Source of the DNA: Methanobacteriota archaeon | GTDB taxonomy: Archaea; Thermoplasmatota; Poseidoniia; Poseidoniales; Thalassarchaeaceae | Assembly: GCA_002718995.2 (NCBI GenBank) | Contig: PBGL02000006.1 | Location: 1-64,000, forward strand | DNA: 64,000 nt | Direction of reading: 5' to 3' | Shown here: positions 1-64,000 of the stretch, piece by piece | How positions within the stretch are numbered: position 1 is the first letter of the stretch | Layout: each line of letters starts with the position of its first letter | The notes under the pieces: model-generated | Databases searched by the model: none | The model's input: the letters and a program-made list of their open reading frames with translations, nothing else | What the model was told of the DNA's origin: nothing | Position numbers and translations under genes: made by a program

Positions 1-3000
1 TGTGCGCGGACACAGACACCGACGACGACGGCAAGCCAGACACGATGACCCAGGGATGCACAAGCACCCTGACTCTCGACATGGACGACGACAACGATGG
101 AACCTGGGACGTCTCTGACGCATTCCCACTGGACTCCGCAGAGGACGTCGACACCGATGGCGACGGAATAGGCAACAACGCCGACACCGACGACGATGGC
201 GACGGAACCGCGGACGGATCCGACGTATGGCCGCTCAACGCATGCGGTAGCGATGACTTCGATGGCGATGGAATGCCAGACACGATAGTCTCGGGATGCA
301 CAAGCGTTGTCGGCACAGTCTCCTTCGAGCACGCATCTACCACGAGCAGCTACTACACGGATACCGGCAACTCATCGCTCAACCACACGTTGGCGAACAA
401 CGCTGGGGAGCCAAGCGTGGCATACACACCATCCTCTACACCATGCACTACTGGCGGACTAATCTCCGTCGCGTTCACGTGCAGCATCACAGTACAGGAA
501 GGCGAGACGATGTACGCATATCCACAGTCCGCTTACAGCAGCGCATACTTCGACATGAGCCTAGTAGGTCCATCAGGACACACTCTGATGTCTGCAGGCG
601 CGTATGACTCATACACGACATGGGCATACAACGGTGGAGTCACATGGGGCCCATTCACAGAGGCAGGAACGTACACATGGACGCAGGACTACTACACGTT
701 CGGAACCTACAACATGGTGAGCTTCCAAGCAATTGTAACTGGTTCAGACCTATCCTACGGGGCTGAGTACATCAGCACTGGTGGCTCTGGAATGACCGAT
801 GGTGACTACTTCGGCGTTTCCGACTACACAGGAACAGTCGGCTCGTACACAGACGGATCTCAGGGATACCAGATGTCAGACACCGACGGAATCGCACAGC
901 TGATGACTGGAAGCGTCTCTGACGCAGACAGCGTCTCAGTCGACCTATACGTCCAGAGCACCGGATGGGAGTCCACTGACTACATCACCATCAGCTTCGT
1001 CGGAACGAGCGCCACCACGGTACTTCTCGACACCAACGGATACGACATCGACACAGACTTCCCCGCATACGAGGGAGTGTGGACGACAGTGTCCGCCGAT
1101 GTATCGGGTGCCGGTTACCTGCTAGTGGAGTTCTCATCCAACTCTGGTACGGAGTCGATTTACGTCGATAACGTGGTATTCACGTCCGACGGGCTCGACT
1201 TGGACCTCGACGACGACAACGACGGCTACAACGACACAATCGACGACTGCCCTCTAGACGCGACCGAGAACACCGACACTGACGGCGACGGCTACTGTGA
1301 CGTACAGGACTCCGACGACGACAACGACGGCACGTTCGACTGGAACGACTACTTCCCGTACGACCCGACCGAGCAGTCCGACGATGACGGCGACGGAATC
1401 GGCGACAACGCCGACACCGACGACGACAACGACAACGTCACTGACAGCCAGGACGCATTCCCCAACGACCCAACCGAGTGGTCCGACTACGACGGAGACG
1501 GCGTAGGGGACAATGCCGACATGGACGATGACGGCGACGGAGTCAACGACGACGTCGATCCGTTCCCAATGGACGGCAGCGCATGGCTCGATACCGATGG
1601 AGACGGCATACCCGACTACAACGGGCCACCTCCGTTCTCAGGAGACTTCGAGTCCGGCTCGCTGGGCGGCGGATGGACCACGAGCGGCGACGCACTGTGG
1701 TTCGTCCAGAGCAACACCGTGATCAACGGCGGGTACTCTGTCCAGTCAGGAAACATAGGCAACAACCAGATGTCTATGCTGGAGATAAGCGTCAACGCTA
1801 CAGCAGGTCAAGCACAGTTCGACTACTCGGTCTCGACCGAGAGCGGCTGGGACTTCCTGGTGTTCTGCATAGACAACTCGGCCAACTGCCTGAGGACCTC
1901 TGGATACACCATGCGCTGGTCAGGTACCACTGCAGGAACATACCAGTGGACGACCACTGGCGGATGGCACACCTACACATGGGTGTACTGGAAGGACAGC
2001 TCGGTTGACGGCGGACAGGACACCGTCTGGATCGACGACGTCGACATCCCAGTCCCGACTGGAATAACTCAGAACGACCTCGATGACGACAACGACGGAA
2101 CGCCTGACGACATGGACATGGATCCACTGGACCCATGCGTGGGCCTGGACTCCGACAGCGATGGCATGGCCGACTCTCTTGGAGCAACTATGCTCAATGG
2201 CAGCGCTTGTGACGCATCCGCGTACACGATCGACGACGATGACGACAACGACGGATGGACAGACGTCGAAGAGGCGGACTGCGGCTCAGATGCCCTGAAC
2301 GCGACTTCGATGCCAGACGACTTCGAGGGCGATCACGTGTGCGACATTGTCGACGACGATGACGACAACGACGGGACACTGGACGCCGACGACGCGTTCC
2401 CATACGACCCAAGTGAGTTCACTGACTACGACGGCGACGGAATCGGCAACAACGCCGACACCGACGACGACAACGACAACGTGACGGACGGCCTAGACGC
2501 CTTCCCACTGGACGCTAGCGAGACCTCGGACTTCGACGGCGACGGAATCGGCGACAACGCCGACACCGACGACGACGACGATGGCTGCCTAGATGTTGAC
2601 GACGCGTTCCCGTATCATGCGGGTGAGTGCGTCGACTCCGATGGAGACGGACTAGGGGACAACGCTGACCCAGACGACGATGGAGACAACGTCGCTGACG
2701 TCGCGGATCCATTCCCCAACGACCCAACAGAGTGGGCCGACGACGACGGCGATGGTATCGGTAACAACGCCGACACCGACGACGACGGCGACGGTGTCGA
2801 CGATGTCGATGACGCGTTCCCAGAGGACCCATCCGAGTCCGTTGACTCTGACGGAGACGGCCAGGGCGACAACTCAGACGCGGACGACGACGGCGACGGC
2901 GTTAACGACGGAATAGACGTCTTCCCAGATGATCCAAGCGAGTTCGCTGACCTCGACGGCGATGGTATCGGTAACAACGCCGACACCGACGACGACGGCG

Positions 3001-3452
3001 ACGGTGTCGACGACGCCGATGACGCGTTCCCGAACAACCCAAGCGAGACAAACGATCTCGATGGTGACGGGCTTGGCGACAATGCTGACCAGGACGACGA
3101 TGGTGACGGCGATGCTGATGTCGACGACCAGTTCCCAACAGACGCATCTGAGTGGGATGACACTGACGGTGACGGAATAGGCAACAACGCCGATGACGAT
3201 GACGACGGAGACGGAGTAATCGACTCCACTGAGATCGATTGTGGAACCGATACTCTGGATGCCAATAAGGTGCCATCTGACTTCGACAACGACGGACTAT
3301 GTGACGCACTTGACAACACGGACGACTCCGCTGGAGATGGTGGTTCCGAGACTGAGCTTGGCTGGACCAACGCAGTGCCAGGATTCCCATCGCTCTTCGC
3401 GGCCATCGCCCTAATCGGTGCAGCATTTGCTGGTCGCAGGAAGCAGGACTAG
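1..3452 (+). CDS. Asp-rich thrombospondin type 3 repeat surface protein with PGF-CTERM tail (5' truncated)
   Basis: The reading frame is open from the window edge, so the N-terminus lies outside; about 1,150 residues are visible. Most of the protein is tandem Asp-rich units of the form DxDGDGIGxNADxDDDGDG followed by a DAFPxDPSE-like stretch, with a period near 35 residues. This is the calcium-binding thrombospondin type 3 pattern. Two non-repetitive regions interrupt it: bases about 310-1190, rich in Thr/Ser/Tyr, and bases about 1640-2060, which look like beta-sandwich (MAM or carbohydrate-binding-like) domains. The C-terminus has a PGF motif (VPGFPSLF), a hydrophobic segment and a basic end (GRRKQD), matching the PGF-CTERM signal processed by archaeosortase. 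I infer an exported, Ca-stabilised, lipid-anchored surface protein. Its ligand is unknown. Confidence 0.88.
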   Translation, partial: CADTDTDDDGKPDTMTQGCTSTLTLDMDDDNDGTWDVSDAFPLDSAEDVDTDGDGIGNNADTDDDGDGTADGSDVWPLNACGSDDFDGDGMPDTIVSGCTSVVGTVSFEHASTTSSYYTDTGNSSLNHTLANNAGEPSVAYTPSSTPCTTGGLISVAFTCSITVQEGETMYAYPQSAYSSAYFDMSLVGPSGHTLMSAGAYDSYTTWAYNGGVTWGPFTEAGTYTWTQDYYTFGTYNMVSFQAIVTGSDLSYGAEYISTGGSGMTDGDYFGVSDYTGTVGSYTDGSQGYQMSDTDGIAQLMTGSVSDADSVSVDLYVQSTGWESTDYITISFVGTSATTVLLDTNGYDIDTDFPAYEGVWTTVSADVSGAGYLLVEFSSNSGTESIYVDNVVFTSDGLDLDLDDDNDGYNDTIDDCPLDATENTDTDGDGYCDVQDSDDDNDGTFDWNDYFPYDPTEQSDDDGDGIGDNADTDDDNDNVTDSQDAFPNDPTEWSDYDGDGVGDNADMDDDGDGVNDDVDPFPMDGSAWLDTDGDGIPDYNGPPPFSGDFESGSLGGGWTTSGDALWFVQSNTVINGGYSVQSGNIGNNQMSMLEISVNATAGQAQFDYSVSTESGWDFLVFCIDNSANCLRTSGYTMRWSGTTAGTYQWTTTGGWHTYTWVYWKDSSVDGGQDTVWIDDVDIPVPTGITQNDLDDDNDGTPDDMDMDPLDPCVGLDSDSDGMADSLGATMLNGSACDASAYTIDDDDDNDGWTDVEEADCGSDALNATSMPDDFEGDHVCDIVDDDDDNDGTLDADDAFPYDPSEFTDYDGDGIGNNADTDDDNDNVTDGLDAFPLDASETSDFDGDGIGDNADTDDDDDGCLDVDDAFPYHAGECVDSDGDGLGDNADPDDDGDNVADVADPFPNDPTEWADDDGDGIGNNADTDDDGDGVDDVDDAFPEDPSESVDSDGDGQGDNSDADDDGDGVNDGIDVFPDDPSEFADLDGDGIGNNADTDDDGDGVDDADDAFPNNPSETNDLDGDGLGDNADQDDDGDGDADVDDQFPTDASEWDDTDGDGIGNNADDDDDGDGVIDSTEIDCGTDTLDANKVPSDFDNDGLCDALDNTDDSAGDGGSETELGWTNAVPGFPSLFAAIALIGAAFAGRRKQD
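2744..3013 (+). repeat. Identical 60-bp DNA copies inside the type 3 repeat array
   Basis: Bases 2744-2803 and 2954-3013 are identical over 60 bp, offset by 210 bp. That offset equals two 35-residue protein units. Neighbouring units are more diverged at synonymous sites, so this pair looks like a recent duplication or gene conversion within the array. Confidence 0.8.
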
Positions 3453-3474
3453 AAATTAGTCAGCTTACGAAAAT

Positions 3475-3506
3475 CCCGGTCCGGGGGCATTAGCCCTCGG
3501 ATCGGG
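3475..3506 (+). other. Strong 14-bp hairpin downstream of the surface-protein gene
   Basis: Arms 3475-3488 and 3493-3506 pair over 14 positions, including two G-U pairs in RNA, closing an ATTA loop. The hairpin starts 22 bases after the stop codon of the surface-protein gene and about 90 bases before aIF5A. No T-run follows, so it is not a classical intrinsic terminator. It may be a 3'-end stabiliser, a transcription boundary or part of a small RNA. Confidence 0.6.
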
Positions 3507-3598
3507 CCCAACCGCCCGAGCGAGTAGCTTTGCCACTCCATCGCACCACTTTCACCGGTAATGCTGATAAGTCGGCGAGATAGCCATCGTCCGATAGC

Positions 3599-3985
3599 AT
3601 GCCCGGAACGACACGAGTTGAGATTAGGACACTGAAGGTGGGAAGATATGTCGCGATTGACGAGAGCGCGTACAAGATACTGGGAATGAGCAAGTCGAAA
3701 CCAGGAAAGCACGGTTCGGCAAAGGCTAGAATAGAGCTGGAAGACATCTTCACGGGTCAGAAGAGGAGCCATGTGGGAACTGTTACCGACTCCATCAACG
3801 TGCCAATGATAGAGAAGGGGTCAGCTATCGTCACCCACATACAGGGAAATGAGGTCCATGCCATGGACAACAAGACATACGAGACACTTATTCTTCCGAC
3901 TGATCCAGAGCTAAACTTGGAGCCCGGAGGAGAGATCCAGTGGATGGAAGCCATGGGCAGGTACAAGATCACTCGAGACCACTGA
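3599..3985 (+). CDS. eif5A: Translation initiation factor aIF5A
   Basis: A 128-residue IF5A homologue, the usual archaeal length, which helps ribosomes through difficult peptide bonds such as polyproline. The hypusine loop reads SKPGKHGSAK, with Lys37 the residue expected to be modified by deoxyhypusine synthase. The N-terminal SH3-like domain covers roughly residues 1-70 and the C-terminal OB fold follows. The ATG at 3599 gives the normal family N-terminus. The gene stands alone after the hairpin region. No deoxyhypusine synthase gene is in the window, but a deoxyhypusine-hydroxylase-like gene lies at 54.3-54.8 kb. Confidence 0.97.
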   Translation: MPGTTRVEIRTLKVGRYVAIDESAYKILGMSKSKPGKHGSAKARIELEDIFTGQKRSHVGTVTDSINVPMIEKGSAIVTHIQGNEVHAMDNKTYETLILPTDPELNLEPGGEIQWMEAMGRYKITRDH

Positions 3986-4022
3986 GTGGAAAATCTCCAT
4001 GACGGCCAATAATCGCGAGTGA

Positions 4023-4030
4023 AGTATAAG
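4023..4030 (+). promoter_or_regulatory. Putative TATA box of the OPT transporter gene
   Basis: The AT-rich AGTATAAG element lies about 35 bases before the ATG at 4065, between the aIF5A stop and the Shine-Dalgarno GAGG at 4055-4058. Spacing fits a short leader carrying that ribosome site. Confidence 0.4.
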
Positions 4031-4064
4031 CGATTAGGCCCAGCCTTTCGTTTTGAGGGAACGC

Positions 4065-6422
4065 ATGTCCGACGTAAAGCGTTCAGCCTACAGGCAACCA
4101 GTCACTCCGTCTGGACTGGAGGCGATAGAGAAGGGTACCCTGACATGGCTCGACGAGGACATGTACAACAACCTGAACACTGGCGTACTCGAACAGTACC
4201 TGGAGGAGAAGAACCTAAACGAGTCATTCGAGGTTAGCCATTGGGACACTAGGAAGGTTCTGATCGGAGTTTTAATCGGCGCCTTGTTTAGCGGTGTAAC
4301 GGCATACATAGGACTGAAAATAGGTCTAGCAGTATCTGCTGCTTGGTATGTCGCCTACCTCCTGGGGATGGCGCTGAAGTGGTCTCCCTCGGAAGTCAAT
4401 ATCGCAACAAGCGCCACTACGGGTGCGACACACGCATCAACTGGATTCATCTTCACCTTCCCAGCGATTTTCCTATTGGCGTACTCTGAGAATTACAAGG
4501 TCGGAGACGGATTCTTGGTGAGTTCTGTAGACACGCTCCAACTGGCATTCATTGGAATCATCGCATCAATGTTCGCAGGATTTCTCGGTGTCATGTATTT
4601 CATCATATTCAGGAGGGTGTGGCTCGTCGAAGATCCACTCCCAATGCCCGGCTTCGAAGCGACATTGAAGATGCTAGACATAGCATCTGATGTAAGCACC
4701 GGAGCTGCAGACACGGCAAGGGAGTCACTCAAAACCGTGGGAATATGGACCGTATTCACGATGGGCTTCATGTTCGTTATTGACTATCCGGTAAGGTGGG
4801 GGAAGAAGCTTGCCGGTGTCCCTAGCAGCATCGCAGATTGGATTTCCATGACACTATCTGGTGGAGACTGGGGACTGGCCTCAGTATACACAGAGAGGTG
4901 GCTACACCAGCCAAGCAAGCTCGAGGGAGGCCATGCACCCTATGGCGGAATAACGCCCTATGAGCCAGGAAACCCATTCTCATACACCTTCCTAGGGATA
5001 GAGCTCAGCCCCACACTTCTTGCTATCGGATGGTTCATGAAGTTCAGGGTCGCGTTCCTTGTCAATCTAGGATCAATAGTCGCATGGTTCTTCCTGGTTC
5101 CATTAGTTGTAATACAAGACGTACCAGTTTACGATCCGGCACTAGGATCGTACGTCAATATTACTCAGTACGGGGATGCTACATCGGACCCATACTATCC
5201 AATTGTCCAGTGGAAGGCATTCTCATCAGTAGTGAGGACGATCGCAATTGGGGCGATACTTGGCGGAGGAATTTTCGGACTGGTGAAGATGGCTCCAACA
5301 TTCGTCTCTATTTTCGGAGACATCTCATCCGCCTTTACAGGCGAGAGGGGAGAGGAGTTCATTGAGAACAAAGGCTGGTACGAATGGCCACTTACCCATA
5401 TCCCAGTTTTCATGGGAATCTCATTCTTCGCGATGATACTGACTTTCCTGATTGGCGGATTTCCCGCCCTCCCATCGGCAATATTCGCGATAGTGCTGAT
5501 TCTGACCACGTTCCTATTGGGAGCAATAGCTGTCAGGGTAATGGGCGAGACGGGAATAGAACCAGTCTCGGGAACCTCCTTCATCGTCCTCCTGATGCTC
5601 CTCCTGGTCTTCCTGAATGTCGACGTTGGCCTGAACAAGGAGGAATCCGTTCTTATCGCCCTGGTCGGAACAACTGTTTTCGGCTCAGCCATAAGCATGA
5701 GCGGGACAGTGGTTGGGGACTACAAGAACAGCCTCTATATCGGCAATAGGCCATATCACATCTCCAAGGGCAACATAATGGGAGTGGTCCCGGGTGCTAT
5801 TCTCGGAGCTGCTGTTGCTATATTCCTGTCAAAGCTACTCGCAGATGGGACCATCGACCTACTTGCCCCTCAGGCAAATGCTTTCGCCTACTTCACCACA
5901 ATTCTAGCGGAAGGGCAGGGCGATTGGGGCGCGCTCGCCCTTGGGTTTGCTCTTGGCGCATTCGTAGAATGGGCTACTGGGATGGGAACATCATTCGGAC
6001 TGGGAATGTACCTCCCGACCCCAGCCACATTTCCGATGCTCATCGGAGGGGCAGCAAGGGATTGGTGGGAGAAGAGGAGACTGCAGCCAAAGGTCGAATC
6101 GATTAGAGCCGAACAGGGGTCACAAGCTGCAGAGAGAGGCAGAGCGCTGCTGTTACTGGGGACTTTCATGATAGCAGCCGGTGCATTTACCGGAGAAGCG
6201 TTCTATGGCGTGGAGGCTGCTATTCTAGCTGTCCTCGATGAGCAGATAGGGGGGATGGACAACTGGCCACTGATCAGATTCTCGGGCTTCGTCATACTCA
6301 ACGCAATACTGGGTGCAATTATCTACGTCCTATTCAGGAAGGCCGGAATTCTGGGCCAGGACGGATCCACAGGAGGGGGAACTCCCTCTGACGATGTCAT
6401 GGATGCTGAGCTGGCGGCCTGA
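4065..6422 (+). CDS. OPT-family oligopeptide transporter
   Basis: A 785-residue polytopic membrane protein of the oligopeptide transporter (OPT) family. After a cytoplasmic N-terminus of about 65 residues come many hydrophobic segments, beginning with the Gly-rich VLIGVLIGALFSGVTAYIGL-type helix. Conserved OPT features include the SATTGATHAS stretch, the MGETGIEPVSG motif and the GTVVGDYKNSLYIG loop. It probably imports peptides or metal chelates by proton symport, which suits a heterotroph living on marine protein. ATG 4065 is chosen over TTG 4053 because GAGG at 4055-4058 sits six bases upstream. The EamA gene follows two bases after the stop, so they are probably co-transcribed. Confidence 0.9.
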   Translation: MSDVKRSAYRQPVTPSGLEAIEKGTLTWLDEDMYNNLNTGVLEQYLEEKNLNESFEVSHWDTRKVLIGVLIGALFSGVTAYIGLKIGLAVSAAWYVAYLLGMALKWSPSEVNIATSATTGATHASTGFIFTFPAIFLLAYSENYKVGDGFLVSSVDTLQLAFIGIIASMFAGFLGVMYFIIFRRVWLVEDPLPMPGFEATLKMLDIASDVSTGAADTARESLKTVGIWTVFTMGFMFVIDYPVRWGKKLAGVPSSIADWISMTLSGGDWGLASVYTERWLHQPSKLEGGHAPYGGITPYEPGNPFSYTFLGIELSPTLLAIGWFMKFRVAFLVNLGSIVAWFFLVPLVVIQDVPVYDPALGSYVNITQYGDATSDPYYPIVQWKAFSSVVRTIAIGAILGGGIFGLVKMAPTFVSIFGDISSAFTGERGEEFIENKGWYEWPLTHIPVFMGISFFAMILTFLIGGFPALPSAIFAIVLILTTFLLGAIAVRVMGETGIEPVSGTSFIVLLMLLLVFLNVDVGLNKEESVLIALVGTTVFGSAISMSGTVVGDYKNSLYIGNRPYHISKGNIMGVVPGAILGAAVAIFLSKLLADGTIDLLAPQANAFAYFTTILAEGQGDWGALALGFALGAFVEWATGMGTSFGLGMYLPTPATFPMLIGGAARDWWEKRRLQPKVESIRAEQGSQAAERGRALLLLGTFMIAAGAFTGEAFYGVEAAILAVLDEQIGGMDNWPLIRFSGFVILNAILGAIIYVLFRKAGILGQDGSTGGGTPSDDVMDAELAA

Positions 6423-6424
6423 AT

Positions 6425-7378
6425 ATGGTCCCGAAAGAATCCACACCGCTTCATGCCTACGCATTACTTGCTCTAGCGTTGCTCGCTGTCTCCAGTGCAG
6501 GTGCCGTGCTCCAGCAGATGGGCGAGGTCCCTCCCCTGCTCAGGGCATCATGGAGGATGCAGGGTACATCCTTGGTGCTACTGCCGGGTTTCGCCTATCA
6601 GTGGTTTAGGATGGACCGATCTTCAATTTCAAGAAACGACTGGCTCCTCATGCTCGCCTCTAGCGTATTCCTAGCAATGCACTTCGGAAGCTGGATCTGG
6701 TCCCTGGACAATACGAGCCTGGTGCACAGCCTCCTATTTGTGACTAGCCACCCACTTGTCGTAGTCGCCTTGATGCCCATTCTTGGGAATTCAGCCAGGA
6801 AGGGGCACATAGTAGGGGCATTAGTCGGTTTCGCAGGGGCTGCCATCACGCTGGGAGACGTCAGTGGGGGGGACGGAGTCACACTGATGGGAGATATGGC
6901 CGCATTCTTCGGTGCCGTCACTGTCGTTGGGTACCTATTCATTGGGAGGCATCTGAGGTCAGAGAGGGAGATCCCTGTTTTCGTTTATGCATTCCCAGTG
7001 ACATTGTTGGCTGGAATATTCCTGGCGGCCTCTTCCATGGGGATCGAGGGGACATCTATGTCAAATGCCATCCCTGAACAATCCGCCATAGGTTGGGCGG
7101 AGGCGGCATGGATACCCTGGATAGCTTACCTTTCACTGGGCCCAGGGCTATGCGGGCACACCGTTATCAACACCGTCCTCAAGTGGATTTCACCAATCAT
7201 CGTCTCCATCACGCTACTGTTCGAACCTGTCATAGGGGGACTCATAGGGTGGCTCTGGACAGGTGAACTGGACCTAGGGATGTGGACTCTGGTCGGTGGA
7301 CCCCTGATGTTGTATGGGGCAATAATGGTGACCCTTGAGGAGGGCAGGGACGAGGGTAGTGGGGAAGTGCATTCATGA
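6425..7378 (+). CDS. EamA/DMT-family transporter
   Basis: A 317-residue hydrophobic protein with about ten predicted membrane helices in two similar halves, as in the drug/metabolite transporter (EamA) superfamily. Family-like features are the SLVHSLLFVTSHPLVV segment in the first half and the FEPVIGGLIGWLW segment near the end of the second. The substrate cannot be read from the sequence; relatives export amino acids or other metabolites. The gene starts two bases after the OPT transporter stop, suggesting a shared transcript and a possible import/export partnership. It ends 22 bases before the likely SurE start. Confidence 0.85.
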   Translation: MVPKESTPLHAYALLALALLAVSSAGAVLQQMGEVPPLLRASWRMQGTSLVLLPGFAYQWFRMDRSSISRNDWLLMLASSVFLAMHFGSWIWSLDNTSLVHSLLFVTSHPLVVVALMPILGNSARKGHIVGALVGFAGAAITLGDVSGGDGVTLMGDMAAFFGAVTVVGYLFIGRHLRSEREIPVFVYAFPVTLLAGIFLAASSMGIEGTSMSNAIPEQSAIGWAEAAWIPWIAYLSLGPGLCGHTVINTVLKWISPIIVSITLLFEPVIGGLIGWLWTGELDLGMWTLVGGPLMLYGAIMVTLEEGRDEGSGEVHS

Positions 7379-7400
7379 ACCACACTCCTGTCCCAATAAC

Positions 7401-8321
7401 GTGCGCAAGCTTCCGCTCTTTATCACCAACGATGACGGCATAGACTCGGAGGGTCTGCTGTCCCTCGTCAGGTCCTTGCATAGACGTGGCCACCCAATTG
7501 TTGTGCTTGCACCTGAGAGCGAACAGTCAGCCACAGGAATGAAGCTGACACTCAAGAGCAATATGAGGTTCGTTGAACGAGAAGACCTATCGAAAGAGAT
7601 TGAAATCGAAGGAGGCCCCCTTCTCAAGATGTTCTCACTTGACGGCAGCCCCTGCGACTGCGTTATCGTGGGAGTGGAGATGGTTTTGAAACGAGAGAAA
7701 TTCATGCCCATGCTATGCGTTTCAGGAATCAATCACGGACCTAACGTCTCCGTTGACGTCCTACACTCCGGGACAGTCTCGGCAGCCCGCGAGGCCTCTC
7801 TGTATGGGATGCCCTCGATAGCAGTCAGCCTAGCAACCTACCAACACAAAAATTTCTCTCAATCTATAGCAGCAATTTCAAGGTTAATAGACGCATGTTC
7901 CGTCAATATGCCCGAATATCTCCCCAATTTCCTTAGGCCGGATGGAACCAAGAACATGCCAACCGGAAAGTCAACTAAGGACACAATAAGGTCCGCTTTC
8001 CATAATGGGGATATCCTGCTCAACCTCAACATACCGGAAGATTGGAATGGGATTTACAGGACTGTGGGCCTAGGCGCCAGGTGGTATCGAAGCGCCACCG
8101 ACTCAATCAACAGCGAGGGTACAGGGGTGGCATTTGAGGTCGGAGCTGCCACTATCGACGAGGAGGACATCCCTGATACAGACTGCAATGCATTGAACTC
8201 CGGATGTGCCTCTATCTCCCCCCTGGGAAGTTGGCCCTCGAACCATCCCTTGGGGGTATCCGACAAGATATTGGAAAGCGCCTCCGATGAAGACAACGAG
8301 GGCCTGCCTAATTGGCTCTAG
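7401..8321 (+). CDS. surE: 5'/3'-nucleotidase SurE
   Basis: SurE removes phosphate from nucleoside monophosphates using a divalent metal. The N-terminal LFITNDDGIDSEG motif supplies the metal-binding Asp pair. VSGINHGPNVSVDVLHSGTVSAAREA is the conserved central signature, and the Asn/Ser metal and phosphate ligands are visible. At 306 residues it is longer than the common 250, owing to an insertion around residues 165-190 and a longer C-terminus. GTG 7401 is chosen because it places VRKLPLFITNDDG at the family N-terminus; in-frame starts farther upstream overlap the EamA gene. The 3' end overlaps the convergent trmY by 14 bases. Confidence 0.92.
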   Translation: MRKLPLFITNDDGIDSEGLLSLVRSLHRRGHPIVVLAPESEQSATGMKLTLKSNMRFVEREDLSKEIEIEGGPLLKMFSLDGSPCDCVIVGVEMVLKREKFMPMLCVSGINHGPNVSVDVLHSGTVSAAREASLYGMPSIAVSLATYQHKNFSQSIAAISRLIDACSVNMPEYLPNFLRPDGTKNMPTGKSTKDTIRSAFHNGDILLNLNIPEDWNGIYRTVGLGARWYRSATDSINSEGTGVAFEVGAATIDEEDIPDTDCNALNSGCASISPLGSWPSNHPLGVSDKILESASDEDNEGLPNWL

Positions 8322-8907
8322 AGTCAATGATGTGATGTATTATCGCTATGCACGAGTGGCCTTGGAGCCAAGTACTGCCAAGTGAAATTCTTTCCATGGG
8401 CCCCAGTAATTCGACCTCACTATCAGAGAATGGCTGATCGTCAGAAAGGATGAATCCGATTGAGTCGCCACTAGGGGATCTCGTATCTAACTGCTCGCCA
8501 TCAGCATCGAGTACAAACGCCCTGACCCCATCTCTTCCCCACTCTAGGAGAGTTTGCTCAATCCCCCCTCCCGAATGCCAGAGTCCAGTATGCAACTCGA
8601 CATGCTGACCCAGGGGGGGAACAGGTTCCCTCAGAGCTTTGGCGACCTGACCTGCTATGGCCCTTTCATCCGGATGAACACCCCTAAGCCTTGAACCTTG
8701 AAACCAAATCCTTCTCGGCGGTCCAGGCCCTCCCATCAAGTGCAGAATAATATCAGTGTCATCTCGTATCCCGTGAGACTTGAATAGAGCAGTATTCACT
8801 GAACGAACTAACACATCCAACCTTCCCGAAGAGCCGGCTAAATCATTCAGATTGATTTTCCCGGAGGAAGGCGTTCGATGCCCGATAACCGCAAACCTAC
8901 GCCTCAT
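8308..8907 (-). CDS. trmY: tRNA (pseudouridine54-N1)-methyltransferase TrmY
   Basis: A 199-residue SPOUT-superfamily protein of the archaeal TrmY family, which methylates N1 of pseudouridine 54 in the tRNA T-loop using S-adenosylmethionine. Matches include the start FAVIGHRTPSSG, the GRLDVLVRSVNTALFKSHGIR segment, HLMGGPGPPRRI, and the C-terminal LGPMERISLGSTWLQGHSCIAI, which carries the trefoil-knot cofactor site. Length equals the family norm. It reads in the same direction as SRP54, whose stop lies eight bases upstream, so the two probably form an operon in which SRP54 comes first. Confidence 0.93.
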   Translation of the reverse strand: MRRRFAVIGHRTPSSGKINLNDLAGSSGRLDVLVRSVNTALFKSHGIRDDTDIILHLMGGPGPPRRIWFQGSRLRGVHPDERAIAGQVAKALREPVPPLGQHVELHTGLWHSGGGIEQTLLEWGRDGVRAFVLDADGEQLDTRSPSGDSIGFILSDDQPFSDSEVELLGPMERISLGSTWLQGHSCIAIIHHIIDSRAN

Positions 8908-8915
8908 TGGACTAC

Positions 8916-10268
8916 CTACATCGGTAAATCAACATCATCAATGTCGACCATTGATTGCATGTCCCTTCTGAATTTCCTGTTGCCCTTGATCATCTTCATC
9001 TGTTTCCTACTACGATTCCAGTGAGATATCAGCTCTTTCACGTCTTTTTCAGAAACGCCGGAGCCCCTAGCAATCCTCTTGATTCTACTAGATTTGAGTA
9101 CTAACGGCTCATCCTTCTCATTCTGAGTCATCGAGTCCATGATTATCCTGAATTTATCCAGATTCCTCTGGATTTGTTGCTTCTGGCCAGTACTCATGCT
9201 CCCCATGCCGAACATCCCATCTGGAAGATGGGACATAAGCCTCTCCATGGTTCCGATTTTCCCCATCATTTCCATCTGCGTGTACATATCTGTAAGTGTG
9301 AATCTCCCAGACATCATCCTCTGGGTGAGCCTCATGGCTTCTTCTTGGTCTAGGTCCTCTGGAGTTAGATCAATTAGCCCCTTTATGTCACCCATTCCGA
9401 GTAGTCTTGAGATGAACCTATCAGACTCAAACTTCTCGAGATCTTGGACCCTCTCTCCTTCACCAACGAAAACGATAGGCGCACCAGTGGTTGCCACGGC
9501 ACTAAGCGCACCTCCCCCTCTGGCAGTACCGTCTAGTTTCGTGACTATGGTGCCCGTGACGCCCACTAATTCGTGAAAGGTCTCAGCAACCGGTCCTGCA
9601 GCCTGTCCAACCTGTGCATCGATCACAAGGAATCTTTCTGTTGCATTTGCGGTCTCTGCTATACTAACCAACTCATCCCTGAGTTCTCCATCTAGGCTAT
9701 CCCTTCCTGCTGTGTCAATAATCACGACATCTGCGTTACCGACCTTCCTTAGGCCATTTCTGACGATCTTAGCAGCATCCTTCTCATCAGGCTCCCCGTA
9801 GACTTCGACACCCGATCCCTCTAACAGTTGCGTTAATTGTTGGAAAGCACCAGGTCTGTGCGTGTCCGCCTCAATTACTGCAACTCTGACGCCATGCCTT
9901 CTTCTCCACCAGTCTGCAACCTTTGCCGTAGTGGTAGTTTTACCCTGCCCATATAGGCCAACCATAAGGACAGTCTCATTATGCGGCCTGATTTCTCTGG
10001 GTGGGCCAAGCAATCTGACTAGTTCCGTATAGATTAGATTCATCGCATGAGTTTCAAGTTTGGTCCCAGGGCGAGGTTCCTCCTCTATCATCCGCCGCTC
10101 TACTCTTTCAGTGAGCTCCTTGGTCTGCCTTACATTGAAATCGGCCTCTATCAACGCTCTCCTTAGAGACCGACTTAGTTCCTTGACCGTCTCCTCATCA
10201 ACCTCCCTCTTCCCCTTCAGAAGGCCGACTGAGCCTAGCAGACGCCTCTTCAGCCCGTCCAGCGCCAT
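8916..10268 (-). CDS. srp54: Signal recognition particle GTPase SRP54
   Basis: The 450-residue SRP54 protein binds 7S RNA and hydrophobic signal sequences and guides nascent membrane and secreted proteins to the translocon through FtsY. The N domain covers about residues 1-90. The GTPase domain has P-loop GLYGQGKTTT (104-113), DTAGRD and the base-recognition motif TKLDG. A Met-rich M domain follows (MMSGRFTLTDMYTQMEMMGKIG), with an SRP-RNA-binding RIKRIARGSGVSEKDV stretch near the end. ATG 10268 is chosen because MALDGLKRRLLGSV is the typical N-terminus; an upstream extension to 10346 has no family similarity and would run into the divergent gene. Confidence 0.97.
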   Translation of the reverse strand: MALDGLKRRLLGSVGLLKGKREVDEETVKELSRSLRRALIEADFNVRQTKELTERVERRMIEEEPRPGTKLETHAMNLIYTELVRLLGPPREIRPHNETVLMVGLYGQGKTTTTAKVADWWRRRHGVRVAVIEADTHRPGAFQQLTQLLEGSGVEVYGEPDEKDAAKIVRNGLRKVGNADVVIIDTAGRDSLDGELRDELVSIAETANATERFLVIDAQVGQAAGPVAETFHELVGVTGTIVTKLDGTARGGGALSAVATTGAPIVFVGEGERVQDLEKFESDRFISRLLGMGDIKGLIDLTPEDLDQEEAMRLTQRMMSGRFTLTDMYTQMEMMGKIGTMERLMSHLPDGMFGMGSMSTGQKQQIQRNLDKFRIIMDSMTQNEKDEPLVLKSSRIKRIARGSGVSEKDVKELISHWNRSRKQMKMIKGNRKFRRDMQSMVDIDDVDLPM

Positions 10269-10344
10269 GCTATCGGGTTCCCATCGAGTGGTTTGAACGT
10301 TATCTGAGGCAGATGCCCTCAAATGGCGGGTGCCATGCCAGAAC

Positions 10345-11142
10345 ATGGTCGCAGGGCTATGGCAAACTCAGGCCGCTTTCGCGATTGGCCTTCTCGGCGT
10401 GTTCATTGGTTGGAGGGGTTCAATGGCCAAGATGACCGGTTTTTTCGATTTAGCAGGCTCTGTCAGATACCTGCTCTACGGTATTGTTTCAGGGATGATA
10501 TTGGCTTCTGCAGTTGACAGACTGATACTGGCGGGAATTGTCGAGAGCTCGTTGAACATAGCATCTGCCAGCGTTCTAGCATTACTCATCGCTCTTGCCG
10601 AAGCAGCATTGGTAATGTTCCTCTTGGGAAGGCCGAGAAACGTTGCATTACGAACATCCCCGCCCTTCGGTTGGACTCTGGGCCTGGGAATCGGCGCAAT
10701 GCAGGCATCGGTCATTGCGTGGAGGCTTTTCGGAGATGAGCTAACAAACTCTGACTATTCCGGATTCTCTGCTATCTCGGTATCCCTGGCACTAGTGATA
10801 GCGGCTTCATCATGCATCGGCCACGCCATTCCAGCGGCATTTCAGGGTGCAATGATCCTCGACTCCAAGAGATTCTCGCCATTCTTGTTAGCTGCGCTAG
10901 GGCGAGCCTGCCTGACCATGACGTTGGTTTTGTCGATATATGCGCCTCTGGTTCTCATAGCTCCAGTAATCGCCATTGCAGCGTTATGGTCACCAGCTCA
11001 CTCTAACTGGATACCTTCCGGACTAACTCCTGCAGCAAGGCAAGCATACAGGAGGACAACTAGGCAGTCTGAGAGGCATAGAAAGGCCTCAGAATCAAGA
11101 ACTAGGGGCTCAATAGTGTATGACGATGAAGAGGGTCAGTAG
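10345..11142 (+). CDS. Hypothetical multi-spanning membrane protein
   Basis: About 265 residues with roughly seven hydrophobic segments, then a charged cytoplasmic-looking tail rich in Arg, Ser and Glu (RRTTRQSERHRK, ending YDDEEGQ). I do not recognise a family. No catalytic motif stands out; LLGRPRNVALRTSPPFG is the longest polar loop. The start is uncertain: GTG 10330 adds five residues. The gene is divergent from srp54 across about 75 bases and lies upstream of trkA in the same direction. The trkA gene has its own promoter-like element, so co-regulation is not assured. Confidence 0.7.
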   Translation: MVAGLWQTQAAFAIGLLGVFIGWRGSMAKMTGFFDLAGSVRYLLYGIVSGMILASAVDRLILAGIVESSLNIASASVLALLIALAEAALVMFLLGRPRNVALRTSPPFGWTLGLGIGAMQASVIAWRLFGDELTNSDYSGFSAISVSLALVIAASSCIGHAIPAAFQGAMILDSKRFSPFLLAALGRACLTMTLVLSIYAPLVLIAPVIAIAALWSPAHSNWIPSGLTPAARQAYRRTTRQSERHRKASESRTRGSIVYDDEEGQ

Positions 11143-11192
11143 TCGAAAACCCCCTGATTAAGGCGCATTATCGGACATACGTATGGCGCAGT

Positions 11193-11200
11193 ATTATATT
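11193..11200 (+). promoter_or_regulatory. Putative TATA box for trkA-trkH
   Basis: An ATTATATT element lies about 25 bases before the GAGG at 11210-11213 that precedes the trkA ATG at 11224. It is the only AT-rich patch in the 81-base gap after the membrane-protein gene. Confidence 0.4.
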
Positions 11201-11223
11201 CGTACCGCGGAGGCATCGAATCG

Positions 11224-12642
11224 ATGAGAGTAATCATCGCTGGCGCTGGAGAGGTCGGCCGTGGCGTCGCAGCCGCCCTAAGGCAGGAAAAAAGGAGCGT
11301 AGCACTCATTGACACAGACCCAACCGCGATAAATGAGTCCCAGTACCTTGATTGCCTGTTGGTCACAGGTAGCGTCCTATCCAGAGATTCCCTGTTAAGA
11401 GCCGGAATTACGGATGCCGAAATGATTGTGATGGCGACCAATAATGACATGGTCAACCTCTTGGCCTGCTCCTTCGCGAAGAAGGTCTACAGTGAGCAGG
11501 TAGGCGATAGAAATGCTTCTGGCCTCAAGGCGATAGCCAAGATCAGAAATCCCAATATTGAAGATCCAGTTAGGGGCGCAGGACCACTCAGTGGCTGGTC
11601 CCGGGCGGACCATATCGTCTGCGCCTCGGATGAGATAGTCGAGCAGCTTGCAGCAGGACTTCTTGCACCATCTATCGATGAGATCCTACCTCTCGGGGAC
11701 TCTTCCTGGATTGCCGCCACTGAAGTCACTTCTTCATCGGCATTGATAGGGACAAAGACCGGTGAGGTAGGCGATATCTTCAGAGGAATGCCTTCTATCT
11801 ATGCAATCAGTCCAGACGGTGAATCCGGAAGGCTATCCAATGGCAATGAAGTAATTCAGCCAGGTGATACGCTGGTTTTCGTTTCCAATTCGACGGATCA
11901 ATTTGCGCAGGTTACCAGGGGCGTTGGGAAATCAGATCCCGATTTGAAGGAAAGGGCCCAGATAGCGGTTTTCGGAGCTAGCCAGTTCGGTATGAGGCTA
12001 GCCAGCTATTATCTATCGAGGGGGCACAATGTCGTAGTCATAGAACCGGATCTCGATGCCGCTAACGAGCTTGTCGGATCGACAGTCGGCAATAGTAAGA
12101 GATTGGATGTCATCCACGGGGACCCTCAAGATGAGGAGCTACTGAAGGAATTAGGAATAGATACCCACGATATCGCTGTGGCAGCTCTGGGGGATGACAA
12201 TCTCAATATTGCAATCTCAATGAGGGCGAAGGACAAGGGCGTTCAGAGAACTGGTTTGGTTCTCAAGGACAGAGCCCTCGTCGAGGCCGTACAAAGAATA
12301 GGCTCAATCAACCCGGTAAGTAGGAGACAGGTAACAGTCACCTCAATTCTCAAATCCATCCACATGAATGTTCCCGGAACTTTCCAAGTCATTCCCACTG
12401 TTCCTGAAGTAATTTCAATTTCGGCGGAAGTCAGGCCCGAACATAGCTTCGCAGGCAAGGAGATCCCCAAGATTGAGTCCAAGTTAGGTGTCCGCGTGGC
12501 AATGGTTGACAGAGTTGATGAACACGGAGTTACTCAAATTATCGATCCTATTTCGATACAGACGATAGAGGCCGGCGACAGGATTTACCTGCTCCTGCTC
12601 AAGAAAGATCTGAAGAAGCTTGAGAAGAATCTCGGGAGCTGA
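11224..12642 (+). CDS. trkA: Trk potassium uptake regulator TrkA (two RCK domains)
   Basis: A 472-residue cytoplasmic NAD(H)/nucleotide-binding subunit that gates the TrkH potassium channel. It holds two RCK-N/RCK-C repeats. The first Rossmann motif is GAGEVGRGVA at residues 7-16, with the acidic end of strand 2 at LIDTDP. The second is VFGASQFGMRLASYYL in the middle, with VIEPDLD. The TrkA-C domains include QPGDTLVFVSN and EAGDRIYLLLLKKD. Length is close to the two-domain bacterial TrkA (about 458). trkH starts two bases after its stop, which is strong evidence for one operon and one complex. Confidence 0.95.
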   Translation: MRVIIAGAGEVGRGVAAALRQEKRSVALIDTDPTAINESQYLDCLLVTGSVLSRDSLLRAGITDAEMIVMATNNDMVNLLACSFAKKVYSEQVGDRNASGLKAIAKIRNPNIEDPVRGAGPLSGWSRADHIVCASDEIVEQLAAGLLAPSIDEILPLGDSSWIAATEVTSSSALIGTKTGEVGDIFRGMPSIYAISPDGESGRLSNGNEVIQPGDTLVFVSNSTDQFAQVTRGVGKSDPDLKERAQIAVFGASQFGMRLASYYLSRGHNVVVIEPDLDAANELVGSTVGNSKRLDVIHGDPQDEELLKELGIDTHDIAVAALGDDNLNIAISMRAKDKGVQRTGLVLKDRALVEAVQRIGSINPVSRRQVTVTSILKSIHMNVPGTFQVIPTVPEVISISAEVRPEHSFAGKEIPKIESKLGVRVAMVDRVDEHGVTQIIDPISIQTIEAGDRIYLLLLKKDLKKLEKNLGS

Positions 12643-12644
12643 AA

Positions 12645-14213
12645 ATGCGCTGGGATGTCGTAGGTTTTGTATTGGGATGGACGATAAGAATAGTCGCCCT
12701 TCCTCTGGCTATTGTAGCTGCTTACAGTTGCTACCTGGCTGAATCAGAGGGATATGAGTTCGCAGCAAGGACGTATCTCCTGCCCCTTCTGATTGCAGCT
12801 GTGGTCGGTCAGGGACTGGTATCGCTCTCCAAAGGAGCAGATACTGCCTCAAGATTACGAGATAGGGAGGCGTTTGCATCCGTTGCCTTGGGCTGGATAC
12901 CAGTGGTTCTTGTAGGCGCTCTCCCATATTGGCTTGGCGGGGTCTTCTATGGTCCGTTTCAGTTTTCTGACCCCGGCGTCGGGCTCTCTGATGTCTTACT
13001 CGGAGCTGTCCATTCGTGGTTCGAATCAATGTCAGGGTTCACCACGACCGGCGCTACTGTGATTGATCCCTCCACTAGCCCCCTCTGCCAGGGTGTCGCT
13101 GATTGCATAGGCTCTCAGCCAGAGAGCCTGATTCTTTGGCGCTCGGTCTCACAGTGGTTGGGGGGCATGGGGGTGATCATGCTCGGATTGCTGATCCTCT
13201 CCCAGGCACTGGGCGGAGGAATGACGCTAGCCAGAGCTGAATTGACCGGGCCCACACTATCTCGGCTGGGCCCCTCGCTCCAGTGGACCGCCAGAAGGCT
13301 ATGGACAATTTACATCGTTCTGACTGTCATCGAGATTCTTCTGCTCAGATTCGTGGGAGAGATGACCCTGTTTGATTCTGTCAACTACTCTCTAACTACG
13401 ATGTCATCAGGGGGATTCGGGACTACTGATGGGGGGATAATGTCATTTGGCTCCGCAACGATAGAGTCCATCATCATGGTATTCATGCTAATTACCTGCA
13501 TCAATTTCAGTCTGCTCCACTTGATACTCGCAGGACGTTCAAGGGAGGCCCTTAGGGACGAAGAGTTCAGGGGCTATATCCTAATCATTCTAATCGCATG
13601 GCTGGCCATGTCTTTCAATCTACTCCGCTCCGGAGTTGAGGGGCAGGGGTTCCTGGAGACGATGAGGCATACGGCATTCCAAGCAATTTCAATATCCAGT
13701 ACCGGCTACTCATCTGCTGACTTCGCTTCCTGGCCGGTATTCAGCCAGTTCGTCCTCTTGCTACTGATGATTATTGGCGCGTCTGCCGGCTCGACGGGAG
13801 GCGGACTGAAGGTACTCAGAATAAGAATAGCATTCGAGCTCTCGAAGAGAGAGATTCTGAGGATAATTAGGCCCAGAAAGGTAGTCGCAATACGCCTTAA
13901 TGGAGAGGTTCTGGATGATGGCAGAATATGGACGGTTCTTGGAATGCTGAGTTCTTGGACGGTCCTTGTGACAGCATCCATGCTTGCTCTGGCCTTACTT
14001 GAGCCATCTCTGGAAATGACCGATGTCCTGTCAATTTCGGTTTCATTATTGGGTAATACCGGTCCAGCTCTTGGGGCATTCGGACCTACAGCAACTTGGG
14101 CAGCACTAAGTGAACCATCAATGGTTGTAGCTAGTCTTTTGATGTGGCTGGGAAGGCTGGAACTTCTAACCGTTCTCGTCCTTCTACATCCGAAAACCTG
14201 GGGCGGCGATTAG
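12645..14213 (+). CDS. trkH: Trk potassium transporter membrane subunit TrkH
   Basis: A 522-residue membrane protein of the SKT (TrkH/KtrB) superfamily that imports K+ under TrkA control. The four pore loops expected of the family are recognisable in order: SGFTTTGAT, SSGGFGTTDGG, SSTGYSSADF and LGNTGPALG. Each has a central Gly of the selectivity filter. Around them are some ten to twelve hydrophobic helices. The gene is coupled to trkA with a two-base gap. Its last four bases overlap the convergent rfcL stop region. Confidence 0.95.
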   Translation: MRWDVVGFVLGWTIRIVALPLAIVAAYSCYLAESEGYEFAARTYLLPLLIAAVVGQGLVSLSKGADTASRLRDREAFASVALGWIPVVLVGALPYWLGGVFYGPFQFSDPGVGLSDVLLGAVHSWFESMSGFTTTGATVIDPSTSPLCQGVADCIGSQPESLILWRSVSQWLGGMGVIMLGLLILSQALGGGMTLARAELTGPTLSRLGPSLQWTARRLWTIYIVLTVIEILLLRFVGEMTLFDSVNYSLTTMSSGGFGTTDGGIMSFGSATIESIIMVFMLITCINFSLLHLILAGRSREALRDEEFRGYILIILIAWLAMSFNLLRSGVEGQGFLETMRHTAFQAISISSTGYSSADFASWPVFSQFVLLLLMIIGASAGSTGGGLKVLRIRIAFELSKREILRIIRPRKVVAIRLNGEVLDDGRIWTVLGMLSSWTVLVTASMLALALLEPSLEMTDVLSISVSLLGNTGPALGAFGPTATWAALSEPSMVVASLLMWLGRLELLTVLVLLHPKTWGGD

Positions 14214-15724
14214 TAGGAATCAAGAGTGAATTGGGTGCCGTCACTGTTATCTGACTGCTTTTCATCACCGTCAACCACTTCCTCCGTCTCAATCACAGCC
14301 TCTCCCTCCGGCTCCCTTTCAGACTCATCAAAACTCTTGATGATACTCTTTCCCTCTCTGCTACTTTTCGGTATCCCGTGCAGTGCAAGGTGATCCTCCA
14401 CACTCAGTCCGAGATTTACAGATACCGAGAAGTCACTCGGGTCTCCCCCCAGAGAGCCGTCGTGCACCGCTAGTAAGATTGGCCAGATTTCCTCCCTGAA
14501 CGATGACCTGCTAGTCGAAATGATATTTGCCATCTTCTCTACCACAGTTCTAGATCTCCAAGTCTCCCCTCCTCTGCGTAGGAAATCTGGAAAACCAAGG
14601 TAGGGGTCCGATGTTATTGGACTCTGTGACACTGCAGACTGAGAGGTCAGTGAAGATCCCCAATACCATGATCTGAAGGCCCTGTTCGTGAATTTAGTTG
14701 CCAGCGATCTATCTGCCATCTCCATGGCAGGACTAATCCTTCGGAGGCTCTTGGAGTCGAATACCGATTGGTTATTCCATGCAAACCATGCGAGCATCTG
14801 GTCAGGATCCTTGTCACTGTTAATCAATACAGCATTAGCCTCCTTCCCAGACTTGCTTGAGTAGACCTCCCTCATTGCCTTGAATACGTCAACTTGGACG
14901 TCTCTGACAGCCACCACAGACAAATCGCCTACATCATCCGAAGAAATATGCCCATCGCTAACTGAGCATAGTGCCTGTAGATCTCTGACCAAAGCTCGTA
15001 AATCGCCTGGGTTAGATGAAAGAAGCTGCTCCAATGCTCCCGGGTCGATAGTAAAGCCCTCACTATCGAGTACCCTGTGTGCAATTTTCCTCATATCCAA
15101 ATTACCGGCCCTCTTGAATTGAACAAGCTCAGAGTGTGACAGGACCCTATCCCGATTCCTCCTCCAGGACCGTCCCGAACCCCATAGCCTCATTGGATCA
15201 TTACAAGTCATTATCACTGGCTGCTCTGTTACACTTAGGAGCCTTAGGAGCTCGGCCTTTCCGCCAGAATCCCCGACCAGCACAGGCCCATCCTCCTCTT
15301 TCGAGATCACCCTCTCCAGCCTATCTTCGGAAACCTCAGAGAAACCCCCTCCAAGGTGGTCCACCTCGTCTAGAAGAATCACGGTTTTCCCTTCTTTGTT
15401 CGTGCCACCAGAGAAAGCATCCAGGGAAATGTGCTGAGATCCCCTTGTGGCAGATTTCCTAATCGCGGCTGCATTCCTCTCTTCCGAGGCATTCAACTCT
15501 ATGATCATCCAATCCCGCTCTTTCGCAATAGCCTTCGCCAATGTTGTTTTGCCAACTCCCGGTGGGCCTGAAAGCAAGATGCCCCTTTTCACGGGCCTAT
15601 TCCCTGTTTCCCATTGGTCCAGCCACCTTCTTATGACTCTCATTTGAGTGTCATTGCCCTCCATTTCACGAAGGCTGGAAGGCCTATGGCGCTCAGTCCA
15701 GTCCTCGTCACCCGCGACCATCAT
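14210..15724 (-). CDS. rfcL: Replication factor C large subunit
   Basis: The 504-residue clamp-loader large subunit uses ATP to load the PCNA ring at primer-template junctions together with RfcS. The N-terminus WTERHRPSSLREMEGN is typical. Walker A is SGPPGVGKTTLAKA (about residues 52-65), Walker B ILLDEVDHL, and sensor 1 MTCNDP. After the AAA+ lid comes the RFC collar domain, then an acidic, Ser-rich tail. The last residues, QFTLDSY, resemble a degenerate PCNA-interacting (PIP) box, as expected at this position in archaeal RfcL. The gene converges with trkH and lies downstream of glyS on the same strand. Confidence 0.95.
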   Translation of the reverse strand: MMVAGDEDWTERHRPSSLREMEGNDTQMRVIRRWLDQWETGNRPVKRGILLSGPPGVGKTTLAKAIAKERDWMIIELNASEERNAAAIRKSATRGSQHISLDAFSGGTNKEGKTVILLDEVDHLGGGFSEVSEDRLERVISKEEDGPVLVGDSGGKAELLRLLSVTEQPVIMTCNDPMRLWGSGRSWRRNRDRVLSHSELVQFKRAGNLDMRKIAHRVLDSEGFTIDPGALEQLLSSNPGDLRALVRDLQALCSVSDGHISSDDVGDLSVVAVRDVQVDVFKAMREVYSSKSGKEANAVLINSDKDPDQMLAWFAWNNQSVFDSKSLRRISPAMEMADRSLATKFTNRAFRSWYWGSSLTSQSAVSQSPITSDPYLGFPDFLRRGGETWRSRTVVEKMANIISTSRSSFREEIWPILLAVHDGSLGGDPSDFSVSVNLGLSVEDHLALHGIPKSSREGKSIIKSFDESEREPEGEAVIETEEVVDGDEKQSDNSDGTQFTLDSY

Positions 15725-15760
15725 CGTGTTGTGAGAGCGGAGCCCCTTGAAGATTCGCAG

Positions 15761-17479
15761 TCAGAACATACTGTCCAGGCTTCTGGTACGGAGGCATTCT
15801 ATAGCCATCTTCATCGGCACTCTGATCTGCATCTGATCGTCCCTCCTGCGTATGGTCACAGTCCCGTCATCGACAGTAGAATGATCAACAGTAATCGCCC
15901 ATGGAATTCCAATTTCATCAGCCCTAGCATATCTTCTACCAATTGACCTTGAGGTGTCAATATCGGCCTTAATTCCGGGGATTCTGTTTATCTCAGAGGC
16001 CAACTTCCTTGCTATTCCGTCCATCCCATCCTTGTCGAAGAGGGGAAGTACCGATACATCGAATGGAGCCACATCCTCATCCAGTGAAAGTATGGTGTAC
16101 TCTTCACCCGACTTACCGCTTTCGTTGAATGCGTGATCGATTACATGCCAAATTATTCTGTCAATGCCGAATGCGGGCTCGACAACATGGGGAGTGAACC
16201 ACTCGCCGTGTACGTTTACCTCCTCGGCCCTTCTTGTCACCATCTCCGGAGTAATCTCAACAGAGCTACCATCAGCAATTTCGAGTGAGAATGGCATCTC
16301 CTCGGGAATTTCTTGCAATTCCGAAAGAGCATCAGATACATCCGAAGCCTTACCCTTGAACATCGGGCCAATGACCGAACCATTCGGTGAAAGGACATCC
16401 CTCTTCACTAGGATTGGCTGCGAATACTGCCTCCATCCTCTAAGCAGGTTCGTACCAGAGTGCTCTTCATGTGACTCCAAGTCATGACAAGTCCTGTTTG
16501 CAATTCCGACACACTCGATCCAGCCATACTCGCCAAATATCTCACAGTCCCAGCAGTCCGATGCGTAATGGGCCATTTCCGTGCCGGTATGTTGCCGGAA
16601 TCTAATCTTCGAACTATCGACACCTATTGCCACAAGAAAATCCCATGTTCTTGCCATGAACCAAGCCACGGTTGGATGCTTGATGATCCCCCCATCCAAA
16701 GCTTCTGAAAAGGTAATGTTGTGGTTTCCAGATTGCCCTCCATCTGGGTCGGGAACCAAAGAAACAGCAGTTTTCCAGTCACGCAAGTCCACTTCCGGCG
16801 GATCCTCGGGGTCAATGAAGTACTCTAGCTCTGCCATGTTGAACTCCCTGAGCCTGATCATGCCCTGCCTTGGGCTGATCTCATTCCGATAACCTCTACC
16901 AGTTTGCAATGCGCCGAATGGAAGCTTCTGCTTGAAATGCCTGTATAGGGATGGGTACAGCATGAACATGCCTTGCGCGGTTTCAGGCCTCATGAATGCC
17001 TCACGGCCACCCCTCATTGCACCAATAGTAGTCGGAAACATGAGGTTCATTGGCCTAGCAGGACTCCACCCAAACTCCCCGCAGTTCGGGCATGGAACAT
17101 TATTTTCGGAGATTACCTCATCGATCTCAATGCCAGAAATAGAATCTGGACTGGGATGCAAACCCTCGATTAGATGATCACTCCTGAATATCGCCTCGCA
17201 AGAAATGCACTCCGACATGTAGTCGTTGAACTCCCCAACGTGCCCACTGGCCACAAGCACCTCCTTCGGGGTTATGGAGGGCGAGTCAATTTCTACGATA
17301 TCTCCGTGACTGGTCCAGTGATCAATCCACGATTGCACCACCTTTCTCTTGATTCTAGCCCCAACTGGGCCGTAGTCAATCAATCCAGAGACTCCTCCGT
17401 ATATCTCAAAAGAGGGGAGGATTATCCCCCTCCTCCTCATCATCGATGTTAGACGCTCCAATCTACCCTCATCGGACAT
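15761..17479 (-). CDS. glyS: Glycyl-tRNA synthetase (alpha2 type)
   Basis: A 572-residue class II aminoacyl-tRNA synthetase of the archaeal/eukaryotic dimeric type, which charges tRNA-Gly. Motif 2 is YRNEISPRQGMIRLREFNMAELEYF. The glycine-pocket region and the PAFGIDRIIWHVIDHAF motif 3 are present. A Cys pair CISCEAIF and a later CPNCGEFGW form a zinc-binding insertion near residues 90-150. The anticodon-binding domain (FDVSVLPLFDKDG onward) ends in VTIRRRDDQMQIRV. Length is normal. Start ATG 17479 gives the expected GRLERLTSMMRRRGI helix. rfcL follows 36 bases downstream in the same direction. Confidence 0.97.
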   Translation of the reverse strand: MSDEGRLERLTSMMRRRGIILPSFEIYGGVSGLIDYGPVGARIKRKVVQSWIDHWTSHGDIVEIDSPSITPKEVLVASGHVGEFNDYMSECISCEAIFRSDHLIEGLHPSPDSISGIEIDEVISENNVPCPNCGEFGWSPARPMNLMFPTTIGAMRGGREAFMRPETAQGMFMLYPSLYRHFKQKLPFGALQTGRGYRNEISPRQGMIRLREFNMAELEYFIDPEDPPEVDLRDWKTAVSLVPDPDGGQSGNHNITFSEALDGGIIKHPTVAWFMARTWDFLVAIGVDSSKIRFRQHTGTEMAHYASDCWDCEIFGEYGWIECVGIANRTCHDLESHEEHSGTNLLRGWRQYSQPILVKRDVLSPNGSVIGPMFKGKASDVSDALSELQEIPEEMPFSLEIADGSSVEITPEMVTRRAEEVNVHGEWFTPHVVEPAFGIDRIIWHVIDHAFNESGKSGEEYTILSLDEDVAPFDVSVLPLFDKDGMDGIARKLASEINRIPGIKADIDTSRSIGRRYARADEIGIPWAITVDHSTVDDGTVTIRRRDDQMQIRVPMKMAIECLRTRSLDSMF

Positions 17480-17649
17480 GTTCGAGTCATCGACTCTCCC
17501 ATCCCGCTTTCAAGCCATCCTAGTATTATGCCGCAAGAGTGGCCATACTGCACGAATAAGGGCCCCGCCACTTACACGGAATGTGTGCGCTGAGAGGCTA
17601 ACATTGATGTATGTACACGATGCCCGGCAACTGTTAGGTGTACGTGAAA

Positions 17650-20600
17650 ATGCCAATTATTGAGTACATAGATGACCGTATGGAAACTGAGGAGCTGTTG
17701 GAAAGGCTCAGTCAGCCCGTCAGGAACTGGTTCATGGACAAGTTCCCAGATTTCACCGAGCCCCAGAAAGTAGCCATTCCTAGGATCCTGAAGGGTGAAC
17801 ATCTCCTGCTATGCTCTCCAACAGGATCGGGAAAGACCCTGACTGCATTCCTAACGATTATTGATGACCTGGTCAGGAGATCCTTGGACGGTTCTCTTTC
17901 GGACTCGGTTCAATGCGTGTATATTTCACCAATCAAGGCCCTGGCAAATGATATTCAGAAGAATCTAATTGGCCCTTTAGAAGAAATAAAGGAGAGGTAC
18001 CTTCCAAGTAGGGCAAAGGAAATCAAAGTCGGTCTAAGAACGGGAGACACACCTCAGAGTGAGAGGGAAAAGATGCTGAGAAAACCTCCTCACATACTAA
18101 TCACCACTCCTGAATCACTTGGCCTAGGCCTTGCATCCAAGAGGTTCAGGCCTATTCTCGATGAAATGAAATGGCTAATTATTGACGAGATGCACTCCTT
18201 GGTTCCGACAAAGAGGGGCACGCACCTGTCCCTCAGTATGGCATTAATGGACTCTGTAGTCTCTTCAGAGGTTCAGAGAATTGGAATCAGCGCGACAATG
18301 GAGCCTCTCGATGCAGTGGCCGAGTTCCTAGTCGCCAGTGACTCTAGAGAGAGAGACGAAGACAATCCAGAAGTTCAGAAGGTCGCGATAGCAAAAATTT
18401 CCGGAGATAGGGAACTCGATCTTGATATCATACTCCCCACGCCTAGATTCAGTTCGACGCCCGTGAAGGAGATTCTTGACCACAACATAGACAGGATCAA
18501 GGAACTAGTCGAGGCTCATACGACCACTCTGGTCTTCGTCAATACTAGGAATATGACAGAGACATTCGTGCAGAAGCTGAAGGTAGCAGGTTTGGAGGGG
18601 GTGGAAGGTCACCACGGTTCGATGGACAAGGCCATCAGACTAGATGTCGAGAGCCAACTGAAGAATGGATTACTAAGATGCGTGGTTTCTTCTTCCAGTC
18701 TCGAAATGGGGATAGACATAGGCTCAGTTGACTTAGTTATACAAGTGGGCTCTCCAGGATCAATAGCTACGGCACTACAGAGGATAGGTCGTGCCGGGCA
18801 CCAAGTCGACGGCCTTCCACGCGCCAGGTTCCTCCCAACATCGCCACACGATTTACTCGAGGTCGTCGCTCTTCAAACGGCAATCTTGGAGGGGGAAATG
18901 GACCTTCTCAAGTTCCCAGAAAACTGTCTTGACGTATTAGCGCAGTTCCTCATCGGACTCACTATTATCAAAGAATGGGACATCGACGAAGCATTCGAGC
19001 TATTTTCCTCATCATGGCCGTACAGGTCGCTTCCCTATGACGACTACATCGAAGTTTTGGACATGCTCGATGAGGAGCGAAGGCTATGGCTAGACTGGGA
19101 GGATAACAAGTTCGGAAAGAGAGGCTTTGCTCAGATGATTTACTATACCAATATTGGTACTATCGCCCCCGATAACAACTACCTAGTTTTCACAGGTGAC
19201 GGGACTCTTGTCGGACAGCTTTCCTCCTCCTTCGTCTCAAGCCTGAGGAACGGTGATGTGTTCCTTCTAGGAGGCTCGACATACAGGGTAGCGAGCATCA
19301 GGGGAACTAGGGTAAACGTAACTCCGGCTACCGGATACCGGCCAACTATACCCTCCTGGACCGGCGAGGCAAATAGCAGGACTCACGAACTCAGTCAAGC
19401 GGTTCTGAAACTGCTAGGGCACGTATCAGTCGGAATCAGGATGGGAGAGGATTCCGAGCCACTTCTCATGGATGCATTGGGCCTCAATAAGCCTGTAGCT
19501 CTAGCATTGAAGCAGTTCCTAGATGAACACTCTGCGACGACATTCCAGGTCCCATCTAATGATAGGATACTGGTTGAGCAGGTAGAGGCCCCTCTCCCCA
19601 CCTACGTTGTCACGACCTGCAGGGGCAGATCGTTCAATCTGGCACTTGGCTATCTTTTTGCTGGAATAGCCGCCAAGGACAATGTCATAGTTCACGAGTT
19701 GTCCTTTGATGAGAACGGATTCATGGCAAAGCTAAGCCACGAGGTAGAGATATCAAAAATCCCCGATGTTTTCAGGAATGACACAAGTGAGGAAGTCCTA
19801 CAGCGCTATCTCATGGATTCACAGCTTTTCTCGAAGAGATTCAGGGAGGTTTCTTCCAGGAGTATGCTGAATCCCCGTAGGATAGGGGCAGAGGAAGTGA
19901 GTCCGAAGCAGTTCCAGCAAAAGGCAGAGTCAATCATGACTAAACATAGGCAGATGGAAGGTTCAGTAATCATTCGAGAGGCAATGAATGAGATCATGAA
20001 TGGCGATCTGGATATGAAGCAGCTAAGGAACTTCATATCCCGGATGGATAGTGAGGATGTCAGGATTGTTCATCGTAGGGTGAAGATGCCATCCCCTCTT
20101 GGAATGACACTTTTCATGTCTGCCTTCGAAGACCTTCTGAGTCTAAGAACTCGTGCATATCTGATCAAGGACGTCGATCCCGAGATCCTAAGGAGGCTGC
20201 TCGGGGCTCGCTCATTAGCCACTGATCTCGATAAGGAGAAAATCGGTGAGTATTACCAATCAAAGGTCGCTGTTCCAAATGACGCACTTAGCTTACTTAG
20301 GCTAATGGATATGGGAGGTGGTTTGGAAAGACAGCTCACACACCCGCTTTACAGCGAGAAGCTCAAGGGCTTGGATTTCGAGACACTGCGAGGTTGGGTC
20401 CATGAACTGGCCGAGAGGGGACTCATCACAAAGGTCCGAAATACAAATCACGATCAAATAGATGACAAGTGGTTCTCTATGAGGATGGCCAGTGTCCACG
20501 GCACCCTGGGGTGCCTCGCTGTGGCCGGCGCATCCGAGATGGATGATTTGAGGGCCCTGTACACCGGAGGGATGACCTACGAGATGGCTGAAGGATTCAA

Positions 20601-22947
20601 GGGGTCCGAACCGGAAAAATGGGTAGAGTCAAGTTTGTCGGATCCTCTTGATTGCCTAAGGCTAAAGCTCCTGGACATGTTGGGTTCCGAGGGCCCCCAG
20701 ACTCTTGAATCACTGAGTGACAGGCTCCCTTTCCCCCTGGCCCAAGTAGAGTCAGTTCTTCAGGAGCTAGAGATGAGGAATTTAGTATCCATAGGTTTCT
20801 TCACACAGACAGACGAGGGGGAGTTCATCCTGAGGGTCGATGAGTACAGGATCACGGGAGGAAGTGTCGATGTTGTCGACTATAGGACCTTGCAGACCCT
20901 TCTACTCCAGAAATCATTCACCCGGTTCGACGAGCCCTCCGAGGCAATTAGATCACTAGCTCTTATCCAGAGGAGGGACGAATTGCTGCATCGGGTTGAG
21001 AACTACAGGTTCAGGGACTGGAAAGACATCAAACATGACCCGGACGTGTTCAATGGAAGACTCCTTCACAATAGAGTCGGATATACGACCAGAGACCAAC
21101 TCCCAATGCTTCAGGGGCTGAGGACTGAGCCTTGGTTGGGTGCGCTTGAAACAGAGCTTCTGGAAAAGATTCCAGAGGAAGGAATAACTCGTACCGAGCT
21201 ATTCTCTGAGTACCCCCGGGGCAAGGAGAATCAGCACATTCAGAAGAGCCTCAAACGGGCACTGGCTAATCTGGAGAGGCAATTGGTGGTTGCCAAACAA
21301 TTCCTCGATATGCCAAACAGGAGGAGGTCAATAGCGATCTTCCGAAAGGTTCACGGGGCAATAGATGCAATGCCTTTCCCACAGGCCCTCTCGACGTTAA
21401 TTCATAAAATCGGCCCTGTGAGGTTACACACTCTCCGCTTCTTCGTGAGCAGACCAGTGGAGGAATTGGCCGAAGTACTCAGAGATCTAGAATCCGATGG
21501 AAGTATTTGCCGGGTAGTGGCACTGCAACCAGATCCAACCGATTACTACGCCTCTCATGAGGACGCTGAGAAGCTCCTGTCTCTCATGCCCGAGGACAGG
21601 CAGATGCGAATCCTATCCCAGTCAGATCCATTCTGCAGTAGATTCATCCAAGAGGTTAGGATGATTCTGAAACAGGGCTGGTATCACCCGGTTTTCAAGG
21701 GGGTAGACCCCATTGGAAGAATATTGATGTTCGTGGTCAACGATTACCTGGAGATTAAGGATATCAATATCCCGCATTCATATCTGGACGAGTTCAAAGT
21801 GGCGTTTAACGACTTACTTGACAACTACCGAGACAGACTAGTAGACGTCTCAGTCATTCATGCTTTCAACGGTGTTCCCGTGCATGACTGCGATGAAAAC
21901 ATACAGTCGATCCTCTCGGAATTAGGCTTCTCATCGATGGGCGATGATGAAAGATACATCAGAGGTGGCATCGTGGAGCCAAGGCCACGTCAGGAAATCA
22001 ATAGGAGGCTATTCCACCGGCACAATGTACACCAGAATAGCCGTTGGGAGAATGAGACGTTCGCCCTCAAGGAGATCGACGAGCTCAGAGACGACTTCGC
22101 ACTCAGGGGACGCTGCGAAATGTTCCGTGTCGACCTTCAATCAATGGCGGCCACTGAGCAACTCCACCAGGGAACAAACCTCAGAGGCCATCAGGTTTGG
22201 GCCAGACTACCTCACTTCCAAAGACTACTGACGATTAGGAACATGCAGCCCGAAGATGACGTATTGGGAATCCTCGACTTCTTCAGTAACCACAATGACC
22301 CATCGGTTTTCATGGAAAGATTGGCGATGAAGAGGGGGGAATTCAGGAAATTGATTTCTCCCTTGGTAAGAAGTGGCCACCTAGTCCAAGACTATCGTGG
22401 CGGTTTCAAGACTGTGAAGCCCCTCAAGGGAATCGATCTATGGCAGATCAAGAGCGACTATCTTAGAGACATGGTCGAGGAGTACCCAGTAATTACGATG
22501 AAACAGTTCGAAAGGCTCGCCGGACCTTCCTTCGCTCCTGAGGAGATAAGCGATGTTTTGCACGAATTCGAGGATGATGGTACTCTGATCAAGGGCTTCC
22601 TTGTAGATGATCAACATGATGTTTCTTGGGGCCGTAAGGACCTGTTAGAATCCGAAGGAATAACACGGACAAGAGATCTCGTAATACCTCCATCGGATTC
22701 CCTCATTCACTACTTCGGAGGAATACTCAGGGAGAAGTTCGGATTCGGCTCTGCATACCTGGTATTCCACAAGGAGGAGCCAATTGCCGCGTTCAAGGCC
22801 AACACTAGGAATGGGACAATAGAAGTCACAGATTTCGTTGGGGACTCCGAGCTTGAGAAGGAGGCCCTCAGGGTGATGAAAGAATTTGCATGGGAGCACC
22901 AGATGCCACTTACAGGCGAGCTTTACGAGAAGCTCAGATCAAGATGA
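17650..22947 (+). CDS. lhr: Giant Lhr-type superfamily 2 helicase
   Basis: About 1,765 residues, roughly twice the usual archaeal Lhr. The helicase core lies near the N-terminus: Q-like FTEPQKVAIP, Walker A CSPTGSGKT (about residue 60), DEMH box in WLIIDEMHSLV, SAT motif GISATMEP, and motif VI QRIGRAGHQ. Lhr-specific winged-helix and bundle domains follow (MIYYTNIGTIAPDNNYLVF onward). The remaining 900 or so residues show no second helicase motif. They appear to be an array of winged-helix-like modules, with a stretch (LRGHQVWARLPHFQRLL) reminiscent of the YcaQ/AlkZ-like domains of bacterial Lhr C-terminal regions. A role in DNA or R-loop repair is likely. ATG 17650 is preferred because TAGGTG precedes it; GTG 17638 is possible. 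Confidence 0.9.
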   Translation: MPIIEYIDDRMETEELLERLSQPVRNWFMDKFPDFTEPQKVAIPRILKGEHLLLCSPTGSGKTLTAFLTIIDDLVRRSLDGSLSDSVQCVYISPIKALANDIQKNLIGPLEEIKERYLPSRAKEIKVGLRTGDTPQSEREKMLRKPPHILITTPESLGLGLASKRFRPILDEMKWLIIDEMHSLVPTKRGTHLSLSMALMDSVVSSEVQRIGISATMEPLDAVAEFLVASDSRERDEDNPEVQKVAIAKISGDRELDLDIILPTPRFSSTPVKEILDHNIDRIKELVEAHTTTLVFVNTRNMTETFVQKLKVAGLEGVEGHHGSMDKAIRLDVESQLKNGLLRCVVSSSSLEMGIDIGSVDLVIQVGSPGSIATALQRIGRAGHQVDGLPRARFLPTSPHDLLEVVALQTAILEGEMDLLKFPENCLDVLAQFLIGLTIIKEWDIDEAFELFSSSWPYRSLPYDDYIEVLDMLDEERRLWLDWEDNKFGKRGFAQMIYYTNIGTIAPDNNYLVFTGDGTLVGQLSSSFVSSLRNGDVFLLGGSTYRVASIRGTRVNVTPATGYRPTIPSWTGEANSRTHELSQAVLKLLGHVSVGIRMGEDSEPLLMDALGLNKPVALALKQFLDEHSATTFQVPSNDRILVEQVEAPLPTYVVTTCRGRSFNLALGYLFAGIAAKDNVIVHELSFDENGFMAKLSHEVEISKIPDVFRNDTSEEVLQRYLMDSQLFSKRFREVSSRSMLNPRRIGAEEVSPKQFQQKAESIMTKHRQMEGSVIIREAMNEIMNGDLDMKQLRNFISRMDSEDVRIVHRRVKMPSPLGMTLFMSAFEDLLSLRTRAYLIKDVDPEILRRLLGARSLATDLDKEKIGEYYQSKVAVPNDALSLLRLMDMGGGLERQLTHPLYSEKLKGLDFETLRGWVHELAERGLITKVRNTNHDQIDDKWFSMRMASVHGTLGCLAVAGASEMDDLRALYTGGMTYEMAEGFKGSEPEKWVESSLSDPLDCLRLKLLDMLGSEGPQTLESLSDRLPFPLAQVESVLQELEMRNLVSIGFFTQTDEGEFILRVDEYRITGGSVDVVDYRTLQTLLLQKSFTRFDEPSEAIRSLALIQRRDELLHRVENYRFRDWKDIKHDPDVFNGRLLHNRVGYTTRDQLPMLQGLRTEPWLGALETELLEKIPEEGITRTELFSEYPRGKENQHIQKSLKRALANLERQLVVAKQFLDMPNRRRSIAIFRKVHGAIDAMPFPQALSTLIHKIGPVRLHTLRFFVSRPVEELAEVLRDLESDGSICRVVALQPDPTDYYASHEDAEKLLSLMPEDRQMRILSQSDPFCSRFIQEVRMILKQGWYHPVFKGVDPIGRILMFVVNDYLEIKDINIPHSYLDEFKVAFNDLLDNYRDRLVDVSVIHAFNGVPVHDCDENIQSILSELGFSSMGDDERYIRGGIVEPRPRQEINRRLFHRHNVHQNSRWENETFALKEIDELRDDFALRGRCEMFRVDLQSMAATEQLHQGTNLRGHQVWARLPHFQRLLTIRNMQPEDDVLGILDFFSNHNDPSVFMERLAMKRGEFRKLISPLVRSGHLVQDYRGGFKTVKPLKGIDLWQIKSDYLRDMVEEYPVITMKQFERLAGPSFAPEEISDVLHEFEDDGTLIKGFLVDDQHDVSWGRKDLLESEGITRTRDLVIPPSDSLIHYFGGILREKFGFGSAYLVFHKEEPIAAFKANTRNGTIEVTDFVGDSELEKEALRVMKEFAWEHQMPLTGELYEKLRSR

Positions 22948-23919
22948 CTTCTCTGTATCAGGTACTCCAATAAGGTCCGTCAAAGGCTTTAGAATCCTCA
23001 GAATATGCCTATGCAACTCCGGTAATATGTCAAACAGTGCTATGGCCATCAGGAACATCGCAAACAGACTCGCAAACTTCGCGGCATAACTATGTGTGAA
23101 ATCGAACATCCCAATGCCCAAAAACGTCCAGTTGACATAGGTATCGCTAAGCCAAACAATTCCAGCATTCCTGAATACATTCAGAACGTGTATGGTCGGT
23201 AGTACAATCAGAAGTGCGCGCACTCGTCGCTTCCAAGAAGCAGACCTGAGAGCGAAAATGGCGCCAACGAAGATTATCATAGATTGAAGTCCAGAGCAAG
23301 CAAGGATGAAACTGACGCTGACTGGGGTCCCATCAGAGTGGCTAAATGGGACAAAGAATCCACTTTCGCCAAGTGGTTGAGTCAAGATCCACTTGCTACC
23401 TTCCCACTGTGATGCTAGAACATCCCCCTCTGGTAGATCAACCCTCATCTGTCCTACTTCGTAGGACCCCATTCCCGCGAATTCGAGTAGCCATTCGGTG
23501 CTGTGGGCAGTGAAGCTAACAAATGCCATGTTCAATATTGGTACACTGTAGACGGTGTAGTATGGTATTACCGACCATACGACTGCCCCCCTAAGCCAAA
23601 CCAGGGAATCAGGAGCCATTTCCCAGTTCCTAACTTCCCAAATTCCCAGCGCAATGCCGGCCGGCAAGGCACCAGCCGTCATTGCCACCAGTATCGGATC
23701 GGATATTTCCACGAAATGCGATGACTGCAGGTAGAAGAACAATCCTAGAAGTGACCACCCTATTGCTGAGCAATAGGGCGCGTAAGGCCTATTTTGGAAG
23801 TGAAATCCTACTCCTAGGAGAATTGCCCCAAACCAGCAGAATGACAGTCCCAACGTGAATCCAGTAACCCCTATCGCCTCTGCCAAAGAGCCGACCATCG
23901 CCCCCACTGGCTCCTCCAT
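22939..23919 (-). CDS. artA: Archaeosortase A (exosortase family)
   Basis: A polytopic membrane protein with about eight helices from the exosortase/archaeosortase superfamily, transpeptidases that process C-terminal sorting signals. Counting from this start, the catalytic triad is Cys208 in ACSGLQSM, Arg250 in VFRNAG and His276 in FTHSYAAK. Archaeosortase A cleaves PGF-CTERM tails so that the surface protein can be attached to an archaeal lipid; the protein at 1-3452 carries such a tail. Start uncertain: an ATG at 23982 exists, but that region holds the gmhA promoter element and is not hydrophobic. ATG 23919 or 23898 is more likely. The 3' end overlaps the convergent Lhr gene by nine bases. 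Confidence 0.88.
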   Translation of the reverse strand: MEEPVGAMVGSLAEAIGVTGFTLGLSFCWFGAILLGVGFHFQNRPYAPYCSAIGWSLLGLFFYLQSSHFVEISDPILVAMTAGALPAGIALGIWEVRNWEMAPDSLVWLRGAVVWSVIPYYTVYSVPILNMAFVSFTAHSTEWLLEFAGMGSYEVGQMRVDLPEGDVLASQWEGSKWILTQPLGESGFFVPFSHSDGTPVSVSFILACSGLQSMIIFVGAIFALRSASWKRRVRALLIVLPTIHVLNVFRNAGIVWLSDTYVNWTFLGIGMFDFTHSYAAKFASLFAMFLMAIALFDILPELHRHILRILKPLTDLIGVPDTEKSS

Positions 23920-23942
23920 ATGTGCCAATGAGTCATCAACCC

Positions 23943-23950
23943 GTAAATAT
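23943..23950 (+). promoter_or_regulatory. Putative TATA box of the gmhA-gmhB-tiaS operon
   Basis: GTAAATAT lies about 30 bases before the gmhA ATG at 23981. No Shine-Dalgarno sequence is present between them, consistent with a leaderless or nearly leaderless transcript. Confidence 0.4.
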
Positions 23951-23980
23951 GATGCCCTCAACGGATAGCCCGGTAAACAC

Positions 23981-24550
23981 ATGGCATTCGACTTCGAGGA
24001 GTTCGCAAATTCCTACATTTCGGACCTCAAGAGGACTCTAGACGAGCTTCCCATGGGTGCAGTTTCATCCTTCTGGGAGATGGTAGAAACAGTCAGATCT
24101 TCTGGTGGCAGTGTCCATTTCATAGGTAATGGGGGTAGTGCAGCTACGCCTTCACACAGTGCAGGCGATTGGTCCAAAGAACTCTCTTTGAGGACGCTTT
24201 CACATTCTGATAATGCCTCATCTCTCACCGCGTGGGCGAATGATACTGACTACTCTAACGTATTCGTTGGGCAGTTGTCAACTTTCATCAGAGAAGGTGA
24301 CTTGGTGGTGGCATACAGCGGTTCAGGAAATTCCGAGAACGTATTGAACGGCATTTCCTTCGCCAAGGAAAATGGATGCTCTACCGCTGCAATCACGGGA
24401 AATTACCTAGGCATGGAGGGTGGAGCACTGGCCAAAACTGTAGATGTAGCAATTGTTGTTCCTACGACATCAATGGAGAGGATCGAAGACGTTCAGCTAG
24501 TACTGAATCACATCATCAAGGAAGCCGTCAAATCGAACAATGGGTTGTGA
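23981..24550 (+). CDS. gmhA: Sedoheptulose-7-phosphate isomerase GmhA-like (SIS domain)
   Basis: A 189-residue single SIS-domain sugar-phosphate isomerase. GmhA converts sedoheptulose 7-phosphate into D-glycero-heptose 7-phosphate. Family motifs visible are FIGNGGSAATPSHSAGDWSKEL (substrate loop), SLTAWANDTDYSNVFVGQL, and YSGSGNSENVLNG. Length matches GmhA (about 190). A GmhB-like phosphatase follows immediately, the expected next-but-one enzyme for nucleotide-activated heptose, so a role in surface-glycan sugar synthesis is a reasonable inference. A kinase/nucleotidyltransferase (HddA/HddC or HldE type) is not in the window. Confidence 0.88.
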   Translation: MAFDFEEFANSYISDLKRTLDELPMGAVSSFWEMVETVRSSGGSVHFIGNGGSAATPSHSAGDWSKELSLRTLSHSDNASSLTAWANDTDYSNVFVGQLSTFIREGDLVVAYSGSGNSENVLNGISFAKENGCSTAAITGNYLGMEGGALAKTVDVAIVVPTTSMERIEDVQLVLNHIIKEAVKSNNGL

Positions 24551-24554
24551 TACA

Positions 24555-25187
24555 ATGCTCCCACCCCAAAGGGACTCAGGAAAACTCGAACGACCCCTTG
24601 TCATGCATCCACTTCCCTATGAAGGAGAGTGGGATGGGAGAATTGCATACCTGGACAGAGACGGTGTCATCAACAGAGGTTTCGAGGACTATGTCAATAC
24701 AGTCGATGAAATCGAAATCCTACCTTTGGCAGCTACCTCTATTGGCGAATTGAGAAGGTCGGGATTCAGGGTTTGTGTGGTAACCAACCAGTCACCCGTC
24801 GGTCGGGGCCTATGGACCAGGGACAATCTCGCATCAATCCATACCGAGATCCGTAGACTACTCCTGCTGGAGGACAAGGACGCACATCTGGACCTAATTC
24901 TGCATAGCCCCTATGCACCATGGGAGAACTCGTGGGCAAGAAAGCCCAATCCTGGGATGCTCGAGGCATCCAGGCAAATCATGGAGACTGCTCATTCTGA
25001 CCCGTCTTTATCGGATCTGACCATTCTTTACGGCCCGGATTGGAAAGATAGGCCATCCGAGCAGGACTCGGTCATGGTCGGAGACAGGGATGTCGACATG
25101 AGGGCGTCCGACGCATTCGGAGTAACTGGTATTAGGTGCAATCCCGATGATGGGATTAGCGGGGTAATCGACTCAATCCTGGGGTGA
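24555..25187 (+). CDS. gmhB: D-glycero-D-manno-heptose-1,7-bisphosphate phosphatase GmhB-like (HAD)
   Basis: About 210 residues of the HAD-IIIA subfamily. Motif I is YLDRDGVINRG with both catalytic Asp residues, motif II is CVVTNQSPVGRG, and motif IV is MVGDRDVDMRAS. A GmhB-type insertion, HSPYAPWENSWARKPNPGML, supplies the catalytic Lys region, although the usual four zinc-binding Cys of GmhB are not evident. It likely removes the C7 phosphate of heptose bisphosphate; a histidinol-phosphatase-like substrate is an alternative. The start could also be ATG 24540, overlapping gmhA by 11 bases, or ATG 24603. Its stop overlaps the tiaS GTG by four bases. Confidence 0.85.
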   Translation: MLPPQRDSGKLERPLVMHPLPYEGEWDGRIAYLDRDGVINRGFEDYVNTVDEIEILPLAATSIGELRRSGFRVCVVTNQSPVGRGLWTRDNLASIHTEIRRLLLLEDKDAHLDLILHSPYAPWENSWARKPNPGMLEASRQIMETAHSDPSLSDLTILYGPDWKDRPSEQDSVMVGDRDVDMRASDAFGVTGIRCNPDDGISGVIDSILG

Positions 25188-26449
25188 TCAGGCTGACTAA
25201 TTCACAGCGTACCATTGCAATGATCGGACTGGATGACACGGATCACCCAGAAGTGGGATGCACCACCCACGCTTTCAACGAACTCATCGCTAGGATATCC
25301 GAAGAAACCCCGTCCGAAGTTATGGAAAGGAGACTAGTGAGGCTCTGGCCATTCGCTTCTAGAAGAACTAGGGGCAACGGAGCCCTATCTGCTATGATTT
25401 CAGTAGAATCAGGCTCCATATCAGATCTTGAGGGAGTCTGCGGAAAATGGTTTGAAGACTTATGCGAATCAATTTCTGAGCACCCCGAAAGTGGGACCCA
25501 AGCATCTCCTTGCTTGGTGATTGCATACAATCAGGCCCCCGAGTCATGGTACTGGGAATCTGTAAGAGGGGAAGTTGACTTGGAGAGTAGAAGGAAAGAG
25601 GTGGGGGATTTTGATGCGAAGACATTCGAGTTAGGTGAAGGCTGGGGGATAATTGGTGCGTCGGCAGCAATTTCCTGGGTGCCCGATGAACACTCATCAT
25701 GGGAACTGATTGCATGGAGGGATCAAGCAAGGATCGGAACACCACGGGATGTGAACCACGAGGCTGTACTTGACATGGCCCAAAAGCATCCTGAAACCTT
25801 CCTAAATAGGGACCCTACGAAGAATAAGGGTTTGATCGCACCAAGGACGCCTTGTCCAGTTCTGTACGGTATCAGAGGCAAGTCAAGCAATTCAGTAACG
25901 GAAGCGCATCTCTGGATGCAGAAAAGGAATGATGTCGAAGTCAGCCAAACATGGGCCTCCCACAGAACCAATCAGATGTCAGATGATCATTTGATCGGCA
26001 TAGGCAAGGGGACAGTACTTACGCCTCCACATGAAGGCAGGGGGGCACATACTAATCTCCAGGTCATAACCAACGGTAGAACGAACAGTCTGGTGGTATT
26101 CAAGGAAGGGGGACAGGTCAACAAACTAGTCAGGCAATTAATACCGGGAGATCAGATTAATTGGCTGGGACTGGAAGCCCCCGATGGCTCGATACACCTA
26201 GAGAGGGTAGCGTTATGCTCTGCTGCACCAAGAATTTCATCCCGCCCCTCGTGTTGTGGCAAGACGATGAGGAGTGCAGGAAGGCACCAATCCCTGAGGT
26301 GCCTCGTCTGTGGTGACACAATGGAGAAGATTTGGCTGTCCGAGCCATGGTCTCCAGAGGGAGTCTCTTCGACATCCGGATGGTTCGAACCATCACCCTC
26401 TCAGAGAAGGCATCTCGCTAAGCCACTAGATCAGGGGATTCCAATATAA
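25184..26449 (+). CDS. tiaS: tRNA-Ile2 2-agmatinylcytidine synthetase TiaS
   Basis: A 421-residue archaeal enzyme that attaches agmatine to C34 of the tRNA-Ile CAU anticodon so that it reads AUA. The N-terminal motif IGLDDTDHPEVGCTTHAFNEL is diagnostic. RRTRGNGALSAMIS and GLIAPRTPCPVLYGIRGKS follow. An OB-fold-like region precedes a C-terminal zinc ribbon with CCGKTM and CLVCGD Cys pairs. Length is in the family range (400-450). GTG 25184 overlaps the gmhB stop as GTGA, indicating translational coupling, although the functional link to heptose synthesis is unclear. Confidence 0.95.
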   Translation: MIRLTNSQRTIAMIGLDDTDHPEVGCTTHAFNELIARISEETPSEVMERRLVRLWPFASRRTRGNGALSAMISVESGSISDLEGVCGKWFEDLCESISEHPESGTQASPCLVIAYNQAPESWYWESVRGEVDLESRRKEVGDFDAKTFELGEGWGIIGASAAISWVPDEHSSWELIAWRDQARIGTPRDVNHEAVLDMAQKHPETFLNRDPTKNKGLIAPRTPCPVLYGIRGKSSNSVTEAHLWMQKRNDVEVSQTWASHRTNQMSDDHLIGIGKGTVLTPPHEGRGAHTNLQVITNGRTNSLVVFKEGGQVNKLVRQLIPGDQINWLGLEAPDGSIHLERVALCSAAPRISSRPSCCGKTMRSAGRHQSLRCLVCGDTMEKIWLSEPWSPEGVSSTSGWFEPSPSQRRHLAKPLDQGIPI

Positions 26450-26455
26450 TTTGGC

Positions 26456-26677
26456 GTGATGAATATGGCCGAATCAACCGAGACTCTTCTTCAGGCAATC
26501 CTCATCATAAGCGCACTGGGTCTTTTATGGATCATTCTGAGGAGAAAATCATCAAAGACCATGGACGAAAATAGCGAATACTCTGGATATGCCAGAGATC
26601 CGCAATCACTTTCTGAACCAACCCCCGAAGCACTTTCCGAGCTTGATAGGTTGATTCGGAAAAAATCAGACAGGTGA
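26456..26677 (+). CDS. Small single-pass membrane protein
   Basis: About 70-73 residues. One hydrophobic helix (ILIISALGLLWIIL) near residues 14-28 is followed by RRKSSK and an acidic, Ser/Pro-rich cytoplasmic-type tail. No family recognised. Three closely spaced starts (GTG 26456, ATG 26459, ATG 26465) cannot be separated. It begins six bases after tiaS and may be the last gene of that operon. Its 3' end overlaps the convergent RecA-like gene by 12 bases. Confidence 0.6.
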   Translation: MMNMAESTETLLQAILIISALGLLWIILRRKSSKTMDENSEYSGYARDPQSLSEPTPEALSELDRLIRKKSDR

Positions 26678-27244
26678 GAGCCCGTACTCGTCCATTCTAA
26701 GAAGGATATCGCCACTATCGTCAGAGAGAATCCTGTGTGACTCCCTAGTGGGATGCTCAAGTAACATAAGAGAACGCATTTTTGCAGAAATCACAACTCC
26801 TCCCCTGGCAACTAATCCGGGACCACTCCCAGACGCATTTACAACAGCTGATGATGTAGCAATAACTCCACAATCGGATGTTTCTATGATTCTAATCAGT
26901 GAATTAATTTCCACCTTCTTGGCTCTACCGGTGGGTCCGCACCAGTCATCAATTATTACGAGGTCATCGGTTTCTAGATTCCTAATATTTTCGATTAAGA
27001 CCTCCTCAATCATAGCCAAGTGGTTGCCGAACTCAATAACTCTGAAATCCATTAATCTGTCCCTATCCAAATCCTCCATAATTTTGGAAAATCTGACTTG
27101 GTCTGGAGTTTTCATACACGACCAAATTACGCGACCACCACTTTCTAGAACGTCATTGGCCATATTCAAGCAAAGCGTAGTTCTACCTGCCCCTGGCTCA
27201 GACGATAGATGCACAGCCCCTCGTCCCAAATCTATCATAGACAT
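26666..27244 (-). CDS. RecA/RadB-like ATPase with Arg in Walker A
   Basis: About 192 residues from ATG 27244. The fold signature is that of the RecA/KaiC superfamily: a P-loop-like SSEPGAGRTTLCLNMA, then Walker B in DDLVIIDDW, then a short terminal strand region. The invariant Walker A Lys is replaced by Arg (GAGRTT, codon AGA), so ATP hydrolysis may be weak or absent. Size resembles archaeal RadB (about 220), a RadA paralogue in recombination, but it could also be a KaiC-like accessory protein. The start at 27244 is preferred over 27319 because an AT-rich promoter-like element lies at 27284-27293 between them. Confidence 0.6.
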   Translation of the reverse strand: MSMIDLGRGAVHLSSEPGAGRTTLCLNMANDVLESGGRVIWSCMKTPDQVRFSKIMEDLDRDRLMDFRVIEFGNHLAMIEEVLIENIRNLETDDLVIIDDWCGPTGRAKKVEINSLIRIIETSDCGVIATSSAVVNASGSGPGLVARGGVVISAKMRSLMLLEHPTRESHRILSDDSGDILLRMDEYGLSPV

Positions 27245-27283
27245 TGCACTGTAACTACGCGAATGAGCATTACTGAGCCCTTT

Positions 27284-27293
27284 CGTATTATTT
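27284..27293 (-). promoter_or_regulatory. Putative TATA box for the RecA-like gene
   Basis: On the minus strand this reads AAATAATACG, about 40 bases upstream of ATG 27244, allowing a short leader. It sits back to back with the promoter of the divergent small membrane protein. Confidence 0.3.
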
Positions 27294-27302
27294 CTCGGAA
27301 AA

Positions 27303-27313
27303 CAATATTGTAC
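27303..27313 (+). promoter_or_regulatory. Putative TATA box for a leaderless small-protein transcript
   Basis: CAATATTGTAC is centred about 26 bases before the ATG at 27334, which is the distance expected when transcription starts at the start codon itself. No Shine-Dalgarno sequence is present. Confidence 0.4.
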
Positions 27314-27333
27314 ATCCACCTCTAATCAGTATC

Positions 27334-27555
27334 ATGAGCGATGCCCCCAAAGGCCTCGAGAGAATCCCCCGGAGACCCCCTCCCGACTTTGAGGAGACCG
27401 AGTCAGGAATTCTCGAAGGCATCACCGAATCCGGTTTCCTCAACGTGGCCTTGGATGACGTAAATCAATACGGCCCACATGCCATGATTGTGTTACTTGG
27501 GATTGTAGCTGCCGTGACAGCAGTGGTGTTGATGGCAGCAATGTTCGTAATCTAA
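27334..27555 (+). CDS. Small membrane protein, C-terminal anchor
   Basis: A 73-residue protein. The N-terminal 45 residues are polar and Pro/Glu-rich (RIPRRPPPDFEETESG). The C-terminus is one long hydrophobic helix (MIVLLGIVAAVTAVVLMAAMFVI), making this look like a tail-anchored protein with its soluble part in the cytoplasm. No family recognised. It probably has its own leaderless promoter. The stop overlaps the convergent purB stop by four bases. Confidence 0.6.
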   Translation: MSDAPKGLERIPRRPPPDFEETESGILEGITESGFLNVALDDVNQYGPHAMIVLLGIVAAVTAVVLMAAMFVI

Positions 27556-28901
27556 TCCATCATCCCTCTAGCGATGGATATCGCATTATCCACTATTTCT
27601 CCGGATACTCCAAGATGCCCTCGTGGATCAAATAACTCTTCCAATTGATCTCCGTCAAAAATTGAAGAAATTGACTCCGAGGAAGCGCATACATCCTTCA
27701 GATGTACTCCCTTGCCCATGGCTTGCATCGAAGCAGCCCGCAACTCCTCATGCGCTTGATCTCTCGGCATCCCAGAATCAACCAAAGCTAGCATCAGCCT
27801 CTCTGCCATTACTAGGCCGTCTTGACTTTCGATATTCTCTAGCATCTTATCTCTATTGACGACTAATCTAGATAGCACCTTGTTACACTTGTCAAGGATA
27901 TCATCCAGGAGTATCATTGAGTGAGAGAGCGTGAATCTCTCCGATGATGAGTTCGCTAGATCTCTCTCATGCCACAGAAGTGCGTTTTCATATGATGGAA
28001 TAATCATCGACCTCACAATTCTGGCGAGTCCACATGCATTTTCTGCCGTTATTGGGTTCTTTTTGTGCGCCATTGTGGATGACCCTACCTGCTTCTCGAT
28101 ATCGAATGATTCAGCGACCTCTCCTATCTCGCTTCTCTGCAGATTCCTGACCTCCTGCAGAATCTTCTCTATGCTAGTCGCAACATTAGACATCCACCCC
28201 ACCCATTCTATGTATCTGTCTCTTCCAACGACCTGAGTCGTAGCAACAGGAATCTCAAGCCCAAGTTCAGTGAGAATCAAGCTCTGAAGCTCGATAGCCC
28301 TCTCTCCCTGTGCGGCACCTGTCCCAACTGCCCCCAGGAACTTTCCCGTGGTGGCTCTCGGAGCTAACTCGTCCAGCCTTTCCATATGCCTGCGAAACTC
28401 ATCGATCCATACAGCAACCTTCAGTCCGAAAGTTATGGGGACAGCGGCTTGCCCGTGAGTCCTACCTAGCATGATAGTATCTCTTTCCCTCTCTGCCATG
28501 TCACACATGGTCAAAATCAATTGTCTGACCATTTCCCTCTGCATCTCTATGCTATTCTTGATTTGCAGTGCAACAGCCGAATCGACAATATCGTTACTTG
28601 TAGCCCCGAGGTGAATGCACCAACCCGCATCACCTGCCACCTCAGCCATCGCCTTAGTGAGTGCCATAATGTCATGCCTAGTCTCAGCCTCGATTTCATC
28701 GACCCTGTCAGCCGTGACAATCCCCGGATCTGAAATATCTGCTATGATATCATAGTGTTCCGGGCTAACCCTGCCCATCTTGCTATGGGCCCAAACTAAT
28801 GCTCTTTCGACCTCTAATTGCCTAGAATGCCTTCCTTCACGAGACCAGATTGCCTTGGCCTCTTCTCGCCCATACCTGTAGTCCAGAGGTGATACTGACA
28901 T
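27552..28901 (-). CDS. purB: Adenylosuccinate lyase
   Basis: A 449-residue fumarase/aspartase superfamily lyase that acts twice in purine synthesis, cleaving SAICAR and adenylosuccinate to release fumarate. The superfamily signature SSTMAHKKNPITAENACGLAR is intact. Other conserved elements are the TSNDIVDSA motif, the LGRTHGQAAVPITFGLK region with the catalytic His, and SPLDYRYG at the N-terminus. Length and start are typical. dph6 lies 40 bases upstream on the same strand, so the two may be co-transcribed. Confidence 0.96.
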   Translation of the reverse strand: MSVSPLDYRYGREEAKAIWSREGRHSRQLEVERALVWAHSKMGRVSPEHYDIIADISDPGIVTADRVDEIEAETRHDIMALTKAMAEVAGDAGWCIHLGATSNDIVDSAVALQIKNSIEMQREMVRQLILTMCDMAERERDTIMLGRTHGQAAVPITFGLKVAVWIDEFRRHMERLDELAPRATTGKFLGAVGTGAAQGERAIELQSLILTELGLEIPVATTQVVGRDRYIEWVGWMSNVATSIEKILQEVRNLQRSEIGEVAESFDIEKQVGSSTMAHKKNPITAENACGLARIVRSMIIPSYENALLWHERDLANSSSERFTLSHSMILLDDILDKCNKVLSRLVVNRDKMLENIESQDGLVMAERLMLALVDSGMPRDQAHEELRAASMQAMGKGVHLKDVCASSESISSIFDGDQLEELFDPRGHLGVSGEIVDNAISIARGMMD

Positions 28902-28941
28902 ACTTCCCCGTGACGTTCCGACCCCCGTCCCCTGTTTGAGT

Positions 28942-29694
28942 CTAGCGCACTGAGGTTAGTGATGCATATTTGATATTCCAGACCCCTCTGCGCCCCTCCC
29001 ACACAACATCCCCGTCCACCTGAATTGCGCGTTGCATATGTGGCGCCGCTAGAACCAGAGTCTCAAACTCCCCTCCCTCGCCATCGATATTGAACCTATA
29101 TTTCCTTGAAAGATCCTTTAGTTTACCGACACTCGCCTTCCCAAGTGAGGCACCCAGCCACTCAGCTCCAAGCCCCTCCGAGGAGACAGAGGCTATTCGA
29201 ACGTCGAAATCGTGTTCGTACAGGGAATCCATATGACTTTCCGATGAGTTATGCCACAGGGGACAGAAGGAACGAACGTCAAGCCTCTCGCACATCTGCT
29301 CTATCCTAGTCTTCTGAAAATCAGATCTAAGGGCGCCGGAAACGATCGCATCAAACTGCAGAGTCCCCTTGTGAATCTCTATCTCCGAAGAGTCCCAGCC
29401 CCCTGGCCAAGTGTCCTTCATTGCCTGTTCCGGATCAGTGAAACCCCTGAGCCCCTCTTCCAAATCCCCCATTTCCTTCTCTTTGTCCCCCGAGGTGAGT
29501 ATCGGAAGCCAGGGAATTCCAGCTGATGCCGCTTGCATTCCAGCTATTGCAACTCCTTGAGTTTGGAACATCATTGAATCGTCCCCAGTCACACACATCG
29601 TGGCAATTGCCTTGACTTCCCAGCCCCTCATTATTGCCCACCAAGTGGAATATGCCGAATCTTTCCCTCCCGAACCGAGGATCACGACTCTCAT
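28942..29694 (-). CDS. dph6: Diphthine-ammonia ligase Dph6
   Basis: A 250-residue ATP-pyrophosphatase (adenine nucleotide alpha hydrolase) of the Dph6/DUF71 family, which performs the last amidation step making diphthamide on EF-2. The PP-loop VILGSGGKDSAYSTWWA sits at the N-terminus. The family signature GEGGEFETLVL lies near the C-terminus, preceded by the substrate region SGALRSDFQKTRIEQMCERL. ATG 29694 is chosen because it puts the PP-loop at residues 3-13 as in relatives; longer readings have no family match. The EF-2 target is encoded at 39.1-41.3 kb. Confidence 0.94.
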   Translation of the reverse strand: MRVVILGSGGKDSAYSTWWAIMRGWEVKAIATMCVTGDDSMMFQTQGVAIAGMQAASAGIPWLPILTSGDKEKEMGDLEEGLRGFTDPEQAMKDTWPGGWDSSEIEIHKGTLQFDAIVSGALRSDFQKTRIEQMCERLDVRSFCPLWHNSSESHMDSLYEHDFDVRIASVSSEGLGAEWLGASLGKASVGKLKDLSRKYRFNIDGEGGEFETLVLAAPHMQRAIQVDGDVVWEGRRGVWNIKYASLTSVR

Positions 29695-29777
29695 GCGTGC
29701 GCCTGCGGGTTGAAGCGCTTGAATGCCTCGATGGACGGGCCTTTGTACAACCAACCTTGATAAGAGGCCGATGAGGC

Positions 29778-30500
29778 ATGGGACTCGATAGCATGCAGCC
29801 AAGCGGACGTGGATACGACTCATCAGTAGGAACTTTTTCGCCAGACGGACGTCTTCACCAAGTGGAGTACGCACGAGAGTCGGTAAAAAGAGGATCAACG
29901 ACAGTAGGACTGAAATTTCGTGACGGAGTCATACTGATTGTGGCAAAAAGGATTCCAAGCAGGCTTGTAATTCCAGATTCAATTGAGAAAATGTACCAGA
30001 TTGATGACCACATCGGGATCACCACTTCTGGTCTGGTTGCTGATGCTAGACAGCTAGTCGATAGAGCCAGAGTTCAATGCCAGATCAACAGAATGACGTA
30101 TGGGGCCCAGATAGATGTAACATCCCTCGTAAAGAAGATGTGTGACTACAAGCAGTCCTTCACGCAATATGGTGGAGCGAGGCCTTTTGGTACTGCATTG
30201 CTAATCGCAGGAGTCGATTCCGATGGCACGCATCTTTTCGAAACGGACCCCTCTGGAGCCTATGGTTCGTACCAGGCAGGTGCCATTGGTAGCGGCCGCA
30301 GTGAGGTAATCGCTTACTTCGAGGAGAAGTGGAAGCCCGGAATGACGGAGAACGCCTCGATAAAGATCGGACTCGAAGCCCTGTCTGATACACTTGAGGA
30401 GGGTCTTTCCGGTGACTCAGTAGAGATTTGCGTCATCGACTCCAGCGGATATAGGGAGCTATCTTCCGAAGACACAGACAAGCATCTAGCAAAGTTGTAG
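29778..30500 (+). CDS. psmA: Proteasome subunit alpha
   Basis: The 240-residue alpha subunit forms the outer rings and gate of the 20S proteasome. The N-terminal gating helix sequence YDSSVGTFSPDGRLHQVEYARESVKRGSTTVG is diagnostic. Central features (GITTSGLVADARQLVDRAR, YGGARPFGTALLIAGVD, and GSGRSEVIAYFE) are intact. ATG 29793 is an alternative start giving MQPSGRGYD. It heads the superoperon leading through SBDS and exosome genes, an arrangement conserved widely in archaea. A PAN-type regulatory ATPase starts at 63.3 kb. Confidence 0.96.
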   Translation: MGLDSMQPSGRGYDSSVGTFSPDGRLHQVEYARESVKRGSTTVGLKFRDGVILIVAKRIPSRLVIPDSIEKMYQIDDHIGITTSGLVADARQLVDRARVQCQINRMTYGAQIDVTSLVKKMCDYKQSFTQYGGARPFGTALLIAGVDSDGTHLFETDPSGAYGSYQAGAIGSGRSEVIAYFEEKWKPGMTENASIKIGLEALSDTLEEGLSGDSVEICVIDSSGYRELSSEDTDKHLAKL

Positions 30501-30546
30501 GGTCGTCAGTGGCAAGCACTATCCCCACAACCACCCTCGGCATCAC

Positions 30547-30553
30547 GAGGGAG
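30547..30553 (+). promoter_or_regulatory. Shine-Dalgarno supporting a CTG start for SBDS
   Basis: GAGGGAG lies just before CTG 30558. The GAGG core is seven bases from the codon, the same spacing as prefoldin beta here (GAGG, seven bases, ATG) and close to the OPT gene (six). This decides the start, because no ATG, GTG or TTG occurs in frame between the psmA stop and base 30675. Confidence 0.6.
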
Positions 30554-30557
30554 TCCA

Positions 30558-31247
30558 CTGGTCAGCCTAGACGATGCAGTCATCGCGCGAATTGAGAAAG
30601 GCGGTAGCAGGTACGAGATACTGGTAGACCCCGATCTTGTAGATGTATGGAAAAAAGACCCCTCTTCTGTAAGCATGGATGATTTACTTGCAATAGGTGA
30701 AGTTTGGACAGACTCGAAAAACGGAGAGAGACCAACCTCTGATGCTCTGGAGAATGTCTTCGGATCGAGTGAACTTGAAGCCTGCGTGACTAAAATTCTG
30801 AGAGAGGGCAGCATACAGCTAACAACGATTCAAAGGAAGAAGATGGTCGAAGAAAAGAGACTACAGATTATCAGTGAGATCGCCAGTACCGCAACCGACC
30901 CCAAGACGAAGATGCCACATCCCCGAACCAGAATAGAAAACGCTCTCGATGAAGCTAGATTTTCGGTCGATCCGTTCAAATCCGTAGAAAGTCAAGTGAG
31001 TGAAGCAATAAATGTCCTGAAGCCTCTAATTCCTCTACAATTCATCACAGTTAGGCTTGCATTCAAGATTCCTGGGAGCTCATACGGATCTGTTAATCAG
31101 ATGCTCCGCGACTCCGTAATGAGGGAAGAATGGCTCTCAGACGGTACTTGGGCCTGTGTTATCGAGGTACCAGGGGGGATGAAAAACGAGATCATTAGCA
31201 GGGTTGCCAGCAGAGCATCTGAGGCAGAAGTAAGAGAACTCGACTGA
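30558..31247 (+). CDS. sbds: Ribosome maturation protein SBDS, apparent CTG start
   Basis: Read from CTG 30558 the protein has 229 residues and begins [M]VSLDDAVIARIEKGGSRYEI, which aligns with the archaeal SBDS N-terminus MVSLDKAVIARL as I recall it. Starting at the first ATG (30675) would delete 39 conserved residues of the FYSH domain. Later segments (KNGERPTSDALENVFG, IQLTTIQRKKMVEEKR, PHPRTRIENALDEARFSVDPFKSVESQ) match the family. SBDS promotes release of anti-association factor 6 from the large ribosomal subunit. It sits between psmA and rrp4, as in other archaea. Confidence 0.9.
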   Translation: MVSLDDAVIARIEKGGSRYEILVDPDLVDVWKKDPSSVSMDDLLAIGEVWTDSKNGERPTSDALENVFGSSELEACVTKILREGSIQLTTIQRKKMVEEKRLQIISEIASTATDPKTKMPHPRTRIENALDEARFSVDPFKSVESQVSEAINVLKPLIPLQFITVRLAFKIPGSSYGSVNQMLRDSVMREEWLSDGTWACVIEVPGGMKNEIISRVASRASEAEVRELD

Positions 31248-31311
31248 ATAATCACCGTAGGTGGTAGCATCAACGGTTATGAAGGGCTGGCCGGTCGCGC
31301 GGCCCGATACT

Positions 31312-31980
31312 ATGAGTAGAGAGAGCAGCGCGGACGGACCGCGAGACTCACGACGAGACCTCGTCGTCGTGCCCGGGGAAGACCTCGGTGTATCTGAGGG
31401 ACATGAGGCAGGGCACGGAGTCCTAGTTGTCGACGGCCGCCTCAAATCGACGAAACAAGGACGAATGAACAAGAAGGGCAACACTGTCACAGTAGAGCCA
31501 CTTCACACCACATACATGCCCAGGCCGGGAGATTTGGTCATTGGGCACATTGAAGGTTGTACGAACAATATCTGGTTCGTCGACATAGATGCCCCCTTCA
31601 ATTCCATACTTCCCATGAGCCTCGGGCCTGCCAAGGTAGAATTTGGCGGAACAAGAAAAGTTCTGGACATTGGGGACTCAATTTTATGCAGAGTTCAGGA
31701 AGTAGAGGAGACTCACCAGAGTGTTGTCACAATGAAGGGCCTTGGTCTGAGGAAGATCAAGTCTGGTGCGCTCGACGATGTCGACCCGCATCTTCTAGGC
31801 AGACTCATTGGCAAGGGGGGTAAATTCCTGAAGGACCTGAAACTCGAATCCGAGTGTAGGATAGTCGTTGCTGAGAATGGACGATTGTGGATAGACGGTG
31901 AAATAGATGGGATATTCAAGGTGAGGAATGCTCTGAAGGAGTTATCTCACGAAGCGAGACAAGTTGGAGGTGTTAATTGA
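31312..31980 (+). CDS. rrp4: Exosome RNA-binding subunit Rrp4
   Basis: The RNA-binding cap subunit of the archaeal exosome. From ATG 31312 it has 222 residues: an N-terminal beta domain (RDLVVVPGEDLG), an S1 domain (PRPGDLVIGHIEGCTNNIWFVDI), and a KH domain with LLGRLIGKGGKFLKDLKLES. Start is uncertain; ATG 31279 or GTG 31261 would add 11 or 17 residues that do not resemble the family. The first 40 codons are GC-richer than the surroundings. The stop overlaps the rrp41 ATG as TGATG. Confidence 0.93.
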   Translation: MSRESSADGPRDSRRDLVVVPGEDLGVSEGHEAGHGVLVVDGRLKSTKQGRMNKKGNTVTVEPLHTTYMPRPGDLVIGHIEGCTNNIWFVDIDAPFNSILPMSLGPAKVEFGGTRKVLDIGDSILCRVQEVEETHQSVVTMKGLGLRKIKSGALDDVDPHLLGRLIGKGGKFLKDLKLESECRIVVAENGRLWIDGEIDGIFKVRNALKELSHEARQVGGVN

Positions 31981-32696
31981 TGGGCGGATATGGAGACGTA
32001 CAGATGATAGATGAGAATGGCCTTAGAATGGATGGTAGAAAGCCGGGCGACGTACGGCCAATAACTATCGAAACCGGTGTTGTGCCAGTGGCCGATGGTT
32101 CCTGCAGGATGATATGGGGCACCAATGAGGTAATTGTCGCAGTATATGGTCCAATGGAGGCTCATCCAAGGAAAATACAGAGACAGGATAGAGCAGTATT
32201 GGATGTCGCATACAATATGGCGCCATTCTCTACAACAGACAGGATAAGGCCCGGATTCAACCGACGCAGTAGGGAGATAAGCAAGGTAACAGCAGACGCT
32301 CTCGAGAGTGTTGTTTTACTGGAGCTTTACCCACGCTCAAAGATTAGAATCGGCATCGAGATAGTTTCTGCGGAGGCTGGAACCAGGTGCGTGGGATTGA
32401 CCGCAGCTTCGGTGGCACTGGCCGATGCAGGCATACCTATGACGGATCTAGTAGTCAGCGTCGCTAGTGGCAAAATCAATGATGTTGTGGTTTGTGACCT
32501 AAACAAGGAAGAAGATAACTATGGCGAGGCCGACCTTCCAATGGGGGTCCTGCCCAACACAGGCGAGCTAGTATTCCTCCAGATGGACGGCGATCTTTCC
32601 CCTGATGAATTCAAGCAGGCTTGGGATTACAATATGGACGCCGCTATGGAAGTTCACAAATTAATGGTCGAAGCTCTCAAGGGAGGTGGGAACTGA
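31980..32696 (+). CDS. rrp41: Exosome catalytic subunit Rrp41
   Basis: A 238-residue RNase PH-fold protein, the phosphorolytic active subunit that forms a hexameric ring with Rrp42. Family motifs include NGLRMDGRKPGDVRPI, ADGSCRMIWGTNEVIVAVYGPMEAHPR, and GTRCVGLTAASVALADAGIPM. The catalytic Asp region is present in VVCDLNKEEDNYGEADLPM. ATG 31980 overlaps the rrp4 stop (TGATG), showing translational coupling; TTG 31977 is in frame but less likely. It is coupled by the same TGATG overlap to rrp42. Confidence 0.96.
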   Translation: MGGYGDVQMIDENGLRMDGRKPGDVRPITIETGVVPVADGSCRMIWGTNEVIVAVYGPMEAHPRKIQRQDRAVLDVAYNMAPFSTTDRIRPGFNRRSREISKVTADALESVVLLELYPRSKIRIGIEIVSAEAGTRCVGLTAASVALADAGIPMTDLVVSVASGKINDVVVCDLNKEEDNYGEADLPMGVLPNTGELVFLQMDGDLSPDEFKQAWDYNMDAAMEVHKLMVEALKGGGN

Positions 32697-33472
32697 TGTC
32701 AGTACCTCTAGTTCCAAATCTCCTCAGAGCTCATCTGTCCGATCTAGCGTTGAATGACTCGAGATTGGACGACAGGAGTCAGTGGGATGGCAGAGATGTC
32801 AAACTCGAGACTGGTATTCTTGCGCGAGCAGAGGGATCAGCTAGGGTGACCATGGGTGACACAATAGTACTTGCAGGGGTGAAGTTCCAGATCATGACAC
32901 CTTACCCCGATCGCCCCAATCAGGGTGGTCTGATGTGCTCATGCGAAGTCAGGCCAATAGCAGGACGCCACTGGGAAGCAGGGCCACCCAGTCCACAGTC
33001 TATCGAGCTTGGAAGGGTCGTCGATCGTGGCATAAGGGAATCTGGATGCATAGACGTAGACGAACTATGCATAATCCCCGGAGAGAAGGCATGGCAAGTA
33101 ATCCTGGACTTACACGCTATTTCCGACGACGGCAATCTTTTCGATGCATTCGCTTTGGCAGGAATCGCTGCTCTCAGGGATGCTACAATACCGGCAGAAA
33201 GGTTCGAGATCGGAGAGGATGCCCCACTCAAGGTGTCCAAGACGCCAATTATGTGTTCATATCATAAGGTAGGGGGCAGATTTGTTTACGATGCATCTTA
33301 CAGAGAAGAGCTCGGCGGCGATGAGAGGATCCACATTACCCTTGGTGACGATGATCACGTCCATTCGCTCCAAAAGGGTCTAAAGGGAATCTTCACGGCA
33401 GAGGAATTCGACGAGATAATGGAGCACGCGAAGGCAAGGTGTGCAGAACTCCGAGAAATTGTTAATGGTTAG
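32696..33472 (+). CDS. rrp42: Exosome non-catalytic ring subunit Rrp42
   Basis: A 258-residue RNase PH-fold partner of Rrp41 that contributes to RNA binding but lacks the catalytic Asp. Visible family features are RLDDRSQWDGRDVKLETGILARAEGSARVTMGDTIVLAGVKF, ELGRVVDRGIRES, and DGNLFDAFALAGIAALRDATIP. The start at ATG 32696 overlaps the Rrp41 stop. A GGAGGTGG ribosome site lies six bases upstream, inside the rrp41 coding sequence. The ribosomal L37Ae gene begins eight bases after its stop. Confidence 0.95.
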   Translation: MSVPLVPNLLRAHLSDLALNDSRLDDRSQWDGRDVKLETGILARAEGSARVTMGDTIVLAGVKFQIMTPYPDRPNQGGLMCSCEVRPIAGRHWEAGPPSPQSIELGRVVDRGIRESGCIDVDELCIIPGEKAWQVILDLHAISDDGNLFDAFALAGIAALRDATIPAERFEIGEDAPLKVSKTPIMCSYHKVGGRFVYDASYREELGGDERIHITLGDDDHVHSLQKGLKGIFTAEEFDEIMEHAKARCAELREIVNG

Positions 33473-33480
33473 GTGCAAAT

Positions 33481-33849
33481 ATGGCAAAGAGAACACAGAA
33501 GACAGGCCTTACTGCACGCTTCGGCTCTCGGTATGGTGTCAGCGTAAGAAGAAGGGCTGGCTCCGCTATAAGAAAGAAGTCAAGGGAGTATACCTGCCCA
33601 TCTTGCCAGTACCCAAAAGTCAGGAGGAAGGTTGCAGGCATATGGGAGTGCAGGAAGTGCGGCTACACATTCACCGGCGGCGTCTGGGAGCCATTCACTA
33701 GGGCATCGGAAGCAAACAACAGAGTTATCCGAAGGTCAATGGAGGGGGCAACCGCTACCGATATGACCGTTATCGCCCAACAGGCAGCTATGGATTATGA
33801 GCGCAAGATAGCGGAGGCCGAGCGCAATGACGATTCAGAGGAAGAATGA
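33481..33849 (+). CDS. rpl37ae: Ribosomal protein L37Ae (eL43)
   Basis: A 122-residue large-subunit protein with a zinc ribbon: CPSCQYP and CRKCGYTF supply the four Cys ligands. The N-terminus MAKRTQKTGLTARFGSRYGVSVRRR is typical. An acidic tail of about 30 residues (ending NDDSEEE) extends beyond the usual 80-95-residue length. Its 3' end overlaps pcc1 by 23 bases. AGGTG lies just upstream of the ATG. Confidence 0.95.
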   Translation: MAKRTQKTGLTARFGSRYGVSVRRRAGSAIRKKSREYTCPSCQYPKVRRKVAGIWECRKCGYTFTGGVWEPFTRASEANNRVIRRSMEGATATDMTVIAQQAAMDYERKIAEAERNDDSEEE

Positions 33850-34063
33850 CACAGCGTCAATTTTCCTAAGTGCCACGCATGAAGACGCAGAATCGATTTG
33901 TGCAGGGATGGTGACTGAAGCCGACTTCACACTCACCGGACAGATGATGGAATTCACACTTTCTTCTCAAAGTATTTCGGATATCCGGGCAAGGTGGAAT
34001 TCTCTCCTCAGGGGCATAGTCGCCTCAGAGCAAGCATTGAAGGCAATAAGGGAGTCGAGGTGA
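33827..34063 (+). CDS. pcc1: KEOPS complex subunit Pcc1
   Basis: A 78-residue protein with the Pcc1 fold pattern: a beta hairpin then a helix carrying DIRARWNSLLRGIVASEQAL, like the family ISxLRAxLNSxLRWI stretch. Pcc1 dimerises the KEOPS complex, which makes the universal t6A37 modification of tRNAs reading ANN codons. The position between L37Ae and prefoldin beta is the same as in many euryarchaeal exosome superoperons, which supports the call. The start at ATG 33827 overlaps the L37Ae end. Confidence 0.82.
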   Translation: MTIQRKNDTASIFLSATHEDAESICAGMVTEADFTLTGQMMEFTLSSQSISDIRARWNSLLRGIVASEQALKAIRESR

Positions 34064-34067
34064 AAAC

Positions 34068-34391
34068 ATGCAAGGCGGACAGGATGCCGGTGAAGCACTG
34101 AAACTAGTGGCTCAAGAACTACAGGCAGTAATGTCGCAGATGCAAACTGTAAACTCCCAAATCAGCGAATTATCAATGACTTTGGAGGCCCTTTCTTCCC
34201 AAGACCCGGAGAAGCCTGTGTACAGGGCAGTTGGTAGCCTTCTACTGGAAGTAAGTGACAGAAACTCCCTTGAATCAGATATCCAGACTTCTAAGGACTC
34301 TTTTCAGGTCCATTTAGATAGGCTTTCAGAGAGGGAAGTCGAACTTAGGGAAAATTACGAGGAGCTAGTCAAATCATTCGAGTCACAGTGA
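34068..34391 (+). CDS. pfdB: Prefoldin subunit beta
   Basis: A 107-residue protein made of two long amphipathic helices joined by a hairpin: EALKLVAQELQAVMSQMQTVNSQISELSMTLEALSS, then the PVYRAVGSLLLEV beta hairpin, then a second coiled-coil helix ending LRENYEELVKSFESQ. Prefoldin beta assembles with alpha into the jellyfish-shaped chaperone that hands unfolded proteins to the thermosome. GAGG plus seven bases precedes the ATG. It follows Pcc1 as in other archaeal superoperons. Confidence 0.93.
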   Translation: MQGGQDAGEALKLVAQELQAVMSQMQTVNSQISELSMTLEALSSQDPEKPVYRAVGSLLLEVSDRNSLESDIQTSKDSFQVHLDRLSEREVELRENYEELVKSFESQ

Positions 34392-34396
34392 GGTGG
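34390..34396 (+). promoter_or_regulatory. Shine-Dalgarno supporting an ATT start at 34401
   Basis: GAGGTGG overlaps the prefoldin beta stop codon and is followed by ATT 34401, with GAGG seven bases before the codon. GAGGTG is a six-base match to the archaeal anti-Shine-Dalgarno. No ATG or GTG lies in frame nearby; the next start-like codon, TTG 34449, has no ribosome site. Confidence 0.55.
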
Positions 34397-34400
34397 TCCA

Positions 34401-35228
34401 ATTCCTTCAGAGATCGAAAACGCCCCACTAGACAAGATCCTGGTTGAATTGTTAGATTTGATATCATCTGGCGATACTGAAGAAGCCGTCAGCCTGTCAA
34501 GTGAAATTCTTGTCAGGGCTAGATCTCCAGAAGAGAGGGACAACCTTGTAGAAGCCAGAGTTAGGATGGAGAGGGCCCTTATTGGCGCAATCAGCAAAGA
34601 TGAAGTTGGCGCTGAATTGAGATGGTGTGTTGACAGATTGAATGCAATCTGCCCAGGGGCCCCACTTCACGGGCTAGCATTACTCAATCTGGCAATATGG
34701 CACTCAAATAATGGAGAGCACATGATGGCCATGGCAGTACATTCGGATATCTCAATTAACGCAGGTCACCCTACAGATATCAGATCCCTTTCTAGGCTTG
34801 AGATAGGAAGGATTCTGGCGGGAATGTCAGATTTTGGCCCTGCGATGAGGCATCTTTGGTCGGCAAGAATGGGATTCATTGAATCAGCAATGTCTTCCGA
34901 AGCATTAGTGGCTTCTCTCGAGTGGCTAGACATAGCTCTTGACGATGTTTCGGAAAACGCTCCGACCATGGAAATGAGAATTGAATCAGCATCCCCTAGG
35001 GAAGGTCCCGGAAACACATTGGCCCCCTCAAATCCGGATGACGTAACAGAAGTAATCGGATTCCTCTTGCCAATCTTGACAGTGGATTTGTCTGGTCCAA
35101 GCAGGGCTGACTTGGGGCTCATTGTCGATGCCTCTGAGATAATGGAAAAGCCAGAATGGATTACTGTCATGAAATCCAGAATCTCGGAAATTCAGGACGA
35201 TAGAGTCACAGAAGCACTCCAGTCATGA
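34401..35228 (+). CDS. Alpha-helical repeat (TPR-like) protein, apparent ATT start
   Basis: About 275 residues read from ATT 34401. Helical pairs such as PLDKILVELLDLISSGDTEEAVSLSSEIL and LNLAIWHSNNGEHMMAMAVH resemble degenerate TPR units of an alpha-solenoid. No catalytic motif is visible and I cannot name a family. It is the last gene of the superoperon, one codon-plus gap after prefoldin beta, so a scaffolding role in protein or RNA quality control is possible but unproven. The 3' end overlaps the convergent NUDIX gene by 37 bases. Starting at TTG 34449 instead would lose 16 residues including half of the first helix. Confidence 0.65.
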   Translation: MPSEIENAPLDKILVELLDLISSGDTEEAVSLSSEILVRARSPEERDNLVEARVRMERALIGAISKDEVGAELRWCVDRLNAICPGAPLHGLALLNLAIWHSNNGEHMMAMAVHSDISINAGHPTDIRSLSRLEIGRILAGMSDFGPAMRHLWSARMGFIESAMSSEALVASLEWLDIALDDVSENAPTMEMRIESASPREGPGNTLAPSNPDDVTEVIGFLLPILTVDLSGPSRADLGLIVDASEIMEKPEWITVMKSRISEIQDDRVTEALQS

Positions 35229-35590
35229 TTCCTAATGGCCTCCACTTCTGAAACCCCCCAACCGAGCGTATTTGGAATTTCCATACACCATCCAACCTCT
35301 GAAATCTTGGGGTCATTAGACAGCCAAGGTTCTGGTCTCGGCTCATCTTCAACTTCTATCCAAACGACCACCCCTCCATCCACTAGGCCCTCATCATAGG
35401 CCCTAGCAGTTCCAAGTAATCCGGTTTCTTCGTAAAGCTCTCTCAGGGCCGCTATGTCCCAATTCTCATCCTGATCAGCAGAGCCCCCTGGGAATTCCCA
35501 CCCTCTTTCTTCGTGGAGGACCATGACCCAGGGATTCTCATCGCCGCCATTTTTTGATGTAACCCATGAAATAACAAATTTATCGCTCAT
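35192..35590 (-). CDS. NUDIX hydrolase
   Basis: A 132-residue protein with a complete Nudix box: GGSADQDENWDIAALRELYEETGL, matching GX5EX7REUXEEXGU exactly. Such enzymes hydrolyse nucleoside diphosphates linked to another group; the substrate here cannot be inferred. ATG 35590 is used. TTG 35596 is possible because AGGAGG lies four bases before it. The start lies inside the end of the upstream helical-repeat gene, so the two are translationally coupled. The 3' end overlaps the convergent gene on the other strand. Confidence 0.88.
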   Translation of the reverse strand: MSDKFVISWVTSKNGGDENPWVMVLHEERGWEFPGGSADQDENWDIAALRELYEETGLLGTARAYDEGLVDGGVVVWIEVEDEPRPEPWLSNDPKISEVGWCMEIPNTLGWGVSEVEAIRNHDWSASVTLSS

Positions 35591-36572
35591 CTCCAATTTC
35601 CCTCCTTATCTCTTCAGTAAACTTGACCGCCCCTGAAACACCTTCGGCCGCCAAACGCCTGGCTACAAAGAACGCCTCAGAGAGCCTGCCTGAATCCATC
35701 AGACCTCTGACTTCGGATAGTGGATCAAACTCCTCCCCCCCTTCGATAGTTTGTTCCGGCTCCCGTTCTATAACGGGCGTGGCCATGGACTCCATCTTCC
35801 TCAGGAAATCCACCCTCTCATTTACTGCGGGAGCTATCCAAGGTTTGCTGCCATCCCCATCTAGGTGAGACTCCATTCTCTGCTTGAACTGATCACGAAC
35901 ATCCATCTTTGGGAATTGAGTTTGTGCCTGATCGTAGCATAACCATGCATCGCTAAATTCCCCTCTGCGTTCATGCATTCTGCCCAATTCCGCCCATGCC
36001 TCGAAGTTTGTAGGCCTCTGTGCGAGAATAAGTCTAGCCAGAGATAAGTATCCATCTTCGTCGCCATTATCTCGTATCCTTTCAATTCTCCTTGAGAACA
36101 AAACATTAGCCCTCCTATCTCTCAAATCGAGCGATTCGACCCTTGTGATGAAATCAGAAATTCTCTCACTTGAGCCAGAAATAGTTTTCCACCACTCGTC
36201 GGGATCGAGTGGATCAGCGGCCAACGCCCCCTCTAGTATCACACTACCAGACTCAAGCATATCCACATTGTCTAGCTGATTGAGTAATTCCGGATCTCTG
36301 CCCAATACTGTGAAGATATCATCTAGAACTGCCCTGATCCCTTCTCCATCGCCTGACACGGCCTTGACTTCCAAAAGGACCCTCCAGTTTTCTGGATGTG
36401 TGAAATCATGTAGAACCGACTGTCTAGCATTCTGCTCCGCCCAACCCAAGTTCGTAGAATCTGACTCTGTTCCATTAACTATCTTCAGGTACTTTATCGC
36501 CTGACTTCTATGTCTATTGCCAAGACTCCTTCTTGGATGTTGTAGCTTATCGTCAATTGAATCTACGGACAT
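35580..36572 (-). CDS. TPR-like helical repeat protein
   Basis: About 330 residues, mostly helical. The segment FEAWAELGRMHERRGEFSDAWLCYDQAQTQFP is a clear TPR unit (W-x2-L-G..Y/H..G.F..A...Y..A). Other repeats are degenerate. The C-terminal region (PLSEVRGLMDSGRLSEAFFVARRLAAEG) looks like another helix pair. No enzyme motif is visible. ATG 36572 is chosen because GAGG sits six bases upstream, overlapping the stop of the UbiD gene. It is therefore the middle of a tight ubiD - TPR - NUDIX run, all with overlapping ends. Confidence 0.75.
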   Translation of the reverse strand: MSVDSIDDKLQHPRRSLGNRHRSQAIKYLKIVNGTESDSTNLGWAEQNARQSVLHDFTHPENWRVLLEVKAVSGDGEGIRAVLDDIFTVLGRDPELLNQLDNVDMLESGSVILEGALAADPLDPDEWWKTISGSSERISDFITRVESLDLRDRRANVLFSRRIERIRDNGDEDGYLSLARLILAQRPTNFEAWAELGRMHERRGEFSDAWLCYDQAQTQFPKMDVRDQFKQRMESHLDGDGSKPWIAPAVNERVDFLRKMESMATPVIEREPEQTIEGGEEFDPLSEVRGLMDSGRLSEAFFVARRLAAEGVSGAVKFTEEIRREIGDER

Positions 36573-36580
36573 CGAATACC

Positions 36581-37918
36581 TCACAGAACAGACTCATATG
36601 GGCTCTTGTCCTCACCCGGATCAAGAGTAGCATCCATTCCTATCTTACTAGTCATTCCATTGTCTGATCTACTTGGATCCAAACTGGATCCTTTCTGGTT
36701 CGAGAGGATTACTGTGTCAGAATCAGGTTGCCATCGCGTCATCAGCGCCCATTCCACTCTCATGGGATCGGCAATATCGATATCTTCGTCCACTACAATT
36801 ACCTGCTTCATGGAGGGATGGCCATCAAATGCTGCCTGAATTGCCTTCATGCCGTCTTCTGCCTCCTCCGGTACGATCTGTATGACCGATGCAAGCCATC
36901 CACATCCTCCATCAGTCATGTGAACATCCGTACACTTTACGACTTCTGAAACGGCAGTCTTGATTGTAGGTGCCCTGGGCATCCCCATCAGGGTTCTGTG
37001 CTCCACACCAGTCGGTATAATTGCATGAAATATCGGGTCTTTCCTGTGGTGGACGGCATCATATTCTATCACATGCTCCTGTCTTATGTCATCAACAGTA
37101 CCAGTAATGTCGACATACGGGCCTTCATCATCCCGTTCAGGAGTTATTCTGGCCTGCATCGCGTATTCAGCATCAGCAGGAACGATCACGCCGTTAGACA
37201 ACTGAACTACCTTGAGAGGGCTACCATGTAATTTCTCATGCAGAGCGGCTGCGACAGTCAACTCATCTACGTATTCGGTAAATGACATCGCCGCTGCAAG
37301 TAGAACGGTGGGGTCAGCACCATTAACCACGGCAATCTGTACATCTTCCCCATTCTCCGCCGCCATCGTGCTGAGCGTTCTCAGATGCCTAGGGACCAAC
37401 CTCGCCACTGTGTGCTCCCCATCTCGTAATAGTTGCCTGTGGAATGATACATTCCTCACCTCTCCGTATTCGGCGATTATTATCGATGCCGACTGGTACC
37501 TCCCCCCATCTTCCCTGAAGTGCCAGGGTATTGGCAGTTTTTCCAAATCCACGGATTCTTGCCCCGACTCCATTACTTGGGCTTCAGAACTCTCTACGAT
37601 TTGCGGCTCTGAGGGATTTTCCATTGCCCAAGCGAGGATATCGATAAGCTCCCCTGGACTGACTTCAAACATTTCACAGAGCCTAGAGCGCTCTAGAACA
37701 TTTAGAGCCGCCCTGTGACCCGGCGACTCCGCTATATTGTCAAAAACTAAGGGTATATTTCCCATTGATACAGAAGTATCCAGCATGTCGTGATTCACAC
37801 TAACACAATTGTCTATGCGATGGACGCCTTCGAGCATATCACGGAATGCCATGTACAGGGGCGGCATCAGCCCGTGCTTCAATGTTAGTGACAGTATCGC
37901 ACGGGGAGTGCTACTCAC
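36581..37918 (-). CDS. UbiD-family decarboxylase, likely anhydromevalonate phosphate decarboxylase
   Basis: A 445-residue UbiD-family enzyme, which uses prenylated FMN for reversible decarboxylation of unsaturated acids. Conserved stretches include the N-terminal IPLVFDN region, IPWHFREDGGRYQSASI, VSFHRQLL, the EGPYVDITGT region, and VDEDIDIADPMRVEWALMTRWQPD. In archaea a UbiD homologue decarboxylates trans-anhydromevalonate 5-phosphate to isopentenyl phosphate. Isopentenyl phosphate kinase is encoded at 43.1-43.9 kb, so that role is the best inference. A UbiX-type flavin prenyltransferase is not in the window. A 3-polyprenyl-4-hydroxybenzoate decarboxylase is the alternative. Confidence 0.85.
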   Translation of the reverse strand: MSSTPRAILSLTLKHGLMPPLYMAFRDMLEGVHRIDNCVSVNHDMLDTSVSMGNIPLVFDNIAESPGHRAALNVLERSRLCEMFEVSPGELIDILAWAMENPSEPQIVESSEAQVMESGQESVDLEKLPIPWHFREDGGRYQSASIIIAEYGEVRNVSFHRQLLRDGEHTVARLVPRHLRTLSTMAAENGEDVQIAVVNGADPTVLLAAAMSFTEYVDELTVAAALHEKLHGSPLKVVQLSNGVIVPADAEYAMQARITPERDDEGPYVDITGTVDDIRQEHVIEYDAVHHRKDPIFHAIIPTGVEHRTLMGMPRAPTIKTAVSEVVKCTDVHMTDGGCGWLASVIQIVPEEAEDGMKAIQAAFDGHPSMKQVIVVDEDIDIADPMRVEWALMTRWQPDSDTVILSNQKGSSLDPSRSDNGMTSKIGMDATLDPGEDKSPYESVL

Positions 37919-37940
37919 CTACGGTGACCCCGTCACGCTC

Positions 37941-37948
37941 TTATACCC
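37941..37948 (+). promoter_or_regulatory. Putative TATA box of the S12-S7 operon
   Basis: TTATACCC lies about 45 bases before the TTG at 37986. The ribosome site GAGGTG at 37976-37981 falls between them, consistent with a leadered transcript. Confidence 0.4.
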
Positions 37949-37985
37949 CATGAGGGTCGGCGAGGCGTCATTCTGAGGTGTCACT

Positions 37986-38426
37986 TTGGGTAGAGGACTA
38001 TTCTCCGGCCAGAAGATGAAGACCGATAGGAAGAGATACAGGTGGAAGGAGCGCAAGTTCCGGGACCGGCAATTAAAGCAACAGAAGGGCGGAGTTCTCA
38101 AGCACGACCCCCTCCGTGGAAGCACACAGGCCAAGGGAATAGTAATCGAAAAGGTAGGTTTCGAGGCAAAACAGCCCAATTCAGGAATTAGGAAGGCAGT
38201 CAAGATCAGCCTAATTAAGACCGGTAATCAACTAACTGCATTCGCACCTGGTGATGGCGCGATATCATTCATCGATGAGCACGATGAGGTACTTGTCGAA
38301 GGCATTGGAGGTAGCAAGGGCCGTTCGTACGGTGACCTGCCAGGTGTCAGATACAAGGTTATCAAGGTCAACGGCGTTTCTCTGGACGAAATGGTCAGAG
38401 GCCGCAAGGAGAAGCCGATTAGGTAG
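37986..38426 (+). CDS. rps12: Ribosomal protein S12 (uS12)
   Basis: A 146-residue decoding-centre protein of the small subunit. Diagnostic segments are [40 protein letters not shown], with the KQPNSG loop, and [26 protein letters not shown]. It starts at TTG 37986 with GAGGTG seven bases upstream; the N-terminus [19 protein letters not shown] is the archaeal type. rps7 follows nine bases after the stop, and EF-2 comes next, the classical str-operon order. Confidence 0.97.
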
Positions 38427-38434
38427 GTATTACG

Positions 38435-39031
38435 ATGTCTGAAAGTACCGAATCTCCAATCGCAGGCATAGGGACTATGGTGTTCGGCAAGTGGGATGCG
38501 ACTGAAGTTACCTGCGCCGATCCCGGACTCGCCCCTTACATCAACTTGGCAACCATAGGTACCCCTCACAGCGGAGGCAGGCACGCCAACGCTTGGTTTG
38601 GCAAGGCAAAACTCTCAGTCGTAGAGAGATTCATCAATAACCTGATGAGAACTGGGAAGTTTTCAGGCAAGAAGCAGCATTGTGTCAAGGCATTTGAAGC
38701 AGCCCTCGACTCGATAAATGATAGATCAGGAGAAAATCCACTACAGTCATTCATTGACGCTATCGTTGAGGCCGCACCATGTGAGGAGATCACTAGGATC
38801 AAGTTAGGGGCGGTCAGTACGCCAAAAGCGGTTGATTCATCACCAAGCAGGCGTCTTGATATTGCTCTAAGAAACATATCAATCGGCTGTGCCGCTGCTA
38901 CGGCTGGAAGTAAGAGGACACTCACTCAAGGAATTGTAAACGAGATAACAAAGGCGGCCCAGGGCGACGTTGGTGCATTCTCAATAGGAAAGAGAGAAGA
39001 AATAGAGAGAGTGGCCGCTTCCGCTAGATGA
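38435..39031 (+). CDS. rps7: Ribosomal protein S7 (uS7)
   Basis: A 198-residue primary 16S-rRNA-binding protein that nucleates the small-subunit head. The archaeal N-terminus (FGKWDATEVTCADPGLAPYINL) is followed by RHANAWFGKAKLSVVERFINNLMRTGKFSGKK and the C-terminal KEEIERVAASAR. The length matches archaeal S7. It forms an operon with rps12. The 102-base gap to EF-2 contains a separate promoter-like element. Confidence 0.96.
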   Translation: MSESTESPIAGIGTMVFGKWDATEVTCADPGLAPYINLATIGTPHSGGRHANAWFGKAKLSVVERFINNLMRTGKFSGKKQHCVKAFEAALDSINDRSGENPLQSFIDAIVEAAPCEEITRIKLGAVSTPKAVDSSPSRRLDIALRNISIGCAAATAGSKRTLTQGIVNEITKAAQGDVGAFSIGKREEIERVAASAR

Positions 39032-39086
39032 TTCCGTACTCTTTCAAAATCAGACCACTGAGGCATATCATACCGCCTTCACAATT

Positions 39087-39097
39087 GTATTTATGAA
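39087..39097 (+). promoter_or_regulatory. Putative TATA box for the EF-2 gene
   Basis: TGTATTTATGA lies about 40 bases before the ATG at 39134, upstream of a GAGG ribosome site at 39122-39125. It is the only AT-rich core in the S7-EF-2 gap, suggesting EF-2 can be transcribed on its own. Confidence 0.4.
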
Positions 39098-39133
39098 CCA
39101 AAGTCAGGTCGCCGCATCAATTGAGGAATAGAG

Positions 39134-41341
39134 ATGGGTCGTAAGGAAGACAACATCAAGCGTGCTACAGAGATAATGCACGATAGAGAGCACATCAGAA
39201 ACATCGCCATAGCAGCCCACATAGATCACGGAAAGACGACACTTTCCGATAACCTGATTGCAGGTGCCGGAATGATGTCAGAGGACCTCGCCGGAAAATC
39301 CAGAGTCCTAGACTTCGACGAGCAGGAAAGCGCTCGCGGGATCACAATAAATGCTGCTAGCGCATCTATGGTCCACAGCGTCGAAGGTCAGGACTATCTG
39401 ATCAATCTCATCGATACCCCTGGTCACGTTGACTTCGGAGGAGACGTAACCAGAGCTATGAGGGCAGTTGACGGGTGCATAATTCTAGCATGTGCCGTCG
39501 AGGGCACAATGCCTCAGACTGAAACCGTAGTTAGACAGGCACTCAAGGAGAAAGTCAGGCCGGTATTATTCATCAACAAGGTCGACAGGCTGATTAACGA
39601 ACTCCAGATTGATGGTCAGGAGATGATGGCCAGGTTTGAGAGAATAATTACCAAGGTCAACAAGCTAATTTCAACGTACGCTCCAGAGGAATTGAGCAGG
39701 GAATGGCAGGTATCAGTACAGAAGGGCACAGTAGCTTTCGGGTCTGCGTATTACAACTGGGGGATGTCAATCCCATACATGCAGAAGAGCGGCCTCAATT
39801 TCACACAAATCTTTGAGTATTGCCACAACGATAACCAGAAGGAATTGGCAAAACTAGCTCCTGTACACACAGTATTACTGGACATGACGGTAGAAGAGCA
39901 CCCGTCGCCCGTTGTGGCACAGGCTTACAGGATTCCAAATATTTGGCAAGGAGATCTGGAGTCAGGAGTAGGAAAGGCGATGATGGAGTGTGATTCTGAA
40001 GGCCCCCTCTCCCTAATGATCACAAAGATTTGGATGGATCCACATGCAGGAGAAGTTGCTGTGGGAAGAGTCTACTCTGGTAGCATAAAGCATGGCGAAT
40101 CCGTTTGGGCTATTGGAGCCGCGAAGGCAGAAAGAGTGCAGCAGGTCGGAATGATGGTCGGAGGAGACAGGATCGCTACATCAGAGGTCACATCTGGCAA
40201 CATTGCCGCAATTACGGGAATCCGCAGTGCTGCCGCTGGAGTGACCATAGCCAGAGAGAAAGACGCAGTCCCATTCGAGGCAATCAGGCACATATCCGAA
40301 CCAGTGGTCACAGTGGCTGTTGAGCCCAAGTCCATGAAGGACCTTCCAAAGTTCATCGATGCCCTAAGGGGTCTAGCAAAGGCGGACGCCTCACTTGATG
40401 TTTCTACCAACCAAGAAACTGGCGAGGCCCTGTTGGCAGGGATGGGGGAACTCCATCTCGAAATCACAGTCTACCGCCTTGAGGAAGAACAGGGAATCAA
40501 AGTCAAGGTAAGCGAGCCAATAGTCGTATACAGGGAATCTGTTCAGAGTACAAACACAGGTAGCCCATTCGAGGGTAAGTCTCCGAACAGGCACAACAGA
40601 TTCTACATTGAGATAGAACCGCTCCCTGATGTAGTTGTTGAGCAGCTCAGAGCAGGCGAATTCAGAGATGGCGCTGTAAGAACAAAGGACGCCAAGGAGG
40701 TTGGAGACAAATTTGCCGAATTGGGCATGAACAAGGATCTGATGAGGAAAATCTACGCCATCAATGGGACCAACGTCCTTGTCAATGATACCAAGGGTAT
40801 TCAGAATCTGCATGAGACAAGGGAACTAATAATCGAGGGCTTCAATGATGTCTGTAAGAAGGGACCAGTTGCTGACGAGCCCCTGATGGGCGTCATGGTC
40901 AGGCTTGTTGACGCGAAGCTCCATGAGGATGCGATTCATAGGGGCCCTGCTCAAACCATTCCCGCGGTTCGAAACGCAGTCAAGGGCGCCTTCATGAGAT
41001 CCAGGCCGGTAATCTTCGAGCCAATCCAGAAAATCCAGATTGATTCCCCTAACGATGTTATTGGAGGAGTCACAAGAGAGGTTTCCACAAGGAGGGGAAT
41101 AATCGAGGATATGCCAGTCGAGGAAGGAGTTACAAAGGTAATAGGAACAATCCCTGTTGCTGAGACTTTCGGCTTCTCTAATGATATCCGTGCAGCCAGC
41201 CAAGGTAGGGCGATATGGAATACCGAGAACGCAGGATTCGTACACCTCCCGCCCAACCTATTCGAAAAGGTAACAGCCGAAATCAGGGAGCGGAAGGGGC
41301 TTAACCCGGATATTCCCGGAGAAGCGCATTACCAGGACTGA
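39134..41341 (+). CDS. fusA: Elongation factor 2 (aEF-2)
   Basis: The 735-residue translocation GTPase. GTPase motifs are AHIDHGKTT (P-loop), RGITI (switch I), DTPGHVDFG, and NKVDR. Domain IV ends with the loop AIHRGPAQTIP, in which His602 (codon 40937) is the expected diphthamide residue. Its modification enzyme Dph6 is encoded at 28.9-29.7 kb. Length and domain order are normal for archaeal EF-2. It follows S12 and S7 but has its own promoter-like sequence. Confidence 0.98.
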   Translation: MGRKEDNIKRATEIMHDREHIRNIAIAAHIDHGKTTLSDNLIAGAGMMSEDLAGKSRVLDFDEQESARGITINAASASMVHSVEGQDYLINLIDTPGHVDFGGDVTRAMRAVDGCIILACAVEGTMPQTETVVRQALKEKVRPVLFINKVDRLINELQIDGQEMMARFERIITKVNKLISTYAPEELSREWQVSVQKGTVAFGSAYYNWGMSIPYMQKSGLNFTQIFEYCHNDNQKELAKLAPVHTVLLDMTVEEHPSPVVAQAYRIPNIWQGDLESGVGKAMMECDSEGPLSLMITKIWMDPHAGEVAVGRVYSGSIKHGESVWAIGAAKAERVQQVGMMVGGDRIATSEVTSGNIAAITGIRSAAAGVTIAREKDAVPFEAIRHISEPVVTVAVEPKSMKDLPKFIDALRGLAKADASLDVSTNQETGEALLAGMGELHLEITVYRLEEEQGIKVKVSEPIVVYRESVQSTNTGSPFEGKSPNRHNRFYIEIEPLPDVVVEQLRAGEFRDGAVRTKDAKEVGDKFAELGMNKDLMRKIYAINGTNVLVNDTKGIQNLHETRELIIEGFNDVCKKGPVADEPLMGVMVRLVDAKLHEDAIHRGPAQTIPAVRNAVKGAFMRSRPVIFEPIQKIQIDSPNDVIGGVTREVSTRRGIIEDMPVEEGVTKVIGTIPVAETFGFSNDIRAASQGRAIWNTENAGFVHLPPNLFEKVTAEIRERKGLNPDIPGEAHYQD

Positions 41342-43069
41342 TTAGTTAATCCTAATCAACTGGAAGTCGGTAAGCTCTCTGAGGATATTTAGTGCAGGAC
41401 TATCGGCAACATCGTCTAGGCAGCTATGTGCTACCGCATGGTGATGCATAGCCCGATTCTTTGCGTATTCAATAGAGCCGCTTTCCTCCAGTTCGGCCAC
41501 GGCCTTAGACAAAACCCCGTCTGAACATTCCCCTGAACCATACGCTTCGGAAAATGCCGGCATTTCTTGTTCGCAGTTGAGAGCATGAATGGCTATGAGC
41601 GTCTTTTTGCCCTGAACTATGTCCGAACCAGCCGGTTTCCCGAGAGTAGCCGTGTCGCCCGTAATGTCAATCAGATCGTCCATAAGTTGGAAGCAGAGTC
41701 CAAGATTTAACCCCCATCTCCTCATATTTTCAACGACCTCCTGTGTAGCACCAGCCAATATTGCGCCCGTACCTGCACACGTCTCGAACATCACACTAGT
41801 CTTCCCTTTGATCATCTCGATGTATTCGTCCTCAGATACTGAATCCCTTGACTCGAACGAGATATCTTCCTGCTGCCCACTAGCTACGTTCCTAACCATC
41901 TCACCTATGGATCTAACAAGAAACCCAAGCTTGTCCTGTTCTATGTCAGGGGACTCTGCTAGAATTTCAAATGCTACGGCGAGCATCGCATCACCGGCAT
42001 TAATTGCAGTAGAATCATCATATGCAACATGAACGGCCTCCAGTCCCCTCCTTATGGGGTCCTGATCCATCAAGTCATCATGAACGAGGGTGAAATTATG
42101 AATTATCTCAATTGACGCACCTAGGGTGTAGTGACCTTCATGAGCATCTCCGACAGCTTCACCAACCAATCTTGGCAGAGTCGCCCTCAGCCTCTTCCCA
42201 CCTCCAGCAAATAGGTGACTCATTGCCCCATGCAATCTTTCCTGTTTCATCTTACTGAGACTCTGCAGAATCACACCTTCGACGTGTTCGCGATGTTTCC
42301 CTATTGCCATCATCAAATTTTGACCCGGATCAACAGATGCGCCTCCAATACTCACTTCTCCGAAGTTTACAACTCCATCCACTGGGACGATATTTTCCAA
42401 ATTTGGATAATGGTCTGCTAGGAATTCATTCCAAAGAAGCCTAAACCAAGGTGCGATAACCTCGCCCTGCCATTCTCCGGAGCCTGAGAACATCTCCTGA
42501 ATTTCCTCTCCCTCTATCCACTTGAAATCAGAGATTTCATTGGGATTAGGATCAACGACAATTGAATCAGTCGTCGCTATCAAAACATGATCAACCTCCC
42601 TTTCGATCCAATCCTCATCCCATCTGCATTCGTATAGGAATGATCCCACGTGCCTGAAGTCTATTCTGGATATGTCGCCTTCAGATACTCCTAACTCTTG
42701 GGAAAGCTTCCTCCTGGCAGCGTTAATTGCTCCCTCTGCCGGATCCCCATTTTCACCCGGGATGTCAAGAGGGTGGCTACAACATGAATTGGCCCAGATA
42801 GATGGAAATGTGATTTTATCATGGGACCTCTGTTGAACGAGCATCTTGCCTTCGCCATTGAATAATAATACGCTGAAAGCCCTATGTAAAATTCCACTTC
42901 CAAAATGGCAGTTCAATTTGGTATCAGAACCAATTTTTCCGTCAGAACTATCCACTAATATGCACATTTCAGACATCATTTCTGCCTGCGAGCTATCCTG
43001 TCCGCTGAGTGCCCCATCATGACTCGCCATAATTCCCGGAGGAATCGGCAACATATAATCGAAATCCAC
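41342..43069 (-). CDS. Fusion of type I isopentenyl-diphosphate isomerase and geranylgeranyl-type prenyl synthase
   Basis: A single 575-residue frame joins two enzymes. Residues about 30-225 form a Nudix-type (type I) IPP isomerase, with metal and active-site residues visible: His55, His62, the NSCCSHP Cys96/Cys97-His99 group, and EREVDH Glu156/Glu158. Residues about 250-575 form a trans-prenyl synthase with GGGKRLR, the first Asp-rich motif DDLMD (331-335), KTSVMFETCAG, and the second Asp-rich motif DDLID (464-468). Together they would interconvert IPP and DMAPP and condense them into GGPP for ether lipids. GTG 43069 follows the isopentenyl phosphate kinase stop by two bases; ATG 43054 is an alternative start. 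The operon supplies isoprenoid steps in order. Confidence 0.93.
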   Translation of the reverse strand: MDFDYMLPIPPGIMASHDGALSGQDSSQAEMMSEMCILVDSSDGKIGSDTKLNCHFGSGILHRAFSVLLFNGEGKMLVQQRSHDKITFPSIWANSCCSHPLDIPGENGDPAEGAINAARRKLSQELGVSEGDISRIDFRHVGSFLYECRWDEDWIEREVDHVLIATTDSIVVDPNPNEISDFKWIEGEEIQEMFSGSGEWQGEVIAPWFRLLWNEFLADHYPNLENIVPVDGVVNFGEVSIGGASVDPGQNLMMAIGKHREHVEGVILQSLSKMKQERLHGAMSHLFAGGGKRLRATLPRLVGEAVGDAHEGHYTLGASIEIIHNFTLVHDDLMDQDPIRRGLEAVHVAYDDSTAINAGDAMLAVAFEILAESPDIEQDKLGFLVRSIGEMVRNVASGQQEDISFESRDSVSEDEYIEMIKGKTSVMFETCAGTGAILAGATQEVVENMRRWGLNLGLCFQLMDDLIDITGDTATLGKPAGSDIVQGKKTLIAIHALNCEQEMPAFSEAYGSGECSDGVLSKAVAELEESGSIEYAKNRAMHHHAVAHSCLDDVADSPALNILRELTDFQLIRIN

Positions 43070-43071
43070 TA

Positions 43072-43869
43072 TTATGGCAATATCCTAGTTCCTATGGGCA
43101 ATAATCCATCAATGACCAGGTCAATCACTCTACTTGGCTCCCTCCCGTCAATGAACCAAACATTAGGTACATTTTGCGCTATTTGAGCCGCTCTTCGTGC
43201 TTTGAGGTCAATTCCCCCAGTAACATCCTCCTCAGCATTATGCGAGGTCTCCGCCTCTATGTTGGGCGACCAAGTATCCAGCAATTCCGCTCCCTGCCTG
43301 CTAGGTGGCCTATCCATCATTCCTGGTGAGTCACCAAGCAAGAATATCGAATACTCAACATTCGGCACCTCTAGCGATAGCCTCACCATGAGATCGTCAC
43401 CAGATAGTATGCCAAACTCACTGGAGTCATCCCTGTCAACTACATCGCCGAATGTTACCATGACCTCATTGGAGGGGGAATCGGTAAATGGCCCTAAACT
43501 ACCAAGAAATTCCGGACCAGTCCCCTTGGCCCACGTTGATGGAGGTAGAGAGGTACATTGAACGCCCTTACTTTCTAGGCTACCCACTACGTGTTTACTC
43601 AACTCAATCATGTCCAAACGAACCTGGGTCACTGCCTGCCTTTGCTCATTCGAAATACTGCTGTCCAAACCTTCCGATAGTTTCCACTTCTTTGCTGTGA
43701 GGTGACCGAACGATCCAGCCCCGTGAACCAATACCACGGAAAACCCGCCATCTATCAACTTAGATACCATTGATGACAGTGAATCTATCACCTCTGTTTT
43801 GACAGTCTTGTGCTTTGATTTGTCCGTAATGAGCCCACCGCCCATCTTGATAACCACTGTTCTGTGCAT
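43072..43869 (-). CDS. ipk: Isopentenyl phosphate kinase
   Basis: A 265-residue amino-acid-kinase-fold enzyme that phosphorylates isopentenyl phosphate to IPP in the archaeal mevalonate pathway. The N-terminal VVIKMGGGLITDKSKHK motif, the HGAGSFGHLTAKKW loop with the catalytic His, FGILSGDDLMVRLS, and GGIDLKARRA are characteristic. ATG 43869 gives the family N-terminus; the reading frame extends upstream to 43926 without similarity. The fused isomerase/prenyl synthase begins two bases after the stop, so product flows directly to the next enzymes. Confidence 0.94.
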   Translation of the reverse strand: MHRTVVIKMGGGLITDKSKHKTVKTEVIDSLSSMVSKLIDGGFSVVLVHGAGSFGHLTAKKWKLSEGLDSSISNEQRQAVTQVRLDMIELSKHVVGSLESKGVQCTSLPPSTWAKGTGPEFLGSLGPFTDSPSNEVMVTFGDVVDRDDSSEFGILSGDDLMVRLSLEVPNVEYSIFLLGDSPGMMDRPPSRQGAELLDTWSPNIEAETSHNAEEDVTGGIDLKARRAAQIAQNVPNVWFIDGREPSRVIDLVIDGLLPIGTRILP

Positions 43870-43961
43870 TCTCTCATGTGTCCGAGACAGCCAAATGATT
43901 TGGGTTCTCCTGCTCGTCTCAAGCACACAGGGTTCATTTCGGTAAGTCCTCTCGGACCCAT

Positions 43962-44291
43962 ATGGCAGAACCTAGTGAGATGGAAAATTTCCAAAGATGG
44001 CTGCAAACCCAACTTTCCATGACCTCCTCCATCGAAGATCCGATTGAGAGGGAGAGAAGAAGGCTACAGATCGAGTCCGCAATCAGAGAGGCCATCGCAT
44101 TTAGAGAGTCATTGAAGATTCTCGAGGAGCTGCAAGTTTCCCCTCCTTTCGTCAATACCGAGTCCTCAGTAAGGAGCATCTCCGAACCGTCGCAAAACAA
44201 TTCAGGGTCCGACAACCTAAGATGCCCGAATTGCGACTCAGAACTAGATCAGGATCTTGGCTTCTGCACGATATGCGGTGAAAGGAGCTAG
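43962..44291 (+). CDS. Small coiled-coil protein with C-terminal zinc ribbon
   Basis: A 109-residue protein. The first 65 residues are charged and helical (PIERERRRLQIESAIREAIAFRESLKILEEL). A Ser/Asn linker leads to CPNCDSELDQDLGFCTICG, a four-Cys zinc ribbon of the type common in archaeal proteins of unknown role. No family recognised. It is divergent from the isopentenyl phosphate kinase and ends directly against the convergent kptA stop. Confidence 0.7.
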   Translation: MAEPSEMENFQRWLQTQLSMTSSIEDPIERERRRLQIESAIREAIAFRESLKILEELQVSPPFVNTESSVRSISEPSQNNSGSDNLRCPNCDSELDQDLGFCTICGERS

Positions 44292-44978
44292 TCACTCCTC
44301 TTCCCAACGCGCTCTTGCAGCTTCGAACTCCGGATCATTATCTGGTAAAACGCTCAGGAATTCACCAGGTACTGAATCTGCAAGATAAACAGTTACTCCA
44401 GCATGCCAGATCGTATCCCCCGAAGCCACCATCCTAGCGGTATCGACTTCCAATAGTGTGGGGCTGGAATGATGCACATGCCCCGCCTCAGCTGCCGCTC
44501 TTATCGTGGCAGATAGGTGTACGTGCGAACGCCCACTCGGCGATATCCCGACCTCGATCAGATTTTCTGCTTCATCTGGTGAGCATGGGTAGTACAGAAG
44601 GGGCGGAATATTCTCAGTAGGCAAGTCTAACTCAATCTCAAGGCTGTGCCCGTATGTTGCTCTCATCATGTTGCCTCTTACCTCATAACGGCCCTTGGGA
44701 TCAGTTTCCGAAATTGCCCTAAAGTGATGAGGCCTTAGCCAGTGAAACCTTCTCTCATTGGACTTCTTGAATTGGTAGACTATGTCCTTAACATCAATCC
44801 AGCCATTGATGTCCATTTCCAGATCAAACTTCTCTGGTGCGTGTCTGAGCACCAGAGCGAGTCTCCTAGCTATCGTGTCTCTTTCGTTCCCCCTCATTAT
44901 GAACTTGCCTTCTGAGTTGCAAGCCGGACAAAGGTCGTCATCGGAGAAATATCCATGTGTACTGCACTCTCTAATCAT
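44292..44978 (-). CDS. kptA: RNA 2'-phosphotransferase KptA
   Basis: A 228-residue Tpt1/KptA-family enzyme, which transfers a 2'-phosphate from RNA to NAD+. An N-terminal zinc finger (ECSTHGYFSDDDLCPAC) precedes the catalytic domain, as in other archaeal members. Motifs are RRLALVLRHAPEKFDLEMDINGWI (first Arg-His pair), LRPHHFRAIS, and SGRSHVHLSATIRAA with the expected conserved residues. ATG 44978 is chosen because the zinc finger starts there and a TATA-like element lies 25 bases upstream. It is divergent from the thiolase gene. Confidence 0.92.
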   Translation of the reverse strand: MIRECSTHGYFSDDDLCPACNSEGKFIMRGNERDTIARRLALVLRHAPEKFDLEMDINGWIDVKDIVYQFKKSNERRFHWLRPHHFRAISETDPKGRYEVRGNMMRATYGHSLEIELDLPTENIPPLLYYPCSPDEAENLIEVGISPSGRSHVHLSATIRAAAEAGHVHHSSPTLLEVDTARMVASGDTIWHAGVTVYLADSVPGEFLSVLPDNDPEFEAARARWEEE

Positions 44979-45000
44979 CGTATCAGCCGTTCGAGATGCA

Positions 45001-45008
45001 ATTATTTG
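45001..45008 (-). promoter_or_regulatory. Putative TATA box of kptA (leaderless)
   Basis: On the minus strand the CAAATAAT element is centred about 26 bases before ATG 44978. This is the distance expected for a transcript beginning at the start codon. It also argues against starting translation at 45050. Confidence 0.4.
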
Positions 45009-45081
45009 ATGAACCCCTCGGTTAAAATTACCAATTATCCACTTACTCAACGGTTATGTCCCTGATATTACCCGCGATATT

Positions 45082-46212
45082 GTGAGAGCTGTAATTGTTG
45101 ACTGGGCGAGGACTCCGTTCCATCGTGCTCACAAAGGAGATCTATCCGATGTTAGACCGGATGAGATGCTAGGCCAGGTCACTAGGTTCCTTCTGGAACG
45201 AAACAACATTGATCCAAGCTCGATAGATGACATTCTCGTTGGTTGTGCCTATCCTGAAGGTGAACAGGGTTACAACATAGGGAGACTCTCAGTATTCCTT
45301 GGAAATCTGCCCAACAGCGTTCCCGGTGCAACTTTCAATAGATTGTGTGGCTCTTCCATGCAAGCCATACTTACTGCTGCAGCGCACATAGAAGTTGGAT
45401 GGGGCGACTGCTTCCTATGCTCTGGTGTGGAGTCTATGAGCAGAGTCAAGAGAAGAGGTTTCAATTGGAGTCCTCATCCAGGATTGGAGGACAGGTATCC
45501 CGATGCATATGTCAATATGGGCATTACCGCAGAGAATGTCGCTGAAAAGTGGCAGATTTCTAGGGATGAGCAGGAGTTATTCGCTCTGAATTCCCACATC
45601 AAGGCCAGCAAGGCTGCACAATCAGGCTGTTTCGATGATGAATTATGCGCGATTGAGGCCGAAGTCACCATAGAAGTTGATGGATGCATTAGGCCCAACA
45701 CAAATACGGAGTCAATGTCCATGCTGAAACCCGCGTTCAGTGACCATGGGACTGTTACCGCAGCCACATCATCTCCTTTGACGGACGGCGCAGTATCATT
45801 ACTGGTCTGCAGTGAGGACTTCGCTAGTGCCAACGGCCTTGAGCCCCTTGCTAGGATCGTCTCCGGAGCAGTCGTAGGATGTCCTCCGGAATTAATGGGA
45901 ATAGGGCCAATTGAGGCCACTAGGACTGTCCTCTCAAGGGCAAATTGGGATATAGATTCAGTAGATATCTTTGAGATAAATGAGGCATTTTCCTCACAAA
46001 GTATTGCTGTAATTAGGGAGTTAGAATTGGATGAATCAAAGATCAATATCGATGGCGGTGCAATCGCAATTGGACATCCCCTAGGGGCCTCAGGAGCTCG
46101 AATCACAGGAAAGGCAGCATCTCTAATTCAGAGAACTAACTCCGATCGTGCAGTTGCCACAATGTGCATAGGCGGGGGCATGGGCATCGCTATTGCGCTG
46201 GAGTCCCCTTGA
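45082..46212 (+). CDS. Thiolase (acetyl-CoA C-acyltransferase family)
   Basis: A 376-residue thiolase-fold enzyme. The nucleophile loop is NRLCGSSMQAI (Cys in the first half), and the C-terminal catalytic His and Cys lie in GHPLGASGARI and CIGGGMGIAI. The central EINEAFSSQSIAV is also typical. Presence of both active-site Cys supports a degradative or biosynthetic thiolase (FadA/AcaB-like) rather than the archaeal SCP2-type protein that partners DUF35. It may act in fatty-acid oxidation or make acetoacetyl-CoA for mevalonate. The start is GTG 45082. The 3' end overlaps the convergent membrane-protein gene by 23 bases. Confidence 0.92.
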   Translation: MRAVIVDWARTPFHRAHKGDLSDVRPDEMLGQVTRFLLERNNIDPSSIDDILVGCAYPEGEQGYNIGRLSVFLGNLPNSVPGATFNRLCGSSMQAILTAAAHIEVGWGDCFLCSGVESMSRVKRRGFNWSPHPGLEDRYPDAYVNMGITAENVAEKWQISRDEQELFALNSHIKASKAAQSGCFDDELCAIEAEVTIEVDGCIRPNTNTESMSMLKPAFSDHGTVTAATSSPLTDGAVSLLVCSEDFASANGLEPLARIVSGAVVGCPPELMGIGPIEATRTVLSRANWDIDSVDIFEINEAFSSQSIAVIRELELDESKINIDGGAIAIGHPLGASGARITGKAASLIQRTNSDRAVATMCIGGGMGIAIALESP

Positions 46213-46759
46213 CAAGGAATCCACTACAATTGGGGCACGTGTCACCGATATTCAATTCACTTGGAATCACCGCCAGGATACTGTGACAGCTGGGACAGGA
46301 TGCTAAAACCTCCCCTTCGTTCAGAATCCCTCCGGTATTTGGTAGGCTAACTGAACCAGAATACCACTGCAAAAACGCCTCGCTCCTCAGAGTAGGAATT
46401 CTTCGTAATGAGCTTACTGCTAACAGGAAGTACAGTGCTCCTTGCAAGGTTTGACCGACGGAAAACATCGCCATACCCGATACGATTAGTGTGAATCCAC
46501 ACATCAAAAGGAAAACTAAACCCAAGCCAGGTCCTGCCGACCCTCTTGATCTGAGGGAGAATGCCGCTGCTATGCCAATCGGTATTGACAACAGGGAAAT
46601 TGCAATCGAACTCATTATCGTTATCGATACACCGTACTGTAGCAATGAAACGGCTAGAAGTAGAATTAGCATCGTCATAACTGAGATGAAAATCACCAAA
46701 TTCCTGAGTAGCCTCTCCACGGTCTCCACCTTCCTCTGTATCCCACGCAGGCGACGCAC
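46190..46759 (-). CDS. Membrane protein with C-terminal zinc ribbon
   Basis: A 189-residue protein with about four hydrophobic segments in the first 125 residues (for example LVIFISVMTMLILLLAVSLL). A soluble C-terminal zinc ribbon follows, formed by CPSCHS and CPNCSG. It starts at GTG 46759 with a short basic N-terminus (RRLRGIQRK). No family recognised. It is divergent from coaBC with only about 28 bases between starts, and convergent with the thiolase. Confidence 0.7.
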   Translation of the reverse strand: MRRLRGIQRKVETVERLLRNLVIFISVMTMLILLLAVSLLQYGVSITIMSSIAISLLSIPIGIAAAFSLRSRGSAGPGLGLVFLLMCGFTLIVSGMAMFSVGQTLQGALYFLLAVSSLRRIPTLRSEAFLQWYSGSVSLPNTGGILNEGEVLASCPSCHSILAVIPSELNIGDTCPNCSGFLVKGTPAQ

Positions 46760-46787
46760 TCATGAATCACACGGCTATGCGACACAT

Positions 46788-47987
46788 GTGAGCAGAGACA
46801 CCGGAGTTACTATCGCTAGTCGCTGCCTTGACGGTAGGAGAATACTTCTGGCCGTTACAGGGGGTATTGCAGCCGTGGAATCGGTGAAATTGGCGAGGGA
46901 GTTGAGAAGACACGGGGCAATTGTTCAACCTATGATGTCTAATGACGCAACTAGGGTGATTTCTCCGCTCGCACTGTCATGGGGTTCAGGGGTTGATGTG
47001 ATGACCAGTTGGGAGCCGTCAATGTCTCAGTTAGACGGATTTGACGCTATATTGGTAGCACCTGCCACAAGAAACACAATCGCGAAGCACATTCATGGAA
47101 TCATGGACTCCCCGATAATGATGGCATTAGCTGCTTCTCGGGGAAATAATACTCCAATATTGTTCGTTCCATCGATGCACAATGATTTGTTCGATGATCC
47201 CGTTACTGATGATCTTCTTTCATCGATTATGGACTCTGGCGCTCACATCTTTGTGGATGAGGAGGAGGAGGGTAGGAGGAAGCAACCCGATCCCGTCTCG
47301 ATAGTGGCAGAATTATGTCATATTTGCAACTCATCTCTTCCTGCAAGGCGTGTTGTGGCCATAACGCTGGGAGCTAACAGGGCACCAATAGACTCTGTCA
47401 GGGCAATACAAAATGCATCTTCAGGAAGAACTGGTTGGGCTATTGCAGAGTATCTACACAGGATGGGGCATACCGTGATTTGTATCGCCGGAAAAACATC
47501 AGTCAGGCCTAGCTTTACTATGCCCGATGTTCGAGTCGATGGGACTCCGCAAGGCATGTTATCAATAGCGAAGGATGTTGCCTCTAGTGAACCTAGGCCA
47601 GAAGTCTGGATTCATGCCGCCGCCGTGCTTGATTATTTCCAGAAGCCAATCCAGGGCAAGAGGCCCAGTGGGGACGGAGACTGGACCTTGGTGCTCAATG
47701 AAGGCCCCAAACACATTTCTGAACTTTCAGGACTGACAGAAGGATCCTTCAGAATCGGCTTCAAACTCGAGGTTAAATCATCCCAAGACGATCTTGTCAA
47801 CCGTTCTCTGGAACAGATATCCAGATATGGAATGGATGCAGTTGTAGCAAATGATTTGGCTGATTTGGCTAGCGACAAAGGTCCCCGATGTCGAATAGTT
47901 CTGCCAGACGGATCGTTTTCAATTATCGACGATCAGATGTCCATGTGCGAATCCATAGAGTCCCTAGTTTCGCTACATGAGCTATGA
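46788..47987 (+). CDS. coaBC: Bifunctional phosphopantothenoylcysteine decarboxylase/synthetase CoaBC
   Basis: From GTG 46788 the protein has 399 residues, the usual CoaBC length. The N-terminal flavoprotein (CoaC) domain begins GRRILLAVTGGIAAVESVKLARELRR and includes DAILVAPATRNTIAKHIHGI and FVPSMHNDLFDDP. The C-terminal synthetase (CoaB) domain has TLGANRAPIDSVRAIQNASSGRTGWAIAEY, HAAAVLDYF, and VVANDLAD. It converts 4'-phosphopantothenate plus Cys to 4'-phosphopantetheine for coenzyme A. The frame runs far upstream of 46788 but lacks similarity there and would overlap the divergent gene. Confidence 0.93.
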   Translation: MSRDTGVTIASRCLDGRRILLAVTGGIAAVESVKLARELRRHGAIVQPMMSNDATRVISPLALSWGSGVDVMTSWEPSMSQLDGFDAILVAPATRNTIAKHIHGIMDSPIMMALAASRGNNTPILFVPSMHNDLFDDPVTDDLLSSIMDSGAHIFVDEEEEGRRKQPDPVSIVAELCHICNSSLPARRVVAITLGANRAPIDSVRAIQNASSGRTGWAIAEYLHRMGHTVICIAGKTSVRPSFTMPDVRVDGTPQGMLSIAKDVASSEPRPEVWIHAAAVLDYFQKPIQGKRPSGDGDWTLVLNEGPKHISELSGLTEGSFRIGFKLEVKSSQDDLVNRSLEQISRYGMDAVVANDLADLASDKGPRCRIVLPDGSFSIIDDQMSMCESIESLVSLHEL

Positions 47988-48030
47988 TAGATGCGAATAA
48001 TTCAAGCCACGGTCATTCTGGGTCCACGTC

Positions 48031-49551
48031 ATGACAGGGCGTGGCAAGGCCAAGAGGGGCATCCCTGCCAAGTCAGACTTCAATTCCTGGTATCCCTCCA
48101 TTGTTGAGATTGCCGACTTAGTGGACAAGAGGTATCCAATCAAGGGAATGGATGTTTGGAAGCCATACGGCCTTTCCGCAATGTCCTTGATAGACGGCCT
48201 TGCAAGGGAACAGATGTCTAAGACAGGACATTCTGAGTACAGGTTCCCATTGCTTGTTCCGGAAGATCTTTTGGAGAGGGAAAATAAGCTTGTCTCGAGG
48301 CTCAAGGCGGCAAGGGCTGCGGGCGTAGATCCATCGGAGCTTAGAATCGAGGAGGAAGACTCCGGGTTCAAGAAGGAGGTTTACTGGGTAACTCATGGAG
48401 GGGAAAATGAGCTCGACATCCCCATGTTCCTAAGGCCCACGTCCGAGACTCCAATGTACACTATGTTCTCTCTTTGGGTCAGGAGTCATGCTGACCTACC
48501 TTTGAAGACGTTTCAGATTGTAAATACATTCAGGTATGAAACAAAGCAGACTCGTTCATTTATCAGAGTCAGAGAGATACATTTCTTCGAGGCTCACACT
48601 GTACACGCCACCGAGCAAGACGCAACAGAACAAATCAACGAAGATGCACAGATGGTACAGAATATCCTACACGACCTATGCCTTCCCAGCATTGTATCTA
48701 AGAGACCCGTATGGGACACATTCCCAGGTGCATGGTACACTATGGCCGCTGATGTTGTCATGCCCAATGGAAGGACACTACAAGTTGCAACATATCACCA
48801 CTACAGGGATCAGTGGGCGGGAGCATTCGATCTTTCGTATGAGGATCCAGACGGGAACACCCAACTTTGCCATCAGACAACATTCGGAATGTCCGAGAGA
48901 TTACTGGGATCGGTTGTTGGTATGCACGGCGATGATCAGGGACTAATCATGCCTCCTGCAATTGCACCGTTCCAAGTGGTTTTATTCCCCGTGGCGGCAC
49001 ATGTTAACGAAAATGTTCTACCTGCAATCAATGACCTAGCCGAGTCATTGAGGAACTCTGGATTCAGAGTCAAACTGGACGATAGGGACGTCAGACCTGG
49101 AGTCAAGCATTACGATTGGGAAATCAAGGGTGTTCCAATAAGGCTTGAGCTAGGCCCCAGGGATCTGGAGTCTGGAAGTTGTGTTCTCTCCATCCGTACT
49201 GGTGGAAAGGAGGAGGTTCCCATCGAAGGAATTTCCGAAACAATAGGGGCGAAGCTTCACTTGATTTCAGAAGAGTTACGAGCCAGATCATCTATTCACA
49301 TTGAATCACTCGTTCGCCCGTTCCCTGGAATCATTTCCAAAGGTGATAATTGGGAACTTGCGGCTGAAATCGATGATGGGATAATCTACGAGATTGCCTT
49401 TGATGGAAATGACTCCGATGCTGAGATTCTTGAGAAACTTACGGGCCTAGCAATACTCGGCGATTGTGATGAACCATATCCAGAGCCTATTCCATGTGTA
49501 GTAACCGGAAGGCCCACTACTAGGAGGCAGCATCTTGCCAGGATGTATTGA
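48031..49551 (+). CDS. proS: Prolyl-tRNA synthetase
   Basis: A 506-residue class II synthetase of the archaeal/eukaryotic type. Early LRPTSETPMYTMFSLWVRSH is followed by motif 2 in FRYETKQTRSFIRVREIHFFEAHT. The anticodon-binding domain includes GVPIRLELGPRDLESGSCVL. The protein ends in Tyr (RRQHLARMY), as archaeal-type ProRS normally do. Length is normal. ATG 48031 gives a basic N-terminus before FNSWYPSIVEIADLVDKRYPIKGMDVWKPYG, the family start. Confidence 0.97.
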   Translation: MTGRGKAKRGIPAKSDFNSWYPSIVEIADLVDKRYPIKGMDVWKPYGLSAMSLIDGLAREQMSKTGHSEYRFPLLVPEDLLERENKLVSRLKAARAAGVDPSELRIEEEDSGFKKEVYWVTHGGENELDIPMFLRPTSETPMYTMFSLWVRSHADLPLKTFQIVNTFRYETKQTRSFIRVREIHFFEAHTVHATEQDATEQINEDAQMVQNILHDLCLPSIVSKRPVWDTFPGAWYTMAADVVMPNGRTLQVATYHHYRDQWAGAFDLSYEDPDGNTQLCHQTTFGMSERLLGSVVGMHGDDQGLIMPPAIAPFQVVLFPVAAHVNENVLPAINDLAESLRNSGFRVKLDDRDVRPGVKHYDWEIKGVPIRLELGPRDLESGSCVLSIRTGGKEEVPIEGISETIGAKLHLISEELRARSSIHIESLVRPFPGIISKGDNWELAAEIDDGIIYEIAFDGNDSDAEILEKLTGLAILGDCDEPYPEPIPCVVTGRPTTRRQHLARMY

Positions 49552-49552
49552 C

Positions 49553-50392
49553 TCATCTCTTCCTGATCATCAGGCGTAACGTCAACAGTCCGAAAACAGT
49601 CATGAGAGCACCATCAATAATACCGCCAGTGCCTGCCTCATCCCAGGAGCTCAAATCATTGTATTCGGGTAATTCAGACCATAGTAATCGTGTGTTATCG
49701 TCACAACCGTCCCCTGAGTCTCCAACATCGGCCATTGTTGAAACATCCCCAACTGTGCCATTGCTGTACGCGATGGCAACACCTTCCAGACTCAGTACTG
49801 AAAGATAGGTGTAGGGGGGTTTGGTAACCATCCAATTTTCAGTCTGGATCCTGACAGTTTCTCCTGCCATCCAGCTAGAGCCGCCCTGGTCTACAATTTC
49901 GTTGGAGCCGTTTTCAGAAACAATCCAAGAGATACTGTAGTTCGATGATATATTCATCCCTGTAACAGTCCATGAAATCAGAAGGTTTCCATCGTTGACC
50001 GTGGCAGATGAGGAATATGCCAAATCCTTGGGTACAACCTCATCCTGGCACAGTGGGACGTAGCTTCCGATCCCTATGGCCACGTTAGAGGCCACGATCG
50101 ACAGGCACAACAGGCTAATGACAATGGAAAAAATGGGTTTCCTTTGCTTTGTCAAAATATCCGGAGGGCCTTCAAGAGCATCATCCGCTTCAGGCAATAC
50201 CACTCCACCATTGCCATTCGATACAGAAATCCCATGTGACTTTGGTTTGGCTGGCCTGCTTACGCCCATTTCCTCAAGGGCATCCCTGCCGTATATCCTC
50301 TCGGCCATAGAATAGAGCGCTGGGTCCTCCTCAATTTCAGATGGTTCGATCGAACCATCAAGGAGCCCCTTTAGCTTATCCGAGTCGCTCAT
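49553..50392 (-). CDS. Hypothetical membrane-anchored extracellular domain protein
   Basis: About 279 residues. A polar cytoplasmic-type N-terminus of about 85 residues (MSDSDKLKGLLDGSIEPSEIEEDP) precedes a hydrophobic helix (IFSIVISLLCLSIVASNVAIGIG). A region of about 150 residues with a beta-rich pattern and several N-glycosylation-like NxS/T sites follows, then a second helix (GALMTVFGLLTLRLMI) before the basic end RKR. The topology suggests an outward-facing domain tethered at both ends. No family recognised. ATG 50392 is chosen; the ATG at 50413 adds seven residues. It is convergent with proS, one base apart. Confidence 0.7.
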   Translation of the reverse strand: MSDSDKLKGLLDGSIEPSEIEEDPALYSMAERIYGRDALEEMGVSRPAKPKSHGISVSNGNGGVVLPEADDALEGPPDILTKQRKPIFSIVISLLCLSIVASNVAIGIGSYVPLCQDEVVPKDLAYSSSATVNDGNLLISWTVTGMNISSNYSISWIVSENGSNEIVDQGGSSWMAGETVRIQTENWMVTKPPYTYLSVLSLEGVAIAYSNGTVGDVSTMADVGDSGDGCDDNTRLLWSELPEYNDLSSWDEAGTGGIIDGALMTVFGLLTLRLMIRKR

Positions 50393-50455
50393 ATTGGCCG
50401 CTCCACAATGCATACTTCATCAATCAAACGCTAGCGTGAGCGAAAACTGGCCCAT

Positions 50456-51403
50456 TCAGACACTATTAGCAATATGTCGAGCCCTCTCAACAATCTCATT
50501 CCTTGTAAGGCCCATATGCTGCATTAGATCGGAACTCTCCCCACTCTCGCCGAACCTGTCCTTAACTCCAACCATCTGGATAGGACATCCTCCCGTTGTT
50601 GAGAGATATTCTGCCACAGCACTGCCTAGGCCCCCTATTATGGAGTGATCCTCTGCTGTGACAATCCCTCCACATTCCACTCTAATCTTGTCAAGAAGAT
50701 CTGTATCTAGTGGTTTTATGGTATGCATATCAATTACGCGCGCGCTGATCCCAGAGCCTTCAAGCAACTTAGCAGCCTCCATTGCCTCAGAAACCATAAC
50801 TCCACAGGCTACTATTGCTACATCGCTACCTTCTCTTAGCACCGATCCCTTTCCAATTTCAAGATTTTTGACGGTATCTGTATCATACATCCTAGGGGTC
50901 TTGTTTCTAGCCGTTCTCGTATAAGACGCATTTCCATGGTCAAGGAGTTGGACAGTCAACTCCTCGGCCGAAAGGTCATCGCAGGGGGTAATCACAGTTA
51001 GTCCTGGAATCGTTCTATAGATCGCCAAGTCTTCTATCGATTGGGCACTACTTCCATCGGTCCCAGTGTGGATCCCTCCATGACTGCCACAAATGTGAAC
51101 CGCTAGCCCGGGTCTCGAAATACCGTTTCTAACTTGCTCGAATGCCCGCTCAGTGAAAATCGCAAATGTGCTAGCGAAGGGTACCTTTCCAGAAGAAGCC
51201 ATGCCAGCAGCAACCAGCATCATGTTCTGCTCCGCTATCCCAAGTGAGACGGTCCTCTCTGGATACTCGGCCCTGAAAAGACAGGATTTCGTAGACTTGC
51301 CTAGATCGGCTTCAAGAACGACTACTCGGGGATCTCCAGATAGCCTCAGTAATGCAGATCCGTAGCCGTCTCTGGACGCGCCACCCATGGATGGAGCACT
51401 CAT
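50456..51403 (-). CDS. Transketolase C-terminal subunit
   Basis: A 315-residue subunit holding the pyrimidine-binding (PYR) and C-terminal domains of a split transketolase, similar in layout to a DXS or E1-beta half. Features: VVVLEADLGKSTK, RTVSLGIAEQNMMLVAAGMASSGKVPFAS with the catalytic Glu, and HGGIHTGTDGSSAQSIEDLAIYRTIPG. Its start overlaps the stop of the N-terminal subunit by four bases (ATGA), so both chains are made together. It serves the non-oxidative pentose phosphate route, which feeds the sedoheptulose 7-phosphate used by GmhA. Confidence 0.94.
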   Translation of the reverse strand: MSAPSMGGASRDGYGSALLRLSGDPRVVVLEADLGKSTKSCLFRAEYPERTVSLGIAEQNMMLVAAGMASSGKVPFASTFAIFTERAFEQVRNGISRPGLAVHICGSHGGIHTGTDGSSAQSIEDLAIYRTIPGLTVITPCDDLSAEELTVQLLDHGNASYTRTARNKTPRMYDTDTVKNLEIGKGSVLREGSDVAIVACGVMVSEAMEAAKLLEGSGISARVIDMHTIKPLDTDLLDKIRVECGGIVTAEDHSIIGGLGSAVAEYLSTTGGCPIQMVGVKDRFGESGESSDLMQHMGLTRNEIVERARHIANSV

Positions 51404-52233
51404 GATAACTCCTCCAAAGCCAATGCCAACTCCTCGTCATTTGGGGCTTTGCCGTGGAATGAAGGATTGTCCTCCATGAATGAAACACCCTTTCCCTTAA
51501 CTGTATGAGCGATAATTGCCGACGGCCCCGAACTCATCGAGGCCCATTCGAGAGCCTCAACAATTTCCTCCATATCGTGCCCATTGATCTCTTTAATATT
51601 CCATCCGAAAGCCCCTATCTTTGATGCCACATCACCCACTTCCATCTGTACACTAACGAAGTCGTCATTTTGGATTCTGTTCCTATCAACTATTAGTTTC
51701 AATCCTGAAACCTCATGGAAGTCTGCTGCCATCAATGCCTCCCAAATCTGCCCCTCCTGAACTTCCCCGTCTCCTACCATGACCCATGTCTCCCTTTTGC
51801 TCGAGTCCATTCTGGCAGCCAACGCGCAGCCAAGACCGAAAGATAATCCCATGCCTAAGCTACCTGCAGAAAAGTCCACGCCATTAGTCCATTTCATGTC
51901 AACATGCCCCTGGCATACCGATCCCAATGCTCTGAAGGTGGCCAGATCTTCATCATTCAGGAAACCCATCTCACGGAGGATTGAGTATACTGCAGGACTG
52001 GCATGGCCCTTGCTCATCACAAACCGATCCCTGTCATCCCAGTCCGGATCATCGACGTTGAACCTTAGCCGAGTCCCATACAGGCCAGCAATAATATCGA
52101 TCGCTGAGAGGGACCCACCTGGATGCCCAGCACCAGCCTTATGAATCATTTTCACTATATGTTTCCTACAGACATTCGCTAGTTCCTCTAGCTCTGGGAT
52201 TGACATGTTCTTCCCCCCGGCTCGCCCTTCCAT
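51400..52233 (-). CDS. Transketolase N-terminal subunit
   Basis: The thiamine-diphosphate (PP-domain) half of a split transketolase, about 277 residues. The ThDP motif is GDGEVQEGQIWEALMAADF ending in the DRNRIQND loop. AGAGHPGGSLSAIDIIAGLYG and SKGHASPAVYSIL are diagnostic. The start is uncertain: ATG 52233 has AGGAG four bases upstream, while ATG 52206 has a G-rich site six bases upstream. Split transketolases are common in archaea. It is divergent from mqnE. Confidence 0.93.
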   Translation of the reverse strand: MEGRAGGKNMSIPELEELANVCRKHIVKMIHKAGAGHPGGSLSAIDIIAGLYGTRLRFNVDDPDWDDRDRFVMSKGHASPAVYSILREMGFLNDEDLATFRALGSVCQGHVDMKWTNGVDFSAGSLGMGLSFGLGCALAARMDSSKRETWVMVGDGEVQEGQIWEALMAADFHEVSGLKLIVDRNRIQNDDFVSVQMEVGDVASKIGAFGWNIKEINGHDMEEIVEALEWASMSSGPSAIIAHTVKGKGVSFMEDNPSFHGKAPNDEELALALEELS

Positions 52234-52314
52234 GACGCTCCTACAAAATCTAACTAATGATGATTTCCGGACACAGAACAAATTCTTATCACATGCTGCT
52301 CAGTGTCACTACAC

Positions 52315-53526
52315 ATGGCGGCCCATCCCATGCCGCTTTCCGGGAACCAAGAATGGCGTAGTGAGCTTGCAAAACTCCCTGTGCCACTAGCGGTTTCATC
52401 GGATCCAATATCTATGGCGTGTCTAAAATCTCTAATCGAGAAAGGCAGAGTATCCCGTGAACAGGGAATCAGCCTATTCGAAAATCCATCACTCTCCTCA
52501 GTCACATCCTTAGCAGATATGGTGAAGAAGTCCAGATATGGCAATAATGTGTTTTTCAATGAGAATCTCCACGTTAATACGACCAATATTTGCGTCTTAG
52601 CTTGCCGTTTCTGCGCCTTTAGAAAGGGCCCCAGGCACCCAGAGGCATACTCCTTGGATATTGACGAATACCTAGACAGAATAAGGCCCCTGTCGGACTC
52701 TATAGACGAGGTTCACACAGTCGGCGGCCTTCATCCCAAGTGGGATGTCAATGACTATTGCAAACTGTTCTCAGCAACCAAGGAAGAATTTCCCGATATC
52801 CACATTAAAGCTCTTACAGCTGTCGAAATCAAGCACCTCTCAAAACTATCTTCATTGTCTATCGAGGAAACGCTAACCAGACTCTCAGACGCGGGTCTTG
52901 ATTCTCTGCCCGGAGGAGGGGCTGAGATACTAGTGGATCAGGTTAGAGATAGAATTTGTATGGGAAAGGAGTCTTCACAGGAATACCTCGACATCCACTC
53001 AGTAGCACACCAAATTGGAATGCCGACCAATTGTACCATGTTATTTGGCACGGTCGAATCTATTGAAGACAGAGTCACCCACTTGATACGGCTCAGGCAG
53101 CAGCAGGACGTCAGCAAAGGCTTCCAGTGTTTCGTCCCGTACCCATTCCTCCCCGATAAAACCAGACTTCCTGAAGCGCAACTAGCAACCGGAAGTGAGA
53201 TTATCAGGGTGATTTCTATATCGCGGATTTTATTGGACAACATTCCTCATATCAAAGCTTACAGGATGAATATTGGGGACAAGCTCTCTTCTTTAGCCCT
53301 CACATGTGGTGCCGATGATATTGATGGAACAGTCGGTCATGAAGAGATAATGCATGTAGCCGGGAGCTCCACTAGACTAGATACTAGTACAGATCAGCTT
53401 GCAGCTCTGGTTAAGTCCAGCAGATCAATCCCGGTGAAAAGGAATTCGAACTACTCTTCGTTTGAGAGATATTCGACTAGCAATCCTTCCTACTCCAGAG
53501 TCCTGCCTCAGATAGGCATGACATAG
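52315..53526 (+). CDS. mqnE: Aminofutalosine synthase MqnE (radical SAM)
   Basis: About 403 residues. The radical-SAM cluster motif CVLACRFCAF provides three Cys ligands. The rest matches MqnE closely: NVFFNENLHVNTTNIC, EVHTVGGLHPKWDVNDYCKLF, IKALTAVEIKHLSKLSSLSIEETLTRLSDAGLDSLPGGGAEI, and TMLFGTVESIEDRVTHLIRLRQQQD. MqnE joins SAM and 3-[(1-carboxyvinyl)oxy]benzoate to form aminofutalosine for menaquinone. The SLPGGGAEI motif distinguishes it from MqnC. GTG 52303 is an alternative start. mqnA follows nine bases after the stop. Confidence 0.95.
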   Translation: MAAHPMPLSGNQEWRSELAKLPVPLAVSSDPISMACLKSLIEKGRVSREQGISLFENPSLSSVTSLADMVKKSRYGNNVFFNENLHVNTTNICVLACRFCAFRKGPRHPEAYSLDIDEYLDRIRPLSDSIDEVHTVGGLHPKWDVNDYCKLFSATKEEFPDIHIKALTAVEIKHLSKLSSLSIEETLTRLSDAGLDSLPGGGAEILVDQVRDRICMGKESSQEYLDIHSVAHQIGMPTNCTMLFGTVESIEDRVTHLIRLRQQQDVSKGFQCFVPYPFLPDKTRLPEAQLATGSEIIRVISISRILLDNIPHIKAYRMNIGDKLSSLALTCGADDIDGTVGHEEIMHVAGSSTRLDTSTDQLAALVKSSRSIPVKRNSNYSSFERYSTSNPSYSRVLPQIGMT

Positions 53527-53535
53527 GTCGGTGTA

Positions 53536-54339
53536 ATGATGAGCTGGATGGATGTTTTAGGTAGAGTTTCATTCTCAAACTGTGACCCTATTTTCGATGG
53601 AATTGACCAGGGTTGGTCGGTCCTACCGGCACCTCCAGCTTGGCTCACAGGGCACGTCCTCAGAAAGGACTGCCTAACAGCCCCAATACCAGCTGCTGAC
53701 TACGCTTTGCACCACGATGAATTATTCCTACTTCCAGATTTGGGCATCGTTAGTAGCGGAGATGTTGGATCAGTCCTTCTTTTTGGCTCAAGACCACTTG
53801 AAAGTATGAGAGACATTGCTCTTCCATCAGACTCTTCCACGTCCAAGGTTCTTCTAAGGTGGGCACTCAAGAACAGGGGACTAGATCCAAAATTCGTAGA
53901 CTCTGGCCCCGATATCGACACAATGCTGGAGAAATGTGACGGGGCCTTGTTAATTGGCGATAGATCCCTGATGGCGTCAAGGCAATATCCCGATCTAGTA
54001 AAACTAGACCTCGGAAGAGAATGGAATGACTCCACTGGCTTGCCCATGGTTTTCGGTGTTTTTGCTGCTAGAAGGGATGCCCCAGAAGAGCATCTGAAGA
54101 AAGCGTATAATGACATGATGACACAGCTAACAAAATTTGAGTCAGATGAAAGTTGGAGGACTGAGGTAATTTCTAGATCATCAGAGAAACTGGGATTCCC
54201 CTACGACAGAATGGACGACTATTTCCAACGCGAGGTCAGGAATAGGATGACGCCCAGAGACGTAGAGGGATTGACTACCTTCCTGGAAGTTGCCTGCGGA
54301 ATTGACAAGGGTCCAAAGTGGGCATTTCATTCTGAATAA
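53536..54339 (+). CDS. mqnA: Chorismate dehydratase MqnA
   Basis: A 267-residue periplasmic-binding-fold enzyme that dehydrates chorismate to 3-[(1-carboxyvinyl)oxy]benzoate, the first step of futalosine-dependent menaquinone synthesis. Family features are GRVSFSNCDPIFDGI at the N-terminus (a divergent form of the NxxP start), LTAPIPAADYALHHDE, LPDLGIVSSGDVGSVLLFGS, and LDLGREWNDSTGLPMVFGVFAAR. It pairs with mqnE in one operon, and mqnD lies 0.5 kb downstream on the other strand. ATG 53539 is an alternative start. It overlaps the convergent gene end by 13 bases. Confidence 0.92.
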   Translation: MMSWMDVLGRVSFSNCDPIFDGIDQGWSVLPAPPAWLTGHVLRKDCLTAPIPAADYALHHDELFLLPDLGIVSSGDVGSVLLFGSRPLESMRDIALPSDSSTSKVLLRWALKNRGLDPKFVDSGPDIDTMLEKCDGALLIGDRSLMASRQYPDLVKLDLGREWNDSTGLPMVFGVFAARRDAPEEHLKKAYNDMMTQLTKFESDESWRTEVISRSSEKLGFPYDRMDDYFQREVRNRMTPRDVEGLTTFLEVACGIDKGPKWAFHSE

Positions 54340-54806
54340 TTGAGTCTTTTACTTGACACCCATTCCAGCAGATCCAAAGCGACCTCGCACGACTCTGCCA
54401 CGACAATGTCCCTATCATCCTTGAATTCTTCAAGAACGCCTAGAGCAATCCTATCGCCTATCGCACCCAATGCCTCGGCTGCTTCATGCCTTACCATGAC
54501 GTCCTCATCCATGTCCCTCAGTCTCTCAGTGAGGTATGGAATTGCATGTGAATCCTGCATTTGCCCCATGACATAGGCGATCTCATGCTTCAATAGGGCA
54601 GAGTTAGAAGAAAACGCTGCCGCTAGCGCATCTATCGAGTCATCTCCGCCTATGTTCCTCAATGCGAACAGTGCCCTCATCCTTTGGAACATCTTCTCAT
54701 CCTCGTCGCAAATCGTAATTCTTAGGCTGGAAACGTCAGAGTCACTACTGGGCGGTGCCGGATCAACAGAATCAAACTCACTCATTTCTGGCCGGTCTTC
54801 TACCAT
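54327..54806 (-). CDS. Half-length deoxyhypusine-hydroxylase-like HEAT-repeat protein
   Basis: A 159-residue HEAT-repeat protein. Two His-Glu motifs, LLKHEIAYVMGQMQD (His74-Glu75) and MVRHEAAEALGAIGD (His107-Glu108), are 33 residues apart. Recalled human DOHH has four HE motifs as two pairs with this same 33-residue spacing and nearly the same surrounding words (SALLKHELAYCLGQMQD, MVRHEAGEALGAIGD). The stretches SVDPAPP, RALFALRN and ESCEVALD also recall DOHH. DOHH hydroxylates deoxyhypusine on IF5A with a di-iron centre held by both halves of about 300 residues. This protein has one half, so a homodimer could rebuild the site; that is inference. The ATG follows the mqnD stop directly, with AGGTGA overlapping, so the two are coupled. 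Confidence 0.75.
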   Translation of the reverse strand: MVEDRPEMSEFDSVDPAPPSSDSDVSSLRITICDEDEKMFQRMRALFALRNIGGDDSIDALAAAFSSNSALLKHEIAYVMGQMQDSHAIPYLTERLRDMDEDVMVRHEAAEALGAIGDRIALGVLEEFKDDRDIVVAESCEVALDLLEWVSSKRLNYSE

Positions 54807-55667
54807 CTACTCACCTGATCCAATGAATTTAATCGAGTCTACATCTAACGTTTCTCTAACCATTCCTATTCTTTGCCCCTCCTTCAGGAATAGGCGAATG
54901 GCATCCCTGCCGTCCTCCCCGTAGTCTAGAGTCCTTTCGTTGACGTACATTCCTACAAATTGCCGATTTGTGTCGTCGTCTATCCCTCTTCCCCACTGTT
55001 TGGCAAATTCAAGTGCAGCGTACGGATTCGCTAGTGAGTGTTTGATACTATTTCTAACGTCCTTAGTTAGCAATTCGCATAATTTCTCCCCTAGATCCTT
55101 CCTCACAATATTCCCACCGAGTGGGAGAGGTAGACCAGTTTTCTCATTCCACCAAATTCCAAGATCCAATAGTAATTTCACACCTTCGGACTCCCATGTA
55201 AGCTGCCCTTCATGGATAATTAATCCCACATCGTAGTCTCCTTTACGGACGGAAGGCAATATCTCGTCAAAGGGAACGACCTCGACCTCGACCTCGCCCC
55301 ATGCCAATCTCAATGCAAGGTATGCACTGGTACCAAGGCCTGGTATCGCTATCTTCGATTTCTTGGCTTCATCGATCGTCATGGTCCTATTTGTAATTAG
55401 CATTGGGCCATAACCTTCACCCATGGAAGCCCCACAGTTCATCAGATGATACTTATCAGAGATTTCTGGAAATGAATGTATGCTTACTGCAGATACTTCG
55501 TATTCCCCGTCAAGTGCGTGCCTGTTGAGCGTCTCAATATCAAGGAGGACATGCTCATACCCTCTACCGCCAGTATCGATAGTCCCTGTCGTCATTGCAT
55601 GAAACATGAAAGCATCATCTGGGTCAGGTGAATGGCCTACTCTGAACACTCTCGCCTCATCACTCAT
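54807..55667 (-). CDS. mqnD: 1,4-dihydroxy-6-naphthoate synthase MqnD
   Basis: A 286-residue periplasmic-binding-fold enzyme that cleaves cyclic dehypoxanthinyl futalosine to dihydroxynaphthoate. The N-terminal VFRVGHSPDPDDAFMFHAM is diagnostic. VSAVSIHSFPEISDKYHLMNCGASMGEGYGPMLI, IAIPGLGTSAYLALRL, and IIHEGQLTWESEGVKLLLDLGIWWNEKTGLPLPLGGN carry the active-site His and family core. ATG 55667 is chosen; the frame extends upstream to 55847 without similarity. Together with mqnE and mqnA this gives three futalosine-pathway enzymes within 3.4 kb. mqnB and mqnC are not in the window. Confidence 0.95.
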   Translation of the reverse strand: MSDEARVFRVGHSPDPDDAFMFHAMTTGTIDTGGRGYEHVLLDIETLNRHALDGEYEVSAVSIHSFPEISDKYHLMNCGASMGEGYGPMLITNRTMTIDEAKKSKIAIPGLGTSAYLALRLAWGEVEVEVVPFDEILPSVRKGDYDVGLIIHEGQLTWESEGVKLLLDLGIWWNEKTGLPLPLGGNIVRKDLGEKLCELLTKDVRNSIKHSLANPYAALEFAKQWGRGIDDDTNRQFVGMYVNERTLDYGEDGRDAIRLFLKEGQRIGMVRETLDVDSIKFIGSGE

Positions 55668-55755
55668 GTGCCTTCGACATACAACGCATAGAAAATTCCT
55701 TGCTTGCACAATTATGCATGACAACAGTGAATAGCCATAGCTGACTCCCCGATTT

Positions 55756-55953
55756 ATGCCTGACCCTACCAAGCTTTCTACGGCTACTGGCCAACTTGGC
55801 CCTATATGTTCCGTCACTGGTAGGGCGTTGACATTCTCAGAAGCCATTGTGGTCGATGACGAATTCGTTTGCTATGAGGCGTACCTAGAAATGACTGGTA
55901 CCGAATCAGCTACAGATTCTAGAGAAGTGCCAACTAGTCTTGTTTTAGAATAG
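55756..55953 (+). CDS. Small Cys-containing protein of unknown function
   Basis: A 65-residue protein. The centre, GPICSVTGRALTFSEAIVVDDEFVCYEAYLEMTG, has two Cys in a spacing and flanking pattern vaguely like half a LIM-type zinc module, but two more ligands are missing. No family recognised. An AT-rich AATTATGCAT lies about 30 bases before the ATG and no ribosome site is seen, so a leaderless transcript is possible. It is divergent from mqnD and precedes priS by 38 bases. Confidence 0.55.
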   Translation: MPDPTKLSTATGQLGPICSVTGRALTFSEAIVVDDEFVCYEAYLEMTGTESATDSREVPTSLVLE

Positions 55954-55991
55954 ATGCGCATGTTCATGTGCTAGCCTCCATCCAATGACCC

Positions 55992-57170
55992 ATGGCATCC
56001 GGATGGAGTAGGTTCGCTCTGAGATTTAGCGAATACTACCAGTCACTTTCAGTTTCTGATATCTGGACACCTCCCCGATTAAGATCTAGGGAGTGGATGT
56101 TCATACCATGGGGAAGTAAACCCCCTGATAGGCATAGGGCCCTACCTACAAAGGGGGATCTGCTGTCATACTTGCAAACTAGAGGGCCGCACTCCTGCTT
56201 TCACAGTACTGCCTACTATGAAGACCCCAGCCAAAGAAAGATGTCGGACAAGGGATGGCTCGGGGCAGATTTAATTTTTGACTTGGATGGAGACCATCTC
56301 CCCGGGGTTTCAGACAACGATTTCCCTGGAATGATGGAAAAAATCCAGGAACAGGCATGGAGCCTCTGGAACGACTTCCTTGAGCCCGAATTCGGTTTCA
56401 AGGAGGAATATGTGCAGACGACGTTTTCTGGCCATAGGGGATTTCACATCCATGTCCGCGATCCCGCTTATCTCCACTTAGACTCTAATGCTAGAAGGGA
56501 GTTAGTCAACTACATCACAGGTGTCGGCATTGACGTGAAATCAGTAATGGCGGGCCCCAATATTGGGTGGTCCGAGAGAATAGATCTGGGATTCGAGAGG
56601 GTGGTTGAGGACTTGTTGACGATATCTTCTGACGTTCCGTCATCAAGTCAGCTAGCTAGAGAGATGGATGCTAACCTCAAATCAAGAGGTATCGCTTCCT
56701 CTCCAAATTCAATCAAAAATTTGGCCATTGAAGCTTCCACTGGAGGTAGGATCGAGAGGCTGAGGGAGGACAATAGCAGAGCCGTATTCACATCTAAGAA
56801 ATTCAATGAGTCTTTCTGGGAACTTGTGAAGGGTTCCCCCCTAGCAGTCGGGGAAACCGACGAGAACGTTACTGTGGATGTTAAGAGGGTAATTAGGTGG
56901 GTGGGGAGCCTTCATGGGAAATCCGGACTCAGAGTTACAGAGTTCCCCCTAGAAAGGCTTGAGCCGGGAAAGTCAAATTCCTTCGACGCGCTATCAAGTA
57001 CGCATGTTTTCAGTACCCAGTCATCGATAAAGGTAGAGCTTGTTTCAGACGATGTGACTGCTAGGATAGCTGGTCAAGACGTATCAGGCTCATCAGGGGA
57101 TGTTTTCCATGTTCATGAGGCCATGGCCACATTTTTGGCTCTCAAGGGGTGGGCTAGGACTGTAGAATGA
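55992..57170 (+). CDS. priS: DNA primase small catalytic subunit PriS
   Basis: A 392-residue archaeo-eukaryotic primase catalytic subunit that makes RNA/DNA primers with PriL. The metal-binding DxD is in DLIFDLDGDHLPG. The SGHRGFHIHVRDP motif binds nucleotide phosphates, and the REWMFIPWG segment is typical of the N-terminal part. The length is within the archaeal range (330-420). The ATG at 55992 gives the family N-terminus RFALRFSEYYQ. The acidic protein at 57.2 kb starts about 70 bases downstream. Confidence 0.94.
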   Translation: MASGWSRFALRFSEYYQSLSVSDIWTPPRLRSREWMFIPWGSKPPDRHRALPTKGDLLSYLQTRGPHSCFHSTAYYEDPSQRKMSDKGWLGADLIFDLDGDHLPGVSDNDFPGMMEKIQEQAWSLWNDFLEPEFGFKEEYVQTTFSGHRGFHIHVRDPAYLHLDSNARRELVNYITGVGIDVKSVMAGPNIGWSERIDLGFERVVEDLLTISSDVPSSSQLAREMDANLKSRGIASSPNSIKNLAIEASTGGRIERLREDNSRAVFTSKKFNESFWELVKGSPLAVGETDENVTVDVKRVIRWVGSLHGKSGLRVTEFPLERLEPGKSNSFDALSSTHVFSTQSSIKVELVSDDVTARIAGQDVSGSSGDVFHVHEAMATFLALKGWARTVE

Positions 57171-57194
57171 CCATAACTCTGTATCCTATTCACA

Positions 57195-57204
57195 GAATAT
57201 TGAA
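57195..57204 (+). promoter_or_regulatory. Putative TATA box for the Pro-rich protein gene
   Basis: GAATATTGAA lies 27-36 bases before the candidate GTG (57231) and ATG (57240) starts, the typical distance for a short-leader or leaderless transcript. Confidence 0.35.
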
Positions 57205-57239
57205 TAGTGTAGAGTTTCGGATTCGCTACAGTGGGGCAT

Positions 57240-57989
57240 ATGGCAGACGACGAAGAATCCGAAGGTTGGCCATCGGGAATGCCACTTCCACCACCGCCTC
57301 CCGGTATTTCCATGCCACCTCCGCCACCGCCACCGCCCCTTCAGGACGAGGCTGTTGAGGATCCGATTGATGATACGCCTCCTGCCCCTGGTTCTCCCCT
57401 TGTCGAAGAACAACCGGAGCCGAATGACTTCCAGTCTCACTGGGAGAAGAGGAAGCATGATGACGAAGTAAAGCCATCAGATAACAGGGATAGCATGTAT
57501 GGCCACATAGACAGAATCTCATCAGGCCAGGTAGGGACACTTCTAGACCGATTCTCTGACAGATTTGGCTCGGAACTAGATAGGGAGATCATTGTGCTCA
57601 GAAAGAAGCAACAACAAGATATGCTGGCAATTAAGCCCATAGTCGAGTTGATTTCCGCTCCTGAGTCCGAAGAAGATGATGTGGACGCAGGGGAAGTGGA
57701 AGACGCGGTTGATTCAGAAGACGAGTTCCCGCAATTCTTCTCCATTGTCAATGAGCTGCTGGGTAACATGCCAGAGGATTTCGTTCAAAACTTCATCGAG
57801 TCCGACTCGTTTTCCCTATTCCAGAATGTGGGCGAAGACCCATCTAGTTGTGATACTGAAACTAGGAGCGAGTTCTTTACGATGATCAACACTGTACTCG
57901 GAGATCTACCAGAGAATGAAATCAACGATTTCGTAGCATCTCCGGGTTTTCAGGTGTTCCAGCGAATGAGTGAGATATACGGAGAGTGA
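57240..57989 (+). CDS. Polyproline-containing acidic protein with duplicated helical module
   Basis: About 249 residues, probably cytoplasmic. The N-terminus holds two polyproline runs (PLPPPPPG and MPPPPPPPPL) and acidic residues. A charged helical middle (FSDRFGSELDREIIVLRKKQQQDM) follows. Then a 37-residue module occurs twice: FFSIVNELLGNMPEDFVQNF...SFSLFQ at 57726-57836 and FFTMINTVLGDLPENEINDF...GFQVFQ at 57864-57974. No family recognised. Polyproline runs need IF5A for efficient translation, which is an incidental link. GTG 57231 is an alternative start. Its end overlaps, or lies just before, the start of the next gene. Confidence 0.7.
   Translation: MADDEESEGWPSGMPLPPPPPGISMPPPPPPPPLQDEAVEDPIDDTPPAPGSPLVEEQPEPNDFQSHWEKRKHDDEVKPSDNRDSMYGHIDRISSGQVGTLLDRFSDRFGSELDREIIVLRKKQQQDMLAIKPIVELISAPESEEDDVDAGEVEDAVDSEDEFPQFFSIVNELLGNMPEDFVQNFIESDSFSLFQNVGEDPSSCDTETRSEFFTMINTVLGDLPENEINDFVASPGFQVFQRMSEIYGE
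57726..57974 (+). repeat. Tandem 37-residue protein module
   Basis: Two units, 57726-57836 and 57864-57974, share the pattern xxxFFxxxNxxLGxxPExxxxxFxxSxxFxxFQ. They are diverged at DNA level, so the duplication is old. Confidence 0.75.
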
Positions 57990-58800
57990 AATTTTGGGTC
58001 TATTGGAGAAGGCAGGAAAGATTGCGGATGACAGCAAGGACGACGAGGAACCCCCAGCTCCTGTAGCCGAGAAAGTAGTTTTGAAAGAACCAGCTCCTGT
58101 CGCTGCCAAAAAGCCAAAGAAGGAGAAAAAGAAGAAGCCAAAGAAGGAGAAAAAGAAGAAGCCAAAGAAGGAGAAAAAGCCCAGATCAACTTCCAAGGAG
58201 CTTCCCGATGGCTTCGAGCTCGCAGGCCGCGGTAGGAGATCTCTTAGGTTCATTGTAGACTTCACAGTAAACTTCGGCTTAATTATCGGGCTGGTTGTTT
58301 TTGGTCTTGTCCTGACGTACACGGATATTACATGGCCCCTAGTCCTGGTACTCATTCTTTCCATTTTCAATATGGCAGTCATGCCCATTCAGTACAAGAG
58401 CTCCATGGGCAATGTTATTTCTCGTACCAAGTTCATCAATTCGCGCGGTGACTCCGCTATTTTCTTGTATCACATGCTCAAGAATATCAATATTCCAGCA
58501 TACCTCATATTCTTCGGCGGACTACTAATTGCCATATCTGCAGGCACTGTATGGACTACAGCAACAAAAATCACAGTCGGGCTATCGATAGCGATAATCT
58601 TGGTCCCTTTCCTAGACTGGATCTTTCGCAGAACTAGAAAGGACAACCTTGGACTTTGGGAAGTAGCCTTCGGAGGAGTCTGGCTAGTCAGATCCACAGA
58701 GACCACTACTGATGGATCAAAATTCATGAAGAGGCTGGAGTCGATGGCACAGTATGCCGAGACTAGAGGGTTCGTCGATGACGACGATGACGAGTCTTAG
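57970..58800 (+). CDS. RDD-like membrane protein with Lys-rich repeat
   Basis: Up to 276 residues. A short helix is followed by Pro/Ala segments and a Lys-rich tract made of three near-identical KPKKEKKK units. Then come about four hydrophobic segments: RSLRFIVDFTVNFGLIIGLVVFGLVL, a second at TWPLVLVLILSIFNMAVMPIQY, and two after LKNINIP. The Arg/Asp content of the first helix and the connecting loop (SRTKFINSRGD) resemble RDD-family proteins, but this is not certain. The C-terminus is acidic (DDDDDES). Start options are GTG 57970, ATT 57991 and TTG 57994; GGAG at 57981 favours the last two. Confidence 0.65.
   Translation: MRYTESEILGLLEKAGKIADDSKDDEEPPAPVAEKVVLKEPAPVAAKKPKKEKKKKPKKEKKKKPKKEKKPRSTSKELPDGFELAGRGRRSLRFIVDFTVNFGLIIGLVVFGLVLTYTDITWPLVLVLILSIFNMAVMPIQYKSSMGNVISRTKFINSRGDSAIFLYHMLKNINIPAYLIFFGGLLIAISAGTVWTTATKITVGLSIAIILVPFLDWIFRRTRKDNLGLWEVAFGGVWLVRSTETTTDGSKFMKRLESMAQYAETRGFVDDDDDES
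58111..58180 (+). repeat. 24-bp tandem repeat encoding KPKKEKKK units
   Basis: Nearly three perfect copies of a 24-bp unit (starting AAGCCAAAGAAGGAGAAAAA) run from 58111 to about 58180. The near-perfect DNA identity suggests recent slippage expansion, so copy number may vary between strains. Confidence 0.85.
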
Positions 58801-58801
58801 A

Positions 58802-59857
58802 TCACTCGTTTTCCTCTATGCGTTGCTTGGCTAGCTCCCTCATGTCCTCGTGGTGCACACCATGGTCAATTCCTGCTTGATCTGACTCATCGACAATTTC
58901 GACACCAAGAAGGGTCTCTATTACATCCTCCATTGTTACTAACCCCTCGGTACCTCCGAACTCATCCTTTACGATGAGGATCTGCGTTTTGTTCTCAAGC
59001 AATACATCCAATGCACGATCGACAGAGTCGTCATCCCTGCATGTAATAACTTCCCTAGAAATCTCTGACATTTTCTTATCATGATCATCTACAGCTGCTC
59101 TACGTAGAATTTCACTCCTGAGAACCACTCCTCTAACATCATCAATCGAATCTCCAGTCACAGGCATCCTTCCGTGTATCATTATGGGAATGCCGTCCAT
59201 TACGTCTGAAACTGTATCGTCAACATTTACCGATGTGACAACGACTCGTGGCGTCATTACCTCACTAACAAGAATCTCCCTCAACCTGAGAAGGTTGTGT
59301 ATCACCGTCTCTTCATCCTCTTCAATTACCTGTGTCTCCTCAGCTATGTCTGCCAATACTGAGAGCTCGTTCCTAGTGACGGTTTCAGTTTCAACATCTG
59401 GCAACAGAGACCTAGTCAATTGAATCGGCTTAACAATGATCCAAAGTAAGACCATCATCGCATTCAGTGCCCTAGCCGATGGAACGGTTAGCTTCCTCCA
59501 GTACAATGCCCCTATTGTCTTAGGTAAGATTTCACTCAGTAGTAGGATTGCTAGGGTTAGTACTGCAGCAGCTACGTGCACTATAGTACCCCCTCCAAAT
59601 TGAGTCTGAACCTCTGCACCGACCCCGAGGGCCCCTACTGTGTGTGCAATAGTATTGAGAGTGAGAATTGCAGTCAGAGGTCTTTCAGGATCGTCCTTCC
59701 ATTCACTCCAACGCTCACTAATAGATGGATGCGTGTCCTTTAGTGCTGCAATGTGTCCATGGGTGGTCGAAAGCAATACTGCCTCTAGAATGCTGCATAG
59801 AAATGAAGCCCCCAATGCCAGGGATGAATATGCGATGATCAATGTATAGTCTACCAA
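58802..59857 (-). CDS. CNNM/DUF21 transporter-like protein with CBS pair
   Basis: A 351-residue protein of the CNNM/CorB family, implicated in Mg2+ or other cation transport. The DUF21 membrane domain covers residues 1-150 with about four helices and the conserved LSEILPKTIGALY motif. A CBS-domain pair follows (VSEVMTPRVVVTSVNVDD, then LVTMEDVIETLLGVEIVDESD), which in relatives binds ATP-Mg. No CorC-type C-terminal domain is present. The start is TTG 59857 with GAGG eight bases upstream. It is divergent from metG. Confidence 0.88.
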   Translation of the reverse strand: MVDYTLIIAYSSLALGASFLCSILEAVLLSTTHGHIAALKDTHPSISERWSEWKDDPERPLTAILTLNTIAHTVGALGVGAEVQTQFGGGTIVHVAAAVLTLAILLLSEILPKTIGALYWRKLTVPSARALNAMMVLLWIIVKPIQLTRSLLPDVETETVTRNELSVLADIAEETQVIEEDEETVIHNLLRLREILVSEVMTPRVVVTSVNVDDTVSDVMDGIPIMIHGRMPVTGDSIDDVRGVVLRSEILRRAAVDDHDKKMSEISREVITCRDDDSVDRALDVLLENKTQILIVKDEFGGTEGLVTMEDVIETLLGVEIVDESDQAGIDHGVHHEDMRELAKQRIEENE

Positions 59858-59948
59858 CTACTTTTCCTCACGATTGTTTTGGGCGCGATTTGCACGTCAC
59901 TACTAGTCACGATTGGCTGCTCCCGTACCGCTTACGACCGATTGCGAC

Positions 59949-59955
59949 ATAAATA
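59949..59955 (+). promoter_or_regulatory. TATA box for leaderless metG
   Basis: ATAAATA is centred about 24 bases before GTG 59976. No ribosome site is present, so translation likely begins at the 5' end of the RNA. This supports the GTG start over the in-frame TTG at 59913, which lies upstream of the box. Confidence 0.5.
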
Positions 59956-59975
59956 GGTGTCTGACCCCTAGAGTC

Positions 59976-62180
59976 GTGTCGGAAGGCGACTATGTCACAA
60001 TTTTCATGGCTTGGCCATATGTGAATGCTCCACTACACCTAGGTCACGTGGCTGGAAATTGCCTTCCTGCAGATATCCAATACAGATACGAGAGGGCGAG
60101 GGGTAGAAGGGTGCTCATGTGTAGCGGTTCCGATGAGCATGGAACTCCAATCACATTAACGGCCGAACAGCTCGGCGTTACTCCCCAAGAAGTGGTAGAT
60201 GAATATCACGAGATGGCACTCAAGTCATTGAAAGAACTCGGGTGCTCATGGTCAACTAATGTAGACAGTAGAGGAATAGAGTATGGGGGAACACTCTACA
60301 ACAGAACATCAGACATTAGGCACAAGGAGCTTGTAAGAGAGGTTTTCACAGACCTTCTCGATTCAGGCATGCTCTCAAAGCAAACTATGGAACAATACTG
60401 CTCAATATCTGGAGATACCGTAAGGTTTCTTCCCGACAGATATGTCGAAGGAACCTGTCCTGTCTGCGGTGCTTCAGAGGCTAGAGGGGACCAATGTGAT
60501 GAATGTGGCTCAACATACGAGGCCCACGATTTGATCGATCCTGTCTCTAAATTAGATCCTGCAGCCACCATCGAGGTCAGGGATACAGAACATCTTTTTT
60601 TCAGATTAGATATGTTTCAGGATAGCTTGGAGTCACATGCCACTCTGAGGAATGAAGTTTGGAAGCCAAATGTCCGTTCAATGACAAAGAACTGGCTGGA
60701 TATGGGACTTAGGCCAAGAGCTGTCACTCGGGATATTGAATGGGGCATTGAGCTGCCGATGAGCGGCGAGGAATGGTCTTCAAAGAGAGTTTATGTATGG
60801 TTCGAGGCAGTTCAAGGCTACTACACTTGTGCGAGAATATGGTCCGAAAGATACGCTGAAAGTAATGATCACCCAGATAAGTCATCAGCGTGGGAGAACT
60901 GGTGGAAAGTTTCAGACGACGGGACTATCCCGAAGCACATCTACTTCATGGGCAAGGACAACATTCCATTCCATACGGTTATTTGGCCTGCAATCATAAT
61001 GGGAATCAACTCTACACACTCGGGTCGCCCAATCTCTCATGTGGGACAACCAGGGGATTTAGCCCTGGAATCTAATGTCTCATCCAATGAGTATCTGATG
61101 CTTCAAGGTGGCCAATTCAGTAAAAGCAGGAAGCATGCTGTTTGGCTTCCATCATTTCTCGAGAAGTATGACGCCGACTCATTGCGATACTATCTCTCCA
61201 TTAACATGCCAGAAACCCATGATACGGACTTCAGGTGGGATGAATTTGTTGATAGGGTCAATAATGAGTTGATTGGTACTTATGGAAATTTTGTGCATAG
61301 AGTAATGACTCTTACACACAGACTGGTTGACTCAGACTCTAATCCACTTTCACCATACGATCATACCGATTCGCACTCCAAGATAATTGAGGATTGTCGA
61401 GTCAAAATGGAATCCGCCATTTCCTCCATGGAGAGGCAGAGATTCAAAGAGGCTCTGAGATCAATTATGGGCATAGCCCAAATTGGAAATATTCTACTCC
61501 AAAATGCGGCCCCCTGGAAATACATCTCCTCCGAAGAATCAGAAGACCGCCAAGAATCACTTTCGGCGCTTGCTATGGCATGGAGATTATGCAGAACGCT
61601 ATCAATACTCACTAGGCCATTCATGCCTTTCCAGTCAGAAAGGCTGTGGTCGATGTTGGGGGAGACTGGAGATATAGACTCCATTCTTTGGGACAACTCC
61701 CTGGATACTAATTGTGAACTCCACTGGAACCCTGAAAACCCACAGCCCCTGTTCTCTAGGCTGGATTTAGATGAAATAATCGCCGATGAGAAGTCTATAG
61801 TCGAGGACAGTAACGACAATGACCCTAAGCACGACCCCAAGGACGGGGCTGGTTACATAGAGTTCGATGATTTCCTCAAGGTTGAAATGAAAACTGGCAA
61901 GATTACTTCTGTCGAGGACCATCCAAATGCAGACAAATTACTAGTGATCAAGATCGAGGATTCTCCAGGTTCTTCTAGGACCGTTTGCGCAGGTCTAAAG
62001 GGCATTTATCAAGAGTCCGAATTACTAGGTCTGAATGTTGTATATGTCGCCAACTTGGAGCCTAGGAAATTGAGAGGGGTTCTATCTGAGGGGATGATTC
62101 TGGCTGCAGATGATGGTGAGGGCAATGTCAGACTTCTAACTCCAGATGGGGAGATAACACCAGGTTCTACGGTACGTTAG
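59976..62180 (+). CDS. metG: Methionyl-tRNA synthetase with C-terminal tRNA-binding domain
   Basis: A 734-residue class I synthetase. The HIGH-type motif is APLHLGHVAGN, and the KMSKS counterpart is GGQFSKSRKHAVWL. A zinc knuckle CPVCGASEARGDQCDECG lies in the connective domain. The C-terminal 110 residues form an EMAP-II/Trbp111-like OB fold (DFLKVEMKTGKITSVEDHPNADKLLVIKI), which raises tRNA affinity. GTG 59976 is chosen because the Rossmann start DYVTIFMAWPYVNAPLH sits at the N-terminus. A TATA box lies at the leaderless distance. The 3' end overlaps the convergent tsr3 by 14 bases. Confidence 0.96.
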   Translation: MSEGDYVTIFMAWPYVNAPLHLGHVAGNCLPADIQYRYERARGRRVLMCSGSDEHGTPITLTAEQLGVTPQEVVDEYHEMALKSLKELGCSWSTNVDSRGIEYGGTLYNRTSDIRHKELVREVFTDLLDSGMLSKQTMEQYCSISGDTVRFLPDRYVEGTCPVCGASEARGDQCDECGSTYEAHDLIDPVSKLDPAATIEVRDTEHLFFRLDMFQDSLESHATLRNEVWKPNVRSMTKNWLDMGLRPRAVTRDIEWGIELPMSGEEWSSKRVYVWFEAVQGYYTCARIWSERYAESNDHPDKSSAWENWWKVSDDGTIPKHIYFMGKDNIPFHTVIWPAIIMGINSTHSGRPISHVGQPGDLALESNVSSNEYLMLQGGQFSKSRKHAVWLPSFLEKYDADSLRYYLSINMPETHDTDFRWDEFVDRVNNELIGTYGNFVHRVMTLTHRLVDSDSNPLSPYDHTDSHSKIIEDCRVKMESAISSMERQRFKEALRSIMGIAQIGNILLQNAAPWKYISSEESEDRQESLSALAMAWRLCRTLSILTRPFMPFQSERLWSMLGETGDIDSILWDNSLDTNCELHWNPENPQPLFSRLDLDEIIADEKSIVEDSNDNDPKHDPKDGAGYIEFDDFLKVEMKTGKITSVEDHPNADKLLVIKIEDSPGSSRTVCAGLKGIYQESELLGLNVVYVANLEPRKLRGVLSEGMILAADDGEGNVRLLTPDGEITPGSTVR

Positions 62181-62730
62181 GCCTGTCGAAGAACTCCCAC
62201 TGTAATTCAGATAGTTCTGTGTTACTTTCAGCTTCCCTGTACGCCATTAGAGGCTCTTTGTTAAGACTGAAAAAACTGTCTCCATACGCGAATGAAGAGA
62301 GAACACGTCTAGCCTGCTCCTCCCTCCCGAGTATGTATAGGGACGCGGCAAACGCCTCTGAAGTAGACAACCTTCCTGGCTTTCCCCAAGATACCGGATT
62401 TGCGGCCAGTAATACTGGTAATGTTCGTCCCTGTAGTCTCGTATGTCTGCTTATGGCATCTAATGATTCATCTACACGCTTCCAAGAGCAGTCCAATGCT
62501 ACAATGGAACCCCCCCTATCCACAGTAATCTTGTCATCGGGCCCCATTAGAATTCCACTACTTGGATCAAGGAGAAAACCCCTTTTTGGCGCTCTTCTTA
62601 CATCAAAGTGCAAAATTGCGTTTCCGGCCTTGGCCATTCTTCTAGCACTACATTTGCGCGGATCGTCCTGATCCAAATGGATCACATGTAATGGAACTGT
62701 ATCTTCATTCGCCCTTGTTGAGGAACTCAT
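62167..62730 (-). CDS. tsr3: rRNA aminocarboxypropyltransferase Tsr3
   Basis: A 187-residue SPOUT-like enzyme that adds the 3-amino-3-carboxypropyl group from SAM to the hypermodified uridine of 16S/18S rRNA helix 31. Family words are HLDQDDPRKCSARRMAKAG, LDPSSGILMGPDD, LDCSW, LPVLLAANPVSWGKPGRLSTSEAFAASLYILG, and FAYGDSFFSLNKEPLMAY. The length matches archaeal Tsr3. Its start overlaps the end of the MBF1-like gene by 26 bases, so the two are coupled. Confidence 0.94.
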   Translation of the reverse strand: MSSSTRANEDTVPLHVIHLDQDDPRKCSARRMAKAGNAILHFDVRRAPKRGFLLDPSSGILMGPDDKITVDRGGSIVALDCSWKRVDESLDAISRHTRLQGRTLPVLLAANPVSWGKPGRLSTSEAFAASLYILGREEQARRVLSSFAYGDSFFSLNKEPLMAYREAESNTELSELQWEFFDRPNVP

Positions 62731-63193
62731 CTAATGCATCTCCTATGGTCATTCCACGACCGCTTGGAATGTTCACTGAACGTTCCATTTCTTCCTCTAC
62801 TTCTACAAGGAGGATAATTCCCAGGGCCTTCTCAATCTTCATTGCCATCGAGTCGGAAGGAACAATTCCACTCTCAATCTTCTGAATGTCATTTAGCCTG
62901 ACGTTGATCCTCTTTGCTAGCTCTCTTTGTTCTAGGCCCTTGGAGACTCTGGCCTTTCTTACTCTTAGGTGGAAATCAGATGCAATCTCCTTCTCAGGCC
63001 TATTCTGTCCACGGTTTGCTGTACTTGCTTGTGATCGAGTCGGGGCTATTGTGGGCTGTTTTGGGACATACCTTTCTAGAACTAGCATGTTGTTTGAATC
63101 AATGCACCTTGAACAGCACCTCAACCTAGTCCCAGAAACCTCTGCTAGGAGTGTCGTGACGCGCTCAGTCCCGCACATCTCACACGTACCCAT
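62705..63193 (-). CDS. MBF1-like transcription factor (zinc ribbon plus HTH)
   Basis: A 162-residue archaeal multiprotein-bridging-factor-1 homologue. The N-terminal zinc ribbon is CEMCGTERVT...RCCSRCID. A disordered linker of about 40 residues leads to an Xre/Cro-type helix-turn-helix (LRVRKARVSKGLEQRELAKRINVRLNDIQKIESGIVP). The C-terminal LGIILLVEVEEE fits the family. aMBF1 has been linked to transcription and ribosome function in archaea. ATG 63193 is used; GTG 63202 adds three residues. It is divergent from the PAN gene and coupled to tsr3. Confidence 0.92.
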   Translation of the reverse strand: MGTCEMCGTERVTTLLAEVSGTRLRCCSRCIDSNNMLVLERYVPKQPTIAPTRSQASTANRGQNRPEKEIASDFHLRVRKARVSKGLEQRELAKRINVRLNDIQKIESGIVPSDSMAMKIEKALGIILLVEVEEEMERSVNIPSGRGMTIGDALDEFLNKGE

Positions 63194-63266
63194 GATGTTC
63201 ACTAGGGGACATACACCATATGGATTGGGGTGAAAGTATGAAATCTACGTACCCTGCCACACAACC

Positions 63267-64000
63267 ATGGCATCTGAGTCCGACTCACAACCTAAGGATA
63301 GTCAGGAGTCGTTGAAATCATCCGTAAGGAGGCTTCAATCTGAAATGAGGGAGTTGTCAGAATCTGCTCATCAGTTGCTGACTGAAAAAATGGTTCTTGA
63401 AAATGAGGTTGCACAGGTAAAGAAGAGAGCAAGCAGACTCGAGGAAGAGATTAGGAATCTTAGATCCCCTCCAATGATCATTGGATACATACAAGATGTA
63501 ACCGAAGAAGGAGCAATTGTTAGGAGCTCTAATGGTACCGTATTTCTCGTATCCGTAAACAATAGGATCGACTCTTCGAGACTAGTATCGGGAGCGAGAG
63601 TAGCCCTAAATCAAGATACTCTTTCTGTTATCGAGATTCTGGATGATTCATGGGATCCACTGGTTGTAACAGCCGAGATAATCGACAGGCCGGAAGTAAC
63701 ATTTGATGATATTGGAGGTCTAGATCAGCAGATATCGAGACTTAAGGAAACGGTTGAGCTTTCATTCAGAAACCCCGAGGCATTCAGGTCATTCGGTATT
63801 GAGCCCCCGAAAGGGATTCTGCTTACTGGAAGTCCTGGAACCGGAAAAACACTTCTTGCCAAGGCCGTAGCCAATTCCACGGATGCTGTTTTCTTGGGTA
63901 TTGTCGCATCAGAGTTAGCACAGAAATACATAGGCGAAGGAGGTAGGCTAGTTAGGGAATTATTCGACTTGGCAAGGAACAAGGCTCCCGCTATCGTATT
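63267..64000 (+). CDS. pan: Proteasome-activating nucleotidase PAN (3' truncated)
   Basis: The visible 244 residues cover the start of a PAN/Rpt-type AAA ATPase that unfolds substrates for the 20S proteasome. A Ser/Asp-rich start leads into a coiled coil (residues about 17-65: LKSSVRRLQSEMRELSESAHQLL). An OB domain follows (PPMIIGYIQDVTEEGAIVRSSNG). The AAA domain begins VTFDDIGGLDQQISRLKETVELSF, and Walker A is TGSPGTGKTLLAKA with Lys194. The pore-loop region KYIGEGGRLVRELF is reached before the window ends; Walker B and the C-terminal HbYX motif lie outside. Its partner, alpha subunit PsmA, is at 29.8 kb. Confidence 0.95.
   Translation, partial: MASESDSQPKDSQESLKSSVRRLQSEMRELSESAHQLLTEKMVLENEVAQVKKRASRLEEEIRNLRSPPMIIGYIQDVTEEGAIVRSSNGTVFLVSVNNRIDSSRLVSGARVALNQDTLSVIEILDDSWDPLVVTAEIIDRPEVTFDDIGGLDQQISRLKETVELSFRNPEAFRSFGIEPPKGILLTGSPGTGKTLLAKAVANSTDAVFLGIVASELAQKYIGEGGRLVRELFDLARNKAPAIV

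Follow-up and report, generated by a model that had tools for sequence, protein, structure and literature searches.

One reading frame joins type I IPP isomerase to prenyl diphosphate synthase in Marine Group II archaea

Introduction

In the literature searched, the closest known fusion to the gene described here is diatom PtIDISQS, a natural isomerase-squalene synthase fusion (PMC12168105, citing Fabris 2014). Like the archaeal gene, it joins an IPP isomerase to a prenyl-condensing enzyme, but its partner is a squalene synthase, which makes no direct use of DMAPP, and it is eukaryotic; in our judgement, it and the fusion of Marine Group II (MGII) archaea are of independent origin. Each half also resembles stand-alone enzymes. 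Human IDI1 (PDB 2icj/2i6k) shares the Nudix fold and active-site residues with the N-terminal half, for which it is the best solved match (E 1e-46), but it stands alone and is 40% identical to our protein. The archaeal GGPP synthases (Geoglobus 5jfq, Pyrococcus 1wy0; IdsA family) share the fold and the Asp-rich motifs with the C-terminal half, but they carry no isomerase. Finally, the IPK-IDI2-GGPPS operon of other Thermoplasmatota has the same gene order and a related synthase, whereas its isomerase is the unrelated type II enzyme, encoded by a separate gene.

Here we describe a gene in which a type I isomerase (IDI1) and a GGPP-type synthase form one frame. We hold with considerable confidence that it encodes a bifunctional enzyme leading from IPP through DMAPP to GGPP, born of the displacement of IDI2 by IDI1 and a subsequent stop loss. 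Both halves belong to known families, and the domain combination is what is new. In the openly available papers searched on the genomes of MGII, on lipid synthesis in archaea and on fusions of metabolic enzymes, no mention of an IDI1-synthase fusion was found; public databases that annotate automatically may already show both domains on one protein.

Results

The window, that is, the whole 64,000-nucleotide stretch of DNA that was analysed, carries the fused gene and its parts as follows.

41342..43069, minus strand: fused IDI1::GGPPS gene, stop included (open reading frame list and family matches)
42437..42964, minus strand: type I (Nudix) IPP isomerase domain, residues 36-211 (TIGR02150)
42779..42781, minus strand: codon of the catalytic Cys97 in the motif SCCSHP, aligned with E. 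coli and human IDI
42305..42436, minus strand: linker, residues 212-255 (junction comparison)
41345..42304, minus strand: prenyl diphosphate synthase region, residues 256-575 (PF00348, 220 bits against a cut-off of 27)
42065..42079, minus strand: first Asp-rich motif DDLMD, residues 331-335
41666..41680, minus strand: second Asp-rich motif DDLID, residues 464-468

An earlier note, made from the sequence alone, had placed isomerase and synthase in one uninterrupted frame without giving a strand, and the present analysis confirmed that frame and assigned it to the minus strand. It comprises 575 codons from the GTG at 43069 or 562 from the ATG at 43030 (Met14); the ATG is the likelier start, because residues 1-17 have a pLDDT <50 and many relatives start near residue 13-20. 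Pfam and NCBIfam place the isomerase at residues 36-211 and the synthase at 277-526. No further Pfam domain was found at E<=0.001, and no squalene/phytoene synthase domain was found by Pfam at the C-terminus, which belongs to PF00348. The predicted structure (mean pLDDT 90.6) consists of two confidently predicted domains whose mutual orientation the model does not fix (pTM 0.66). By target, the TM-score was 0.88 for the isomerase half against human IDI1 and 0.94 for the synthase half against the Geoglobus GGPP synthase, and none of the structure matches listed was a solved chain covering both halves.

The window comes from a member of MGII (Ca. Poseidoniales), a group among the commonest archaea of surface seawater, and the genomes of this group allowed the junction to be compared widely. 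The source genome is a draft in 30 contigs and related lineages have two separate genes, as might be expected if an assembly or frameshift artefact had joined two genes here; nevertheless, the comparative data refute this explanation, to which we give practically no credence. When 340 genomes of the class were searched, all 150 best places among the matches listed (149 genomes, the source genome included) were a single frame across the junction; a stop or frameshift there, which the earlier note had named as counter-evidence, occurred in none of them. The few listed fused rows with one internal stop have it before residue 14. Fused loci include both MGIIa and MGIIb, and the closest named record to the window locus, UBA438, is 87-88% identical. 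Because the same frame, with the same domain order, recurs in at least 149 MGII genomes, and the fused loci include some from single-cell genomes (L051, L052, L065, L079 and L086) and that of the one-contig 2.06 Mb genome G056, the fusion is not an assembly join. The linker is, moreover, under purifying selection, with a pooled omega of ~0.15 in 48 close pairs, in which all omega values are rough owing to dS near saturation.

Split junctions in relatives were rejected as counter-evidence: the one inspected, in G077, is a run of N, contig ends interrupt the gene in G050, G062 and G134, and in G044 an internal part of the synthase seems to be missing. A record labelled 'uncultured Rhodobiaceae bacterium' (L103), with domain sequences identical to those of G141, is a mis-binned Marine Group II contig. 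The fusion is, in sum, the normal state in MGII, genus g12 excepted. The earlier note had called both the isomerase type and the fusion uncommon; within MGII the fusion is no rarity, and type II, besides being usual elsewhere, holds this very operon slot in relatives. In the rest of the phylum, no IDI1-synthase fusion was found outside Poseidoniia, where IDI1 matches over the cut-off were unfused frames of 176-240 aa. Frames of 575-844 aa in other Thermoplasmatota had suggested synthase fusions, but the seven loci inspected proved to be read-through of GC-rich non-coding frames. We found no viral relatives, and IDI1 genes on plasmids were of bacterial type (about 28-36% identity).

The N-terminal half scored above the curated cut-offs of both TIGR02150 (IPP_isom_1; 140.5 against 105.8 bits) and the NUDIX family (55.9 against 21.1 bits), and the human IDI1 alignment covers residues 24-227. 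In an alignment of 60 diverse fused proteins, H55, H62, C97, H99, E156, E158 and W208 were invariant; we take their E. coli IDI counterparts to be H25, H32, C67, H69, E114, E116 and W161. The earlier reading of this half as a Nudix isomerase with its metal and Cys residues in place was thus borne out. At the fused gene there was no type II isomerase family match, and the best score in the source genome was 22.7 bits against a cut-off of 281; across 332 Poseidoniia, none had a type II isomerase at E 1e-20, whereas the same search was positive in 8 of 14 control genomes.

One could suppose that the N-terminal Nudix domain is catalytically dead, a possibility also raised in the earlier note, or plays a regulatory part, with another enzyme supplying DMAPP. 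The isomerase half does evolve faster than the synthase half (omega ~0.09, the value for its end, against ~0.03 in the 48 close pairs), and a weaker Nudix paralogue resembling IDI1 occurs in some MGIIb genomes. However, none of the metal ligands, nor the Cys, Glu or Trp, varies among the 60 fused proteins, type II isomerases are missing from the 332 genomes, and the source genome gave only one IDI1 match at the threshold applied, which leaves a dead isomerase very improbable. Given the invariant catalytic residues and the lack of a type II isomerase in 332 Poseidoniia, it is very probable that the isomerase half works and is required. The MGIIb paralogues (G303:C13, G302:C79 and G229:C11) score 72-78 bits, under the cut-off.

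The C-terminal half matched the expected GGPP-type synthase with both Asp-rich motifs: D331, D332 and D335 of the first, D464, D465 and D468 of the second and a GGKR motif were invariant in the 60 fused proteins. Chain length of the C20 type is marked by an aromatic residue five positions (-5) before the first Asp-rich motif, and this position is held by an invariant Phe326; Phe was found there in every fused synthase tested and likewise in the synthase of the IPK-IDI2-GGPPS operon. The fused protein scores below the NCBIfam equivalog cut-offs for GGPP synthases (IdsA_Meth, 259 of 468 bits; GGPP_syn, 241.5 of 500 bits), and the chain-length assignment therefore rests on residues and kinship. 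The source genome has a second prenyl diphosphate synthase (G000:C25:35223-36122; L002), 35-36% identical to the fused one. This second synthase, present across MGII, has Ala rather than Phe at -5 and is likely, from this residue, to be a longer-chain enzyme, so that the fused enzyme is the likely C20 supplier.

The low equivalog scores would also fit a synthase making FPP or a longer chain instead of GGPP. We regard such a product as unlikely, since Phe occupies the -5 position in every fused protein tested, the nearest solved structures to the C-terminal half are the archaeal GGPP synthases 5jfq and 1wy0, and the long-chain role falls more readily to the separate synthase with Ala. The predicted product of the fused synthase is accordingly kept as C20 (GGPP).

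Neighbouring genes of the locus, some of which may feed the fused enzyme, are as follows.

43072..43926, minus strand: isopentenyl phosphate kinase (IPK), upstream gene of the same run (NF040647, 137.5 bits against a cut-off of 120)
39134..41341, plus strand: elongation factor 2 (EF-2), convergent neighbour, ending where the fused gene ends
36581..37918, minus strand: UbiD-family decarboxylase (TIGR00148, 297.6 bits against a cut-off of 244.9)

IPK indeed adjoins the fused gene, as had been proposed: its end lies 2 nt (GTG) or 41 nt (ATG) from the fused-gene start, and it keeps this position across MGII. The EF-2 neighbour is conserved in most MGII loci. Upstream of IPK lies a gene for a KptA/Tpt1-type RNA 2'-phosphotransferase (44292-45050, minus strand), a conserved neighbour in many MGII loci. 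The UbiD-family protein is a candidate anhydromevalonate-phosphate decarboxylase, and an AcnX-type protein over the cut-off is encoded elsewhere in the source genome (G000:C12:42601-43785; L289). With IPK directly upstream, AcnX in the genome and a UbiD-family decarboxylase in the window, the IPP source is likely to be the AcnX-UbiD-IPK modified mevalonate route of archaea (PMC10040528, PMC11052028).

Comparison with the rest of the phylum pointed to how the fusion arose. Of 30 synthase loci in other Thermoplasmatota, 18 had IDI2 immediately upstream, and IPK preceded IDI2 in 8 of those, often with only its end visible where the flank was cut. In our tree, the fused synthase clusters with the synthase of this operon, away from the second synthases of MGII and Marine Group III (MGIII); in Poseidoniia, the type II slot is held by a type I isomerase. 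In MGIII and in all five genomes of the MGII genus g12, isomerase and synthase each have a gene of their own, with a stop/start overlap (ATGA, TTGA or TAATG) at the junctions inspected, and g12 matches the fused MGII in its neighbours (IPK upstream, EF-2 convergent). One MGIII genome (G015) has two isomerase-synthase pairs (L238 and L239); its listed contamination is 6%, and one pair may be foreign.

The linker keeps a trace of this junction. The separate MGIII isomerase ends in ...HDMGEVK, and fused linkers have HDMGDV or GEV at that point (GEV at residues 237-239 of our protein), often with a Met a few residues on, as expected if the stop had been lost at a gene overlap. In 67 of 117 linkers, a Met lies no more than five residues from the G[ED]V remnant; this, taken with the separate, coupled genes of MGIII and g12, could also mean that free synthase still arises from the fused frame, by linker cleavage or by internal initiation near the old synthase start. 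Yet this Met is unconserved and is absent from that point of the window gene, and across the linker the reading frame is both conserved and under constraint; a free synthase therefore seems quite improbable to us, and we retain the reading of one fused polypeptide.

Fusion may have occurred once, with later fission in g12, or twice. The RpoB and EF-2 tree places g12 within MGII as sister of the other MGIIa (98/97), and these markers speak weakly against a clade of fused MGII without g12 (AU p 0.043), which the isomerase and synthase tree allows (support 59/19). Tentatively, and with more doubt than confidence, we consider that the Poseidoniia ancestor captured a eukaryote-type isomerase that displaced type II in the operon slot, and that MGIIa and MGIIb afterwards each fused the overlapping pair on their own, with g12 staying unfused.

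As to the donor, a tree of two eukaryotic and few prokaryotic rows, which does not set the direction of transfer, puts the Poseidoniia isomerases together with human IDI1 and IDI2 and apart from eight type I isomerases of bacteria and other Thermoplasmatota (100/100). The MGIII enzymes reach 51% identity to human IDI1 and group with the eukaryotic enzymes rather than with bacterial IDI1. The Poseidoniia IDI1 type looks different from the haloarchaeal and thaumarchaeal IDI1, which have been described as likely bacterial transfers (Lombard et al., PMC3533463).

Discussion

We propose that the fused enzyme works as follows. IPP would come from IPK, encoded next door and part of the modified mevalonate route of archaea, the N-terminal Nudix domain would isomerise it to DMAPP, and the C-terminal domain would condense DMAPP with three IPP into geranylgeranyl diphosphate for isoprenoid lipid chains. 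Judged by its residues, one polypeptide would thus both make and consume DMAPP. The benefit of fusion may lie in a fixed 1:1 dosage and in proximity, and DMAPP channelling between the domains is possible. For its origin, we envisage that a type I isomerase of eukaryote type took the place of the type II enzyme in the IPK-IDI2-GGPPS operon, that the outcome was an IDI1-GGPPS pair with overlapping stop and start, and that a stop loss in MGII then joined the two genes, with the old isomerase C-terminus kept in the linker.

As a natural single-chain IPP-to-GGPP enzyme, the MGII fusion would be an obvious test object for the passage of DMAPP from one active site to the other, and terpenoid engineering could use it as a ready part. 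The fusion alone is moderately surprising; it is more so as part of a displacement-then-fusion series whose unfused states are alive, and living relatives keep the successive states (IDI2 operon, overlapping IDI1 pair, fusion), a full series that is rare. Independent fusions in MGIIa and MGIIb, if true, would imply repeated selection for physically coupling the making and use of DMAPP. MGII have been reported to be without the enzyme that classically makes the G1P backbone, and which lipids form their membranes is not known (PMC6962369). Despite that reported absence, they retain a dedicated and conserved GGPP supply, which bears on the lipids of MGII.

Follow-up and report, generated by a model that had tools for sequence, protein, structure and literature searches.

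A half-size, one-arm homologue of deoxyhypusine hydroxylase in Poseidoniales and other Thermoplasmatota

Introduction

Deoxyhypusine hydroxylase (DOHH) carries out the last step in the hypusine modification of the translation factor IF5A, and its reaction requires O2. In the human enzyme (4d4z, 4d50), two HEAT-repeat arms are fused within one chain, which thereby carries four HE motifs. The two arms cooperate in forming the binuclear centre (PMC8153317), and all four HE motifs are required (PMC11203672).

Hypusine in archaea represents a gap that is decades old: several archaea carry the modification, and papers from 2016, 2018, 2020 and 2021 describe archaea as being without a known DOHH homologue (PMC5178350, PMC6105217, PMC7773846, PMC8153317). 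A first-pass annotation of the DNA analysed here had started from the view that archaeal aIF5A usually stops at deoxyhypusine, which stands for euryarchaea including Thermoplasmales (PMC5178350) but not for crenarchaea, whose aIF5A has true hypusine (PMC6105217). Chemical analysis of cultured Thermoplasmales found deoxyhypusine and little or no hypusine, and Poseidoniales are not among the taxa listed (PMC5178350). For S. solfataricus, no DOHH-like partner was found (PMC6105217).

The gene described here lies in a 64,000-nucleotide stretch of DNA, referred to below as the window, whose source genome measures 1.48 Mb and is 86% complete. The genome belongs to the Poseidoniales (Marine Group II), which are among the most abundant archaea of the surface ocean. 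Judged by sequence and a structure model, the new element would be the presence of the DOHH family in archaea, in a one-arm form. A search of open papers found none that treats Poseidoniales and hypusine together, and prior notice elsewhere is possible.

Results

A half-size protein with one pair of HE motifs

The gene, referred to here as half-DOHH, occupies 54327..54806 on the minus strand including its stop codon, begins with ATG and encodes a protein of 159 aa (P0001). The first-pass annotation had placed a 159-residue frame at these positions, without giving a strand, and had described its product as a half-size DOHH-like protein. The frame is present in the sequence, as is every motif word that had been quoted from the protein. 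The two HE motifs do lie 33 residues apart, beginning at H74 and H107: His74-Glu75 (54582..54587, minus strand) is part of KHEIAYVMGQMQD (residues 73-85), and His107-Glu108 (54483..54488, minus strand) is part of MVRHEAAEALGAIGD (residues 104-118). They are preceded by the lead-in SVDPAPP (residues 13-19; 54750..54770, minus strand) and by FALRN (residues 47-51), and are followed by ESCEVALD (residues 138-145).

Half-DOHH aligns without gaps with the C-terminal half of human DOHH, and all four HE residues of that half are identical: His74-Glu75 aligns with H207-E208 and His107-Glu108 with H240-E241. In the N-terminal half, the corresponding pairs are H56-E57 and H89-E90, and the HE spacing is identical to that of a DOHH arm. 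The alignment also gives identical residues at P152, N184, P223 and I249 of the human protein, which are the sites of reported disease missense variants (PMC11203672). The likeness had originally been described as one to the second human half. This is true of SVDPAPP, which occurs in human DOHH only before the second half and not before the first, but overall identity is about equal for the two halves (48% for the C-half and 47% for the N-half).

Among 72 homologues, both HE motifs are invariant (72/72), and the lead-in is strongly conserved (D15 and P16 in 72/72, P18 in 71/72). When all 125 distinct homologues are considered, each of them contains both motifs in the form HE-x29/30-RHE, so the possibility raised at first pass that the HE residues vary among homologues falls away. 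The description as half-size is equally apt for the family as a whole, since 125/125 of these proteins consist of one arm. Neither a second DOHH-like gene nor a separate N-half was found in the source genome at its 86% completeness.

Family assignment by sequence and predicted fold

In a phmmer search against the PDB, human DOHH (4d4z) was the top match (249.6 bits, E 8.9e-74), and its arms each aligned separately with half-DOHH, with 117 and 131 bits. Among the non-DOHH proteins listed, a designed alphaRep had the highest score for a single stretch, ~43 bits. A profile made from 72 homologues likewise ranked DOHH first (E 1.8e-103), and in both searches the similarity covers a full DOHH arm and lies above that to all other HEAT families. 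An AlphaFold (AF2) model of half-DOHH (pLDDT 92.6, pTM 0.87) predicts the HEAT-arm fold of DOHH: Foldseek returned 4d4z at rank 1 (E 2e-11, TM 0.86, 48% identity), and the runners-up, alphaReps, had a TM of ~0.66. The likeness to human DOHH noted at first pass is borne out by alignment, and in HMM and structure searches alike the scores of generic HEAT and PBS-lyase proteins lie well below that of DOHH.

Half-DOHH has PBS-type HEAT repeats in common with NblB, CpcE and CpeY, which act in phycobilisome degradation or as lyases, and its matches in Pfam and NCBIfam are confined to HEAT_2, HEAT_PBS and, weakly, phycobilin lyases. One might conclude that half-DOHH is just another PBS-lyase or generic HEAT protein and that its likeness to DOHH is repeat similarity alone, a reading to which we give next to no chance. 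No NCBIfam model was matched at its cut-off; the best score of the phycobilin-lyase type, obtained with the NblB model, was 35.9 bits with a cut-off of 300 bits, and the CpcE structure scored 14.6 bits. Human DOHH, by comparison, surpasses all other PDB chains in sequence as well as in fold. Moreover, SVDPAPP, FALRN and ESCEVALD are conserved although they lie outside the HEAT repeat consensus. A generic HEAT or PBS-lyase identity is rejected on the NCBIfam, phmmer, profile and Foldseek results taken together.

By sequence and predicted fold, half-DOHH belongs to the DOHH family. It has the HE motif pair of one DOHH arm at the correct spacing; human DOHH, in contrast, combines four HE motifs and two fused arms in one chain. 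Because half-DOHH consists of one arm and no second half was found in the source genome, we class it as a one-arm variant with homology to DOHH, as distinct from a canonical DOHH.

Distribution, selection and loss

Half-DOHH genes are present in 113/146 Poseidoniales genomes and in 17/21 genera of the order, a few of them as fragments. Among 293 sampled genomes of the phylum, nine carriers lie outside the order, scattered sporadically over six Thermoplasmatota families. Across 84,980 species genomes, a scan returned 238 relatives, of which the best 80 all come from Thermoplasmatota or from apparently mis-titled bins; no two-arm DOHH from a prokaryote is among these 80. Viral contigs yielded no relative of half-DOHH.

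The homologues diverge down to ~40% identity with the HE residues all kept. In most close pairs, dN/dS is ~0.02-0.06, with 0.18 in one pair, and half-DOHH is under purifying selection. Low dN/dS, the presence of orthologues in most Poseidoniales genomes and the complete retention of the HE motifs identify it as a conserved gene and not as a chance frame. Contamination of the assembly by eukaryotic DNA was ruled out, given the number of carrier genomes and the common neighbourhood of the gene where this was examined, including a single-contig chromosome of 2.06 Mb (G002, CM001443). One contig from a bin titled Rhodobiaceae (L078, CALDQY010000261.1) encodes a half-DOHH with 96% identity to Poseidoniales proteins; this contig is probably mis-binned.

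Several Poseidoniales genomes counted as non-carriers have mqnD and, downstream of it at the same locus, frame-shifted or short remnants of half-DOHH (L154, L155, L156 and L159). These remnants imply that the gene was lost more than once, and its repeated loss implies that it is not essential. The pattern fits a step that is useful but dispensable; yeast likewise remains viable when LIA1 is missing (PMC8153317). At the locus L152 (G009), the first 26 half-DOHH codons run into an unrelated long frame.

Gene neighbourhood, hypusine pathway and oxygen

In the window, half-DOHH follows an mqnD-like gene (54807..55847, minus strand; Pfam VitK2_biosynth PF02621, E 7e-67) whose TAG stop stands directly before the half-DOHH ATG, so that the two genes are probably co-transcribed. 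A convergent mqnA-like gene (53536..54339, plus strand; PF02621, E 5e-48) overlaps the 3' end of half-DOHH by 13 bases. Throughout the Poseidoniales contexts examined, mqnD is a conserved neighbour of half-DOHH, and mqnA, an MqnE/MqnC-like radical SAM gene and a primase gene are found nearby. The mqn proteins of the window had no match beside half-DOHH in the nine non-Poseidoniales loci, and the linkage to mqn genes is therefore a feature of Poseidoniales and not of the half-DOHH family at large. In several Poseidoniales, a small cysteine-containing protein is encoded close to mqnD, half-DOHH and the primase gene, in the window at 55756-55953 (plus strand) and at L155-L159 downstream of mqnD; one example is PHEHITLAQAPNGEIGPRCEKCG...

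The presumed substrate, aIF5A, is encoded in the same window (3599..3985, plus strand; TIGR00037 above cut-off). Its modifiable Lys37 (codon 3707-3709, plus strand) lies within PGKHGSAK and is intact, in agreement with the first reading. Deoxyhypusine synthase, with SWGK and GGGISKHH, is encoded elsewhere in the source genome, and its family is present in 285/293 genomes of the phylum; neither the synthase gene nor that of aIF5A is adjacent to half-DOHH. Most Poseidoniales genomes have two matches to the synthase family. A second, divergent member (G000:C2:39972-40871, L149; 147 bits) has SWEK where the synthase has SWGK and GGGISGDF where it has GGGISKHH, lies alongside an aminotransferase-like frame and may be a polyamine-related paralogue.

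All nine carriers outside Poseidoniales encode COX1, the subunit I of haem-copper oxidase, which 55/211 of the non-Poseidoniales genomes have (Fisher p 3e-6 in a test by genome, which ignores shared ancestry within families). Counted by family outside Poseidoniales, COX1 was found in 6/6 carrier families versus 12/42 (p 2e-4). Its presence in every outside carrier is as an O2-dependent enzyme would require.

Discussion

We propose that half-DOHH is a one-arm DOHH that forms a C2 homodimer with a di-iron centre and hydroxylates deoxyhypusine on aIF5A, a reading to which we assign a probability of roughly 0.7. The homology comes directly from the searches described above; the dimer, the iron, the activity and the substrate are inferred. 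Where eukaryotic DOHH has two fused arms, half-DOHH has a single HEAT-repeat arm, and two identical chains would pair as a C2-symmetric dimer. The four HE motifs of a di-iron centre of the human type would then come from His74-Glu75 and His107-Glu108 of both chains. Deoxyhypusine synthase would put deoxyhypusine on Lys37 of aIF5A, and the di-iron centre would use O2 to hydroxylate it to hypusine. Given one arm, invariant HE motifs and no partner gene, a homodimer is the simplest arrangement, as the first-pass annotation had also reasoned. Points that weigh against this reading are the repeated loss of the gene, its separation from the genes of aIF5A and the synthase, with mqnD as its conserved neighbour in Poseidoniales, and the deoxyhypusine of cultured Thermoplasmales.

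The final modification predicted for half-DOHH carriers is the same as in the Sulfolobus hypusine pathway, which operates without a known DOHH. The genome of S. acidocaldarius, used as a control, gave no HEAT_2 match, so the crenarchaeal hydroxylase is probably unrelated to half-DOHH, and the hydroxylase of Sulfolobus would still remain to be found. For the carriers, half-DOHH is a concrete, small and expressible candidate for an archaeal DOHH. Hypusination of their aIF5A is now testable, as is the descent of a two-arm enzyme from a homodimeric one-arm enzyme. Studies of the peroxo-di-iron chemistry of DOHH would, in addition, gain a simple model in the one-arm enzyme.

Half-DOHH might instead be a di-iron hydroxylase of the DOHH fold with a different substrate, such as one in the futalosine route to menaquinone, and its position directly after mqnD, with mqnA and the MqnE/MqnC-like gene close by, would suit such a role in the Poseidoniales contexts examined. 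We regard this as improbable, because the mqn genes are not found beside half-DOHH in the carriers outside the order, because the source genome encodes both the synthase, which occurs phylum-wide, and aIF5A, and because the likeness to human DOHH extends beyond the metal ligands over the whole arm. It is also conceivable that one arm cannot hold two irons and that half-DOHH is a non-catalytic HEAT binding protein derived from DOHH, such as a chaperone of aIF5A or of the synthase. The single HE-motif pair per chain would agree with this, and human DOHH truncated after the first arm (p.G102Kfs*6) is inactive (PMC11203672). However, a scaffold needs none of the four HE residues that are invariant in 125 proteins even at the lowest identities, nor would it call for COX1 in every carrier outside Poseidoniales, and we see only a slim chance for this explanation. 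The hydroxylation of deoxyhypusine on aIF5A by a homodimeric half-DOHH is therefore the reading that we prefer.

With regard to its origin, we suggest only tentatively that half-DOHH is a one-arm form from before the duplication in DOHH. Aerobic Thermoplasmatota would accordingly make hypusine with a homodimeric di-iron hydroxylase, and the tandem fusion of such a gene would have given rise to eukaryotic DOHH. The archaeal protein is nearer to either human arm than these arms are to each other (40%), and at 129 compared sites it matches only the human N-arm at 19 and only the C-arm at 20, with 9 sites common to the human arms alone. Such a pattern is what a pre-duplication relative would be expected to show. 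Alternatively, the archaeal gene could go back to a eukaryotic DOHH that was gained through horizontal transfer and trimmed to its second arm, which would be compatible with the same activity but which we consider unlikely. SVDPAPP, which the archaeal proteins share with the second human arm but not with the first, would speak for such a transfer, as would the free tree, which places the human C-arm within the archaeal rows (96/75) and the N-arm outside them. The eukaryotic sampling of these trees consists of one human sequence from a database and one approximate yeast sequence, which serves as a lead only, and a tree that holds both human and yeast arms together as a clade apart from archaea was not rejected (p-AU 0.59); nor was the same constraint applied to the human arms alone (p-AU 0.38). 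The near-equal distances to the two human arms and the even split of arm-specific sites also argue against a transfer of the second arm. The archaeal diversity is deep, with proteins from six families in addition to Poseidoniales at ~40-50% identity, and this likewise weighs against such a transfer.
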